Source: Magnetospirillum fulvum MGU-K5 (GTDB taxonomy: Bacteria; Pseudomonadota; Alphaproteobacteria; Rhodospirillales; Magnetospirillaceae). From it: a stretch of 46,130 nucleotides of DNA. The translations under genes and the position numbers were made by a program. The notes beneath the pieces were generated by a model. The model did no database searches, was not told where the DNA came from, and saw nothing but the letters and a program-made list of their open reading frames with translations. Location: contig NZ_AQPH01000022.1 of NCBI RefSeq assembly GCF_000442515.1, forward strand, positions 1-46,130, given 5' to 3'. Below are positions 1 to 46,130 of this stretch, piece by piece. Numbering within the stretch: position 1 is the first letter of the stretch; each line of letters starts with the position of its first letter.

Positions 1-150
1 ACCGCCGACACCGACCTGCGCCTCGCCCGCTATTTTGGCCTGTCTGACGGGTTTTGGATGGGCGTACAAGCCGACTACGAACTGATGGAGCGGCGACGGC
101 AGATTGAAGCCGATCTTGCCGCCATCGCCCCTCGCCAGAACGCGGCATGA
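1..150 (+). CDS. HigA-family addiction-module antitoxin, C-terminal part (gene starts before the window)
   Basis: The window opens inside a gene whose last 49 codons are visible, ending at a TGA at 148-150. The stretch LRLARYFGLSDGFWMGVQ is the well-known C-terminal helix of HigA-type XRE antitoxins, which bind DNA through an upstream helix-turn-helix and neutralise a HigB/RelE-type mRNA interferase. The helix-turn-helix and the toxin gene lie outside the window, so a working pair cannot be shown. The gene adjoins an accessory segment with an autotransporter and an IS remnant, a usual setting for toxin-antitoxin loci. Confidence 0.75.
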   Translation, partial: TADTDLRLARYFGLSDGFWMGVQADYELMERRRQIEADLAAIAPRQNAA

Positions 151-279
151 GGCGAACGGCCATAATCGCCGAATTTGTTCGGGGCACAGATAACCAGGTG
201 TGACGTGGCGCGTCGCACCCGTCGGATCATCGGAACAGCCTCACCGTAGGGACCGGCGACGGCATCGGGGAATTGATCG

Positions 280-429
280 TCACCAAAAATACACCGGCCG
301 ACCCGCCGCCAAATGCTCCCTGGCGACATCGCCGGAATCGTTCCTAAGAGCTTGAGTGAAGGCGTCCATGAAGCGGCATTCGTCCGCTTCGGTCATGATG
401 TCGAGCACAGAGAAATCAAACTGTTCCAT
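280..429 (-). CDS. small hypothetical protein, probably truncated by a one-base frameshift
   Basis: A 49-codon ORF starts at ATG 427-429, with GGAG nine bases upstream. It begins MEQFDFSVLDIMTEADE and ends GRPVYFW followed by stop. The stop comes just after a run of five A (285-289 on the plus strand). With one base of that run removed, the frame would read on through GRPVYFGDDQFPDAVAGPYG. I recall small unnamed proteins in related bacteria with a similar motif of the form AAGRPVYF-x-D-x-x-PD; this is memory, not a search. I cannot name a function. It may be an intact 49-residue protein or the front of a longer gene broken by a sequencing or real indel. Confidence 0.4.
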   Translation of the reverse strand: MEQFDFSVLDIMTEADECRFMDAFTQALRNDSGDVAREHLAAGRPVYFW

Positions 430-472
430 GATCCACGTCTCCGTTACTGGACGAGTGTAACCTCCTGCAGGG

Positions 473-483
473 TGTCCAGGACA
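473..483. promoter_or_regulatory. palindrome TGTCCAGGACA, possible operator
   Basis: A perfect 11-base inverted repeat with one central base, identical to the palindrome at 22147-22157. It lies in the gap between the small ORF (start 429) and the autotransporter end (524). It lacks the T-rich flanks of the copies near the puc genes, so it may be coincidental. Confidence 0.25.
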
Positions 484-523
484 ATTCCGTTATTTCCAGG
501 GGGGATTACCATGCAAGCAGCCG

Positions 524-3500
524 CTAAAATTCCAGGCCAAAACTGAAACTGCCGAAGCAGGAAGAACTTTGAGGGCGAAAAAACTCCGATCCAAGATCAA
601 CCTGCGCAAAAAAACCACTGATATGGCTCGCGCGCACGCTGCTATGAACCAGCATGGCGTCCCGGCCCTGCATATCTGACCGACTTTCAAAATCTGGACT
701 GTATCCCTTGAAACTGGCACTGCTGCTGAACGTTCCGTCAAGCCTGTCATGCCGCCAGCCAGCCAGAGTATCCCATGTGAGGGTTGTGCCATTATCCAGC
801 GTGCGGGCAAGATTTGCATGGGCGCCCAAGACTGACGAGAGATTGTTGTAAGTGGCGGCATCAACCCTGAGTGCTGACGCCCCTGAGCCGCCCTCGGTAA
901 ATCCCGGTCTGGAACTCAGGCTATACTCCAGCCATGCCAGAGGGCCAGCTTCCACGCCGCCCCAGGCGGTTGCCCAGTCCCAGTTCTTGCCGCCGCCCAC
1001 AAGCGTATCTGCGGTAAGGCCCGTCCATTTGCTGTTGTGGTTGCGCGCGTAGCCATTGAAGTTCACGGCCCGCTGCATTTGCACATCCTCAAAACCCACG
1101 CGTGCCATACCCACTGCATAGGCTCCATCCCACCAGCGGGGCTTAAAGCGTGCATGGCCGCCAACAGAGGCGGCTTGAGTTTCTGCCCTTGCTTCAGCCG
1201 CACTATGGATATCCGTGCGGCGGCCTGCGAGTACCAGATCAAATCCCGCAGTCAATCCGCTCTCCCACAGGCGGTCAACGCCAAGGGCCGACCCTGCACC
1301 TGACGCCGAGAAGCCCGCTGAGCCGCCATTGGCGTTCATGTTGCTGTAGCTGCTAAAAGGCAGTGCCCATGCCTGCCTGTCAGCAGCAGCACTGCTGGAC
1401 ACGCCAGTACCGCTCGCGCCTTGCTGGCCGTTGGCTCCCAAGAAGCGCCGCACCATAAGCAGATTAAGCTGCCGCTGCGCTTCAAGCCCGGCCCGCGCCA
1501 CTGCATCATAACTGTTGGGACTCAACTGCTCCATTGCCGGAGCAATGTCGCTGCCGGAGGCATCGCTCCAGTCCAGAGCCTGAAACAGGTTTTGCATGTC
1601 GCCTGTTGCTTGCCCTGCCATCTGGTAAAGAGCGCGTCCAACACGGCTTGTGGTGGTACTGTCGGCATAGCGGCTGTAAGCGCTTGATACCCGCTGCTGA
1701 CCCAATGAGGCCGCCCCGAGGCCATTGCTTGATGCAACGCTGAAATTCAATGTTGGTGAAGAGGAATTAACTCCAACGCTGTTAAATGCGCCCGTGGAGC
1801 TTGTTGCCTGCACACTGTTGATATTTATTGAATATTTTTCCGCATAAAATCCCGGCGAAGGAGAAAACCGCAAGGCTCCGTCAAGATTTGCAGAATTTGC
1901 ACTGAGCACTGAATATTGGTCTCTGGAATTGAAACCGATTTGCAGCGTTCCCTGCCCTGTCTGGGTGTAGTCATTTACTGTGAGCGTCAGGCCGCGATAG
2001 CCTGGAGCAACAGTACCTGAATTGACTGCTCTCTTCTGTATTGCGCCATCACCCAGCAATACACCGCCCTGGCGCACGAGCACATCGCTGTTTTGCAGCA
2101 CGCCGCCACTTCCGTCTGCCCGTTTGCTTACGGCCAGGCTTCCGCCATCAACCACTGTTGCCCCGGAATAGCTATTGACGCCGCTAAGAACCAGCAGGCC
2201 AGCACCCGTTTTTCGCAAGCCCACATCCTTACCACGCAAGGCCGTGGCGTCCGCACCAGCCAGAAAACTGGCGTGATGGTAGGCGTCATTCCACTGGCGC
2301 TGGGTGATATCATTGCTGAATTCGGCGACGTAGCCCTTGGTGTTAAACGTTTCAAGCGCATAATTACCCGGGGCCAATTCAGGCAACGCCACCACATCCG
2401 AAGCTGACATTCGGTTGGCATCCAGCCGGGCGATGCCGCGCACGGCCTTGCCCGCGTCCAGCAGACCCTGACCAAACACGTCTTCCTTGGTCAGGTCATT
2501 CACTGCCTTCTTGCCCTGATCAACCAACGCTTTCAAAGCATCTGCCGTCGTGCCTTGATAAACTTGTTCAATCCACTGTTTGATTGTCACATCATTCGGA
2601 GTGGGAACACTGTGATCTATAACGGTAATAATAACCTTATTTGGATTACGGCCATCATCAGATGTATATTGAACAAGGTGCGTTGGCGCTATAAAAGTAC
2701 TATCCGCTGTGGTCAATACAGCATCAGCCAACTGCTTGCCGGTCATCCAGGGAAAAGCCTGCGCCACCAGGCCCACAGTGCCGCTCACATAGGGCGCCGC
2801 CATGCTGGTGCCACTTTTCTGCATATAGCCGTTCGTGGTGGCATTGAGCGAAATGATGTTGCTGCCGGGTGCCGCAACGGTCCAAAGATAGGCTTTGCTC
2901 CCAAGATTGCTGAAATAACTGACCCCAGACGGACCAATGGTACGTGTTCCGTCCGTCGCTGTGGTGATCCCGGCTGTATTAAGAGAAACTACGCTGATCC
3001 AGCCTGTCAGATCCGGCGCATAACGCGGCATCATGCCCTCAACATTGGGGGCTATCATGCTGTTGTTGCCGGCGGCAAACACAATGACCTTGCCGTAATC
3101 GTCACTGAGTTTGCGAAGTGCTCTGATCTCACCATCCTGGCCAGATATGACATCTGCGGGAATGTCTTTGAGAGGGTCAAGCGATGGGTAAAAATCCGAG
3201 CCCCAACTGTTGTTGATGACGCGAATCTCCGGATGCGCAGCAAAGAGGCTCAACAAATCAGGCGGAACAAGGTTCTCGTTACTCCCCGATGCTGTCCCAA
3301 GTATGACCGCCGAAACGAGGTTGGCGTCAAAAGCCACACCGTGCATACCAACACCATTGCGCAGGGCTGCCATAATGCCCGCCACATGGCTGCCATGCGT
3401 ATCATATGCCCAGTTTGGCACGTATGTCTGACCCGTGGTCGTATCGAACGGCAAGGCCATCATCACGACTTTGCCAGCCAGCTCCGGGTGGTCGCCGCGT

Positions 3501-3718
3501 ACGGAAGTGTCAATCATGCCCAGCGTGATGCCTGCACCGGTATATCCCAGGGCGTATGCATCGGCGGCGCGAATAAAATTTAACCCAGTGCCGCTCAAGT
3601 ATTCATTGGTTTTAAAACTTTCGGCACTCGCCATTCTTAATGTGACCAGAGAAATAATTGGAACACAAAACAGAACAAGACAAAAACGCACCAAATAATC
3701 GTACAAATAAAGAAACAT
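524..3718 (-). CDS. autotransporter with subtilisin-like (S8) protease passenger
   Basis: A 1064-residue type Va secreted serine protease. The preferred start is ATG 3718, with AGG just upstream and a hydrophobic signal peptide directly after it (residues 1-32, ending MASA). Subtilase catalytic residues are visible: Asp70 (GMIDTS), His108 (DTHGSHVAG), oxyanion Asn near 170 (NNSWG) and Ser305 (SGTSMAAP). A beta-helix segment follows, including one autotransporter-associated repeat (LVLSGVNSYSGATVVDGG). The last ~280 residues look like a beta-barrel translocator ending in Phe. Codon use and GC look lower than in neighbouring genes, and the style recalls autotransporters of Desulfovibrio-like bacteria (impression only). 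An IS5-family remnant starts 52 bp upstream of the ATG, so the native promoter may be lost or the IS may supply one. The family is secure; substrate is unknown. Confidence 0.93.
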   Translation of the reverse strand: MFLYLYDYLVRFCLVLFCVPIISLVTLRMASAESFKTNEYLSGTGLNFIRAADAYALGYTGAGITLGMIDTSVRGDHPELAGKVVMMALPFDTTTGQTYVPNWAYDTHGSHVAGIMAALRNGVGMHGVAFDANLVSAVILGTASGSNENLVPPDLLSLFAAHPEIRVINNSWGSDFYPSLDPLKDIPADVISGQDGEIRALRKLSDDYGKVIVFAAGNNSMIAPNVEGMMPRYAPDLTGWISVVSLNTAGITTATDGTRTIGPSGVSYFSNLGSKAYLWTVAAPGSNIISLNATTNGYMQKSGTSMAAPYVSGTVGLVAQAFPWMTGKQLADAVLTTADSTFIAPTHLVQYTSDDGRNPNKVIITVIDHSVPTPNDVTIKQWIEQVYQGTTADALKALVDQGKKAVNDLTKEDVFGQGLLDAGKAVRGIARLDANRMSASDVVALPELAPGNYALETFNTKGYVAEFSNDITQRQWNDAYHHASFLAGADATALRGKDVGLRKTGAGLLVLSGVNSYSGATVVDGGSLAVSKRADGSGGVLQNSDVLVRQGGVLLGDGAIQKRAVNSGTVAPGYRGLTLTVNDYTQTGQGTLQIGFNSRDQYSVLSANSANLDGALRFSPSPGFYAEKYSININSVQATSSTGAFNSVGVNSSSPTLNFSVASSNGLGAASLGQQRVSSAYSRYADSTTTSRVGRALYQMAGQATGDMQNLFQALDWSDASGSDIAPAMEQLSPNSYDAVARAGLEAQRQLNLLMVRRFLGANGQQGASGTGVSSSAAADRQAWALPFSSYSNMNANGGSAGFSASGAGSALGVDRLWESGLTAGFDLVLAGRRTDIHSAAEARAETQAASVGGHARFKPRWWDGAYAVGMARVGFEDVQMQRAVNFNGYARNHNSKWTGLTADTLVGGGKNWDWATAWGGVEAGPLAWLEYSLSSRPGFTEGGSGASALRVDAATYNNLSSVLGAHANLARTLDNGTTLTWDTLAGWRHDRLDGTFSSSASFKGYSPDFESRSDMQGRDAMLVHSSVRASHISGFFAQVDLGSEFFRPQSSSCFGSFSFGLEF

Positions 3719-3769
3719 TTTACCTGCCCTGACAGCCGTAGACACACCTTACTCAGATTCCGGTCGCCT

Positions 3770-4403
3770 GGACACCTCGAAAAACCCTTGCCCTGAGCGG
3801 GGTCTGCTGATTCAATCAGCCTATGGTTGTGTTGGAGGAGGCAATGAGTCGGCAGCCTGGGCTCTTCGATCTTGAGGATCGGTATGCGGAATTGTCGAAG
3901 GCGGGCGACCCGCAGGAGAAGCTGCTGAGGGTGGTGAGCTTCGAGGCGTTTCGCTACCGGCTGGACAAGGCGCTGAACCGCAGCGACAGAGCCCGTGGCG
4001 GCCGTCCGCCGCATGACGCGGTTTGATGTTTAAGATCCTGGTGCTTCAGGCGCTGTACAACCTCTCCGACGACCAAGCGGAGTTCATGATCAATGACCGC
4101 CTGACGTTCAAACGCTTTCTCGGCCTGGGGCTGGCGGACAAGGCGCCGATTGCCCTCTTCGTCCGCACCATCGGCATCGCCAGGGCCAAGACCAAGATCG
4201 GCATGGACAATCTCGTCTACAACATGCGCCGCCTGGTCTGGTGGGACGGGAGAACTTCGCCCGCATGACGGCCCCGGGGCCGAGAAGAGGGGGCCGTAAC
4301 GGCCCAAACACCTCGGCTTTAGACCGAAATCGCCCCAGAGTTCAGCGCGGTCACCCCATTTTCCCGTCCAAACCGTCCCAAAAATCGGTTCTTCGAGGTG
4401 TCC
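3770..4403 (+). mobile_element. IS5-family insertion sequence with a large internal deletion
   Basis: The ends are imperfect inverted repeats: GGACACCTCGAAAAACCC at 3770-3787 and the complement of GGACACCTCGAAGAACCG at 4386-4403 (16 of 18 identical). The element is only 634 bp. It encodes the two ends of an IS5-type transposase but not the DDE middle. No target-site duplication is visible: the bases outside are CCT on the left and GAT on the right. This suggests that a deletion or recombination took place at the element after insertion. It separates an autotransporter from the 3' half of a membrane-fusion-protein gene. Confidence 0.85.
3844..4268 (+). pseudogene. IS5-family transposase remnant, frameshifted and internally deleted
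   Basis: The front part (MSRQPGLFDLEDRYAEL ... GGRPPHDAV) and the next part ([20 protein letters not shown]) are the conserved N-terminus of IS5 transposases. Between them one T seems to be missing (GTTTGATG where GTTTTGATG would keep frame). After GLGLADKAP the sequence jumps straight to the family's C-terminal block ([20 protein letters not shown]). The catalytic DDE region of roughly 200 residues is therefore gone. It cannot encode an active transposase. Confidence 0.88.
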
Positions 4404-4744
4404 GATCGATCCCAGCTCCGTTCGACGGCCGGGTGGTCGAGCAGAAGGTGCGCAACCAAAAATTTGCTCAGCCCGGTCAAGCCTTGCTGGACATTCTTGA
4501 CGATTCGGTGCTGGAACTCGATTTCGTGGTCCCCAGCAAATGGCTGGTCTGGTTGAAGCCAGGCCATAGCTTTCAGGTCGCCATCGACGAGACCGGGAAA
4601 AGCTATCCGGTCAAGCTGACCCACGTGGGGGCGCGTATCGATCCGGTCAGCCAATCGGTACGGATCACCGGAGCCATCGGCGGGCGGTTTCCCGAACTCT
4701 CTGCCGGGATGAGCGGCAAGGTACTGCTATCGCCCCCGTCATGA
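4404..4744 (+). pseudogene. HlyD/RND-type periplasmic adaptor subunit, 3' fragment cut by the IS
   Basis: Beginning directly after the IS end, the frame encodes about 112 residues (IPAPFDGRVVEQKVRNQKFA ... LSAGMSGKVLLSPPS) typical of the C-terminal lipoyl/beta-barrel half of membrane-fusion proteins. These bridge inner-membrane pumps to outer-membrane channels. The N-terminal half is absent, and the DNA on the other side of the IS is an unrelated autotransporter, so the gene was destroyed by insertion plus rearrangement. Its TGA overlaps an ATG in the pattern ATGA at 4741, showing that it was once translationally coupled to a following gene, now only a stub. Confidence 0.8.
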
Positions 4745-4797
4745 GTGACGCCTTGCTTACGCTGATCGAGCTGGAACGCCGGATTCTGGGGGTATAA
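4741..4797 (+). pseudogene. stub of the gene that followed the adaptor gene
   Basis: The ATG at 4741 overlaps the stop of the adaptor fragment, and 18 codons follow (MSDALLTLIELERRILGV) before TAA. From memory, adaptor genes in related bacteria are often followed by a protein starting in a similar way, so this is probably the first exon-like scrap of a decayed partner. It is too short for any firm assignment. Confidence 0.25.
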
Positions 4798-4852
4798 CCC
4801 GGCCGGACGAATTTGCCCTCCCATGCCGTGATCGTGCCCAGGGCGGGGAGTG

Positions 4853-5638
4853 TCACCGATCTGTCTCCGATGATACAGTCCGGCGGCGCAGCAGATAATT
4901 GTCCATGATCCAGCCCTTGCGGGCACGCTGCAAAGCGATAGCGGCGTCAATTTGATCGGCAACCGCGTCGAGCGGACCGGAGATCAAGCGTTCGTCAGGG
5001 CCGCCGACATCGCCGCCCCAATAGATATCGACCTCGCCCGAGCCTTCCAACCGACGGAAGGCCGAACGCGAATCCAGCATCACCACTGCATTGGTGATCG
5101 AGGCGGGATCGGCCTGTTCGATCTGGCGGCCGGTGGTGATGGTGATGCTTTCGCCAATCCGGTTGAGCGGGATTTTGTGACGGGCAACCAGCATCTGGAC
5201 CGAGGTGATGCCGGGAATGACCTCGAAACAAAGATCGTTCCGACCCGACTCGATCAGATCGCGCAGATGCTGGATCGTCCCGTCATACAGCGCTGGATCG
5301 CCCCAGATCAGCAGCCCGGCGGTTTCGCCGTCGGACATCTCGGTGTCGATCAGCGTTCCGATGATTTCGGTGCGACGGCGGTGCCACTCTTGGACCGCAC
5401 CGACATAGCCGTTGGCGTCCCGGTCGCGCTGGGGCAGAGCCGCAGAGGCAGTGCGATAGGGACGGTCGCCCCGGTGGGTTTGCAAAATTTGCTGGCGAAA
5501 GCGGATCAGTTGGTCTTTGCCCTCCCCTTCCTTTTCCAGAAAGAAGAACACGTCGGCGCGACTGATCGCCTTGATCGCAGCCAGGGTCAAGGCGTCGGGA
5601 TCGCCCGGGCCAATACCGATCAGAAGAATGGTCTTCAT
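4853..5638 (-). CDS. cobF: precorrin-6A synthase (deacetylating), CobF
   Basis: A 261-residue tetrapyrrole methylase. CobF removes the acetyl group and methylates C1 of precorrin-5 in the aerobic (oxygen-dependent) cobalamin pathway, using S-adenosylmethionine. The N-terminal SAM-site motif LLIGIGPGDPDALTLAA and the central LLIWGDPALYDGT are typical. Two ATGs stand in tandem at 5641 and 5638; AGGA is better spaced from the second, so 5638 is preferred. It is the last gene of the riboswitch-led B12 operon, 27 bp after tonB. One biosynthetic gene inside an uptake operon implies the other cob genes lie elsewhere. Assignment to CobF rather than another methylase rests on the overall sequence style. 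Confidence 0.88.
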   Translation of the reverse strand: MKTILLIGIGPGDPDALTLAAIKAISRADVFFFLEKEGEGKDQLIRFRQQILQTHRGDRPYRTASAALPQRDRDANGYVGAVQEWHRRRTEIIGTLIDTEMSDGETAGLLIWGDPALYDGTIQHLRDLIESGRNDLCFEVIPGITSVQMLVARHKIPLNRIGESITITTGRQIEQADPASITNAVVMLDSRSAFRRLEGSGEVDIYWGGDVGGPDERLISGPLDAVADQIDAAIALQRARKGWIMDNYLLRRRTVSSETDR

Positions 5639-5668
5639 CATGTTCCTTTCCCGTCTCTAATGACCGCC

Positions 5669-6406
5669 TCACCGCTGTCCGACGACCGGCAAGCCCGATA
5701 ATCCGCTGTTGAGGCTAAACTGGACCGGCACCCGCAACGTCGCTGGAACCGGCGCAGAGTTGCGAGTTGCCGGATGAAATCGCCACGTCTTGACCGCTGT
5801 GATCGCGGCCTCGTCAAGGGAGGGGGTGCCGCTGCTGTCCGCCACACTGACCTCGACACACTCGCCAGACGCCGACAGAGTGACCAACAGGACGGTGCGC
5901 CCCTCGCGCCCCATCCGCCGCGCGCTCATGGGATAAAGCGGCGGCGGATTTCCTGCCATCGCGACGGGATCGGATGAGCCCGGCGGCGCGGAAGAAAGGC
6001 CGTTTGCCGTAGCGACGACGGCGGCTCCCTCGCCGCCTCCCGCCCCCGTCGTTCCGGTCGCGGACGATGCGGGGTCTCCTCCCTGCGGTGGCTCCTCTGA
6101 CGCTGCGACCTCGTGCCGGATCGGCGGCGGTGTCCGAGCCGGTACCGAGGCCGGACGGGTGGCACGCACCGGGCGAGTGGATTGGGTCGCAGCGGGGGGA
6201 ACAGCCACGGGAGCGGCAGCCACCGTAGGAGACGCGGCGGCGACCGGTGCCTCGGGAAACGATACAAGTTCGACCATTACCGGGGCAGGAGCCTCGTCCC
6301 CCGACGAAACGGACCAGGGACCAAAGCCGCCAAACAACCCGGCGTGCAGGATCAGCGACGCGGCCAGTCCACGCCAGGGTGGATAAGGCTGCTGGCTGAG
6401 ATTCAT
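5669..6406 (-). CDS. tonB: TonB energy-transducing protein of the B12 uptake operon
   Basis: A 245-residue protein with an N-terminal membrane anchor (LAASLILHAGLFGGFGPW), a long Pro/Ala-rich periplasm-spanning stretch, and a C-terminal TonB domain (about residues 165-235, with PLYPMSARRMGREGRTVLLV). TonB carries proton-motive energy from ExbBD to outer-membrane receptors, here presumably the BtuB in the same operon. The ATG at 6406 overlaps the TGA of btuD (ATGA). An in-frame ATG 42 bp further upstream lies inside btuD and is unlikely. exbB and exbD are not in the window. Confidence 0.9.
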   Translation of the reverse strand: MNLSQQPYPPWRGLAASLILHAGLFGGFGPWSVSSGDEAPAPVMVELVSFPEAPVAAASPTVAAAPVAVPPAATQSTRPVRATRPASVPARTPPPIRHEVAASEEPPQGGDPASSATGTTGAGGGEGAAVVATANGLSSAPPGSSDPVAMAGNPPPLYPMSARRMGREGRTVLLVTLSASGECVEVSVADSSGTPSLDEAAITAVKTWRFHPATRNSAPVPATLRVPVQFSLNSGLSGLPVVGQR

Positions 6407-7197
6407 CGCCCTGCCCCCGTTGGATTTGGCCCAGAAACCTGCTCCCACGGGATCAGCAGAGATTCGGCCCCGATCCGACCGCGATGGGCACGGATACCGA
6501 ATGCCTGAGCCAGCACCTCATCCGACAAGGTTGCCTCGGTCGGTCCCACCGCCAGCAACCGCCCCTGACACAGCACGGCGACGCGGTGACAGAACCGCGC
6601 CGCCAGCGCCAGATCGTGCAGAACCACCGCGATACCGCGTCCTTCGGCCGCTAGCCGCCCCAGCAGATCCATCACCGCCAGCCGGTGTTGCGGGTCGAGC
6701 GCGGCGCAGGGCTCGTCGAGCAGCAGCAGATCGGACTCCACCGCCAGGGTCCGGGCGAACAGGGCCAGCGCCCGCTCTCCCCCTGACAGAGCGGTGATCG
6801 AGCGGTGGCGCAGCGATGCGATCCCAACCGCCTCCAGCGCCTTGTCCACCGCGTCGCGATCCTGCGGCGTCGCCCCGCCACCATGGGGGAGCCGCCCCAA
6901 GGCCACCGCCGCCTCGACCGGGATCGGCCACACCGCCTCGGTCTGTTGCGGAAGAAAGGCCACCGCCCGCGCCCGGGCCGAGGCTCCCAGACGATCAAGC
7001 GGAACTCCGCCGACGGTAATGCGCCCGGCCGTGGGCCGTTCCAACCCGCCGGCACAGCGTAGCGCCGTGCTTTTTCCGGCTCCGTTCGGTCCGACCAGAC
7101 CGAGAACCTCGCCCGGTTCCAGCCGCAGCGCGATCTCGTCGAGAACCAGGGCATTGCCTCGGCGCAGGCTGACCGTCTCCCAGACCAGGGCGCTCAT
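6403..7197 (-). CDS. btuD: vitamin B12 ABC transporter, ATP-binding protein BtuD
   Basis: A 264-residue ATPase of the iron-siderophore/B12 ABC family. Visible motifs are Walker A GPNGAGKST (about residues 34-42), Q-loop FLPQQ, signature LSGGE and Walker B LLLLDEP, followed by the switch His in VLHDL. It powers transport through BtuC. The ATG at 7197 overlaps the btuC stop (ATGA). A much longer frame runs upstream through btuC but is a shadow. Substrate is inferred from the cobalamin riboswitch upstream; the family also carries haem and siderophores. Confidence 0.9.
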   Translation of the reverse strand: MSALVWETVSLRRGNALVLDEIALRLEPGEVLGLVGPNGAGKSTALRCAGGLERPTAGRITVGGVPLDRLGASARARAVAFLPQQTEAVWPIPVEAAVALGRLPHGGGATPQDRDAVDKALEAVGIASLRHRSITALSGGERALALFARTLAVESDLLLLDEPCAALDPQHRLAVMDLLGRLAAEGRGIAVVLHDLALAARFCHRVAVLCQGRLLAVGPTEATLSDEVLAQAFGIRAHRGRIGAESLLIPWEQVSGPNPTGAGR

Positions 7198-8162
7198 GAC
7201 CGCCCCCGCATCCGCAGTACCAGTGTCAGGAAGAAGGGGGCTCCGACCAGGGCGGTCGCGACCCCCAATTTCAATTCGGGACCAACCGCAACCAGCCGGA
7301 TCACAATGTCGGCGGCCAGCAGCAGGATTGCGCCGCCCAGGGCGCTGACCGGCAGCAAGCGGCGGGAATCGTGACCGACCAGCGGGCGCAGAAGATGCGG
7401 CACCACCAGCCCGACAAAGCCGATGCTGCCGGTCACCGCGACCGACGCGCCGACACAGCCGGCGGTGCCGACAATCGCCATCATCCGCAGCCGCCCCAGG
7501 TTGATACCGAGCGAACGGGCGACGTCCTCGCCCAGCGCCAGCGCGGCCAGCCCCCGCCCGGTGGCGAACAGCAAGCCCCAGCCGACCAGAATGAACGGAG
7601 CCGCCGTCTCGACATGGGTCCACGAACGGTCGGCGACCGATCCCATCAGCCAGACCATGATCTCGTAGGCTGCCAGCGGCGACGGAGCAAGGTTAAGGGC
7701 CAGCGCAGTCAAAGCGACGGCCAGACTGGACAGCGCCACCCCGGCCAGCATCAAGGTCAGGATCCCCGGAGCACGTCCGGCCAGGATCATCAGCAAAAGG
7801 GCGGCGCACAAAGCGCCAACGATGCCGCCGCCCGCCACCGACCACAGCCCGAAATAAAAGGCCAGCACCGACCCCAGCGCCGCCATCGACGACACCCCGA
7901 TCACGCCGGGATCGGCCAGCGGGTTGCGCATCAACCCTTGCAGCACCGCACCCGACAGCCCCAGCGAGGCCCCGGCCAGCACGGCGAGCACCGTACGCGG
8001 CAGGCGGATATCGATCGTAACGGTGCGCGCCAGCGTCGCCCGAACCGGGTCGGCGGAGAAACTGTCCCACGGCATCAGCGCGGTGGGACCGACCGCCGCC
8101 GAGGCCACGATCAGCAGCAGCAGCAAGAAGACCAGGGCGATTTCGGTCCAATAACGTTTCAT
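7194..8162 (-). CDS. btuC: vitamin B12 ABC transporter, permease BtuC
   Basis: A 322-residue FecCD-family inner-membrane permease with about ten hydrophobic segments. The characteristic block GLMRNPLADPGVIGVSSMAALG-like sequence appears near residue 80, and GSIGFVGLVVPHLLRPLVGHD near residue 240 contains the ATPase-coupling region. The start MKRYWTEIALVFLLLLL at 8162 overlaps the btuF stop in an ATGA arrangement and begins directly with a membrane segment. A longer upstream reading frame overlaps btuF and is rejected. The B12 assignment follows from the operon and riboswitch. Confidence 0.9.
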   Translation of the reverse strand: MKRYWTEIALVFLLLLLIVASAAVGPTALMPWDSFSADPVRATLARTVTIDIRLPRTVLAVLAGASLGLSGAVLQGLMRNPLADPGVIGVSSMAALGSVLAFYFGLWSVAGGGIVGALCAALLLMILAGRAPGILTLMLAGVALSSLAVALTALALNLAPSPLAAYEIMVWLMGSVADRSWTHVETAAPFILVGWGLLFATGRGLAALALGEDVARSLGINLGRLRMMAIVGTAGCVGASVAVTGSIGFVGLVVPHLLRPLVGHDSRRLLPVSALGGAILLLAADIVIRLVAVGPELKLGVATALVGAPFFLTLVLRMRGRS

Positions 8163-8977
8163 CGGCCTGCTCCAGCAATCAACGCCGCCGCCTCGATCAG
8201 GGCGACATCGGGACAGGCCCACAACCGCATCGGCACAGTGACCCGTCGTGCGCCTCCTGCGGCAAGAGCCGGATGGCGCAGCACTTCGCCCGCGATCGAG
8301 GGAGCCTCTTCTCCCATCGATTCGACAACGATCAGATCGGGACCGGCGGCTGCCAGGGTTTCCAGCGGCAAGGAGGCGAAGCCCACCAGTCCGGCCTCGG
8401 CGGCAATATTGTCCATCCCCACGGCGCGGAGCAGATCGTCGGCGGTGGTGCCGCGCCCAGCACTCCACCCCCCGGCTTGATAGATCGCGGCCTTCAGCCT
8501 GTGCTCAGGATGAGGCTGGGTGGCGAGCCCGGTTTCGATTGTCGCGACCAGCGCCTCTCCCGCCGCCTCGGAGCCAAGGTCGCGGGCTAGATCCCGGATC
8601 GCTGCCAGCGTTTCCGCGATCCCGTTGCCTGGGGCGAGGACATGAACCTGAATCCCGAGTTGACGCAGCATTGGGGCGGTGGTGGTGGCGTTGTAGGCTC
8701 CCAGCACCACCAGATCGGGAGCGCGGGCCAGGATGTCTTCAACCTCGCCCGTCGTCACCGCCAGCCCCGCCGCCTGCGCCGCCACCGTCGAGGCGACGGG
8801 ATCGGCGGCAAAGCGGCTGACCGCCGCGACCCGGTCACGCCCGACCAGGGCCAGCACCAGACGGTCGGTGCACAGATTGGCGCTGACGATCCGTTGCGGC
8901 GGCGGCAGGTCCGCCCCGGCGGCGGAGACCGCCGCCAGGGACAGAAGTCCGGCCAGAAAAAGGGGCTTGGCGATCAG
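8159..8977 (-). CDS. btuF: periplasmic cobalamin-binding protein BtuF, probable CTG start
   Basis: A 272-residue class III substrate-binding protein with a signal peptide (AKPLFLAGLLSLAAVSAAGA) and the family pattern QRIVSANLCTDRLVLALV ... APDLVVLGAYNATTTAPML. It would deliver B12 from the periplasm to BtuCD. The frame contains no ATG, GTG or TTG near the signal peptide. A GGGAG sits seven bases before a CTG at 8975-8977, and that CTG overlaps the btuB stop as CTGA. The next three junctions of the operon all use ATGA, so CTG in the same register is the most economical start. The nearest upstream in-frame ATGs lie inside btuB and would add a non-signal extension. Confidence 0.85.
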   Translation of the reverse strand: MIAKPLFLAGLLSLAAVSAAGADLPPPQRIVSANLCTDRLVLALVGRDRVAAVSRFAADPVASTVAAQAAGLAVTTGEVEDILARAPDLVVLGAYNATTTAPMLRQLGIQVHVLAPGNGIAETLAAIRDLARDLGSEAAGEALVATIETGLATQPHPEHRLKAAIYQAGGWSAGRGTTADDLLRAVGMDNIAAEAGLVGFASLPLETLAAAGPDLIVVESMGEEAPSIAGEVLRHPALAAGGARRVTVPMRLWACPDVALIEAAALIAGAGR

Positions 8978-11010
8978 AACCGGACTCCCAGGCGGCCCAT
9001 CATCGTCCGCCCCGGCATCGTATAGGTGCTGTAAGCGCCATAGGTGCTGGTGCTGGCGTAATGGAGGTCGGCATATTCGACATCGCCCAGGTTCTGGACC
9101 GTGAACGACCAATCGACCGGCTCGATCGTGCCACCGATCCGCAGATCGACCAGGGTGTAATCGGCAGCCAGCGGCTGGAAATTGGCCTGATCGTTATCCA
9201 TCCGACTGCGGCCGACATATCGGGCATCGAGATCAAGCACGACATACTTGTCCCAGGCGTCCCACGACACCCCGCCGGTCGCGGTCCAGGGCGCCACCAG
9301 CGGCACGTCGTTACCCTCGTAACGCCCATCGCGGAACTTGGCCTGGGTATAGGCCCCGCCCGCCTTGAGCCGCACCGTGTCGGTCAGGCGATAGCCCAGA
9401 CTGGTCTCGATCCCATAGCGGCGGGTGGGGTCGAGGTTGAGATTAACCCCACGCACAAGGTCGAAGTGAATTTCGTCGTTCAGATCCATCGCATAGGCAC
9501 TGGCCCGCCAATCGAGCCGCCCGACCTGACCGCGCAATCCGGCTTCGATATCGCGCGAGGTCTGGGTCTTCAACTGCATCGGCGCCGTGATCCCCATCCC
9601 ATTGGGGGCCGTGCCGACCCGGTCATCGACGTTGGGCAGGCGCAGGCTGCGCCCGATCCGGCCGAACACAGTGACGGCGTCAGTCAGGCGATGCTCGATC
9701 CCAAGATGGGCAGCATAATTGTATTCGATGTCGGAAAGCGGATTGGCCCCGGCACTGCCCGGAAGCGAACGATCGACCCCGCTGACATCGACCCGGACGA
9801 CACGGGCACCCAGCGACAGGTCAGTGTCGGACCGCACCGCCAGGGTGTCCTGGCCGTACAGCGCAAGCGAGCGCTGCTGGAGGCGGTAACGGTCGGTGGG
9901 GGTGGAAGTCTTGGTTGCCGACCGGTCCGAATCGTAGAGCGAATGATAATAATCGAGACCGGCAGTGAAGCGGTTACCAAGACCGCCCAAGGTACCCTCG
10001 CCATTGAGACGCGGCGTGAGCGAGACGGTGGTCAGTGCGGTGTCGGTGTAGGAATAACCGAAACCTTGCCAGAACAGGCCCGATTGCTGGTCCTTGTGAC
10101 GGATACCGGCGTCGGCAACCAGTTCCAGACCGGGGCTGAGGTCAAAGCGGCCGCCGAATGTCGCGTTGACGCCCTGCTTGTCGCCGTAATCCTCAGGAGT
10201 AGCGGTGCCGCGGCGGTTGCCGACAACCCGCTGTGCCTGTGACACGACACCGGGATAACCGAGTTTCTGATCGTCGGCCGACAGGTTGAGGTACAGTTCG
10301 CCGCTATCCAGCCCTTGGCGGATTTCCCCCGCCACGCTGCGCTGCTTCAGGTTGTTGTTGTCGCGATAGCCGTCCGAGGTGATCTGCGACCCGTTCAGCG
10401 ACAGCGCGGTATCGCCGATTCGCCGGGTGATTCCACCGCTGGCCTCGCGATGACCAAGCGAGCCGATCGCACCTTCGGCCCGGACCTGATTGGGGGTGTT
10501 GATCGCATTCTTGGTGATGATGTTGACGACACCACCGACCGCGCCGTCACCATACAGCACCGCACCGGCATTACCGTGGATCACCTCGATCCGCTCGATC
10601 GAATCGCGCGGAATCGCGCTCAGATCGACCGCCGACATATCAACGTCGTTAAGGCGGCGACCATTGACCAGGATCAGGGTGTTGGACGTCGCGGCGGCAC
10701 CAAAGCCGCGCATGTCGATCGTGGTCTGGGCGCTGTTGACCCCGCCGAAATTGCTTCGGATTTGAACACCGGGCACGCGGGCGAGAATCTCGGGGATCGT
10801 CTGGCCGGGCGAGCGTTCGATTTCGGCGGCGGTAATCACCGTGGTCGAGGCCCCGGTGACGCCCTCGCCCAATCGGCTGGCGGTGACCAGGGTGTCGGGC
10901 AAGGTGACAGGGGTATCGTCGTCGGCAAGGGCGGGCTGGCCGCCCAGCACGGCAAGCATCCCCGCCATGATCGTCAGGCCGTCGCGACAGGGAACAAGGG
11001 TCGTTTTCAT
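8974..11010 (-). CDS. btuB: TonB-dependent vitamin B12 receptor BtuB
   Basis: A 678-residue outer-membrane receptor. It has a signal peptide ending QPALA, a TonB box-like segment (TPVTLPDTLVTASR), a plug domain (VPGVQIRSNFG ... VVNIITKNA) and a 22-strand-type barrel ending in Phe (GRLGVRF). The start MKTTLVPCRDG at 11010 is preferred; ATG 11025 adds five residues and has a G-rich stretch upstream. The frame stays open far upstream through the leader and part of the riboswitch, but those residues are not receptor-like. First gene of the btuBFCD-tonB-cobF operon. Binding of cobalamin by the riboswitch should shut this operon down when B12 is plentiful. Confidence 0.93.
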   Translation of the reverse strand: MKTTLVPCRDGLTIMAGMLAVLGGQPALADDDTPVTLPDTLVTASRLGEGVTGASTTVITAAEIERSPGQTIPEILARVPGVQIRSNFGGVNSAQTTIDMRGFGAAATSNTLILVNGRRLNDVDMSAVDLSAIPRDSIERIEVIHGNAGAVLYGDGAVGGVVNIITKNAINTPNQVRAEGAIGSLGHREASGGITRRIGDTALSLNGSQITSDGYRDNNNLKQRSVAGEIRQGLDSGELYLNLSADDQKLGYPGVVSQAQRVVGNRRGTATPEDYGDKQGVNATFGGRFDLSPGLELVADAGIRHKDQQSGLFWQGFGYSYTDTALTTVSLTPRLNGEGTLGGLGNRFTAGLDYYHSLYDSDRSATKTSTPTDRYRLQQRSLALYGQDTLAVRSDTDLSLGARVVRVDVSGVDRSLPGSAGANPLSDIEYNYAAHLGIEHRLTDAVTVFGRIGRSLRLPNVDDRVGTAPNGMGITAPMQLKTQTSRDIEAGLRGQVGRLDWRASAYAMDLNDEIHFDLVRGVNLNLDPTRRYGIETSLGYRLTDTVRLKAGGAYTQAKFRDGRYEGNDVPLVAPWTATGGVSWDAWDKYVVLDLDARYVGRSRMDNDQANFQPLAADYTLVDLRIGGTIEPVDWSFTVQNLGDVEYADLHYASTSTYGAYSTYTMPGRTMMGRLGVRF

Positions 11011-11132
11011 CAAGACGCAATCCATCGGTCTCGCCCCCGCCGTCGGCGACGGGTGGGGCACAGTGGCAAGAACCGATGCGAACGCGCTGGGGGCGGCCTG
11101 CCCTTGGAGCAAGACAACCGACCAGACAAACA

Positions 11133-11154
11133 GGCACGGACAAAGCCCGTCGCC
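11133..11154 (-). terminator. GC-rich hairpin in the btuB leader, possible riboswitch expression platform
   Basis: On the minus strand the bases read GGCGACGGGCTTTGTCCGTGCC followed by TGTTTGTC. This is a stem-loop with a T-rich tail between the riboswitch and the btuB start. It could be the terminator that forms when B12 is bound. The stem has a mismatch and the T-tract is broken, so termination is not certain. Confidence 0.4.
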
Positions 11155-11274
11155 ATGCTGTTCAAACAGCCGAAAGTCACGCGGGGAGGTCCCACCCGGC
11201 TTTCGCATCGGAAACGACGTCACCGCTGCGAAAGACCGCTCCGTGTGGTACGCCCCGCCCACCGGTTGGGTGAC

Positions 11275-11465
11275 TGTGTCGGCAGGTCTCCTGGCTTGCG
11301 GGTCAATGCCCTTGGCGTCCGGCCTTCCCAGTTTCCCAGTGACCATGATGGACGCGGACTCGCCGCTTACAGTTGCGGGGGCAGCCGAGGCATCGGCCCA
11401 AACCGGGCGTCACCTCGTTCCCTCTTTCCTCCTCGGGGCAAACCGAGGAACCAACACGCTCCCAC
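11275..11465 (-). promoter_or_regulatory. cobalamin (AdoCbl-type) riboswitch
   Basis: Read on the minus strand, the conserved blocks appear in the right order: GAGGAAAGAGGGAA, then GCCCCCGCAACTGTAAG, GGTCACTGGG, CTGGGAAGGC, and the B12 box AGCCAGGAGACCTGCC (complement of 11281-11296). Together these define the cobalamin aptamer. It lies about 265 bp upstream of btuB and points at it, so it should repress the B12 uptake operon when cobalamin is abundant. The outer boundaries are approximate. Confidence 0.96.
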
Positions 11466-11494
11466 AATCCGTCACTTGCGGTTGAGGGGTCAAG

Positions 11495-12244
11495 GTGGAA
11501 GGTTGGACTATACCGTTCAGGCAGGCTTGCGCCCGCCCCGGCCCCATGACAAAGCGGTCGGCCATGACCCGATTGCTCAACATCACCTTGTCTCCGCCCT
11601 GGCTGATCGCCCGCCTGCCGGGCCTGTTCCGGATCGCGGGCTGGTCACTCAATCGTCCCGGCCTGACGATAGCGGACACGGTGGCGTGGCTTGAGGTGCG
11701 CGATGCCGACCTGCCGCTCGGCGTCGATCCGCTCGATCTGCTTAACCGCAGGCTGGCCGAACAGGGATTGGACAACGCAGCCGGTCTGATGACGGCCCGC
11801 GATGTTCGTCGCTTTTGCGTCGCGGCTTCGGCCGACGAGTCGATACGGGCCGAGTCCCTGGTCACGCTGGGGCTGACCAACGGGTCGATCCTGGACGAAC
11901 AGGGCCAGCCGTCCGGTCCGGTCGGAGCGTTTCCGGTTGGCACCATCAATCTGCTGGTGGCGCTGTCGGAGCCGCTTGGCGACGGAGCGTTGCTCGAGGC
12001 GCTGGCGCTGGCGGCAACCGCGCGAACCGCCGCCCTGCTCGCGGAAGGGGGACGGATCGTCGGCACCGGCACCGATTGCATCCTGGTCGCCTGCCCGCCT
12101 GCCGCCAGAGGTCAAGATTATGCAGGTCTGCACACCGCAATCGGCCGTCACCTCACCAAAGCGGTTTATCGGGCCGTCCGTCAGGCCCGCCATGAGTGGG
12201 AAACGGAAAACGCATCGCTGCTCCGACAGATCGGCCTGGCCTGA
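11495..12244 (+). CDS. cbiZ: adenosylcobinamide amidohydrolase, CbiZ family
   Basis: A CbiZ-family protein of up to 249 residues. Family features are RPGLTIADTVAWLEVRDADLP, VTLGLTNGS and VGTGTDCILVACP. CbiZ cleaves the amide of adenosylcobinamides to give adenosylcobyric acid, so that imported foreign corrinoids can be rebuilt into the host's own cobamide. It stands divergently from the riboswitch/btuB operon and complements uptake with salvage. The start is uncertain: GTG 11495 has a good GAGGGG five bases upstream but adds an Arg/Pro-rich non-conserved leader. ATG 11546 or 11564 (before RLLNITLSPPWLIARL) fits the family better. The riboswitch promoter on the other strand must lie within or next to its 5' end. 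Confidence 0.88.
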   Translation: MEGWTIPFRQACARPGPMTKRSAMTRLLNITLSPPWLIARLPGLFRIAGWSLNRPGLTIADTVAWLEVRDADLPLGVDPLDLLNRRLAEQGLDNAAGLMTARDVRRFCVAASADESIRAESLVTLGLTNGSILDEQGQPSGPVGAFPVGTINLLVALSEPLGDGALLEALALAATARTAALLAEGGRIVGTGTDCILVACPPAARGQDYAGLHTAIGRHLTKAVYRAVRQARHEWETENASLLRQIGLA

Positions 12245-12311
12245 CCCCCTCTTTTCGCTTCGTCCGCCCCCCGTAACAGGCACGCGGATTGCTTTGTCCT
12301 CCGTCAATGCA

Positions 12312-12340
12312 GGGAAAGGGGCCGCAAAGCCGCCTTTCCC
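12312..12340 (+). terminator. hairpin after cbiZ
   Basis: GGGAAAGG (12312-12319) pairs perfectly with CCTTTCCC (12333-12340), with a further GGC/GCC pairing in the loop. It lies 68 bp after the cbiZ stop and before the next gene. There is no T-tract, so it may be a rho-assisted end or a processing structure. Confidence 0.35.
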
Positions 12341-12413
12341 GCCACACCATTGACCAGCAAATTTTGCCCAAAAGGCAGATTTTGCCGAGCCGCAGCACGA
12401 GGGGAGAACACCC

Positions 12414-13052
12414 GTGAGCGTTAATCTGTCCGTTGATTCCGCCCGCGGGTATTCCGCGTTTCCCCAGACCAACCGCACCAGCAAAACCACCGAGCCCGAA
12501 GAATCGTTCGCCGACACCCTGGCGCGGGGAAGCGCCGCCTTGTTGGCGACGCCCCAGGAAAAGCAGGATTACGCCAGGGACTTGACCCAACGGTTGCAGG
12601 CGGCCGGAATCGACACGTCGAACCCGATTGCCTTAACCACCAACAGTTCCGGCGCGGTGGTGGCCAAGGACGGCACCCCCGATAAGGAGAAGATCGACGC
12701 CCTGTTCGCCAACGACTACAAGCTCGCCAACCAATATCGCAAGATTGCGAGCACCGAGTTGATGCAGGCGCTTGGCACCGAATATACCCCCTATGCCGCC
12801 GATTATCAGGCGGCGGGCAGCGACGCCGCCCGCAGTGCGGTGTGGCAGCGTTATCAGGGGACGTTCAGCGCGCTGGAAGCGGCGGGCAACGACCTGACCC
12901 TGTCGAACGGCAAACTGACCTCGCGCGCGGTTGAAATGGCCCAGTCCAGCGCCGCAGCCGCCACCCAAAACGGCCTGCCCGCCAAACTGGTGGCTCAGAT
13001 CGAACGTTCGAACCAGGAAAGCCTGATGGCGACGGTCAGCGGCGGCAAGTAA
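12414..13052 (+). CDS. hypothetical protein, Ala/Ser/Thr-rich, no recognised domain
   Basis: A 212-residue soluble-looking protein starting at GTG 12414, with GGGGAG eight bases upstream. No signal peptide or membrane segment is visible. It is polar and mostly predicted helical, with a conserved-looking middle (EKIDALFANDYKLANQYRKI) and an Ala-rich C-terminal part. I do not recognise the family. It stands alone on the plus strand between cbiZ and the heme oxygenase gene, with hairpins on both sides, so it is probably its own transcription unit. The N-terminal Ser/Thr-rich region resembles flagellar-associated or secreted small proteins in a general way only. Confidence 0.75.
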   Translation: MSVNLSVDSARGYSAFPQTNRTSKTTEPEESFADTLARGSAALLATPQEKQDYARDLTQRLQAAGIDTSNPIALTTNSSGAVVAKDGTPDKEKIDALFANDYKLANQYRKIASTELMQALGTEYTPYAADYQAAGSDAARSAVWQRYQGTFSALEAAGNDLTLSNGKLTSRAVEMAQSSAAAATQNGLPAKLVAQIERSNQESLMATVSGGK

Positions 13053-13098
13053 CTCCCTCCAATTGTCCGATGGATTTCCCGTCAAGGGACGCCGAAGA

Positions 13099-13109
13099 TG
13101 TCTAAGACA
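13099..13109. promoter_or_regulatory. palindrome TGTCTAAGACA upstream of the heme oxygenase gene
   Basis: A perfect inverted repeat with one central base, having the same TGTC-N3-GACA shape as the palindromes near the puc genes. It lies 89 bp before the heme oxygenase ATG. A weaker relative (CGTCTTTGACA) lies about 50 bp further on. It may be an operator for the bph cluster. Confidence 0.35.
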
Positions 13110-13118
13110 GACTGAAAC

Positions 13119-13144
13119 GAATGCGTGGGGTATCCCCCGCATTC
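13119..13144. other. stable hairpin between 12414-13052 and the heme oxygenase gene
   Basis: GAATGCG (13119-13125) pairs with CGCATTC (13138-13144). After a one-base bulge, GGGG pairs with CCCC around a TAT loop. There is no T-tract on either side. It may end the upstream transcript or lie in the 5' leader of the heme oxygenase mRNA. Confidence 0.35.
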
Positions 13145-13187
13145 GGATCGACGTCTTTGACACTGACCCGAGGATGGGACGCGACGA

Positions 13188-13814
13188 ATGACGACAGGGG
13201 ATTCCCTCTATAATGATTTGCGCCCAAGATTGCGCGATGCAACCAAGGCGCCACACCACCGCATTGACCACCGCCCTTTGATGGCTCCGCTGGTCCGGGG
13301 CGATTTGACCGCCCGCCTTTATGGCGATGCCCTGCTGGCGCTGTATAGCTTCCATGCCCCAAGCGAGCGGGCGTTCGCGGCGTTTCTGAACGATCCCGAT
13401 GCGGTGCCCCCGCCGCGCAGCGCTTGGCTCGCCGCCGATCTCGACCGCCTGGGCCGGACGGAAATCACCCAGTCCGCAATTGGGTCGGTCTGGTCCGGAC
13501 AGCCCCCCGCCTCCCCGTCCGAATATATCGGCATGCGTTATGTGATCGAGGGTGGATCGCTCGGCGCCCGGGCGATTCTCGCTCCCTTGATCGAGCGTCT
13601 TCCGTCCGAATGTAAGTCCGTCACCCGCTTTTTCGATGGTCAGCAGGAGGAACGCGACTGGCTAAACTTCTGGGCCTTGGCCGAACGCTTGGGGCCGCTT
13701 GATGCCGATGCGACCATCCATGCGGCAACGCGCTTTTTCGGCGAGATCGAATCCCTGGCCGATCGGCGTTGGCAGGAAAGCCACGGCACCGGATCAGCCT
13801 CTACCAAGAAGTAG
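13188..13814 (+). CDS. bphO: biliverdin-producing heme oxygenase
   Basis: A 208-residue heme oxygenase. It opens heme to biliverdin, the chromophore of bacteriophytochromes. The proximal-His region LRDATKAPHHRIDHRPLM (His23/His24) and the distal-helix Gly motif YVIEGGSLGARAI are typical. It is first in a cluster with the bacteriophytochrome gene (14622), so it very probably supplies that protein's chromophore rather than serving iron acquisition. The next gene begins about 90 bp downstream. Confidence 0.9.
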   Translation: MTTGDSLYNDLRPRLRDATKAPHHRIDHRPLMAPLVRGDLTARLYGDALLALYSFHAPSERAFAAFLNDPDAVPPPRSAWLAADLDRLGRTEITQSAIGSVWSGQPPASPSEYIGMRYVIEGGSLGARAILAPLIERLPSECKSVTRFFDGQQEERDWLNFWALAERLGPLDADATIHAATRFFGEIESLADRRWQESHGTGSASTKK

Positions 13815-13902
13815 GTATTGTTTTTAGCAATATCTGGGAATTGATAGGATCGGAACGGAGGTCTAATTTCAAGAGGATCCCGAATTATTTGGTGACTTTG
13901 TT

Positions 13903-14577
13903 GTGCCGAATAAGACCAATCCTCTTTACAACGAAAATGCGGGAATTACCCCTCTGCCGTGTGATGGTCGGGAAATCGACGCGGCGTTAAGAGCGGCGGC
14001 TCGGTGCTACGAGGCCAACCCGTATTTCATGGCGCGCTATGCCGAGCGCGGGGAAGCGTTTTCGCGCTCGGATGGCGGCTATATGGTGACGCTGGCCTCT
14101 CATCCCCTGGCTTACGTGATCCAGCAGATTAAATGGCTTGGTGTTCTGCTCGCGTCGCGCGGGATGCCCCGCTGGCTGCTGGAGAGCCATCTCGACCTGC
14201 TCTACGAAGAATTATCGGCCGCGATCCCTAAGCGCCGTATCAAATATCGTAAGCTGCTCAAGGCGGCGGAGGTTCTGCGCGAAGCCCGGCACGACTGGGT
14301 TTCCCAAACCGATTTTGAAACGCTGGCCGCGACGTTCGCGGCCAATTCGGGCGGCGGACTGGCACATGGCGGAGAAATGCTGGTCAGCGCCGTTTGTGAC
14401 GAGTGTTGCGGCATCACCAAAGCAGTCCCCAGTCTGGTGGTGTGGCTGGGCGATCCCACTCGCTTTTCGGCGCAATGGTGTGCCGCTTTGAATCAGACCT
14501 TGGACAACGCCCGCGCCATGGCCGCACGAAATGGCAGCCCGTCGGCGAACCTTGAGGTTTCGGCGGGAGCCGCGTGA
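13903..14577 (+). CDS. conserved hypothetical protein in the bacteriophytochrome cluster, with a CxxCC motif
   Basis: A 224-residue soluble protein lying between the heme oxygenase and bacteriophytochrome genes. The core (REIDAALRAAARCYEANPYF, then MARYAERGEAFSRSDGGYMV) is helical. The C-terminal part contains a Cys cluster, VCDECCGITKAVPSLVVW. I believe similar unnamed proteins occur beside phytochromes in other alphaproteobacteria, but this is memory only. No known domain is assigned. The GTG start at 13903 has no good ribosome-binding site. The frame extends back to 13867 after a TAA, with AGAGGA nearby, so the true start may be a rare codon slightly upstream. It could be a partner or modulator of the photoreceptor. 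Confidence 0.8.
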   Translation: MPNKTNPLYNENAGITPLPCDGREIDAALRAAARCYEANPYFMARYAERGEAFSRSDGGYMVTLASHPLAYVIQQIKWLGVLLASRGMPRWLLESHLDLLYEELSAAIPKRRIKYRKLLKAAEVLREARHDWVSQTDFETLAATFAANSGGGLAHGGEMLVSAVCDECCGITKAVPSLVVWLGDPTRFSAQWCAALNQTLDNARAMAARNGSPSANLEVSAGAA

Positions 14578-14621
14578 TAGGCTTCTTCCGTCTCGGTTCA
14601 AGCGACCAGTGAGAAGGCGCG

Positions 14622-17600
14622 ATGAGTCCCCTTGATACGTCCTCGTGCGAGACCGAGCCGATCCGCTATCCCGGGGCGGTTCAACCGCACGGTGCCTTGT
14701 TGGTCCTGGACAGCGACCAGCGAACCATCGAGGCCGCCAGCGATTCATGTCAGACGATGCTGGGCCTGTCGGCCGAAAGCTTGCTTGGCCGTCGGATCGG
14801 TCTGGTCGTCGGGTGGGAGGCCGAAACCGCCCTGCTCGCCCCTCAGACCGAGGGATTGGAGCCACTGGTTCCCCTCGAGATCAACGGAACAGCGTTCTAT
14901 GCCCGCTCCAGCATGAACGATGCCGGTCTGATCGTCGTCGATATCGAAGCCGCTCACCAGGACGCGGCGACGATCCGGCGTTTGATCTATAATTGCCGCC
15001 GCGATCTGGCCCATCTGCGTCGGCTGAACGACATTCCCGAGATCACGCAGAGCGCGACCGAGATGATCCGCGACATCACCGGATTCGATCGGGTGATGCT
15101 GTATCGCTTCGACGAAGCGTGGAACGGCGCGGTGATCGCCGAAGCCCGCGCCGACGACATCGAACCCTATCTGGGGCTCAATTTCCCGGCCAGCGACATT
15201 CCTCGTCAGGCCAGGGAATTGTTCCAATTAAGCAAAGTGCGGATGATCCCCGACGTCTGCTACACCCCCTCGGGCCTGATCGCCCGGCGTGAAGCTCGCT
15301 CGATCGATCTGGGACGGTCGTGCCTGAGAAGTGTTTCGCCGATCCATATCGAGTACCTCACCAACATGGCGGTCCGTTCGACGATGGTCGGGGCCTTGGT
15401 GGTCGAAGGGGGATTGGTGGGGGCTGGTCTCGTGCCAGAACACGCGAGAGACCCGGTTCTTCGGTCCGGCCGAGCGCGACACGCTGGGCTGGATGTTCGA
15501 AGACATCGCCGCCTTGATCGAGGCGACCCAGATCCGGCAACGGCGCGAGCGGGAATATGGCTTGGCCCTGCACCGCCGTCGGCTGGTCGATGCGATGGGG
15601 GTGCATGATTTCAAATCCCTGATGCAGCACGAAAGCCGGGCTGACCTGCTTGAAGTGGTGGGTGCCGACGGCTTCGCCCTGCTGGTTGATGACTCGATCC
15701 AGACGATGGGAGTAACCCCCGACGCGGACCGCATCCGGGACTTACAGACACGGCGCCGGGCATTGCAGACCGACCCGACCTTCTTCGCTTCCAGTGCCCT
15801 GACCCACGATCTGGGCGCGCCCGAATGCAATGACGGGGTGGCGGGAGCGATCTTCGTCTCGCTGCGAGATCGTCCCGATATCACGATGATCTGGTTTCGC
15901 AACGAGCGCTATCACTCAATACGCTGGGCCGGTGATCCCGAGCACGCCCATTTTGTCGATGAAAGCGGGCGCATCTCGCCCCGGAAATCATTCGCGCAGT
16001 TTCTTCAGAACATTCGCGGCCAATGTCAGGCCTGGAGTCAGGCGGAACTGGATTCTGCGGGCGAACTGGGCTCGTTGATCGAAATCGAAGTCCAGCACCG
16101 CTATAAAGCCGAATTGAATATCCTTCAGACCGTTCTGTCCCGCGTCAACGAGGCGATCTTGGTGACCGAGCCGAATTTCGAGCCGGGCCAGAGCCAGAAA
16201 ATCCTGTGGGTCAGCGAAACCTTCGAGCGATTAAGCGGCTTTAACGCCGAAGAACTGACGGAAATGCGGGCTGACATCATGTTCGGCCCCAAGACCGGGG
16301 CCGCCGACCTTGCCCGCATCGGCGAGCAATTCGCCAGGCGCGAAGCGGTTCGGGTCGAGGTGTTGCGACAAACCAAGGACGGCAAGCCGTTCTGGGTCGA
16401 TATGGATATCCTTCCCGTACTCGACCGCACCGGCCAGGTCGCGCAATTGATTTCGATCGAACGGGACATCACCGCGCGCCGCCAGATGGAGGAATCGCTC
16501 CGGAAACTCTCGACCGCGATCGAGCAAAGTCCCGCTTCGGTGGTGATCACCGATCTCGACGCCAAGATCGAGTACGTCAATCCGCGCTTCACCGAGGTTA
16601 CCGGATATAGCGCCGCCGAGGTGATCGGCAAGAATCCCCGCATTATCCAGTCGCAGGAAACGTCGCGGGAAACATTCCTGGCGCTGTGGAACACGTTGAT
16701 GAACGGCGACATCTGGAGCGGCGAACTGCTGAACCGGCGCAAGAACGGCGAGCTGTATTGGGAGGAAAGCCACATCGCTCCGGTTAAAAATCCGGACGGA
16801 ATCGTCACCCACTATGTCGCGGTCAATCTCGACATCACCGAAAGAAAGAACGCGGAAAGAGCCTTAAGGGCAAGCGAGGCTTTCACCAAGACCATCCTTG
16901 ATTCGATTCCGGAACATATCTGTGTTCTTGATCCGCAAGGCCGCATCGTTTCGGTCAACAAGGCTTGGTGCCAATTCGCCGAAAACAATGAGGCGGCGTG
17001 GCTGGCCGAGAATTCGACGTCGTTCAGCTACCGCGACATCTGTATTGCCTCGACCGATCAGGCCGATAGCAGAATTGCGATTGATGCCTGGGCCGGGATT
17101 GAATCGATTCTGAAAAAGACCTCCGATCATTTCGTTCTCGATTATTTGTGCGACTCCCCCGACACCCCCCGCTGGTTCCGAATGAACGTCTATCCGATGA
17201 TCGCGCCGTGCGAAGGAGCGGTGGTCGCGCACGAGAACATCACCGAACGCAAGCTGATGGAAATCAGCCTTGATAACGAGCGCACTCAATTGCGCACTTT
17301 GCTGGAGACGATTCCCGATCTGGTGTGGCTGAAGACTCCCGAAGGGGTCTATCTCACCTGCAACACCGCATTCGCCCTGTTTCTCGGGGCGACGGCCGCC
17401 GAGATCGTCGGCAAGTCCGATCGCGACTTTCTCGACGAAGAGCAGGCGGCGCTTTTCCGCGACAAAGATCGCGCCGCCATTGCCGCCGGTCGACCCTGTA
17501 TCAGCGACGAAACCATGACCTTTGCCCATGATGGACACCGGGCCTTCATGGCGACAATCCGGACCCCGATGCTCGATCATTCGGGAGCTTTGATCGGCGT

Positions 17601-18399
17601 GCTCGGCATTGCCCGCGATATCACCGAACGGATGGAAGCCGAGGCCAGGATCAAGACGATCAATCTTCAACTGGCCGAGCAAGGGCGCAAGCTGGAACAG
17701 CGCGTGATCGAACGCACCGAGCAATTGCGCCAATTGGCGGTCAAAACCACCCTGGCCGAGGAACGAGAGCGTCAAGCCATCGCCGCCGATCTCCATGACG
17801 ATCTCGGCCAGATGCTACATGTCGCCAAGATCAAGCTGGGCACGCTGTCAAAATCCCTGCGCGACGGCTGCTTTTCCGAAAGCCTGATCGCGGACATGAA
17901 CGCAATCCTGTCCGAGGCAAGCGGGATGGTTCGGTCGCTGACCTCTCAACTCAGCCCGCCGGTGCTGAAGGATCTCGGGCTGGTTCCCGCGCTGGGCTGG
18001 TTGGCCGACGAGATGCGGCGGATCTACAGCCTGAACGTCACGGTCGAAGATGACGGGGCGCCGAAACCTCTTAGCGGGGCACAATCGGCGATCTTGTTTC
18101 GTGCGGTGCGCGAGTTGTTGATCAATGTTTCGAAACACGCCCGGACCGACCGCGCCGAGGTCAGGGTGCAGCGCGACGATAGTCAGATCGTTATCACGGT
18201 CGCAGACAAAGGCATCGGCATGACGGACCCTCGCGGGGCGACTCATTCGCCCAAAGGGTTTGGACTGAGCAGCCTGCGCGAACGCATTGCCTTCCTGAAA
18301 GGGGCGGTAACGATCGACAGCAATCCGGGGGGAGGAACCGTGGTGACCCTGCACATGCAGCTTGAGTCTGCTCCCGCCGCGGCCTCGGAGGGAGCATGA
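14622..18399 (+). CDS. bphP: bacteriophytochrome histidine kinase (PAS-GAF-PHY-PASx4-HisKA_3), with one apparent frameshift
   Basis: Red/far-red photoreceptor kinase of about 1258 residues once a one-base shift is repaired. The biliverdin-linking Cys9 is followed by EPIRYPGAVQPHG. The GAF domain shows PASDIP (Asp192) and SPIH (His242). The PHY tongue has PRKSF near 15980. Four PAS/PAC units follow (about 16125-16490, 16500-16860, 16870-17250, 17280-17640). A NarX-type dimerisation domain then has phospho-acceptor His at 17794-17796 (ADLHDDLGQ), and a HATPase domain follows. Frames switch at 15419-15423, a run of five G; with four G the protein reads VEGGLVGLVSCQNTRE without a break. The two frames taken separately would end at about 15608 and begin at about 15331. 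The stop overlaps the regulator's ATG. A sequencing error is likelier than a true null gene. Confidence 0.93.
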
Positions 18400-19058
18400 C
18401 ACCGATTCGCGTGATTCTCGCCGACGATCATCGAATGTTCCGCGAGGCCTTGCGGGTGCCGCTAGAGGCCGAAACCGATATCGCCATCATCGGCGAATCC
18501 AGCACGGGCGAAGAGACTCTGTCGATCCTGACCCGAATCTGTCCCGATGTTCTTCTGCTCGATATCGGCCTTCACGATATCAATGGCATCGATGTCGCCC
18601 GCAAGGTCGCCAAATTATATCCCGCCGTCCGCGTTATCGCCCTCTCCGGCTATGCAGACCGGCTGTATATCGAGGAAATGCTGAAGGCCGGGGCGCGGGG
18701 CTATGTCGTCAAATCGGCCGGAGCCGATGAACTGATCTCTGCCATTCGCGCCGTCGCCGCCGGGCATAGCTTTTTGTCGCAAGAGGCGACCCAGGTGATG
18801 ATCCAGCGCATTCAGGACGACGCCAAGGCGCTGACTCCCCCTCCCAGCGTGATCAGCCCGCGTGAACGCGAAGTTCTCTGCCGACTGGCCAACGGGTTCC
18901 GAGCCGCCGAAATCGCCGCCAGGATGGGAATCACCGTCTCGACGGTCGAAGTTCACCGCCGCAACATTAAGCGGAAGCTTGGCCTTCACACCACGGCGGA
19001 GCTGACGCGTTACGCGATGCGCGAAGGTCTCGTCTCGGCATACGAAACCGGAGCCTGA
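18396..19058 (+). CDS. NarL/LuxR-family response regulator, partner of the bacteriophytochrome
   Basis: A 220-residue two-component regulator. The receiver domain has acidic pocket Asp10/Asp11, phospho-acceptor Asp56 (LLLDIGL) and Lys106. A GerE-type helix-turn-helix follows (SPREREVLCRLANGFRAAEI, recognition helix STVEVHRRNIKRKLG). It overlaps the kinase stop by four bases (ATGA) and matches the NarX-type kinase class, so it is almost surely the cognate partner. Its target genes are unknown; the LH2 operon nearby is an attractive candidate. Its last 49 bp overlap the 3' end of the MerR/B12 gene on the opposite strand. Confidence 0.95.
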   Translation: MTPIRVILADDHRMFREALRVPLEAETDIAIIGESSTGEETLSILTRICPDVLLLDIGLHDINGIDVARKVAKLYPAVRVIALSGYADRLYIEEMLKAGARGYVVKSAGADELISAIRAVAAGHSFLSQEATQVMIQRIQDDAKALTPPPSVISPREREVLCRLANGFRAAEIAARMGITVSTVEVHRRNIKRKLGLHTTAELTRYAMREGLVSAYETGA

Positions 19059-20011
19059 GCTTTGTGCTCGCTTCGCCAGCCGGCCAAGGCCGGGCCAATT
19101 TCGTCAAGCTCGTCGAGGAAACGCACCCCGGCCATCGGCTTTAGACGAGTTACCCCCAGTCCGCCCACCCAAATCTCGACGGAGGGGTCGAGCCGACTGC
19201 GCAAGCTGTTGAGAAACTGGGTGGCGTTGCGGGCGGGATAGGCGATGCTGAACGACAAGCCGACGATATCGACCTCGCAGGCGGTGATGGCGGCAACCAA
19301 TTCGGCCATCGGAATCTGCGAGCCGAGGCGGATGCACGAGGCCCCTTCCATCGACAACATCGCTTCGGCCATCAACAGACCGATCGTGTGAACCTCGCCC
19401 GGGGCCGTCGACATCAGAACGCGGGGCCATCCGGACGAACCCGAAACCGTCCGGATCGCATCGTGCAGAACGTCCAGCACCGCCTCGGTATAGATGTGTT
19501 CCTCGAACATCCGGATATCGCCCCGCAGCCAGGCTTCACCGATGAAGAGGGTTAATTCGGATAAGGTCTTCCCAATGAAATCGGCCAGACCGTCGCGGCC
19601 CCATTGCTGCTTGAACAGTTCTTTGAGGCGAGGAATATCGTGTTGCAAGACGGTATCGAGGACTTGCAACGAAAAGTCGGTCGGTTGAGAGGACATGGAC
19701 GGCGAGCTTTCCCAAACCATCCGCTCCAGCGTTTCCATGTCCAGACCGACGACCTTGCCGGGGCGCAGACCCGCGCCGATCAATCGACGAATCAGCCGCA
19801 GCCGGTCGACTTGTTCGGCCGGGTAGATTCTATCGCCATTTTCGTCACGATCCGGGCATGGAAAGCCATAGCGGGTTTCCCATTTGCGAACGACCTCTTT
19901 GGTCAGTCCGGTTTCTTTCTCGATAGCGGCGATAGAAACAGCAGCACCCGAGGAGTCCGGCTGGTGCGGACTGGTCGGATCGGCGGCGATCTTGGGGGGG
20001 AATTCGGACAA
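19010..20011 (-). CDS. MerR-family regulator with B12-binding domain, CarH/LitR-like photoreceptor
   Basis: A 333-residue protein. The N-terminal MerR helix-turn-helix spans about residues 24-90 (VSIAAIEKETGLTKEVVRKW). A four-helix B12-capping domain (about 110-190) contains the CarH signature W-x9-EH, here Trp161 ... Glu171-His172. A Rossmann B12-binding domain has ExHxxG, Glu206-Val-His208-Thr-Ile-Gly211. In CarH, AdoCbl bound through these residues makes a light-sensitive repressor tetramer that falls apart in green or blue light. The start is a TTG at 20011, with AGAGG about ten bases upstream. Convergent with and overlapping the phytochrome response regulator by 49 bp. Photoreception is inferred from motifs; targets could include the puc genes. 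Confidence 0.9.
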   Translation of the reverse strand: MSEFPPKIAADPTSPHQPDSSGAAVSIAAIEKETGLTKEVVRKWETRYGFPCPDRDENGDRIYPAEQVDRLRLIRRLIGAGLRPGKVVGLDMETLERMVWESSPSMSSQPTDFSLQVLDTVLQHDIPRLKELFKQQWGRDGLADFIGKTLSELTLFIGEAWLRGDIRMFEEHIYTEAVLDVLHDAIRTVSGSSGWPRVLMSTAPGEVHTIGLLMAEAMLSMEGASCIRLGSQIPMAELVAAITACEVDIVGLSFSIAYPARNATQFLNSLRSRLDPSVEIWVGGLGVTRLKPMAGVRFLDELDEIGPALAGWRSEHKAQAPVSYAETRPSRIA

Positions 20012-20152
20012 AGACGATAAAGCCTCTCGTCAAGGCACAAAGCCGATGGGGGGATCCGGCGCTTAGAATTACAACAAAGACGCGAACAAACCGCTGCCCG
20101 GAGCAGTCTTTGCCCTCGGCAGGGGAACATCGTTGAGGGTGAGATAGACCGA

Positions 20153-20386
20153 TCACTCACGGATATCAAGCTCCAGGGCGACGTGCCAGCGATTCTCAGC
20201 CTGGCAGGCATGGGGAAAAACGGATGGACCATCAGCAGGCGGCGATTTGGTCCTGAGCGCTGAGCCCCACCCTTCCGGGCGTCTGACCAGCTGGTCCAAG
20301 GCAAAGCAGAGATCGCATCCGTGGCGCGACTTCGCGTGACGCAACCGATCACGGGTGCTGACGAGAAAAAGATACGCAAAGGACAT
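20153..20386 (-). CDS. small hypothetical protein
   Basis: A 77-residue ORF beginning MSFAYLFLVSTRDRLRHAKS at ATG 20386 (a GTG lies directly before it at 20389). It contains a Cys-x-x-Cys (HGCDLCFALDQL) and ends HVALELDIRE. The composition is protein-like and GC-rich third positions suggest coding, but no strong ribosome-binding site is seen and the family is not recognised. It lies between the CarH-like gene and the LH2 genes, on the same strand as both. Confidence 0.45.
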   Translation of the reverse strand: MSFAYLFLVSTRDRLRHAKSRHGCDLCFALDQLVRRPEGWGSALRTKSPPADGPSVFPHACQAENRWHVALELDIRE

Positions 20387-20586
20387 CACGGCACAACACC
20401 GCTGTCGGGCCTCCCCCGAAGACTGATGTCTCGACCGGACGAGAAACCCAACAGCGGCAGATCAAGGCAAAACCGATCCCAGTCATAATGGCGGGTCCGA
20501 AATCTGCCCTGGCAAGCTGGCACCCCTTATTGTGAATAGCCCCCCATCCACAACAGGGCGTAACGATCTCCAGCCTGACGGTTGAC

Positions 20587-20760
20587 TTACTTCGTGGCGT
20601 GCTTCGCGGCCGAGGCGGCCAGGAAGTTGTAGCCCGGAACGGCGAGGACGAAGGTGTGGACGGCCAGAGCGGTGGCCAGCACGGCGATCCAGATCACGGG
20701 CAGCCAGGTCGACGGATTGATGACCAGCCAGATTTTGTAATCGTCTTTCGGATTGCTCAT
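20587..20760 (-). CDS. pucA: LH2 light-harvesting complex alpha subunit, copy 1
   Basis: A 57-residue membrane antenna peptide (start [19 protein letters not shown] at 20760; AGGGG seven bases upstream). It binds bacteriochlorophyll in the LH2 ring. After Met removal, Asp6 is the B800 ligand known in P. molischianum and His34 (LAVHTF) the B850 ligand. Position 45 is Phe (PGYNF) where the crystallised P. molischianum alpha has Trp, a hydrogen-bond donor to the B850 acetyl group. Loss of this bond usually shifts absorption to shorter wavelength. It follows pucB1 after a 29-bp gap. No clear T-tailed terminator is seen after it. Confidence 0.95.
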
Positions 20761-20789
20761 CTGAATTCCCCTAAAATATTGGAGCGGGC

Positions 20790-20930
20790 TCAAAACCAGG
20801 GCTTCCAGGCCCACACCAGCACATGGGCGGCGAGAGCGAAAATGACGAAGGTCAGGAAAGTGGTCTGGAACTGGCCATGAAATTCCAGAGCTTCCTGTTC
20901 GGTCAGCCCCGACAAGCTTCTTTCAGCCAT
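20790..20930 (-). CDS. pucB: LH2 light-harvesting complex beta subunit, copy 1
   Basis: A 46-residue antenna peptide too short for most gene callers ([20 protein letters not shown] ... [11 protein letters not shown]). GGAG lies eight bases before the ATG at 20930. After Met removal, His17 and His35 are the bacteriochlorophyll-binding histidines and Trp44 the usual hydrogen-bond donor to B850. It pairs with pucA copy 1 directly downstream. It differs from copy 2 at several positions in the N-terminal half and membrane helix, so the copies may form slightly different rings. Confidence 0.95.
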
Positions 20931-20953
20931 GTCTCAATCTCCGAATTTTAGAC

Positions 20954-20969
20954 GGAGCGAAATCGCTCC
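20954..20969 (-). other. short perfect hairpin in the leader of pucB copy 1
   Basis: GGAGCGA and TCGCTCC form a seven-base-pair stem around AA, 24 bases before the pucB1 start on the minus strand. It may mark an mRNA processing or stabilising site between the two puc pairs. Confidence 0.4.
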
Positions 20970-20991
20970 CCTGAATCACTCAGACTTGAAT

Positions 20992-21033
20992 GAAAACGGG
21001 CGGCGCAGAGAAACAAACCCCAAACGCCGCCCG
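20992..21033 (-). terminator. terminator after pucA copy 2
   Basis: On the minus strand CGGGCGGCG (21033-21025) pairs with CGCCGCCCG (21005-20997) and is followed by TTTTCATT. This is a strong intrinsic-type terminator between the two puc pairs. Leaky termination here would make copy 2 more abundant than copy 1. Confidence 0.75.
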
Positions 21034-21067
21034 CCTCCATCAGTATAATCCCTCAGAAGAGAGGATT

Positions 21068-21241
21068 TTACTTCGTGGCAACCTTCGCGGCCGCAGAGGC
21101 CAGGAAGTTGTAGCCCGGAACGCTGAGGACGAAGGTGTGGACGGCCAGAGCGGTGGCGAGCACGACGATCCAGATCACGGGCAGCCAGGTCGACGGATTG
21201 ATGACCAGCCAGATCTTGTAGTCGTCTTTCGGATTGCTCAT
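21068..21241 (-). CDS. pucA: LH2 light-harvesting complex alpha subunit, copy 2
   Basis: A 57-residue alpha antenna peptide, nearly identical to copy 1 (differences at a few membrane and C-terminal residues, for example [11 protein letters not shown] and SVPGYNF). It keeps Asp6 for B800 and His34 for B850, and likewise has Phe at position 45 in place of Trp. It is followed at once by a strong hairpin terminator. Together with pucB2 it is promoter-proximal in the tandem array, so it is probably the more highly expressed pair. Confidence 0.95.
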
Positions 21242-21296
21242 GGAAAAGTTCCCCCAGAATAGAAAGTCAGAATTTAAAGGTCAGGATCCTGTCGGA

Positions 21297-21437
21297 TCAG
21301 AACCAGGGCTTCCAAACCCAAACCAGCACGTGCGCGACGGCGGCGAGGATCAGGAAGGCGCTGAAGGTGGTCTTGAACTGATCGTGAAACTCAACAGCTT
21401 CTTCTTCGGTCAGGCCCGACAAGGTTCTCTCAGCCAT
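21297..21437 (-). CDS. pucB: LH2 light-harvesting complex beta subunit, copy 2
   Basis: A 46-residue beta antenna peptide (MAERTLSGLTEEEAVEFHDQ ... AHVLVWVWKPWF). From memory it differs by only a few residues from the beta chain of the P. molischianum LH2 crystal structure, which is the basis for the genus suggestion. His17 and His35 are present. It is the first gene of the tandem array and faces a long AT-rich upstream region with several palindromes, the nearest at 21542-21552, about 105 bp before its start. No pucC-type assembly gene is in the window. Confidence 0.96.
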   Translation of the reverse strand: MAERTLSGLTEEEAVEFHDQFKTTFSAFLILAAVAHVLVWVWKPWF

Positions 21438-21541
21438 GTTGTCTTCTCCAGTGTTGTGGCTGGGCTGCACTTTCATGCTGTACCCGGCCCTCATTAACGT
21501 TGGGTAATGTTGCACTGGCCGAGGCGAGAGTCAATTAAATT

Positions 21542-21552
21542 TGTCCTGGACA
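21542..21552. promoter_or_regulatory. palindrome TGTCCTGGACA upstream of pucB copy 2
   Basis: Perfect inverted repeat with one central base, in a T-rich context (AAATTTGTCCTGGACAGAAT). It lies 105 bp before the pucB2 ATG, a good place for an operator. Confidence 0.5.
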
Positions 21553-21805
21553 GAATCTTTGTTCGAACTCGCCAATTCCCCACCGCTCCCGACCGCTCCC
21601 TCCCTCCGTGTCATCCCAGAGCGAGGGACGGATCGAGGCGAGGATCGCAAAATCGAAGATCGATTTAGTACGTTGTTATATATCGATAATTTCATAATTA
21701 AGGCTTGATTCATAACCACAAAGGGACGAAGCAAGCCGACCGACCCTCTCCACTCGACCACGGTTCGATCGGACTCATCGTCCGTCAAACGGACGTCGCA
21801 TCACC

Positions 21806-21830
21806 GTAATTTTGTCTATAACAAAATTAC
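21806..21830. promoter_or_regulatory. perfect palindrome with 10-base arms, core TGTCTATAACA
   Basis: GTAATTTTGT (21806-21815) and ACAAAATTAC (21821-21830) are exact reverse complements around CTATA. The core keeps the TGT-N5-ACA spacing of the other palindromes. Long perfect arms in an AT-rich gap favour a regulator-binding site over a terminator. Confidence 0.5.
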
Positions 21831-21906
21831 AATGGGGATGGACAATCGAAGGGGCAGAGGACGGGGGATGCACGTGGGCGGATCGCATCACGCCGCACAA
21901 GCTAAA

Positions 21907-21948
21907 CGAACGGGACCGAGCAAGTCCCGTTCGCACTTAGGGGTTTTT
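21907..21948 (+). terminator. perfect 10-bp hairpin, possible end of an unannotated RNA
   Basis: CGAACGGGAC (21907-21916) pairs with GTCCCGTTCG (21924-21933) around a seven-base loop. Five T follow at 21944-21948, ten bases after the stem. No gene ends here, so it may terminate a small RNA or an antisense transcript. Confidence 0.4.
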
Positions 21949-22146
21949 ACTACAAGCACACCAAAATACTGACGCACAAAACTTAACGACGCCAGTCTTC
22001 GCAGCCCTATAATGCTGGAGCCACGGAACACCCAAAAACGACTTCACCAGATATGATCGAATTAAGATTTACAAATCACGTCTTGGCCCGTCCGTCTCTT
22101 TCGTTGGACAGATCATCGCATCGCCGCCCACCCCCGTCAACGTTTT

Positions 22147-22157
22147 TGTCCAGGACA
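22147..22157. promoter_or_regulatory. palindrome TGTCCAGGACA in the puc upstream region
   Basis: Sequence context TTTTTGTCCAGGACAAAT, an almost perfect longer palindrome. The core is identical to 473-483 and differs only in the central base from 21542-21552. Confidence 0.45.
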
Positions 22158-22374
22158 AATAATTTTTATCCAACCCGGGCAGACCACCAGCACCACCCCA
22201 GCCCGTTCTGCTCCCACCGAACCCTCCACCAAGCGCAAACACAAATCAGTGCCGATTTTCAAGAAAAACATTCTTTAACAAAGATTTAGCATAGATCCGA
22301 TCATAATCACACCACCCTTCACAAGTCACAAATCTCCAAACTCCGCACAGCCCCCCACTTTCCCACCAAATTTT

Positions 22375-22385
22375 TGTCCATGACA
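22375..22385. promoter_or_regulatory. palindrome-like TGTCCATGACA in the puc upstream region
   Basis: A near-palindrome with the same TTTTTGTCC left half as 22147-22157 and a slightly altered right half. It is the member of the set nearest to the gene at 22665. Confidence 0.35.
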
Positions 22386-22624
22386 CATTGGGAGATCGAC
22401 ACACAGGCCGACACAACCTCACCCGCGCGCACGCGCCCCGTCAGCTCCAGGACGGAGACAAACGACCACTCGACCAGCTTGAGCAGGTTGACTATTACAT
22501 TTTTATGACAGAGACTTCGCATCAGGTCCGACACACTGCCGCTCATGGCGAACGAGGCTGACATGCTAGGCCGATACGTAAGTACGAAAATGCCCGTCGG
22601 GCGGTAGCGGTAGCGATTGTCGCG

Positions 22625-22667
22625 CATCCACCGTCCTTGCGTTCAGCGTGGAAGGACAAGGTGGATG
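22625..22667 (+). promoter_or_regulatory. hairpin covering the ribosome-binding site and start codon of the HisE-like gene
   Basis: CATCCACC (22625-22632) pairs with GGTGGATG (22660-22667), and GTCCTT (22633-22638) with AAGGAC (22652-22657), leaving only an AA bulge and a 13-base loop. The right arm contains the Shine-Dalgarno bases and the ATG at 22665, so the fold would block translation. Confidence 0.5.
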
Positions 22668-23110
22668 AAGACCAAGACAGTTCTTAAAACAGCAAAATCA
22701 GAAGCTCCCCAGGCCGCGCCGCCCAATCCGGCACCGTCGGGCTATGCCCCTGCGCCGCAAGACGGCCCCCCTGCCTTGGATCGGGGGAAATCGAACGGCT
22801 GTTCCATGATTTGGGGCAAGCGAACCTGCCGGAGCGGACCCGTCTTCTGATGGCGGCCAAACTGCCCAAGAAGGCGAAGAAATTGATCGAAGAGGCCGCC
22901 GAGGTGAGCCTCGACGCCGTTCTGGGCAACCAAAAGGGCCTGATCAACGAAAGTGTCGACGTTCTGTATCATCTGATCGTCTTGTGGCGTTCGTGCGACG
23001 TCACGCCCGACCTTGTCTGGGCCGAGATGAACCGACGCGCCAACAATCTGGGCGTTTCGGAGAAGCTGCCGAAAAAACCAAACAAAGGGGATGTCCAAAA
23101 GCTGGCCTAA
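22665..23110 (+). CDS. HisE/MazG-like nucleotide pyrophosphohydrolase, with one apparent frameshift
   Basis: The back part (from about 22811; LPERTRLLMAAKLPKKAKKL, then EEAAEVSLDA ... ESVDVLYHLIVLW) matches the all-alpha phosphoribosyl-ATP pyrophosphatase fold, with metal-binding Glu/Asp in EEAAE and ESVDVLYH. The front part starts at ATG 22665 (MKTKTVLKTAKSEAPQAAPP) and is a Pro/Ala-rich leader. The two frames join if one C is added to the six-C run at 22766-22771, giving QDGPPCLGSGEIERLFHDLG. The repaired protein has about 148 residues. HisE acts in step 2 of histidine synthesis, but no his genes are nearby, so it may be a house-cleaning paralogue. Confidence 0.75.
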
Positions 23111-23148
23111 ACAAGCCCCACGCAACCACCCCATGGGAGGGATAATGG

Positions 23149-24804
23149 ATGAGCGAGATCGGCGTTCTGGTGAACATCCTTGGCGCGGCGTCTCTTCTCC
23201 TGTGGGGATTGAGGATGGTCAGCACCGGGGTTACCCGAACGTTCGGCGCCAATCTCCGCCAATGGATTAATTTCGGGGCAGAAAATCGGCTTAAGGCACT
23301 GGGAACCGGCTTCCTTGTCACCATCGCCCTTCAGAGCAGCACAGCAACCTGCTTGATGGCGGCTTCGTTTGCCGGTCGGGGCTTGGTCGATGCCGCAATG
23401 GCCCAATCGATCATGCTGGGAGCCAATATCGGCACCAGCGCCGTCGTCAAAGTGCTGACCTTCGATGTCGGCCCCCTGTCCGCCCTTCTGGTCTTTATCG
23501 GTGTCGCGCTGTTTCGCTCCGGCAATGGACGGCGGCGGCATTTCGCCCGCATTTTCATCGGCCTGGGGCTGATGCTGCTCTCGCTTCATCTTCTCGGCCA
23601 GTCCTCGATCCCGCTGCGGGACTCGGCGCAGATGCGGCAAGTGCTGCATGACCTGGACGGGATGCCCCTGGTCGGTCTGGTTCTGGCGGCTCTCATCGCG
23701 ATGGTGGCCCATTCCAGTATTGCTTCGATCCTGCTCATTTTACCGCTGGCGACCCAAGGCGCGTTCAGCGTGGCGTTCGGGCTGGCGCTGATTCTCGGGG
23801 CCAATCTCGGCAGCGCCATTCCGCCGATATTGGAAACCAGCCAGGAAAAGGCCGCCGTCCGCCGGGTCCCCTTGGGCAACGCAATCGTGCGATTGGCCGG
23901 GTGTGCCCTCGCTTTTGTATTTCTGGACCAAATCGCCGCCCTGATGACCAGGATCACGGGTGATGGCGCGATGCATCTGGTCGATTTTCACGTCGCCTTC
24001 AACATCGTGCTGGCCCTGCTCTTCCTTCCCCTGGTCGGACCGATGGCCAAGCTGGTGCGGCGCCTGCGCCCCGACGAGACCGTGCCTGATCAACCGGGAC
24101 GGCCGAAATATCTGGACGAAACCGCGCTCGGCACCCCCCGGGTCGCCATTGCCGCGGCCACCCGCGAAACCTTGCGGATCGGCGATCTGATTGAGGAGAT
24201 GCTGCACCGGAGCATGGAAGCGCTGCGCAGCAACGACCTTCATGCGGCGAACGATATCGCCAAGATGGATAATGTCGTCGATGCCTTACATCATGCGGTG
24301 AAGCTATATCTCGCCCGCCTGTCGAACGAAGACATGGAAGACGACGAACGCAGCCGTGCCAGCGACATCATGACCTTTGTGATTAATCTGGAACATATCG
24401 GCGATATCGTCGATCGCAACCTGCGTGAACTGGCGGAAAAGAAGATCAAGCAGCGCCTGACCTTCTCCACCGAAGGGCTCGAGGAACTGACAGCGATGTT
24501 CAATCAGACGCTGGAAAACCTGAAGGTGGCGATGACGGTGTTTGTCACCTGCGATGTCAGGCTGGCGCGCAAATTGGTTGCCGACAAAGCCGAGGTCCGC
24601 GCCCTGGAAAGGAATGCCACCGAATCGCATCTGTCCCGGATCAGCAGCGGTCGCCGCGAAAGCATCGAGACCAGCACCCTTCACCTGGACATTCTGCGCG
24701 ATTTAAAGCGGATCAACGCCCACATCGCGTCAGTGGCCTATCCGATCCTGGAACAGCGCGGGGAATTGGTGGCGACCCGGTTGCGCCCGCTGTCGTTCGA
24801 GTGA
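23149..24804 (+). CDS. Na/Pi cotransporter family protein with PhoU-like tail
   Basis: A 551-residue NptA/YjbB-type protein. The membrane half holds two inverted repeats with the family QSSTAT motif (IALQSSTATCLMA, about residue 63) and its counterpart (MVAHSSIASILLI, about residue 190). The C-terminal ~200 residues are helical and PhoU-like (MDNVVDALHHAVKLYLARLS). It probably moves phosphate with sodium across the inner membrane. GGGAGG lies eight bases before ATG 23149. It starts 38 bp after the HisE-like gene and may be co-transcribed. Direction of phosphate flow is not deducible. Confidence 0.88.
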   Translation: MSEIGVLVNILGAASLLLWGLRMVSTGVTRTFGANLRQWINFGAENRLKALGTGFLVTIALQSSTATCLMAASFAGRGLVDAAMAQSIMLGANIGTSAVVKVLTFDVGPLSALLVFIGVALFRSGNGRRRHFARIFIGLGLMLLSLHLLGQSSIPLRDSAQMRQVLHDLDGMPLVGLVLAALIAMVAHSSIASILLILPLATQGAFSVAFGLALILGANLGSAIPPILETSQEKAAVRRVPLGNAIVRLAGCALAFVFLDQIAALMTRITGDGAMHLVDFHVAFNIVLALLFLPLVGPMAKLVRRLRPDETVPDQPGRPKYLDETALGTPRVAIAAATRETLRIGDLIEEMLHRSMEALRSNDLHAANDIAKMDNVVDALHHAVKLYLARLSNEDMEDDERSRASDIMTFVINLEHIGDIVDRNLRELAEKKIKQRLTFSTEGLEELTAMFNQTLENLKVAMTVFVTCDVRLARKLVADKAEVRALERNATESHLSRISSGRRESIETSTLHLDILRDLKRINAHIASVAYPILEQRGELVATRLRPLSFE

Positions 24805-24841
24805 TCTCGTACGACAGCGGACCCCTCACCGTGACATAAAA

Positions 24842-26461
24842 TCAGCTATGCAGGCCGGGCGCTTCGTGCCCGGTGCGGGCGACATATTCGGTATAGCCGC
24901 CTTCGTACTGGTGAATCCCATCCGGGGTCAGTTCCAGCACCCGGTTCGACAGCGTCGCCAGAAAGTGGCGGTCGTGCGAGACGAACAACATGGTGCCGTC
25001 GTACGTGTCCAACGCCTTGATCAGCATTTCCTTGGTATCGAGATCGAGGTGGTTGGTCGGCTCGTCGAGCACGAGGAAATTGGGCGGATTGAACAGCATG
25101 ATCGCCATCACCAGCCGGGCCTTCTCGCCTCCGGACAGGACGCGGCACTTCTTTTCCACATCGTCACCGGAAAAGCCGAAACAGCCCGCCAACGCGCGAA
25201 GCGATCCCTGATTCGCCTGGGGAAAAGAGCTTTCGAGGGATTCGAACACGGTGGCGTCGCCATCGAGCAGATCCATCGCATGCTGGGAGAAATATCCCAT
25301 CTTGACGCTGCCGCCGATTGAGACGGAGCCTTCGTCAGGCTGGGTTGAGCCTGCCACCAGTTTCAACAACGTCGACTTGCCCGCGCCATTGACTCCCATG
25401 ACGCACCAACGCTCGCGGCGGCGGATTTTGAAATCCAGTGCCCGATAGATCGTCCGGCTGCCATAGCCCTTGTGCACATTGCGCAGAACCGCGACATCCT
25501 CGCCCGATCGGGGCGCGGGCGGGAAGTCGAACGCCACGATCTGGCGACGTTTCGGCGGCTCGAACCGTTCGATCTTGTCGAGCTTCTTGACCCGGCTTTG
25601 CACCTGGGCCGCATGCGAAGCCCGTGCCTTGAAGCGCTCGATGAATTTCAATTCCTTCGCCAGCATCGCCTGCTGCCGCTCGAACTGCGCCTGCTGCTGC
25701 TTTTCGTTCAGCGCCCGCTGCCGCTCATAGAATTCGTAATCACCGGAATAGGTGGTCAGAGAGCCGCCGTCGATCTCGACGATCTTGGTCACGATCCGGT
25801 TGAGGAACTCGCGGTCGTGCGAGGTCATCAGCAACGCGCCGTCATAGCCCTTCAGGAATTCTTCCAGCCAGATCAGGCTTTCGATATCGAGGTGGTTGCT
25901 CGGTTCGTCGAGCAGCATCGCATCGGGACGCATCAGCAAAATGCGGCCAAGCGCCACCCGCATCTTCCAGCCGCCCGACAGCACGCCGACATCGGCATCC
26001 ATCATCTCCTGACTGAAGCTGAGACCGGCCAGCACCTCGCGGGCGCGGCCTTCAAGCTCGTAGCCGCCCAGTTCCTCGAACCTGGCCTGGACCTCGCCAT
26101 AGCGCTCGATAATCGCGTCCATGTCGTCGCGATCGGGATCGCACATCGCCGCTTCAAGTTCGGCCAGTTCCGCCGCCACACTGCTGACCGGCCCGGCCCC
26201 GTCCATCACTTCGGCAACCGCGCTGCGGCCGGACATTTCGCCGACATCCTGGTTGAAATAGCCGATCGAGACCTGCTTCTCGATCGCCACCTGACCTTCG
26301 TCGGGCACCTCTTCGCCTGCGATCATCCGAAACAGCGTGGTCTTACCCGCCCCGTTGGGACCGACCAGACCGACTTTTTCGCCCCGGTTGAGCGCGGCGG
26401 ACGCCTCGAAAAAGAGAATCCGGTGGCTGTTCTGCTTGGTAATATTTTCGAAACGTATCAT
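24842..26461 (-). CDS. ABC-F family ATPase (ribosome-associated, YheS/Uup-type)
   Basis: A 539-residue soluble protein with two ATPase domains and no membrane part. Walker A motifs are GPNGAGKTT (about residue 35) and GVNGAGKST (about 345). Signature motifs are LSGGWKMR and LSGGEKAR, and Walker B segments are LLDEPSNHLD and VLDEPTNHLD. The linker between (FYERQRALNEKQQQAQFERQ) is the charged helical P-site tRNA interaction region of ABC-F proteins. These act on the ribosome, relieving stalls or giving antibiotic protection. The exact subfamily cannot be fixed by eye. Convergent with the Na/Pi gene, with 37 bp between. Confidence 0.92.
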   Translation of the reverse strand: MIRFENITKQNSHRILFFEASAALNRGEKVGLVGPNGAGKTTLFRMIAGEEVPDEGQVAIEKQVSIGYFNQDVGEMSGRSAVAEVMDGAGPVSSVAAELAELEAAMCDPDRDDMDAIIERYGEVQARFEELGGYELEGRAREVLAGLSFSQEMMDADVGVLSGGWKMRVALGRILLMRPDAMLLDEPSNHLDIESLIWLEEFLKGYDGALLMTSHDREFLNRIVTKIVEIDGGSLTTYSGDYEFYERQRALNEKQQQAQFERQQAMLAKELKFIERFKARASHAAQVQSRVKKLDKIERFEPPKRRQIVAFDFPPAPRSGEDVAVLRNVHKGYGSRTIYRALDFKIRRRERWCVMGVNGAGKSTLLKLVAGSTQPDEGSVSIGGSVKMGYFSQHAMDLLDGDATVFESLESSFPQANQGSLRALAGCFGFSGDDVEKKCRVLSGGEKARLVMAIMLFNPPNFLVLDEPTNHLDLDTKEMLIKALDTYDGTMLFVSHDRHFLATLSNRVLELTPDGIHQYEGGYTEYVARTGHEAPGLHS

Positions 26462-26577
26462 CTGCGGCTGGGTTCCCGTGGTGAGGTTGGCACCTTATGC
26501 CACAGGATGACGGACGCGATAGAGTCCTTATCGATCTCGATATCGTGGCACTTGCTGCGGTTTTGCCGCCTGACCGC

Positions 26578-27663
26578 TCACATCGCCTGAGGGCGATGAG
26601 GGGCCGAGCGCCACACCTCACGGGCCCGCGACGGCGACAGGCCGAACCAGCGGGTAAACGCCCGGGTAAAGGCCGACAATTCGGAATAGCCCAGGAAAAA
26701 CGCCAGATCCGACAACGGGATATGCATCTGGCGGACATAATGCTCGGCCAGATCGCGCCGCACGTCCTCGGCCAGGGCGGAAAAGGCGATCCCGTACTCG
26801 GCCAGTCGGCGCTGAAGGGTCCAACGAGCCAGCCCAAGCCTTTCGGCGACATCTTCGATATGCGCCGCTCCCTCGGGCAGACGGCTGCGGATTTCCGCCC
26901 GCACCCGGTCCAGGAACGGGGTTACCCCGGTGCCACCGGCCAGTGCGATCAAGTGGGCGCGCAGCCCGGTCAGCCGGGCCAGATTGCCGCCCGGCATCCG
27001 CCGCCCGAGATCGCGGTCACGGAATACCAGACAATTGGTCCGCTGGGCGAACTGAACCGGCGCGTCAAAGGCGGTGCGATGTTCGCGCCAGTCCAGCGGC
27101 TGGGGATGCTCGAACTGGACCTCTTCGGGAGTCCAATCGCGGCCCAGGCAGGTACGAAAGACGTTGGCGAACATCCCCATCGTCAGTTCGGCGTCCTGCC
27201 GTCGTTCGAGGATGCGCCCATCGAGAATGCGATATTCCAGCCGCAGCATCTCGCCCTCGCGGACGAACCGGGTCTCGGTCGCCTGCTGATGGAACGGAAA
27301 CAGCGTCGCCAGATTCTCCACCGCCGCCCCCAGCGTCGGCGAGGCCAGAGCGATCTCGCCGATCAGACCCAATTCATGCGGTTGGAATTGCTGGCCGAAC
27401 CACAGCCCGAAATTGTCATGCCGGGTTTCCCCCGCCGCCAGTTCCATCATCGCGCAATAGGCGCCCAGATCGAGGGCCAGAATCGGATTTCCCAGACAAT
27501 CCTCGCTGACCCCGGCCCGGCTGAACACGGCGTCGGCTTGTCCGCCATGGCTGCCGATAAACCGGGCCACGCCTGAAGCTGCGGCAGCCAGGATGTTCCT
27601 TTGCCTATTTTCCGGGCACCCTGCCGGGGGAATTTGCTGATGATGCGCGCGCACCGATGCCAT
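26578..27663 (-). CDS. AraC-family transcriptional regulator next to ethanolamine genes
   Basis: A 361-residue regulator with an N-terminal ligand-sensing domain of the OruR/ArgR-like type (about 1-240) and a C-terminal AraC helix-turn-helix pair (IEDVAERLGLARWTLQRRLA and LSDLAFFLGYSELSAFTRAF). The start at ATG 27663 is fixed by a strong GGAGG six bases upstream; the longer frame has no support. It lies just downstream of the permease on the same strand, 98 bp away, and is the most likely activator of the eut operon, with ethanolamine or B12 as possible signals. That link is by position only. Confidence 0.88.
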   Translation of the reverse strand: MASVRAHHQQIPPAGCPENRQRNILAAAASGVARFIGSHGGQADAVFSRAGVSEDCLGNPILALDLGAYCAMMELAAGETRHDNFGLWFGQQFQPHELGLIGEIALASPTLGAAVENLATLFPFHQQATETRFVREGEMLRLEYRILDGRILERRQDAELTMGMFANVFRTCLGRDWTPEEVQFEHPQPLDWREHRTAFDAPVQFAQRTNCLVFRDRDLGRRMPGGNLARLTGLRAHLIALAGGTGVTPFLDRVRAEIRSRLPEGAAHIEDVAERLGLARWTLQRRLAEYGIAFSALAEDVRRDLAEHYVRQMHIPLSDLAFFLGYSELSAFTRAFTRWFGLSPSRAREVWRSAPHRPQAM

Positions 27664-27710
27664 CGGACACCTCCACCCCATTCCCAAGCAAGCATCGCGC
27701 CAAACGAGGA

Positions 27711-27736
27711 CGGGCCGCCCCGCTGGGGGCGACCCG
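27711..27736 (-). terminator. hairpin after the ethanolamine permease gene
   Basis: CGGG-C-CGCCCC (27711-27721) pairs with GGGGCG-A-CCCG (27726-27736), interrupted only by a C/A mismatch. It lies 25 bp after the permease stop and before the AraC gene start. There is no T-tract, so termination may be partial. Confidence 0.45.
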
Positions 27737-27761
27737 CTGTCAGGATGAGGAGCGAATCCGA

Positions 27762-29168
27762 TCAATCGACCAGGGCGCGCGCCTCGTTCTGGGCCAGATC
27801 GAGCAGATCGTCGGCTTCGGCTCCGTCCCGCAGATGAGCGGTGAAGCGGTAGAAGATGAAGCCAAGCAGGAACAACCCGCAGAACAGGGCGAACACCAGG
27901 ACGTTGAAGTAGATCATCGTCACCAGCGCCACCACGGCGCAGACCAGCGCGATCGCCGGGAACACCGGATAGAACGGAGCGCGGAACGGACGGTCCAAGG
28001 CGGGTTCACTGGCCCGCAGTTTGAACAGAGCGGCCATCGACATGATGTACATCACGATCGCGCCAAACACCGACATCGTGACGATATTGGCGGTCAGCGG
28101 CTGTCCACCGATCTCGATCAGGCTGTCGGAGAAGATCGCGGCGATGCCGACGATTCCACCGGCCAGGATCGCCTTGACCGGGGTCTTGGTCACCGGATTG
28201 ACGGTGGCAAAGGTCGGCGGCATGAAGCCAGCGCGAGCCAGGGCGAAGATCTGGCGCGAATAGCCCATGATAATGCCGTGGAACGAGGCAATCAGCCCGA
28301 ACAGACCGATCCACACCAGCATGTGCAGCCAGCCGGAATTGTCGCCGACGACGATCTTCATCGCCTGGGGCAGCGGATCGTTGACGTTGGCAAGGCTGCT
28401 CCAATCGCCGACGCCGCCGGCCATGATCATCGTGCCGAACGCCAGCGTCACCAGGGTCAGGATGCCCGCGATATAGGCAACCGGAACGGTCCGGGTCGGG
28501 TTACGGGTTTCCTCGGCCGCCATCGCCGCACCTTCGATCGCGAGGAAGAACCAGATCGCGAAGGGAATTGCGGCGAACACGCCCGAAATCGCCTCGGCGG
28601 AAAAGCCGGACTGACCAGACCAGCCATTGGCCGCGAAATTCGCCCAACTGAACCCGGGCGACACCACGCCCATGAACACCAGCAATTCGATGATCGCCAG
28701 CACGGTGATGAACAGTTCGAAGGTGGCGGCGATCGTCACCCCGGCGATGTTGAGCCCCATGAACACGACATAGGCCCCGACCGCTGCCAGTTTCGGATCG
28801 AGTCCGGGGAACTGGACGTTGAGGTAGGACCCGATCGCCAGCGCGATCGCGGGCGGGGCGAACACGAACTCGATCAGGGTGGCGAACCCGGCGACAAAGC
28901 CGCCCTTGGCCCCAAAGGCGCGGTAGGAATAAGCGAACGGTCCACCGGCATGGGGGATCGCGGTGGTCAATTCGGTGAAGCTGAAGATGAAGGTGGTGTA
29001 CATCACCGCGATCAGGATCGTCGTCACCAGGAAGCCCAGGGTTCCCGCCGCCGCCCAGCCATAGGACCAGCCGAAATATTCACCCGAAATCACCAGTCCG
29101 ACAGCGATGCCCCACAGATGCAGCCCGGACAGGCTTCGCTTCAATTCAGTTTTTGGAGGATTGGACAT
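27762..29168 (-). CDS. eat: ethanolamine permease (APC superfamily)
   Basis: A 468-residue inner-membrane transporter with about twelve hydrophobic segments. The family pattern SLSGLHLWGIAVGLVISGEY at the N-terminus, and ELTTAIPHAGGPFAYSYRAFG and EETRNPTRTVPVAYIAGI further on, are typical of the eat/eutP-type ethanolamine permeases. It takes up ethanolamine for EutBC, whose genes directly precede it on the same strand (12 bp after eutC). The context makes ethanolamine the most likely substrate. Confidence 0.92.
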   Translation of the reverse strand: MSNPPKTELKRSLSGLHLWGIAVGLVISGEYFGWSYGWAAAGTLGFLVTTILIAVMYTTFIFSFTELTTAIPHAGGPFAYSYRAFGAKGGFVAGFATLIEFVFAPPAIALAIGSYLNVQFPGLDPKLAAVGAYVVFMGLNIAGVTIAATFELFITVLAIIELLVFMGVVSPGFSWANFAANGWSGQSGFSAEAISGVFAAIPFAIWFFLAIEGAAMAAEETRNPTRTVPVAYIAGILTLVTLAFGTMIMAGGVGDWSSLANVNDPLPQAMKIVVGDNSGWLHMLVWIGLFGLIASFHGIIMGYSRQIFALARAGFMPPTFATVNPVTKTPVKAILAGGIVGIAAIFSDSLIEIGGQPLTANIVTMSVFGAIVMYIMSMAALFKLRASEPALDRPFRAPFYPVFPAIALVCAVVALVTMIYFNVLVFALFCGLFLLGFIFYRFTAHLRDGAEADDLLDLAQNEARALVD

Positions 29169-29180
29169 GACGTTATTCCT

Positions 29181-29966
29181 TTACCGTGCAAAGGGTTCGG
29201 CATCGAGATCAAGCCGGGGAGCGCCCGCCTCGATACTCTCTGCACTGCGTGCGTCTTCTTTGAGATCCACCCCGGTCAGCCGTAAATGCCGGGCTTGGCG
29301 CGCCAGCCAGACCAGCTTGTCGGCGGCTTGCTGCGGCGACAGGCCGCCACCATGGATGTTGGAGATACAGTTCCGCTCGGAATCCCGCCGACCGGAGCGG
29401 GGCGCGTAGGTGAGATAAATCCCCAGCGAATCCGCCGCCGACAGACCGGGGCGTTCGCCGATCAGCACCGCCACCAATTGGGCACCCAGCTTTTCCCCGA
29501 TCGGATCGCCGATCGCGACCCGGGCCTGACTGGCGAACACCACCGGCGCGATCCGCCAATCCGGCAGGCGGTCGAGGATCGCGGCAATCGTCGGTGCCGC
29601 CCAGCTCTGCACCGCCGCCGCGGACAATCCATCGGCGACCACCAGGGCCAGATCCCACCCACCGTCGCTGAGGCCAGCCGCGCTGGATTCGTCCAGCCTG
29701 CGGCCAAGATCGGGGCGGCGCAGATAGGTCTGGCGATCCGGCGCGGCGCTATGGACCGACAGAACCGGACCGGACGGCAAGGCTTCGGCCACCCGGTCCC
29801 AATCGACCCGCCCATGCACCGCGTCGCGCGCCTGGGCGTGGGCGAGTTGGAAATCGAGCAAAGGCCGCAACGGCATCGCGTCGCCGGACCGGCCGAGCCC
29901 GATGCGGGCGCGGGTGGCGGCGCGGAAGCGGGCGAAGGGATCGAGCGGAATCGGGCTGTCGGCCAT
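29181..29966 (-). CDS. eutC: ethanolamine ammonia-lyase small subunit EutC
   Basis: A 261-residue subunit that, with EutB, makes the AdoCbl-dependent enzyme turning ethanolamine into acetaldehyde and ammonia. Family motifs are ARIGLGRSGDAMPLRPLLDF, VVADGLSA, and near the C-terminus the corrinoid-site region (RNCISNIHGGGLSPQQAADK). It starts two bases after the eutB stop, so the two are translationally coupled. No microcompartment shell genes are present, so acetaldehyde is presumably handled in the cytoplasm. Confidence 0.95.
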   Translation of the reverse strand: MADSPIPLDPFARFRAATRARIGLGRSGDAMPLRPLLDFQLAHAQARDAVHGRVDWDRVAEALPSGPVLSVHSAAPDRQTYLRRPDLGRRLDESSAAGLSDGGWDLALVVADGLSAAAVQSWAAPTIAAILDRLPDWRIAPVVFASQARVAIGDPIGEKLGAQLVAVLIGERPGLSAADSLGIYLTYAPRSGRRDSERNCISNIHGGGLSPQQAADKLVWLARQARHLRLTGVDLKEDARSAESIEAGAPRLDLDAEPFAR

Positions 29967-29968
29967 AA

Positions 29969-31360
29969 TCAGGCTCCCTGTCCCAGCAGGTGGGCGATCG
30001 GCTGCGCCCCCGCCGAAAGCGGGGCCAATCGTCCGGTGGAATCGAGCATCCCCATCCGCCCCAGCCAGGACTCGAATTCCGGGGCGGGGCGCAGGTCGAG
30101 CAGATGGCGCAGGCCCAGCACGTCGTGATAGCTAAGACTTTGATAGTTCAGCATCACGTCGTCGGCTCCCGGCACGGCGATCACGAAATTGACCCCGGCG
30201 GTACCCAGCAGAGTCATCAGGACGTCCATGTCGTCCTGATCGGCCTCGGCATGATTGGTGTAACAGACGTCCACGCCCATCGGCACGCCGAGCAACTTGC
30301 CGCAGCAATGGTCTTCCAGACCAGCGCGGATGATCTGTTTCGAATCGTAGAGATATTCCGGTCCGATGAAGCCGACGACGGTGTTGACCAGCAATGGCGA
30401 GAACGCTCGCGCCACGCCATAGGCGCGGACCTCAACGGTCTGCTGGTCGAGACCGTGATGGGCATCGGCCGAAAGCGCGCTGCCCTGTCCCGTCTCGAAA
30501 TACATCACGTCAGTGCCGACGGTGCCGCGCCCTAACGACAGCGCCGCCGCCTGGGCCTCGGCCAGCATCGACAGCGAGACACCAAAGCCCCGGTTGGCCG
30601 CCTCGGTCCCGGCGATGCTCTGGAATACCAGATCGAGCGGGGCGCCGCGCTCGATCGCCTGGATCGAATTGGTGACGTGGGTCAGCACACAGGTCTGGGT
30701 CGGGATGTCGAAACGGGTGCGAACCTCGTCCAGCATCGACAAAAGCGTGACGCAGGCTGAAACATTGTCGGTGGCGGGATTGATCCCGATCACCGCATCG
30801 CCGATCCCGAACAGCAGCCCGTCCAGGGTCGAGGCGGCGATGCCCAGCGGATCATCGGTGGGATGGTTGGGCTGGAGCCGGGAGCCCAGCCGACCGGGCA
30901 GCCCCAAGGTCGAGCGGAAGGCGGTGACAACCCGGCATTTCGCCGCGACCGCGATCAGATCGGCGTTGCGCATCAGCTTTGACACCGCCGCCACCATTTC
31001 CGGGGTCAGGCCGGGCGCCAACGCCGCCAGGACCTCGCTCGTCGCGGCATAGGACAGCAGCCAGTCGCGGAATTGTCCCACCGTCATGTGGGAGACGGGG
31101 GCAAAGGCGACCCGGTCGTGACCATCCACGATCAGACGGGTAACCTCGTCCTCTTCATAGGGGACCAGCGCCTCGGACAGAAAGACCGTGAGCGGCAGAT
31201 CGGCCAGCACCATCCGTGCCGCCACCCGGTGCAATTCGCTGTCGGCGGCAAGACCGGCCAGTTCGTCCCCCGACCGTCGCGGCGAGGCACAGGCCATCAC
31301 CGTCTTCAGGTCGGAAAAGACATGGCGCTCGCCGCCCGCATTCACCGCATACCGAGGCAT
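29969..31360 (-). CDS. eutB: ethanolamine ammonia-lyase large subunit EutB
   Basis: The 463-residue catalytic TIM-barrel subunit. Typical segments are ANRGFGVSLSMLAEAQAAAL, MYFETGQGSALSADAHHG and GVDVCYTNHAEADQDDMD, the last containing active-site residues for substrate binding. It requires adenosylcobalamin, tying this operon to the btu/cob genes at the left of the window. The order eutB-eutC-permease with an AraC regulator downstream is the simple, shell-free arrangement. The upstream gap to mop (about 195 bp) must contain the promoter; no clear consensus could be picked out. Confidence 0.96.
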   Translation of the reverse strand: MPRYAVNAGGERHVFSDLKTVMACASPRRSGDELAGLAADSELHRVAARMVLADLPLTVFLSEALVPYEEDEVTRLIVDGHDRVAFAPVSHMTVGQFRDWLLSYAATSEVLAALAPGLTPEMVAAVSKLMRNADLIAVAAKCRVVTAFRSTLGLPGRLGSRLQPNHPTDDPLGIAASTLDGLLFGIGDAVIGINPATDNVSACVTLLSMLDEVRTRFDIPTQTCVLTHVTNSIQAIERGAPLDLVFQSIAGTEAANRGFGVSLSMLAEAQAAALSLGRGTVGTDVMYFETGQGSALSADAHHGLDQQTVEVRAYGVARAFSPLLVNTVVGFIGPEYLYDSKQIIRAGLEDHCCGKLLGVPMGVDVCYTNHAEADQDDMDVLMTLLGTAGVNFVIAVPGADDVMLNYQSLSYHDVLGLRHLLDLRPAPEFESWLGRMGMLDSTGRLAPLSAGAQPIAHLLGQGA

Positions 31361-31500
31361 CGCTGCCCTCGCCTAGTTCATCATTGCAGCGAGTATGGCA
31401 AGGGCACGGCAGGGCCGCTTGACATTTCAGCACAAAATTTAAGCTTCGACTCGAAGTGCCTTTAGATTGGGCATATCGGACTTTTTTCACGCGTCCAACG

Positions 31501-31526
31501 AAAAAGGCCCCGGAAAATCCGGGGCC
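31501..31526 (-). terminator. intrinsic terminator after mop
   Basis: GGCCCCGGA (31506-31514) pairs exactly with TCCGGGGCC (31518-31526) around AAA. On the minus strand it is followed by five T (31505-31501). It lies 29 bp after the mop stop. Confidence 0.9.
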
Positions 31527-31554
31527 TGCATCAGCAATCTTCGGCTGCGAAGAC

Positions 31555-31758
31555 TTACTTGGCGATGATGACTTCCGACGATTTAATGATCGCCTGAACG
31601 GTGTCACCAACCGTGAGGGCGAGATCGTCAACGGCTTCGTTGGAAATCAAAGACGTCACGGTCTGACCACCGACATCGACCTTCACCTTGGCCATGATCT
31701 GACCCTTGACGATTTCAACGACTTTACCGTTGAGAGCATTGCGAGCGCTGAGCTTCAT
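31555..31758 (-). CDS. mop: molybdenum-pterin binding protein (molbindin, Mop)
   Basis: A 67-residue single TOBE-domain protein (MKLSARNALNGKVVEIVKGQ ... VQAIIKSSEVIIAK). Mop proteins assemble as hexamers that bind molybdate or tungstate and buffer it for nitrogenase and molybdopterin enzymes. The start at 31758 has GGAG six bases upstream and gives the standard family length. It is a single-gene transcript: intrinsic terminator behind it and AT-rich promoter region with a possible Mo-box in front. Confidence 0.94.
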   Translation of the reverse strand: MKLSARNALNGKVVEIVKGQIMAKVKVDVGGQTVTSLISNEAVDDLALTVGDTVQAIIKSSEVIIAK

Positions 31759-31839
31759 AACCATCTCCATCAGAATATCAGATGATAAAATTGTTTAACG
31801 ATCGCTTCATTATGAAATTTCATGCAATTTTGTCAACAA

Positions 31840-31863
31840 ATATATCGCGATACGCGCATATAT
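31840..31863. promoter_or_regulatory. inverted repeat resembling a Mo-box, upstream of mop
   Basis: ATATATCGCG, then ATA, then CGCG-C-ATATAT form a near-perfect inverted repeat about 80 bp before the mop start. Its ATATAT arms and GC inner part recall the ModE/MopA-type Mo-boxes that control mop genes in phototrophs. The match is by eye only. Confidence 0.4.
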
Positions 31864-32140
31864 GACCCTGGCCACAAAGTCTTCCCACTAAGGCAAACAA
31901 AGCCAACACCAGCCTAAACTTCCGATTCGTCATAAAGTTTGCCGTAACAACGCCTCTTATCTGACCAATAACGATAAAAACTCATATCCTTATCTTACCA
32001 ATATCTTTGCACATCTCCCTATCAATAACGAGACAACCCACCGCGACGCGCAACACATTCCCCGAATGGTTTCGTCGTTTTGGCGGTCGATGCTATCGTC
32101 CTTTCAGACCGACAGCCCCACCCGAGAAGGATTTACCCAC

Positions 32141-32263
32141 ATGAAAAACGAATCGTTCTGGCTGCTGGCCCTTATCGCCGTCATCTTGGTGTGTGCCGCG
32201 CTGGAAGTGCAGCAATCCAATTCCGCCGCCGATGCGCAAATCCAGGGCAGCCCCGCCCGCTAG
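32141..32263 (+). CDS. small single-pass membrane protein upstream of nhaA
   Basis: A 40-residue ORF: a short polar start (MKNESF), one hydrophobic segment (WLLALIAVILVCAALEV), then a polar tail rich in Gln, Ser and Ala. AGAAGG lies ten bases before the ATG. It ends 62 bp before nhaA on the same strand, so it is probably in the same transcript. The family is unknown; it could be an accessory subunit or simply a small membrane protein. Confidence 0.55.
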   Translation: MKNESFWLLALIAVILVCAALEVQQSNSAADAQIQGSPAR

Positions 32264-32325
32264 CCATCTTTTTTCCTTATTTCTCGGGCACAAAGCCCAA
32301 CCCTGCCCCCTTTTTTGGAGCCCCG

Positions 32326-33498
32326 ATGCCCCTTTCGACGATCCGCGCCTTTCTGCGTCTTGAAGTTGCTGGCGGTATCGCGCTGGTCGTCGCCGCAATC
32401 ATCGCGATGACCCTGGCCAACTCTCCGGCACAATCGGGATATCAGGCATTACTGCATCTGCCGCTGGGCGGTGCGATCGGTGGGATCGATCTGTCGAAGA
32501 GTCTGCATCATTGGATCAATGACGGCCTGATGGCGGTGTTTTTCCTGCTGGTCGGGCTGGAGATCAAACGCGAGGCGATTTCGGGCGAGTTATCCAGCCT
32601 GCGCCGCGCCGCCCTGCCCGTCCTCGCCGCGCTGGGCGGCATGATTGTTCCGGCACTGGTCTATCTCGGCTTCACCTGGGGCGATCCGGTGACGATGCGG
32701 GGCTGGGCGATTTCTTCGGCGACCGATATCGCGTTTGCCGTCGGGGTGCTGGCCCTGGCCGGACGGCGAGCGCCACCCTCGCTCCGAATTTTCCTGCTGG
32801 CGCTCGCGATCATCGACGATCTCGGCGCGATCATCATCATCGCTCTGTTCTATACCGCCCAGATTTCGCTGACCTTCCTGGCGCTGGCCGCCGCCGCCCT
32901 GGCTGGCCTGATCGCACTGAACCGATTGGGCGTGACCCGCCTCCTCCCCTATCTGGTGCTGGGATTGCTGCTGTGGCTGTTCGTGCTGGAATCCGGCATT
33001 CACGCTACCCTGGCCGGTGTCGCGCTGGGGCTAACGATCCCGCTGCGCCCGCCCGTTCACCAGCCGGATCGGTCGCCGCTGCTGCGGCTCGAACATGCCC
33101 TGCATCCCTGGGTGACTTTCGCGATCCTGCCGTTGTTCGCCTTTGCCAATGCCGGAATCCCGCTCTCCGATGCCGATCCGGCGGTACTGTCGCATCCGGT
33201 GACGCTGGGCGTGGCGCTGGGGCTGTTCCTGGGCAAGCAGGTCGGAATCATGCTGGCGATCGGGCTGGGCCTACTGCTGAAGATCGGCTGCCTCCCTGCC
33301 GGAGCGTCGCCCCGCCAACTCTATGCAATGGCGGTCCTGACCGGGATCGGCTTCACCATGAGCCTGTTCATCGGTACCCTGGCCTTTACCGATCCCGCTT
33401 ATGACGTCCCGGTTCGCCTCGGCGTGCTGGGCGGCTCGCTGTTGTCGGCGGCCCTGGGATTCGCTCTGCTGACAATGGGAGTGAAAGTGCGGCGCTGA
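32326..33498 (+). CDS. nhaA: Na+/H+ antiporter NhaA
   Basis: A 390-residue inner-membrane antiporter with about twelve membrane segments. The ion-binding Asp pair is visible in FLLALAIIDDLGAIIIIALF (two Asp in IDDLGA), and the pH-sensing N-terminal region LMAVFFLLVGLEIKREAISG is typical. NhaA exchanges two protons for one sodium, giving salt and alkali tolerance. GGAG lies five bases before ATG 32326. It is close to the usual length (about 390) and appears intact. Confidence 0.96.
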   Translation: MPLSTIRAFLRLEVAGGIALVVAAIIAMTLANSPAQSGYQALLHLPLGGAIGGIDLSKSLHHWINDGLMAVFFLLVGLEIKREAISGELSSLRRAALPVLAALGGMIVPALVYLGFTWGDPVTMRGWAISSATDIAFAVGVLALAGRRAPPSLRIFLLALAIIDDLGAIIIIALFYTAQISLTFLALAAAALAGLIALNRLGVTRLLPYLVLGLLLWLFVLESGIHATLAGVALGLTIPLRPPVHQPDRSPLLRLEHALHPWVTFAILPLFAFANAGIPLSDADPAVLSHPVTLGVALGLFLGKQVGIMLAIGLGLLLKIGCLPAGASPRQLYAMAVLTGIGFTMSLFIGTLAFTDPAYDVPVRLGVLGGSLLSAALGFALLTMGVKVRR

Positions 33499-33567
33499 TC
33501 CTGGGCTTGCCCCGGATGAGACAGATCGGTATCATTCTTCTCTCTTCCGAGATCGAACGAGGGTAGA

Positions 33568-34674
33568 ATGAGCCAACCGATCCTGTTTCAGCCGCTTTCT
33601 CTGCGCGGGCTGACCCTATCCAACCGCATCGGGGTCGCGCCGATGTGCCAGTACAGCGCCCGCGATGGTCAGGCTCAGGACTGGCACTTTCAGCATTATG
33701 GCGCGCTGGCGGCGTCGGGACCGGGGATGGTGACGCTCGAAGCCACCGGCGTGGTGCCCGAGGGGCGGATTTCCGCCTATTGCCTGGGCCTTTATGACGA
33801 TGCCAGCGAAGCGGCGCTGACCCGGCTGGTTTCCTTCCTGAAACCGCTCGGCTCCGGCGCGATTGCGATCCAGTTGGCCCATGCCGGGCGCAAGGCGGCA
33901 GCGGTGCGGTCATGGGAAGGCGGCGGTCCGGCTCCCGACGGCTGGCCGACCCTGTCGGCCTCCGCCCTTGCCTTCGGCCCCGGCTGGCCAGCGCCCAAGG
34001 CGGCGACGCCGGACGATCTCGACCGGGTGACCGAGGGCTTTGTCCAGGCGGCCCAGCGCGCCTTGCGGGCCGGGATCGATGCGATCGAACTGCATTCGGC
34101 CCACGGCTATCTGCTCCACCAATTCCTGTCGCCGCTGACCAACCATCGCACCGACCGCTATGGCGGTTCGCTCGACAACCGGATGCGCTTCCCGCTTGAG
34201 GTTGTCGCGGCGCTGCGCAAGGCGTGGCCCGCCGACAAGCCGCTCGGCATCCGCATCAGCGCCACCGACTGGGTCGAAGGCGGATGGGATATCGACGAGG
34301 CGGTGGTCTATGCCAAGGCGTTCCGTGATGCCGGGATCGATTATGTCTGCGTCTCGACCGGCGGGCTGGTCCCCGATGCCAAGGTACCGGTCGGGCCGGG
34401 CTATCAGCTTCCCTTCGCCCGGCGGATCAAGGCCGAAACCGGGCTGGTGACTCGTGCTGTCGGGCTGATTGCCAATGGCCTTGAGGCCGAAGCGGCATTG
34501 CAGAACGGCGATGCCGATCTGATCGCGATCGGGCGTGGCTTCCTCGACAATCCGCGTTGGGTCTGGCATGCCGCCGAGGCGCTGGGAATCGAACCCGCGA
34601 CGCCGCCGCAATATATCTCTGTCCGCCCCCGCTATTGGCCGGGGGCGGCGCTGACCCGCCCGAAGGCGTCATAG
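33568..34674 (+). CDS. Old Yellow Enzyme-family NADH:flavin oxidoreductase (YqjM/NamA-like)
   Basis: A 368-residue FMN-dependent TIM-barrel enzyme. The N-terminal NRIGVAPMCQYSARDG with its Cys, AIQLAHAGRKA with the substrate-binding His region, and ELHSAHGYLLHQFLSPLTNH are features of the YqjM (class III) branch. Such enzymes reduce activated C=C bonds of enones, aldehydes or nitro compounds with NAD(P)H. GAGGG precedes the ATG. It is convergent with the GMC oxidoreductase gene, with a hairpin between them. Physiological substrate is not deducible. Confidence 0.93.
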   Translation: MSQPILFQPLSLRGLTLSNRIGVAPMCQYSARDGQAQDWHFQHYGALAASGPGMVTLEATGVVPEGRISAYCLGLYDDASEAALTRLVSFLKPLGSGAIAIQLAHAGRKAAAVRSWEGGGPAPDGWPTLSASALAFGPGWPAPKAATPDDLDRVTEGFVQAAQRALRAGIDAIELHSAHGYLLHQFLSPLTNHRTDRYGGSLDNRMRFPLEVVAALRKAWPADKPLGIRISATDWVEGGWDIDEAVVYAKAFRDAGIDYVCVSTGGLVPDAKVPVGPGYQLPFARRIKAETGLVTRAVGLIANGLEAEAALQNGDADLIAIGRGFLDNPRWVWHAAEALGIEPATPPQYISVRPRYWPGAALTRPKAS

Positions 34675-34695
34675 CGAATAGCGCGCAGGCCAAAG

Positions 34696-34723
34696 CCGAC
34701 GGGGGAGCCTCTTTCCCCGTCGG
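34696..34723. terminator. perfect hairpin between convergent genes, probable two-way terminator
   Basis: CCGACGGGG (34696-34704) pairs exactly with CCCCGTCGG (34715-34723) around a ten-base loop, midway between the ends of the Old Yellow Enzyme and GMC genes. There is no long T-tract. Confidence 0.5.
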
Positions 34724-34734
34724 TGCCTGGGTGG

Positions 34735-36354
34735 TCAGGCCGCGCTGGCGTCGGCCAGGATCAGATCGGCGGCGCGTTCGGCAATCGCGATCACCGGCGC
34801 GTTGGTGTTGCCCGAAACCAGCGTCGGCATGATCGACGCATCGACGACGCGCAAGCCGCCGATGCCATGAACCCGCAATCGGGCATCGACCACCGCATCG
34901 GCGCCCCGCCCCATCTTGCAGGTTCCGGCGGGATGGTAGAGGGTCCGCCCGCTTTCCCGCGCGAAACCGAGCAGATCCTCATCGCTGACCACGCCGGGAC
35001 CGGGCGAGGTCTCATCGACCAGGAACGGGGCCAGAGCCGGTTGCGCTGCGATGGCCCGGCCCAATCCCAGCGCCCGAACCAAAGTGGCGCGGTCGCGCTC
35101 GGCCTCAAGATAGTTGGGCCGGATCGAAGGGGGCTGCAACGGATCGGGTGAGGTGATCGTGATCTCCCCCCGGCTGTCCGGACGCAATTGGCACGGCCCC
35201 AGGGTAATCCCCGGCTGGTGCTCCAGTTCGTTGGTGCGTGGATCAAGTGTCGCGGGCATGTAGTGGAACTGAATGTCGGGGCGGGTTCCGTCAATGCCGC
35301 TGGTGGCAACCAAATTGACCTGGGCGGCACTCGCGCTCAACAGCCCGCGTCCACCGAACAGATAACGGGCAATCTCCCATCCCAGCCGGGGCCAGCGGGA
35401 TTGCTGGTTGACCGTCACCGCGTTCCGCACCCGGTATTTCAGATCGACGATATAATGATCCTGAAGATTGGCGCCAACGCCGCGCAGGTTGGCGCGGACC
35501 GCGATTCCCTGCCCGCTCAGGATTTCGGCCGGACCTAGTCCCGAAAGCTGAAGAATCTGCGGCGAGCCAATCGCCCCGGCGCTCAAGATCACCTCACGCC
35601 CGGCCCGGATCTCTTCCTCGCGTCCCTGGCGCAGGAAGCGAAGCCCGACCACCCGCCGTCCTTCGAACGACAGAGCGGTGACATGAGCGTCGGTGATGAC
35701 CCGCAGATTCTTGCGCCGCCGCGCCCGCCGCAGATAGGCGACGGCGGTGCTATAGCGGCGGCCATGGCGGACAGTCTGCTGGAAATACCCGGCTCCATCG
35801 GCCCGGCTGCCGTTGAAATCGTCGGTCCGGGGCAGACCGGCTTGCTCGGCGGCAGCGATCAGAGCCGCCGAAAGCGGATGGCGCAGGCTGGGATCGCTGA
35901 CCGCCAACGGCCCGCCGATGCCATGATACGGATCGGCGCCGCGCTGCTGATCCTCGGCCCGGATGAAATAAGGGAGCAGATCGCTCCAGCCCCAGCCGGG
36001 ATTGCCCAGCGCCCGCCAATCATCGTAATCCTCGGCCTGCCCTCGGATGTAGAGCAAGCCGTTGATCGCCGAAGACCCGCCCAGAACCTTGCCGCGCGGC
36101 CACGAAATCTGGCGAAAGCGGGTGCCGGGCTGGGGATCGGTGCGGTACAGCCAATTGCCGCGTGGGTGGGTGCGGTTCCACACATAGCCGACCGGAATAT
36201 GGAACGACGGATGTCGACCCGGCCCTCCGGCTTCGATCAGCACCACCCGATACAGACCGTTGGCGCTCAGCCGGTCGGCCAGGACGCACCCGGCCGAACC
36301 GCCGCCGACGATAATGAAATCCGCGCTGTGGGCGTCGTGTGCGTGCGTTACCAT
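34735..36354 (-). CDS. GMC-family FAD-dependent oxidoreductase (choline dehydrogenase-like)
   Basis: A 539-residue flavoprotein. The N-terminal FAD-binding motif FIIVGGGSAGCVLADRLS, the GMC signature around SWPRGKVLGGSSAINGLLYI, and the catalytic His region near the C-terminus (RTLYHPAGTCKMG and VSGNTNAPVIAIAERAADLI) are all present. It oxidises an alcohol, possibly choline-like or aromatic; the substrate is not fixed by sequence. ATG 36354 overlaps the end of the ABC ATPase gene by seven bases, so it is the last gene of the ABC importer operon and probably acts on the imported compound or a derivative. Confidence 0.93.
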   Translation of the reverse strand: MVTHAHDAHSADFIIVGGGSAGCVLADRLSANGLYRVVLIEAGGPGRHPSFHIPVGYVWNRTHPRGNWLYRTDPQPGTRFRQISWPRGKVLGGSSAINGLLYIRGQAEDYDDWRALGNPGWGWSDLLPYFIRAEDQQRGADPYHGIGGPLAVSDPSLRHPLSAALIAAAEQAGLPRTDDFNGSRADGAGYFQQTVRHGRRYSTAVAYLRRARRRKNLRVITDAHVTALSFEGRRVVGLRFLRQGREEEIRAGREVILSAGAIGSPQILQLSGLGPAEILSGQGIAVRANLRGVGANLQDHYIVDLKYRVRNAVTVNQQSRWPRLGWEIARYLFGGRGLLSASAAQVNLVATSGIDGTRPDIQFHYMPATLDPRTNELEHQPGITLGPCQLRPDSRGEITITSPDPLQPPSIRPNYLEAERDRATLVRALGLGRAIAAQPALAPFLVDETSPGPGVVSDEDLLGFARESGRTLYHPAGTCKMGRGADAVVDARLRVHGIGGLRVVDASIMPTLVSGNTNAPVIAIAERAADLILADASAA

Positions 36355-37139
36355 GTCTCGGCCAATCCCAGCAACTCCATTGCCTTGTGCCGCAATCCGG
36401 TCAGATAGGGATCGCTGCGATGACGGGGATAAGGCCGCTCGATCGCGATATCGGCCTTGATCCGCGCCGGACGTCCGCTGAACACCACCAGCCGGGTCGC
36501 CATGAACAGGGCTTCCTCGATATCGTGGGTGACCAGCAACGTGGTGAAGTTCGAACGCTGCCACAGCGCCACCAATTCCGACTGCATCGAAATCCGGGTG
36601 ATCGAATCGAGCTTACCCAGCGGCTCGTCGAGGATCAGCAGGCGGGGATCGTTGACCAGGGCGCGGGCCAGCGCGGCACGCTGGGCCATACCCCCCGACA
36701 ATTGCTGGGGAAACGCCTTGGCGAAGCCATCCAGCCCGACCAGCGAAATCGCCTCACCGATGCGGTGGCGATGGCTTTTCAGCAGCCCCTGGGCCTGAAG
36801 GCCGAGGGCGACATTGTCATGGACGGTACGCCAGGGATACAGGGTCGGGTCCTGGAACACCACCACCCGCGACGGGTCCGGCCCGGCAATCGGGAGGCCG
36901 TCAGCCTCGATACTGCCTGATTTCGGCGTGTCCAACCCGGCAACGAGGCGCAGCAGGGTCGATTTGCCGCATCCGCTGGGCCCCAGCAGGGCAACGAACT
37001 CGCCCGGCTGGATGTCGAGAGTGACATCGGACAGAACCGGCAGCACCTGACCGTCAAGATCGAAGCTGTGATCGACATGCGCGATCGACACCGCCATGCC
37101 GGGCAAAACCGCCGGTTCGGCTTGGGCGAGCGCTACCAT
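36348..37139 (-). CDS. NitT/TauT-family ABC transporter, ATP-binding protein
   Basis: A 263-residue ATPase of the nitrate/taurine/sulfonate class: Walker A GPSGCGKST (about residue 54), Q-loop VFQDPTLYPWRTV, signature LSGGMAQRAALARAL, and Walker B LLILDEPLGKLD. The start at ATG 37139 overlaps the permease stop by seven bases. The much longer upstream frame is a shadow of the permease. Substrate is unknown. Confidence 0.92.
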   Translation of the reverse strand: MVALAQAEPAVLPGMAVSIAHVDHSFDLDGQVLPVLSDVTLDIQPGEFVALLGPSGCGKSTLLRLVAGLDTPKSGSIEADGLPIAGPDPSRVVVFQDPTLYPWRTVHDNVALGLQAQGLLKSHRHRIGEAISLVGLDGFAKAFPQQLSGGMAQRAALARALVNDPRLLILDEPLGKLDSITRISMQSELVALWQRSNFTTLLVTHDIEEALFMATRLVVFSGRPARIKADIAIERPYPRHRSDPYLTGLRHKAMELLGLAETW

Positions 37140-38157
37140 CGGACCAGACCCTTCTGCCAGGATAACAGGTGATTGCGGACCTTGAACAACAAGGTGACCA
37201 GGGAGGAGCACACCACCGCCATCACCAGCAAAGCGGCGTACATATTGCCGTAGGCCGCCCACCCTTGCGCCCATTGCAGATACCAGCCAAGACCGGCCTT
37301 GACCCCCATCATCTCGGCGACGACCAGGACGACGAAGGCGCTGGTCAGTCCCATGAACAGGCCGACAAAGACGTGGGGCAGCGCCGCCGGGATCGCGACC
37401 CGCAGCACCAGAAAGCGCTGAGAGCCCCCCAGGGTGCGGGCGATGTCGTAATAGCTCGACGGCACGCTGGAGACTCCCGACCACGTCAGGATCGCGACCG
37501 GAATGCCGGTGGCCAGCGCGATCAGAAACACGCTGGCGCTCCAGCTCGAGGGGAACAGGAAGAAGGCGACCGGCAGCCAGGCCACCGGCGGCAGCGGTCC
37601 GATCAGGCGCAGGATCGGATGGCCCCAATAGGCGGCGGCTTGCGACCAGCCGATCGCGACCCCGGCGACAAAGCCGGTTGCCGCCCCACCCCGAAGCCGA
37701 CCCCCAACAGCGCGATCGAGTGATAGGCGCATTCGAACAAACGCGGCCAATCGTCAAGATAGGCTTCCAACAGCCCCTGGGGCGGCACGAAGAACGGCGG
37801 CGGCAGCAACAGCAGCTTCGCGGTAACCGCTTCCCAGGCGGCGGCCGACAGGCCGAGCGCAACCAGCCAGGGGCCGGAACGTTCGAGCCGTGCCAGCACC
37901 GGACCGCTCAACGAGCCCGCCAGACCGATGGCCAGCAGCACCCCGCCGATCGCCGCCTCAATTGCGGCAAGCTGCGCGGTGTAGGTCCATTCGTTGATGT
38001 CCTCCCACACCCCCGTCACCAGGGCGGCGGCCAGCCAGGCCAAGCCGGCCAACAGTCCGCCATACCAGGGGGCATACTGAGATGCGGAAGCGGGGGTGGC
38101 CCGGTGCGGAGCCGCTTTTGCTCCGCCGCGAAGGACCAGAGTGTTGGCGGTCTCCAT
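37133..38157 (-). CDS. NitT/TauT-family ABC transporter permease, with one apparent frameshift
   Basis: Two overlapping frames together give a permease of about 341 residues. The first starts at ATG 38157 (METANTLVLRGGAKA) and runs to YHSIALLGVGFGVG. The second continues AATGFVAGVAIGWSQAAAYW to the stop at 37133. They join if one G is added to the four-G run on the minus strand at 37684-37687. The coupling helix region typical of this family (GGSQRFLVLRVAIPAALPHV) is in the second part. The ATG lies four bases after the binding-protein stop. A homopolymer sequencing error is likely. Confidence 0.88.
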
Positions 38158-38161
38158 CGGA

Positions 38162-39184
38162 TCAGCCCAACACGTCGACATAGACCCGGTCCGCATATTT
38201 CTGCGGATCGGTCGTCGGCTTCAACACGTTGATCTGCCGCAATTCCTCGGCATACAGAACGACTTCCTGGCGGAAGGCGGTGCCGACCGGAGAATGGCCG
38301 TGGGTGTGGGTTTTCAGCATCGCGATCAAATCCTCGACACTGCTTTTGGGGGAATAGGGCTGGAACGCCTCGGCGGCCAGACGCGGTTCGTTGTTGGTCA
38401 GGGTCTGGGCGTCGAGCAGGGCGCGGTAAATCCGCCCCGCCGTCGGTTTGTCCTGCCGCAGCAGCGAGCCGCGCACGCCAACCAGGCAGCACAGCCGGTT
38501 GGCGTACTCGCCGGTCAAATTGTTGGCGACCTCGAACAGGTTGGGATAGCGCTTCAGGAACAGCCAGGTCAGCGGATCGGAATGGCTGAAAGCCTGAACT
38601 TCGCCCTTCTCCGCCGCCAAAGGCAACAGATCGGCGGGATATTGCCGCCAATTGATGTCCTTGACCGGATCAAGGCCACGCTTTTGCGCCAGCAGCGAGA
38701 AGAAATTCTTGTCCGGACCGCCAAGATCGGGGGTGCCCACCGTCTTGCCCTTCAGGCTGGTGATGTCGTCGGTGACCCCGGTGCCCTGAACCCCCAGCAT
38801 CCGCAGGCAGCCGCCATGGGTTCCGCCGACCAGTTTGACATCGAAGCCCTGTTCGAGCGGCTTGATCCAGCGCAGCGCCATCCCGACGGCGGCATCGGCC
38901 TTGCCGGTTGCCAGGGTTTCCAGCAACTGATCGGTCGATCCGGCAAAATTGATCAACTCGACATCAAGACCATATTTCTTGAACAGACCGCTGCTTTTAG
39001 CCAGCGCGACCGGAGCCAGGCAGGCGGCATTGGCGTTCCAGGCAAAACGGATCGGCTTTAGCGCTTCGGCGGCGGGGGCAGCGGATTGGGCAAAGGCAGT
39101 TCCGCCCAGCGGGACAGCAATCCCGGCCGCAGCGGCCCCCAGCAGAACGGAGCGGCGCGAAAGGGAGGTCGAGATATCGGCCAT
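38162..39184 (-). CDS. NitT/TauT-family ABC transporter substrate-binding protein (Tat signal)
   Basis: A 340-residue periplasmic binding protein with a twin-arginine-like signal (SRRSVLLGAAAAG, cleavage after FAQSA or nearby). The mature part has the SsuA/ThiY-type fold (GLFKKYGLDVELINFAGSTD). It carries unusual Cys/His positions: Cys55 in NAACLAPV, THGGCLRML, NRLCCLVGV, and HTHGHSP. These might bind a metal or a metal-bound ligand, but this is inference. A TCTACTAGTCTA palindrome lies 77 bp before its ATG. It heads the operon binding protein-permease-ATPase-GMC oxidoreductase. Confidence 0.9.
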   Translation of the reverse strand: MADISTSLSRRSVLLGAAAAGIAVPLGGTAFAQSAAPAAEALKPIRFAWNANAACLAPVALAKSSGLFKKYGLDVELINFAGSTDQLLETLATGKADAAVGMALRWIKPLEQGFDVKLVGGTHGGCLRMLGVQGTGVTDDITSLKGKTVGTPDLGGPDKNFFSLLAQKRGLDPVKDINWRQYPADLLPLAAEKGEVQAFSHSDPLTWLFLKRYPNLFEVANNLTGEYANRLCCLVGVRGSLLRQDKPTAGRIYRALLDAQTLTNNEPRLAAEAFQPYSPKSSVEDLIAMLKTHTHGHSPVGTAFRQEVVLYAEELRQINVLKPTTDPQKYADRVYVDVLG

Positions 39185-39260
39185 GTCAGGATTCCCATAA
39201 TGATCAGAGTCGTCAGCGACCGGACAGTCGGATATGACACCGATCAATCCACTGAGTCAA

Positions 39261-39272
39261 TAGACTAGTAGA
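39261..39272 (-). promoter_or_regulatory. operator-like 12-mer TCTACTAGTCTA (site 1), upstream of the ABC operon
   Basis: On the minus strand this reads TCTACTAGTCTA, identical to part of the palindrome at 43373-43391. It contains the tetranucleotide CTAG, which is rare in proteobacteria. It lies 77 bp before the binding-protein gene start. Confidence 0.55.
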
Positions 39273-39280
39273 AATGTAGT

Positions 39281-39928
39281 TTATTGGGCGATGCGGGCGT
39301 GACCAAGGCGGGCATCGCACCCCCATTGCCACAACAGCCCGAGCGCCATCAGCGTCAGCCCGACTCCACCCAGAACCGGACCGAACGGAGCCAGGGCCAG
39401 GGCCAGATCGACCGGAAAACCAGCCATCGCCACCGCCACCACCCAACTGGGCGCGAGGCAGCACGCCACCCAGCCCAGGCTGGTCAGGCACAGGATGACG
39501 ATCCCCGCCCCGGAATCGATCAGGACGGAGGAAATCCAGCCACGCCGCCGATCCTGTCGCGCCGCCAGCCACACCGCCACCACCAGGATGCTCGCCAACA
39601 GATTGGCCGGAAGGATGTGGAGCGACCATTCCGGCAAGGGAGTCTCCGGCATCGAACGGCGCACCTCGAACAGCGGTTCGCGCAGAACAACCGGCACGGC
39701 CATGCCCAGCCGGGGGGTATGGGTCAGAACGATACGGAGATTGTCGGCCCAGGGACGAACCCGCACGCTGTCGGGTCCATGGGCGCTGCGCAGGCTCGCC
39801 AGCCCGATCAGCCCCAGATGGAGCGAGACAACAATCAGCAGGACACGGCCCCAGAAGCCAAGGCGGAACAGAGGGGGAAAGGACGTCATACCAGAGGTTT
39901 CCGCGATGGCCAGACCGAGGCGGATCAC
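39281..39928 (-). CDS. multi-pass membrane protein of the copper-receptor cluster, unknown function
   Basis: Up to 215 residues with about five hydrophobic segments (for example FWGRVLLIVVSLHLGLIGLA, and LTSLGWVACCLAPSWVVAVA with a Cys pair). Two starts are possible: GTG 39928, with AAGG nine bases upstream, or ATG 39889. A polar region of about 70 residues between the first and second segments probably faces the periplasm. It lies 50 bp after the tonB gene on the same strand, with a TCTACTAG element in between, so it can be transcribed with the receptor or on its own. I do not recognise the family; a role in metal handling is inferred from context. Confidence 0.75.
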   Translation of the reverse strand: MIRLGLAIAETSGMTSFPPLFRLGFWGRVLLIVVSLHLGLIGLASLRSAHGPDSVRVRPWADNLRIVLTHTPRLGMAVPVVLREPLFEVRRSMPETPLPEWSLHILPANLLASILVVAVWLAARQDRRRGWISSVLIDSGAGIVILCLTSLGWVACCLAPSWVVAVAMAGFPVDLALALAPFGPVLGGVGLTLMALGLLWQWGCDARLGHARIAQ

Positions 39929-39951
39929 TCTGCCCGACCTTAAAAATAATA

Positions 39952-39964
39952 TCTACTAGATTTA
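39952..39964 (-). promoter_or_regulatory. operator-like partial TCTACTAG (site 2), upstream of the membrane protein gene
   Basis: Plus-strand bases read TCTACTAGATTTA, sharing the first eight bases of the 12-mer found at sites 1 and 3. It lies in an AT-rich gap 24 bp before the membrane-protein GTG and may form part of an internal promoter. Confidence 0.4.
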
Positions 39965-39978
39965 TAAGCTATACGACA

Positions 39979-40677
39979 TCAGCGCACCTGAACCGGCACG
40001 GTGAAGCTCAAGCCCGCATCACCGATCACAGCCGGAGGCGCGGGAAAGGGCGCGGCGGCGGCAAGCCCCTCCAGTACCGCCTGATCCAGCGTCTCCGCGC
40101 CACTGGAACGGGCGATTGCCGCCTGGATCACCGCGCCCTGGCGCGACAGGGTAAAGGCCAACACCACACTCCCCTTCAGGCGCAGCCCCCGAGGCCGATG
40201 GGCCAGCAGATGCCGCCACACCGTCTCGGCATAACGCCGGGCCGTCTCGTCCTCGCCCGGTTCGGCGGCGACCGAGGTCGTGCCGCTCGACGGCGCATTC
40301 GCCGTCAACGCGGCCTCGGACACATTCTCTTTCGCCTCCATAGGCACCGCCTCCGCGCCCACCGCAACCGGTGGCGGAGCGGCCTTGGCTTGAGGCGCCG
40401 CCGCCGCGGCCCGGCGCGGACGCGGTGGCACCACCGCCGGATCGGATGCAACCGGAGGCGGCGAACGAACCTCGGGCGGAGGCGATGGCGCAACGGGGGC
40501 GATGGGAGGCGGGATCAACTCCACCACCGACACGATGGCCGGGTCGCCTTGGCTCGGCTGGGCCGGAACGGGCGAAGCGGCGGCAATCCAGCCCAAAACC
40601 GCCCCATGCCCGGCCAGGGACAGCAGCATTGCCGCGCCAAAGCGCCGCCTGCCCCACCCGCTCCGGTCGCTTTTCAT
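39979..40677 (-). CDS. TonB-family energy transducer for the copper receptor
   Basis: A 232-residue TonB-like protein: N-terminal membrane anchor (RRFGAAMLLSLAGHGAVLGW), Pro/Ala-rich spanning region, and a C-terminal TonB-like domain (about 150-232, GLRLKGSVVLAFTLSRQGAV ... LSFTVPVQV). It is the second TonB of the window. Its ATG shares one base with the receptor stop (TGATG), so it is translationally coupled to it and probably dedicated to it. Confidence 0.9.
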   Translation of the reverse strand: MKSDRSGWGRRRFGAAMLLSLAGHGAVLGWIAAASPVPAQPSQGDPAIVSVVELIPPPIAPVAPSPPPEVRSPPPVASDPAVVPPRPRRAAAAAPQAKAAPPPVAVGAEAVPMEAKENVSEAALTANAPSSGTTSVAAEPGEDETARRYAETVWRHLLAHRPRGLRLKGSVVLAFTLSRQGAVIQAAIARSSGAETLDQAVLEGLAAAAPFPAPPAVIGDAGLSFTVPVQVR

Positions 40678-42836
40678 CAGAACCGGACCGTGACGCCAGC
40701 ATTGAATGAACGCCCCGGCGCGGCCAGTGGCCCATAGGGCAGCCGTGACCCGTTCTGGCGGAACCCGATATAATCGACGCCGCCCAGAGGCTGATAATAT
40801 TGGGTGTCGAACAGATTGGTGATGCCGACATCGAAGCGGATCACCTCGATATCGTAAGAACTGCGCAGGTCGAACACCGCATATTCCGGTGTCACCGGCT
40901 CGTGACGCAGGGTGCTGACGTCGGTGGAGCGGCCGACCAGACGGGCGTCGATTCCGTTGCTCCAGCGGCCGATTTTCTGATCGAGCCCGATCTTGGCGTT
41001 GATCGGCATCAGGTGATAGAGGCTGTCGCCGGTATTGAGCCGCTCACCCTGAACCCAACCCAACGCCCCGGTCAGATCGAACCGGCCATAGGATGGGCTG
41101 ACCGCCAATTGCTTGCGCCCACCAAGATCGATTCCGTACAGCAACGCATCGTGATTTGCGAAGCGATATTGTGAAAAGCCCGCCCGCGAGGCATTGCCGG
41201 TATAATCCTTGATCTTATCGACATCGATGTAATCGCGGACATAGGTGATGTAGGGCGTGGCCTTGATGCCCCAATCGTCCTGGGCCGCATCGTGCCAATT
41301 GCCGCTGAGACTGGCGGTATAGGCGGTTTCCGGCTTCAGATTGACGTCACCGATATAGCCGTTGCCATCACCGAACCACGTCACCATCGAACTGGCCATG
41401 TCACCCGTCGACCAGGCATAACGTTCATACAGGTTGGGCGAGCGGGTCTTGCGCGCCAGCCCGGCCTCATAGGTCGCGTCGGGACCGGGTTCGAAACGGA
41501 CCAGCCCGGTCACATCGACATTGATGTCGGTGGTGTGATGGTCGCGGGCGTTGAAGGCGGCAGCGTTGGCGGCATAGGTCGCCGAGGTGTTATAGCCCTG
41601 CACCGCCCCGGCATTCATCAGCACGGTATCGTTCCTGAGCCCGAACAACGTCGTCCATTGCGGATTCCACGACCGTTGCCACTCGGCATAGGTGCCGAGA
41701 ACGTCGCGGCTGCCGTCATTGATATTGATGAAGGTGTTCGGTCCCATCATTCCGCCTGCGGCGGGCCACCAATCATTCAGCGTGGCGCTGTGCAATTCGT
41801 GGCCGACCCGCAGCAGATCGGTAGCCGACAGCGGGATTTCGCCTTTGACCGAATAACCGAGATCACGCCCAGCCGTGTACATCGGCATGTTGCCGGTCGC
41901 ACTCTTCTCCGGCAGGAAGTTCATGAAATGATCGACCTCCTGCCAATAGAGCCGGACGTCCAGCGTTCCCCAACCGAACGCCTTGTTCAGACTTGAATTG
42001 AGGAAATGGCTGCGGTTCCACAGCAAATCCATCCGCTGGTTGGGGTAGCCTTCATAAGGGATGAATTGCTGGCCGCCCTGAAGGGTGACCAAGGTGCCGT
42101 CGCTTCGGGCGGCCAGTGTCGCGGCGTGGTTCAAGGCGGCATATTGGCTGACGCCAATGCGGTTGCCGTTGCCATCCTGGTAATTGCGCGCCCGCACCCC
42201 CGACCCGGTGTAGCCGAGGCTGACATCCTCGGTCGCCACCGTGCCCGACACCGCGCCCGACAGAGTGCGGGCATTGCTGCGATAGAACGAAGACAGGCTG
42301 CCTTCGGTGTGAAGCCCTTCGTTCGGCGCGGCAAACACCGGCGAAACCGATTTGACCGCGATCGTCGAACCGATGCTGTCACCACCCTGGCTGACCGGGG
42401 TGATCCCGGCCACGACATCGATGCTGCCGATCCGGGTTGGGTCGATATAGGAGGTCGCCGGATTCATATGATTGGGGCAGGCCGAGGTCAGCGGCATGCC
42501 GTCGATCAGCACCCGATTGCGGTCGTCACCCAACCCCCGCACGGTGGGCAGGCCGGAAACGCCGCTGCCGGTAGCGGAGTCCACGCCGGGAATCGTGCCC
42601 AGCACAGCGGCGGTATCGCTGACAAAGGCACGGCGGGTGGCTAAGGCTTCGCCGTCGAGCGTGGTGGTCGATTGAGTCCGATAGTCCGTTGATGTCTCGG
42701 CATCGACCGGAAGGGGCGGAAGCTCGGTGGCGGTCTGGGCTATCGCCCGTTCGGAGGGGAGAGCGGCCATCCCCGACAAGAGGGCAACGGCGGCGGCGGA
42801 CAGGCGGAGGTGCTCCGCGAAAAGACGATGCGGCAT
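40677..42836 (-). CDS. TonB-dependent copper receptor, OprC/NosA family
   Basis: A 719-residue outer-membrane receptor with signal peptide (ending ERAIAQ), plug domain (IDGMPLTSACPNHMNPATSY) and barrel ending in Phe (AGVTVRF). In Pseudomonas OprC, copper is bound by a CxxxM motif in the plug and an HxM motif about 180 residues later. Here Cys120-x-x-x-Met124 (CPNHM) and His303-x-Met305 (HFM) lie 183 residues apart, a very good match. NosA of the same family is needed for nitrous oxide reductase assembly. Start ATG 42836 is fixed by AAGGA six bases upstream. It follows the Cys-rich small protein gene and precedes its own tonB. Confidence 0.93.
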   Translation of the reverse strand: MPHRLFAEHLRLSAAAVALLSGMAALPSERAIAQTATELPPLPVDAETSTDYRTQSTTTLDGEALATRRAFVSDTAAVLGTIPGVDSATGSGVSGLPTVRGLGDDRNRVLIDGMPLTSACPNHMNPATSYIDPTRIGSIDVVAGITPVSQGGDSIGSTIAVKSVSPVFAAPNEGLHTEGSLSSFYRSNARTLSGAVSGTVATEDVSLGYTGSGVRARNYQDGNGNRIGVSQYAALNHAATLAARSDGTLVTLQGGQQFIPYEGYPNQRMDLLWNRSHFLNSSLNKAFGWGTLDVRLYWQEVDHFMNFLPEKSATGNMPMYTAGRDLGYSVKGEIPLSATDLLRVGHELHSATLNDWWPAAGGMMGPNTFININDGSRDVLGTYAEWQRSWNPQWTTLFGLRNDTVLMNAGAVQGYNTSATYAANAAAFNARDHHTTDINVDVTGLVRFEPGPDATYEAGLARKTRSPNLYERYAWSTGDMASSMVTWFGDGNGYIGDVNLKPETAYTASLSGNWHDAAQDDWGIKATPYITYVRDYIDVDKIKDYTGNASRAGFSQYRFANHDALLYGIDLGGRKQLAVSPSYGRFDLTGALGWVQGERLNTGDSLYHLMPINAKIGLDQKIGRWSNGIDARLVGRSTDVSTLRHEPVTPEYAVFDLRSSYDIEVIRFDVGITNLFDTQYYQPLGGVDYIGFRQNGSRLPYGPLAAPGRSFNAGVTVRF

Positions 42837-42909
42837 CGGGAATCCTTGACGCGCGGACAACGGGAGGTCCGTTCGAAAATCTGCGTTCGGGGCGACGATC
42901 AGCGGGGCG

Positions 42910-43281
42910 TCAAACGCCCGGCGGGGCCCGGGGCGGAGCCCAGGGGCGGACAGGTTCGGGCTGAACCGGCACCATCGCAGGGGGACGCGCCACCGCCATA
43001 TCCCAGCGCGGACCGGGCACTGGCACCGCCACCTCTTCCGTCAGGGCAAGATGGCCCTGCAACAGCGGCAGGCAGAACAGGCAATGGACGCAATCGGCCT
43101 GTCCGGCGGGCAAAACCGGCGGAGTCTGAGGCGGATGCCGTTGCGTCCCGCAGATCGGCCCGTCCGCGATGGCCCGGTCCTGGACGCTCGCCACCGTCAC
43201 ACCCGGCATCAGCGCGGCCGCCGCCACCTGAAAGACGATCAGGACCAATCCAAACCACGAAATCAGGCGGAATCGGGTCAT
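42910..43281 (-). CDS. DUF2946-like small Cys-rich exported protein upstream of the copper receptor
   Basis: A 123-residue protein with an N-terminal hydrophobic segment (RLISWFGLVLIVFQVAAAAL) and a central Cys cluster, ADCVHCLFCLPL, spaced CxxCxxC. This resembles the DUF2946 family often found beside TonB-dependent copper receptors. The tail is Pro-rich. It probably sits in the inner membrane or periplasm and binds copper, though no function is proven for the family. It lies 73 bp before the receptor gene on the same strand. The palindrome at 43373-43391 lies 92 bp before its start. Confidence 0.8.
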   Translation of the reverse strand: MTRFRLISWFGLVLIVFQVAAAALMPGVTVASVQDRAIADGPICGTQRHPPQTPPVLPAGQADCVHCLFCLPLLQGHLALTEEVAVPVPGPRWDMAVARPPAMVPVQPEPVRPWAPPRAPPGV

Positions 43282-43372
43282 GCAGGCAGAGCTTCATCCC
43301 GGCGGTAAGCGTTGCGATCGGGCCACCCCTGTCGCGGGGCGGGCTCGGAGGCCTTGACGGCACCAATTCCCT

Positions 43373-43391
43373 TGTAGTCTACTAGTCTACA
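43373..43391. promoter_or_regulatory. operator-like palindrome TGTAGTCTACTAGTCTACA (site 3) between divergent operons
   Basis: A 19-base palindrome with only one mismatched pair besides the centre. It contains the exact 12-mer of site 1. It lies between the copper-receptor operon (minus) and the CoA-transferase operon (plus), only six bases before the AAAGGAG at 43397, and could control both. Confidence 0.6.
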
Positions 43392-43410
43392 GTTTTAAAG
43401 GAGATTTGCG

Positions 43411-43464
43411 GTGCCCCGTGCCATCCCCTTAAGAATCGTACCGTTCGGCCCCGGCCCGACATGA
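43411..43464 (+). CDS. possible 17-residue leader peptide ahead of the CoA-transferase genes
   Basis: A GTG at 43411 has an excellent AAAGGAG seven bases upstream and opens MPRAIPLRIVPFGPGPT, stopping at a TGA that overlaps the ATG of the CoA-transferase alpha gene (ATGA). The transferase ATG itself has no good ribosome-binding site, so it may be translated by coupling to this peptide. Alternatively, a one-base error could fuse it to the transferase as an N-terminal extension. Confidence 0.4.
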   Translation: MPRAIPLRIVPFGPGPT

Positions 43465-44276
43465 GTCCCCGCCCCGATAAACGGGTTGGTCTCGACGATC
43501 TGGCTGCCGCCATCCCCAACCGGTCCTTGCTGGCGATTCCCGCCGATTACAGCGGACCGGCGATTGCCGCCACCCTGGCTCTGCTGCGCCGGGGTGTGCG
43601 CGATCTGCGCTTGGTGACCGCCCCAACCTCGGGGCTTCAGGCCGATCTGCTGATCGGAGCCGAGGCGGTCAGCGAAATCGAAACGGCCGGTGTGGCCTTG
43701 GGCGAACATGGGATGGCCCATCGCTTCCGCGCCGCGATCAGCGCGGGTACGCTGAAGATCAAGGACGCGACCTGTCCCGCCCTTCATGCCGGATTCCAGG
43801 CCGCCGCCAAGGGGGTTCCCTTCCTGCCGTTGCGCGGCATCCTCGGCAGCGACCTGCTGCGCCACCGTCCCGACTGGACAGTGATCCAAAATCCGTTCAG
43901 CGAGGCGAGCGATCCGATCGTCCTCGTCCCCGCCATTCACCCCGACGTGGCGCTGTTTCATGCTGCTCTGGCCGACCGCTTCGGCAATGTCTGGGTGGGG
44001 GTCCGCCGCGAATTGCTGACCCTGGCCCAGGCGGCGCGCCGCACCCTGGTGACGGTCGAAGCGATCTATGACGGCGACTTACTGGCCGATCCGGTCCGCG
44101 CCGCCGGGACTATCCCGCATCTGTATATCGAACAGGTCGCGCTGGTCCCGGGCGGGACAAAACCGCTGGCCTATAACGGCCACACCCCCGCCGACGATGC
44201 AGCCTTTGAGCGCTATACCGAGGCCAGCCGCAGCCAGGACGGCTTTGCCGCCCTTCTCGCCGAGTGGCTGGCATGA
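43461..44276 (+). CDS. CoA-transferase family protein, alpha subunit
   Basis: A 271-residue class I CoA-transferase alpha subunit (glutaconate/3-oxoacid type). The N-terminal KRVGLDDLAAAIPNRSLLAI and the later APTSGLQADLLIGAEAVSEI form the Rossmann-like CoA-binding core. The active-site Glu of this class lies on the beta subunit. It moves CoA between organic acids, or acts as a hydrolase as in IpdAB-type enzymes; the substrate is unknown. Its TGA overlaps the beta-subunit ATG. It is the first full gene of a three-gene operon with a CoA ligase, suggesting catabolism of an aromatic or alicyclic acid. Confidence 0.88.
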   Translation: MSPRPDKRVGLDDLAAAIPNRSLLAIPADYSGPAIAATLALLRRGVRDLRLVTAPTSGLQADLLIGAEAVSEIETAGVALGEHGMAHRFRAAISAGTLKIKDATCPALHAGFQAAAKGVPFLPLRGILGSDLLRHRPDWTVIQNPFSEASDPIVLVPAIHPDVALFHAALADRFGNVWVGVRRELLTLAQAARRTLVTVEAIYDGDLLADPVRAAGTIPHLYIEQVALVPGGTKPLAYNGHTPADDAAFERYTEASRSQDGFAALLAEWLA

Positions 44277-45007
44277 CCGGCCGGTTTTCCTCGGCCGAAT
44301 TCCTCGCCGCCACCCTCGCCCGCCTGCTGGCCGGGTCGCGAACCGTCGCGGTCGGCACCTCGTCACCGATCCCTGCCGCCGCCGCCTTGCTGGCCAATCT
44401 GGCGTCGCGCCAGCCGATGACGGTATCGCTGCTCGGCTCGTCCAGGACCAATCCGTTTACCAGCGGCGGCGTCGAACTGTTCGATTTCGCCGCCCAGGGA
44501 CGATTGGACAGCTTCGTTCTCGGCGGCGGTCAGATCGACGGAGCCGGAAACGTCAATCTGGTCGGGATCGGCGGCTACCCCACCAGCCGGGTCCGCTTTC
44601 CCGGTTGTTACGGCTCGGCCTATCTCGCCTCGCTGGTGCCCAATCTGGTGCTGTTTCGCGAGGAGCACAGCCACCGCGTCCTGGTGCCCCAGGTCGATTT
44701 CATCAGCGCGGCGGGACGCGGCCCCGACGGAACCTACCGGCCGGGCGGGCCGACCCATCTGCTGACCGGACGCGCCCTGTTCCGCTTCGACCGCGACCGG
44801 GGCGGCTTCACCCTGCTGTCGGTTCATCCCGGCGAGACCGTCGCCTCGGTGCGGGAGCAGACCGGCTTTGCCTTCGACACCGACCCCTCGGTTGGCGAAA
44901 CGCCGCCCCCCGATGCCGCCGCTCTGGTGCTGCTGCGCGGGCCGGTCGCGGCGGGACTGACCGAGCTTTACCCCGCCTTCACCCAACGCTTGCTGAAAAC
45001 GGTCTAA
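44273..45007 (+). CDS. CoA-transferase family protein, beta subunit
   Basis: A 244-residue partner of the alpha subunit (MTGRFSSAEFLAATLARLLA). Conserved features are GTSSPIPAAAALLANL, SLLGSSRTNPFTSGGVELFD, and GQIDGAGNVNLVGIGGYP. The usual catalytic Glu region of class I transferases is not obvious by eye, so an IpdB-like hydrolase role is possible. The ATG at 44273 overlaps the alpha stop (ATGA). The CoA ligase follows four bases after its stop. Confidence 0.87.
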   Translation: MTGRFSSAEFLAATLARLLAGSRTVAVGTSSPIPAAAALLANLASRQPMTVSLLGSSRTNPFTSGGVELFDFAAQGRLDSFVLGGGQIDGAGNVNLVGIGGYPTSRVRFPGCYGSAYLASLVPNLVLFREEHSHRVLVPQVDFISAAGRGPDGTYRPGGPTHLLTGRALFRFDRDRGGFTLLSVHPGETVASVREQTGFAFDTDPSVGETPPPDAAALVLLRGPVAAGLTELYPAFTQRLLKTV

Positions 45008-45011
45008 GTCC

Positions 45012-46130
45012 ATGCATCATTTCAATGTTCCAACCCGTGACCCCGGGGAATATCTGGCCGAACTGAACCGCCGCCGCTTTGAAAAGCTGAAACGGCAGAT
45101 CGCCTATCTTTGGGGCAACGAAGAGTATTTCCGCCCCCGCTTCATCGCTGCCGGGGTGACCTCGCCCGGCGACATTCGGACCTTCGACGATTTCCGCGCC
45201 CTGCCCCCGTTCATGGACAAGGCCAGCCACCGCGCCTCGCAGGAAGAGTCTCTGGCTCGCCATGGCCATCCCTTCGGGCTGCATCTGACCGCGCCGTTAA
45301 AGAACGTGATTCATCTGGCGGCGACCTCGGGCACCACCGGACAGCCGACCTGGTACGCCTTCACCCGCAAGGATCAGGCGATCACCAACGAGATTCTGGC
45401 CCGCTTGTTCGCGGTCGCCGGAGTCCGGCCGGGCGACACCACCTTTCACGCCTTCGGCCTGTCGCTGTGGCTGGCCGGGATCACCTTCATGCAGGCGCTC
45501 GAAGCCTATGGTGCCCGTCCCGTCGCGGTCGGGGCCGAGGGGGGCATTTCCAAAATCCTGCGCTATATCGAGATGACCCGGCCGCGCGCCTTGTTCGCGA
45601 CGCCGTCGCTGGTGGCGCAATTGATCGAGCGCGCTCCGGACGAGATCGGCAAGCCGGTCGGCGCGCTGGGCATCGAAATCCTGTTCTGCTCGGGCGAGCC
45701 GGGGGTCGGCCTGCCAGCCTTCCGCGAGCGGGTGACCGAAGCCTATGGCGCCCGGATTTTCGACGTGACGGGCGGAGCCTGGCACAACGGAACCATCTCG
45801 TGCGGCACCGGCTGGCACGGGATGCATCACCTCGCCGAGGATTATTGCTTCCGCTACGATCTGGTTGATCCCGTCACCCGCGCTCCGATCGAGTTGAAAG
45901 ACGGCGCGGTCGGCGAAGCCCTGCACACCGCGCTGGAATACGAAGCGGCTCCGGCCTTCCGCAATGCGACCGGCGACATTTTGCGCCTGCATGTCGGCGA
46001 ATGCCCCGGCTGCGGCCAGTTCGGGTCGCGGATCGAGATCATCGGGCGGGCCGACGACATGCTGAACGTCGAAGGGGGTGAAGGTCTATCCCTCGGCGCT
46101 TCAGGACATCGTCACCGGCTTCCTGCCCCA
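45012..46130 (+). CDS. phenylacetate-CoA ligase-like AMP-forming enzyme, partial, with one apparent frameshift
   Basis: The gene runs off the window. It starts at ATG 45012 (MHHFNVPTRDPGEYLAELNR). The P-loop-like AMP-binding motif AATSGTTGQPTWYAF and the later VTGGAWHNGTISCGTGWHG place it in the PaaK-type adenylate-forming family. A Cys-x-x-Cys near 46010 (GECPGCGQFG) is common in this group. It activates a carboxylic acid as an AMP ester and then a CoA thioester. At 46074-46078 a run of five G shifts the frame; with four G the sequence reads LNVEGVKVYPSALQDIVTGF, as expected. This is probably a sequencing error. Operon partner of the CoA-transferase genes. Confidence 0.88.
   Translation, partial: MHHFNVPTRDPGEYLAELNRRRFEKLKRQIAYLWGNEEYFRPRFIAAGVTSPGDIRTFDDFRALPPFMDKASHRASQEESLARHGHPFGLHLTAPLKNVIHLAATSGTTGQPTWYAFTRKDQAITNEILARLFAVAGVRPGDTTFHAFGLSLWLAGITFMQALEAYGARPVAVGAEGGISKILRYIEMTRPRALFATPSLVAQLIERAPDEIGKPVGALGIEILFCSGEPGVGLPAFRERVTEAYGARIFDVTGGAWHNGTISCGTGWHGMHHLAEDYCFRYDLVDPVTRAPIELKDGAVGEALHTALEYEAAPAFRNATGDILRLHVGECPGCGQFGSRIEIIGRADDMLNVEGGEGLSLGASGHRHRLPAP

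Follow-up and report, generated by a model that had tools for sequence, protein, structure and literature searches.

The 46,130-nucleotide stretch of Magnetospirillum fulvum MGU-K5 analyzed here (the window) harbors genes for two putative photosensors next to light-harvesting genes, which raises the question of whether either of them controls antenna synthesis. An earlier note on this DNA had proposed that a bacteriophytochrome kinase and a CarH-like B12 regulator could both do so. Domain searches reproduced the plus-strand order described there, i.e. heme oxygenase, an 'unknown' gene, BphP and a LuxR-type regulator. A CbiZ gene (cobinamide salvage) is located at 11495-12244. The genes of the locus are as follows:

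13188-13814, plus strand: heme oxygenase (bphO), the likely biliverdin source (PF01126, 35.7 bits versus a cut-off of 23)
13903-14577, plus strand: the 'unknown' gene, a globin related to the biliverdin-binding domains of photoglobin and photocobilin, with a C-terminal helical part
14622-18399, plus strand: bacteriophytochrome histidine kinase gene (bphP), frameshifted in the assembly (frames 14622-15608 and 15331-18399)
18396-19058, plus strand: LuxR/NarL-type response regulator (Response_reg and GerE domains)
19010-19058, no strand assigned: 49-bp tail-to-tail overlap of the response regulator and merR genes, shared by all three Phaeospirillum genomes compared
19010-20011, minus strand: CarH-like MerR/B12-binding regulator (333 aa, TTG start; MerR_1 and B12-binding domains)
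20587-20760, minus strand: pucA1, LH2-type alpha chain with Phe at the Trp45 position
20790-20930, minus strand: pucB1, antenna beta chain
21068-21241, minus strand: pucA2, LH2-type alpha chain with Phe at the Trp45 position
21297-21437, minus strand: pucB2, antenna beta chain, first gene of the operon

The 3' overlap noted earlier was recovered: the response regulator frame stops at 19058 and overlaps merR by exactly 49 bp in both sister genomes, too. In two related loci (L028 and L032) the tail-to-tail partner of merR is the globin-like gene instead of a response regulator, and thus compaction is enough to explain the overlap without the antisense coupling that the note considered possible. 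The puc stop codon closest to merR is at 20587; 575 bp separate it from the start of merR, in line with the claimed distance of less than 600 bp. However, all four puc open reading frames are on the minus strand, which places them upstream of merR on its own strand and not beyond it.

The first frame of bphP encodes the PAS/GAF part (PAS_2, GAF) and the second PHY, PAS, HisKA_3 and HATPase_c. All domains of a PAS-GAF-PHY sensor with kinase are therefore present in the window, with one break instead of a single open frame. A single-base length difference relative to both sister genomes was located within 15400-15440, and the sister genes are intact, with 1258 and 1257 codons without a stop. The draft assembly of 178 contigs does not distinguish a real mutation from a sequencing error. 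Of the two postulated photosensor systems, the CarH-like regulator is likely, whereas a working bphP is not supported by this assembly.

The assignment of the minus-strand product to the MerR/B12 proteins by its W-x9-EH and ExHxxG motifs was confirmed by domain search and by the motif positions. A MerR-type HTH (MerR_1, E 9.3e-13) is followed by a B12-binding domain (E 5.9e-12). The protein contains W161-x9-E171-H172 and E206-x-H208-x-x-G211, the motifs for predicted AdoCbl binding and the lower His ligand. W-x9-EH is present in 21 of 21 aligned MerR/B12 proteins, Thermus CarH included. The best PDB match over the full length is CarH (5c8d, E 3.8e-97, with a query profile that includes one Thermus row). 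All four motifs of the light-response signature GxxW, EH, GxxH and GxxxP (SignatureFinder, PMC11796333) are found as GEAW, EEH, GEVH and GSQIP. The GxxH pattern is missing from 8 of the 21 aligned proteins, of which 6 have a candidate operator (see below) at their loci. The residue of the bis-His light state, which we take to be His132 of Thermus CarH, corresponds to Leu162 in the window protein; a His occurs at this position in Thermus only (0 of 19 other aligned relatives). Because of this Leu, photochemistry identical to that of CarH is not to be assumed. The bis-His state is described for CarH, and for CtMerR, which was validated as light-responsive, the authors suggest a possible photochemical mechanism other than this state (PMC11796333).

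Like CarH and class I LitR of Thermus, Bacillus and Myxococcus, the protein combines a MerR DNA-binding domain with a B12-binding part and shares W-x9-EH, ExHxxG and GxxxP. Unlike them, it is linked to an antenna operon, and no carotenoid gene was noted beside it. As its His132 equivalent is Leu, its score with the NCBIfam CarH equivalog model (126.5 bits) lies below the cut-off of 400 and its candidate sites are inverted and not tandem, the protein is by sequence CarH-like but not CarH proper. It is likely a CarH-like photosensory regulator, and the motifs make light sensing by it quite probable. The same protein might instead sense B12 supply or redox state and thereby couple cofactor status to antenna synthesis, which we consider unlikely. 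Such a function would fit the loss of His132, the CbiZ gene of the window and the influence of B12 on photosystem control in Rhodobacter capsulatus, which acts through AerR (PMC5362033). It is opposed by the four light-response motifs and by the light response of CtMerR, and one relative (L134) lies beside an annotated FAD oxidoreductase/DUF1365/cyclopropane-fatty-acid set. Neighboring reading frames of further relatives presumably encode a photolyase (L137) and similar oxidoreductases (L141, L142). Settings of this kind are light-induced, which likewise argues against sensing of B12 status.

Both alpha chains of the puc operon contain Phe at position 45 in all three genomes, whereas Trp is found in the other LH2 alpha chains detected. 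In Phs. molischianum Trp45 is the alpha hydrogen-bond residue (PMC9618040). Due to this replacement of Trp45 by Phe, the operon at 20587-21437 probably encodes a blue-shifted LH3 (B800-820) antenna. The amount of LH3 reportedly increases under low light, and Phaeospirillum molischianum is reported to adjust its LH2/LH3 ratio to light or temperature (PMC5374385). Among the literature matches listed, none names a regulator of this switch.

The region upstream of puc contains four palindromes of the form TTTGTC-N3-GACAAA, at positions kept in three species, together with promoter-like elements and a conserved block:

21506-21534, minus strand: promoter-like TTGACT-17-AACATT, first base of the -35 element 13 bp from the centre of operator 1
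21540-21554, no strand assigned: candidate operator 1, TTTGTCCTGGACAGA, one mismatch, 117 bp from the pucB2 ATG, an equal distance in three species
21811-21825, no strand assigned: candidate operator 2, TTTGTCTATAACAAA, one mismatch
21898-22001, minus strand: 104-bp block located between operators 2 and 3; most of it is unchanged across three species, strong hairpins are predicted for it (-35.3 kcal/mol), and it has no Rfam match at the gathering score
22112-22140, minus strand: promoter-like TTGACG-17-GATGAT, first base of the -35 element 12 bp from the centre of operator 3
22145-22159, no strand assigned: candidate operator 3, TTTGTCCAGGACAAA, perfect
22373-22387, no strand assigned: candidate operator 4, TTTGTCCATGACACA, one mismatch

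These are the only sites with at most one mismatch in the window. Genome-wide, 14 such places were found compared to 4 for a reversed-pattern control; besides the 4 upstream of puc, 8 are located inside open reading frames of at least 194 aa and 2 outside such frames. Identity among the three species amounts to 88.5% inside the operators versus 38% over the puc upstream region. The remaining 15 antenna loci of the three genomes, scanned with about 1.5 kb of flank to either side, show no palindrome at two mismatches, except one site in L102.

The palindrome also accompanies distant relatives of merR, where it was detected with at most two mismatches at 12 of 17 loci in a zone from 350 bp upstream to 60 bp inside the gene. 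These zones contain 15 sites in 6888 bp, compared to 7 in the remaining 155,973 bp of the same loci (binomial 6.7e-18, a value that overstates independence as the loci are related to one another). The association spans alpha- and betaproteobacteria, with perfect copies in Eleftheria, Azoarcus and L141. Among the five loci without a site at two mismatches, L025 and L028 harbor forms with three mismatches, and nothing convincing was found in L032, L137 and L143. The 575 bp preceding merR in the window likewise contain no site with at most two mismatches. Chance neighborhood, in which genome compactness brings unrelated genes into tail-to-tail contact and the palindromes are relics or serve another regulator, would agree with the occurrence of the puc arrangement in only three closely related species. 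It is nevertheless very improbable, given operator conservation far above that of the flanks and the recurrence of the site with merR in both classes.

The CarH operator is described as tandem 11-bp direct repeats nnnnTnnACAn with the half-site TnnACA; for the M. xanthus operator inverted repeats are mentioned, and operator design is called plastic (PMC9304148). The tandem arrangement was not found here, the candidate operator being an inverted repeat. Its half-site is nevertheless that of CarH: with a search pattern that imposed nothing on the three central bases, TnnACA occurs on a strand of all 12 puc sites and all 15 merR sites (27 of 27), in contrast to 4 of 7 background sites and 4 of 10 other genomic sites. 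This indicates that TTTGTC-N3-GACAAA is probably the operator of the MerR/B12 regulator, and from site conservation and recurrence we expect with good confidence that the protein would bind the puc palindromes directly.

The palindromes could alternatively belong to the LuxR-type regulator, which together with the bacteriophytochrome kinase would control puc as BphP2/BphP3-LhfA controls LH4 (pucBAd) in Rhodopseudomonas palustris, with the MerR/B12 protein as a bystander. The layout is similar, as blue-shifted low-light antenna genes lie there beside bacteriophytochromes and a LuxR-family regulator that is needed for expression (PMC6879726), and BphP is intact in both sister genomes. However, the window differs in its additional globin gene and MerR/B12 regulator with four candidate operators, and its bphP is frameshifted. 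Moreover, the palindromes precede merR in Eleftheria, Azoarcus and Comamonas, where no BphP or LuxR-type regulator is annotated within 5 kb. Exclusive phytochrome control thus appears improbable, while both systems may act together on puc. Of the proposal that both photosensors act on the antenna, the part on the MerR/B12 protein is backed by its candidate operators.

The favored and likely reading is that an AdoCbl-dependent light sensor of the LitR/CarH kind binds the puc operators and controls the LH3-type operon directly. The 19010-20011 protein would be both sensor and DNA-binding regulator and would recognize the inverted repeat through the CarH half-site on one strand of each site. In Phaeospirillum, four such operators would have been placed upstream of the neighboring operon, and since they lie there, the regulator is proposed to act directly on antenna synthesis. 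AerR/PpaA, which works with CrtJ/PpsR, is likewise a B12-binding light sensor controlling photosystem genes in purple bacteria; however, AerR acts via its partner CrtJ, whereas the window protein has its own MerR DNA-binding domain and a candidate palindrome.

Operators 1 and 3 each adjoin the upstream end of a promoter-like element, and 228-274 bp farther upstream each is accompanied by a second site. These elements are present in 3 of 3 species as matches to a consensus that suits alphaproteobacteria poorly. The -35 element at operator 1 reads TTGACA in both sisters, but this promoter-like element was matched by script only and is absent from the tool scan, which reported only the one at operator 3. 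Operators 2 and 4 have no promoter-like element common to the three species. The geometry would suit a B12-loaded protein that, in darkness or dim light, is positioned next to RNA polymerase and spans a pair of sites. On exposure to green/blue light, cleavage of the Co-C bond would free the DNA and LH3 synthesis would stop, which would agree with LH3 being a low-light antenna. Activation of puc in dim light is plausible on this geometry but is put forward tentatively.

The opposite sign, i.e. repression of puc in the dark, release by green/blue light and extra sites that strengthen repression by looping, is possible but rather doubtful. Described CarH and LitR proteins are dark repressors (PMC9758184, PMC9304148). 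The stretches scanned at merR contain a site in 11 loci; in 4 of these (G050, G039, Eleftheria, Azoarcus) the -35 of the top-ranked promoter call falls on it, and in 8 that of one of the two top-ranked calls does, although the likeness of the half-site GGACA to a -35 hexamer favors such calls and partly builds them in. By contrast, in all three species the best calls at puc operators 1 and 3 place the -35 outside the operator, 12-13 bp downstream of its centre, and the LH3-like alpha chains point to an antenna that rises in low light.

The globin-like gene might conceivably add a second chromophore to the proposed AdoCbl switch. In an hhalign comparison with the photoglobin globin domain its product scored 36.8 (P 4.2e-5, probability 69.7%, and 40% in another run), a value that none of 300 shuffled profiles attained; the reversed profile and three unrelated ones scored 11.2-15.2. 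Its AlphaFold model (pLDDT 89.7) gave globins as the top probabilities among the best 50 of 182 Foldseek rows (up to 0.51, TM to target 0.49, all E >1), with no photocobilin or phycobiliprotein among these 50. The RGMC motif that defines BBAG-2 (PMC10151467) is replaced by RGMP or KGMP, with GMP in 9 of 9 aligned globin-like sequences. As judged from the profile comparison, the gene is related to biliverdin-binding photoglobins. A heme oxygenase gene is adjacent in 7 of 9 loci and merR is in the cluster in 6 of 9; L037 has neither. Heme oxygenase and globin-like gene occur together in L027, L032, L034 and L035, where no BphP sensor was found in the stretch examined, so that an assignment of the pair to the phytochrome alone is not supported.

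As in photocobilin/photoglobin and BBAG-2 clusters, heme oxygenase, a photoglobin-homologous globin and a B12 protein are kept together in the genome. Here, however, globin and B12 domain are separate proteins, the B12 partner is a transcription factor and RGMC is changed to RGMP. The three proteins might form a split photocobilin, in which the biliverdin-carrying globin docks on the regulator's B12 domain and tunes its green-light switch by red light or redox state; the complex would bridge operator pairs and turn low-light LH3 on in dim light. This is speculative and fairly unlikely, but if true it would represent a transcription switch with two chromophores that governs antenna choice independently of the bacteriophytochrome. 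For bilin-binding globins, whose functions are still to be established according to PMC10151467, the set found here suggests a transcriptional use.

According to PMC9758184, B12 photoreceptors of the LitR/CarH type serve non-phototrophic bacteria as light-dependent regulators, chiefly of carotenoid synthesis. In the phototroph Phaeospirillum, a likely photoreceptor of this type is apparently connected to a light-harvesting operon through four conserved candidate operators, and the choice of antenna would thereby depend directly on green/blue light.

A MerR/B12 protein with CarH motifs had been claimed at 19010-20011 on the minus strand, and reading of the ORF, its domains and its residues confirmed it. 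The GxxW and GxxxP motifs of the published light-response signature are likewise present, and Thermus CarH was the top full-length PDB match in a profile search, for which the profile held one Thermus row. Whereas the readable motifs agree with those of CarH and LitR, no histidine equivalent to His132 of CarH is present, the NCBIfam cut-off for CarH is not reached, and the candidate operators are arranged differently. Because of these differences the protein is, judged by its sequence, CarH-like but not CarH. Relatives of its gene, merR, are few and related to each other. At E 1e-40 a class-wide comparison of 385 genomes found only the window's own, and at E 1e-30 a phylum sample yielded 8 of 398 genomes, the own genome counted. 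In the largely open-access literature searched, none of the papers listed was seen to report control of antenna genes by a CarH-type protein. A photolyase-like ORF, judged by eye, adjoins the merR relative in locus L137, and FAD-oxidoreductase/DUF1365/cyclopropane-fatty-acid genes adjoin relatives in L134 (annotated) and in L141 and L142 (by eye). Such a gene setting is light-induced.

The order heme oxygenase, P0007 gene, bphP, regulator, merR, pucBA, pucBA is shared with two sister genomes, taken as Magnetospirillum (Phaeospirillum) fulvum DSM 13234 and M. molischianum DSM 120. The 49-bp overlap of merR and the response regulator gene described in the earlier note exists and has the same length in both sisters. 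The puc genes are adjacent to merR as stated there, but they are located upstream of it on the same strand and not beyond it. The bacteriophytochrome kinase gene bphP (14622-18399) is also present, but is broken into two frames in this assembly. It differs from both sisters, in which it reads through, by a single base in length within 15400-15440; the frameshift could reflect either a mutation or a mistake in the 178-contig draft. A CbiZ adenosylcobinamide amidohydrolase is encoded at 11495-12244 on the plus strand (PF01955, E 7.8e-38), about 1 kb upstream of the heme oxygenase gene bphO; this B12 salvage gene is located near the gene of a likely B12-dependent regulator.

The alpha chains encoded beside merR contain ...PGYNFL... 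in both copies of all three genomes, and the remaining LH2 alpha chains found contain ...PGFNWI...; the altered residue is position 45 in mature-chain numbering. According to a section of PMC9618040, Trp45 of the Phs. molischianum LH2 alpha chain bonds to the B850 pigment, a second bond in this structure comes from a beta Trp, and loss of such pigment bonds accompanies a blue shift. A passage in PMC5374385, citing earlier work, reports that Phs. molischianum has more LH3, the blue-shifted variant, and less LH2 in low light or cold. Given the change of alpha Trp45, the blue shift on bond loss and the occurrence of LH3 in Phs. molischianum, the puc operon beside merR is probably an LH3 operon.

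A repeat search revealed four copies of one palindrome upstream of puc. With at most one mismatch, TTTGTC-N3-GACAAA occurs four times in the window, always within 850 bp upstream of puc (candidate operators 1 to 4, at 21540, 21811, 22145 and 22373). Genome-wide it is found at 14 places, compared to 4 for a reversed-pattern control: besides the four before puc, eight lie inside ORFs of at least 194 aa and two in neither position. Two of the puc copies lie within short ORFs (85 and 102 aa), a coincidence taken as chance. When up to two mismatches were allowed, each sister showed four copies in the 16.5-17 kb searched, and no further ones. The palindromes coincide in a three-way alignment; in each genome the first lies at a distance of exactly 117 bp from the ATG of pucB2, and identity is 88.5% inside the palindromes versus 38% across the region. 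At two mismatches none was detected in 15 other antenna loci, except one in L102, or in the 575 bp preceding merR of the window. A literature search for the sequence string gave nothing relevant among the matches listed. A candidate operator before bphO (TGTC-N3-GACA at 13099) was rejected, being kept in neither sister. In locus L077 an operator-like site, ATTGTCGTAGACAAA (G000:C21:25097-25111), is positioned 42 bp before an ORF that, from its sequence, is presumably a bacteriohemerythrin; hemerythrin-like ORFs also occur near merR in L025 and L029.

The pattern defined at puc was then sought upstream of distant merR relatives, in a first set of 10 loci and a second of 7 from a new sample. Mismatches in the first set numbered 0 and 0 in Eleftheria, 0 and 1 in Azoarcus, 1 in Comamonas, Caballeronia and genome G039, and 2 in G050 and G051; G049 and G005 showed weak sites (3 each), and the palindrome was absent upstream of merR in L032. 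Five loci of the second set (L138, L139, L140, L141, L142) harbor a site with up to two mismatches, and L137 and L143 have none at this threshold. Both sets together give 12 of 17 loci, with 15 sites in 6888 bp versus 7 in the 155,973 bp making up the rest of the same loci (binomial 6.7e-18, a value that ignores the relatedness of the loci). Of the seven background palindromes, one in L135 and one in L138 match the pattern without a mismatch, at places other than the merR upstream stretch. They may be further targets of the regulator, and the background count is therefore, if anything, too high. The loci were selected for merR, which is what they have in common, and the most likely owner of the palindrome is therefore this MerR/B12 regulator family. 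Part of PMC9304148 describes CarH operators as tandem 11-bp direct repeats with a TnnACA core; the design is termed plastic there, and inverted repeats are mentioned for the operator of M. xanthus. TnnACA is found on a strand in all 12 puc sites and all 15 merR sites, although the pattern left the centre free, compared to four of the seven in the background and four of the ten elsewhere in the genome. For this reason the candidate half-site looks like that of CarH, whereas the arrangement does not.

In all three species operators 1 and 3 are centred 12-13 bp upstream of the first base of a -35-like hexamer, and operators 2 and 4 are situated 228-274 bp further upstream of operators 1 and 3, respectively. 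Of these consensus matches, the promoter-like element at operator 3 was reported by a tool scan, that at operator 1 was not. Such sites could serve activation, with the regulator bridging the paired operators, and activation of puc in dim light is a serious possibility, if short of probable. Classical dark repression of puc by the MerR/B12 protein appears more doubtful. It would accord with the merR promoters, where a -35 on the operator can be read as possible self-repression. Consensus calls were made for the 11 merR loci whose scanned stretch contains a site; the -35 of the best call falls on the right half of the operator in four (G050, G039, Eleftheria, Azoarcus), and a call with this placement is among the two best in eight, but the right half itself resembles a -35 and such calls are partly built in. 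The region upstream of puc also contains a conserved block:

21898-22001, minus strand: 104-bp block, largely invariant in the three species, unlike most of the region

Strong hairpins are predicted for this block (-35.3 kcal/mol) and a promoter-like element precedes it; it is perhaps a small RNA or leader. The only Rfam match, mir-278, was below the gathering score and is taken as chance.

The product P0007 of the gene between bphO and bphP (13903-14577, plus strand) has no significant sequence match in Pfam, NCBIfam or PDB, and the gene occurs in none of 397 other genomes of an even phylum sample. A profile of nine aligned P0007 sequences was compared to the globin domains of photoglobins, proteins of a globin plus a B12 domain (four from congeneric relatives, one from G201). 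Residues 20-114 matched with a score of 36.8 (P 4.2e-5, probability 69.7%); an earlier comparison with four whole photoglobins had given P 2.9e-4 and probability 40%. Controls scored 11.2 (reversed), at most 25.2 (300 shuffled) and 11.2-15.2 (three unrelated). BLASTP of P0007 against one photoglobin found nothing, so the relation is visible in profiles only. The photoglobins used match SasPcob, a solved photocobilin, in both domains, and Asp57 of P0007 may correspond to Asp270 of SasPcob, a residue in contact with biliverdin; photoglobin-like proteins of same-genus genomes were seen in L055, L043, L044 and L045. The AlphaFold model of P0007 reached pLDDT 89.7, compared to 77.8 for a weaker initial model that used 5 sequences. 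In the Foldseek output (50 of 182 rows listed) globins ranked best by probability, with no significant E-value, and none of the rows listed was a photocobilin or phycobiliprotein; neither Foldseek search gave an E of 0.001 or better. An excerpt of Rockwell et al. (PMC10151467) presents the biliverdin-binding BBAG-2 globins as an example of globins that generally occur together with heme oxygenase and B12-binding proteins.

A heme oxygenase gene adjoins the P0007 gene in seven of nine loci (not L028, L037), and merR lies within the cluster in six (not L034, L035, L037). In a family sample of 55 genomes the P0007 gene is present in five, three of them sister species, all among the eight with merR. 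Heme oxygenase and globin occur without a BphP sensor match in the stretch covered in L027, L032, L034 and L035. G039 has merR and no P0007 gene; its heme oxygenase gene is divergent from merR and a photoglobin is 6 kb away. G049 and G050 contain merR without either gene adjacent, with a heme oxygenase match 7 kb off in L025. The previously proposed division into a red-light and a green-light system is thus one possible grouping but not the only one, because heme oxygenase and globin keep company with merR and recur without a BphP match. They may instead serve the B12 regulator. In photocobilins biliverdin is held beside the corrin, as a section of PMC10979010 describes; by analogy, the boldest reading is that the globin and the MerR/B12 protein would constitute a split photocobilin on separate proteins.
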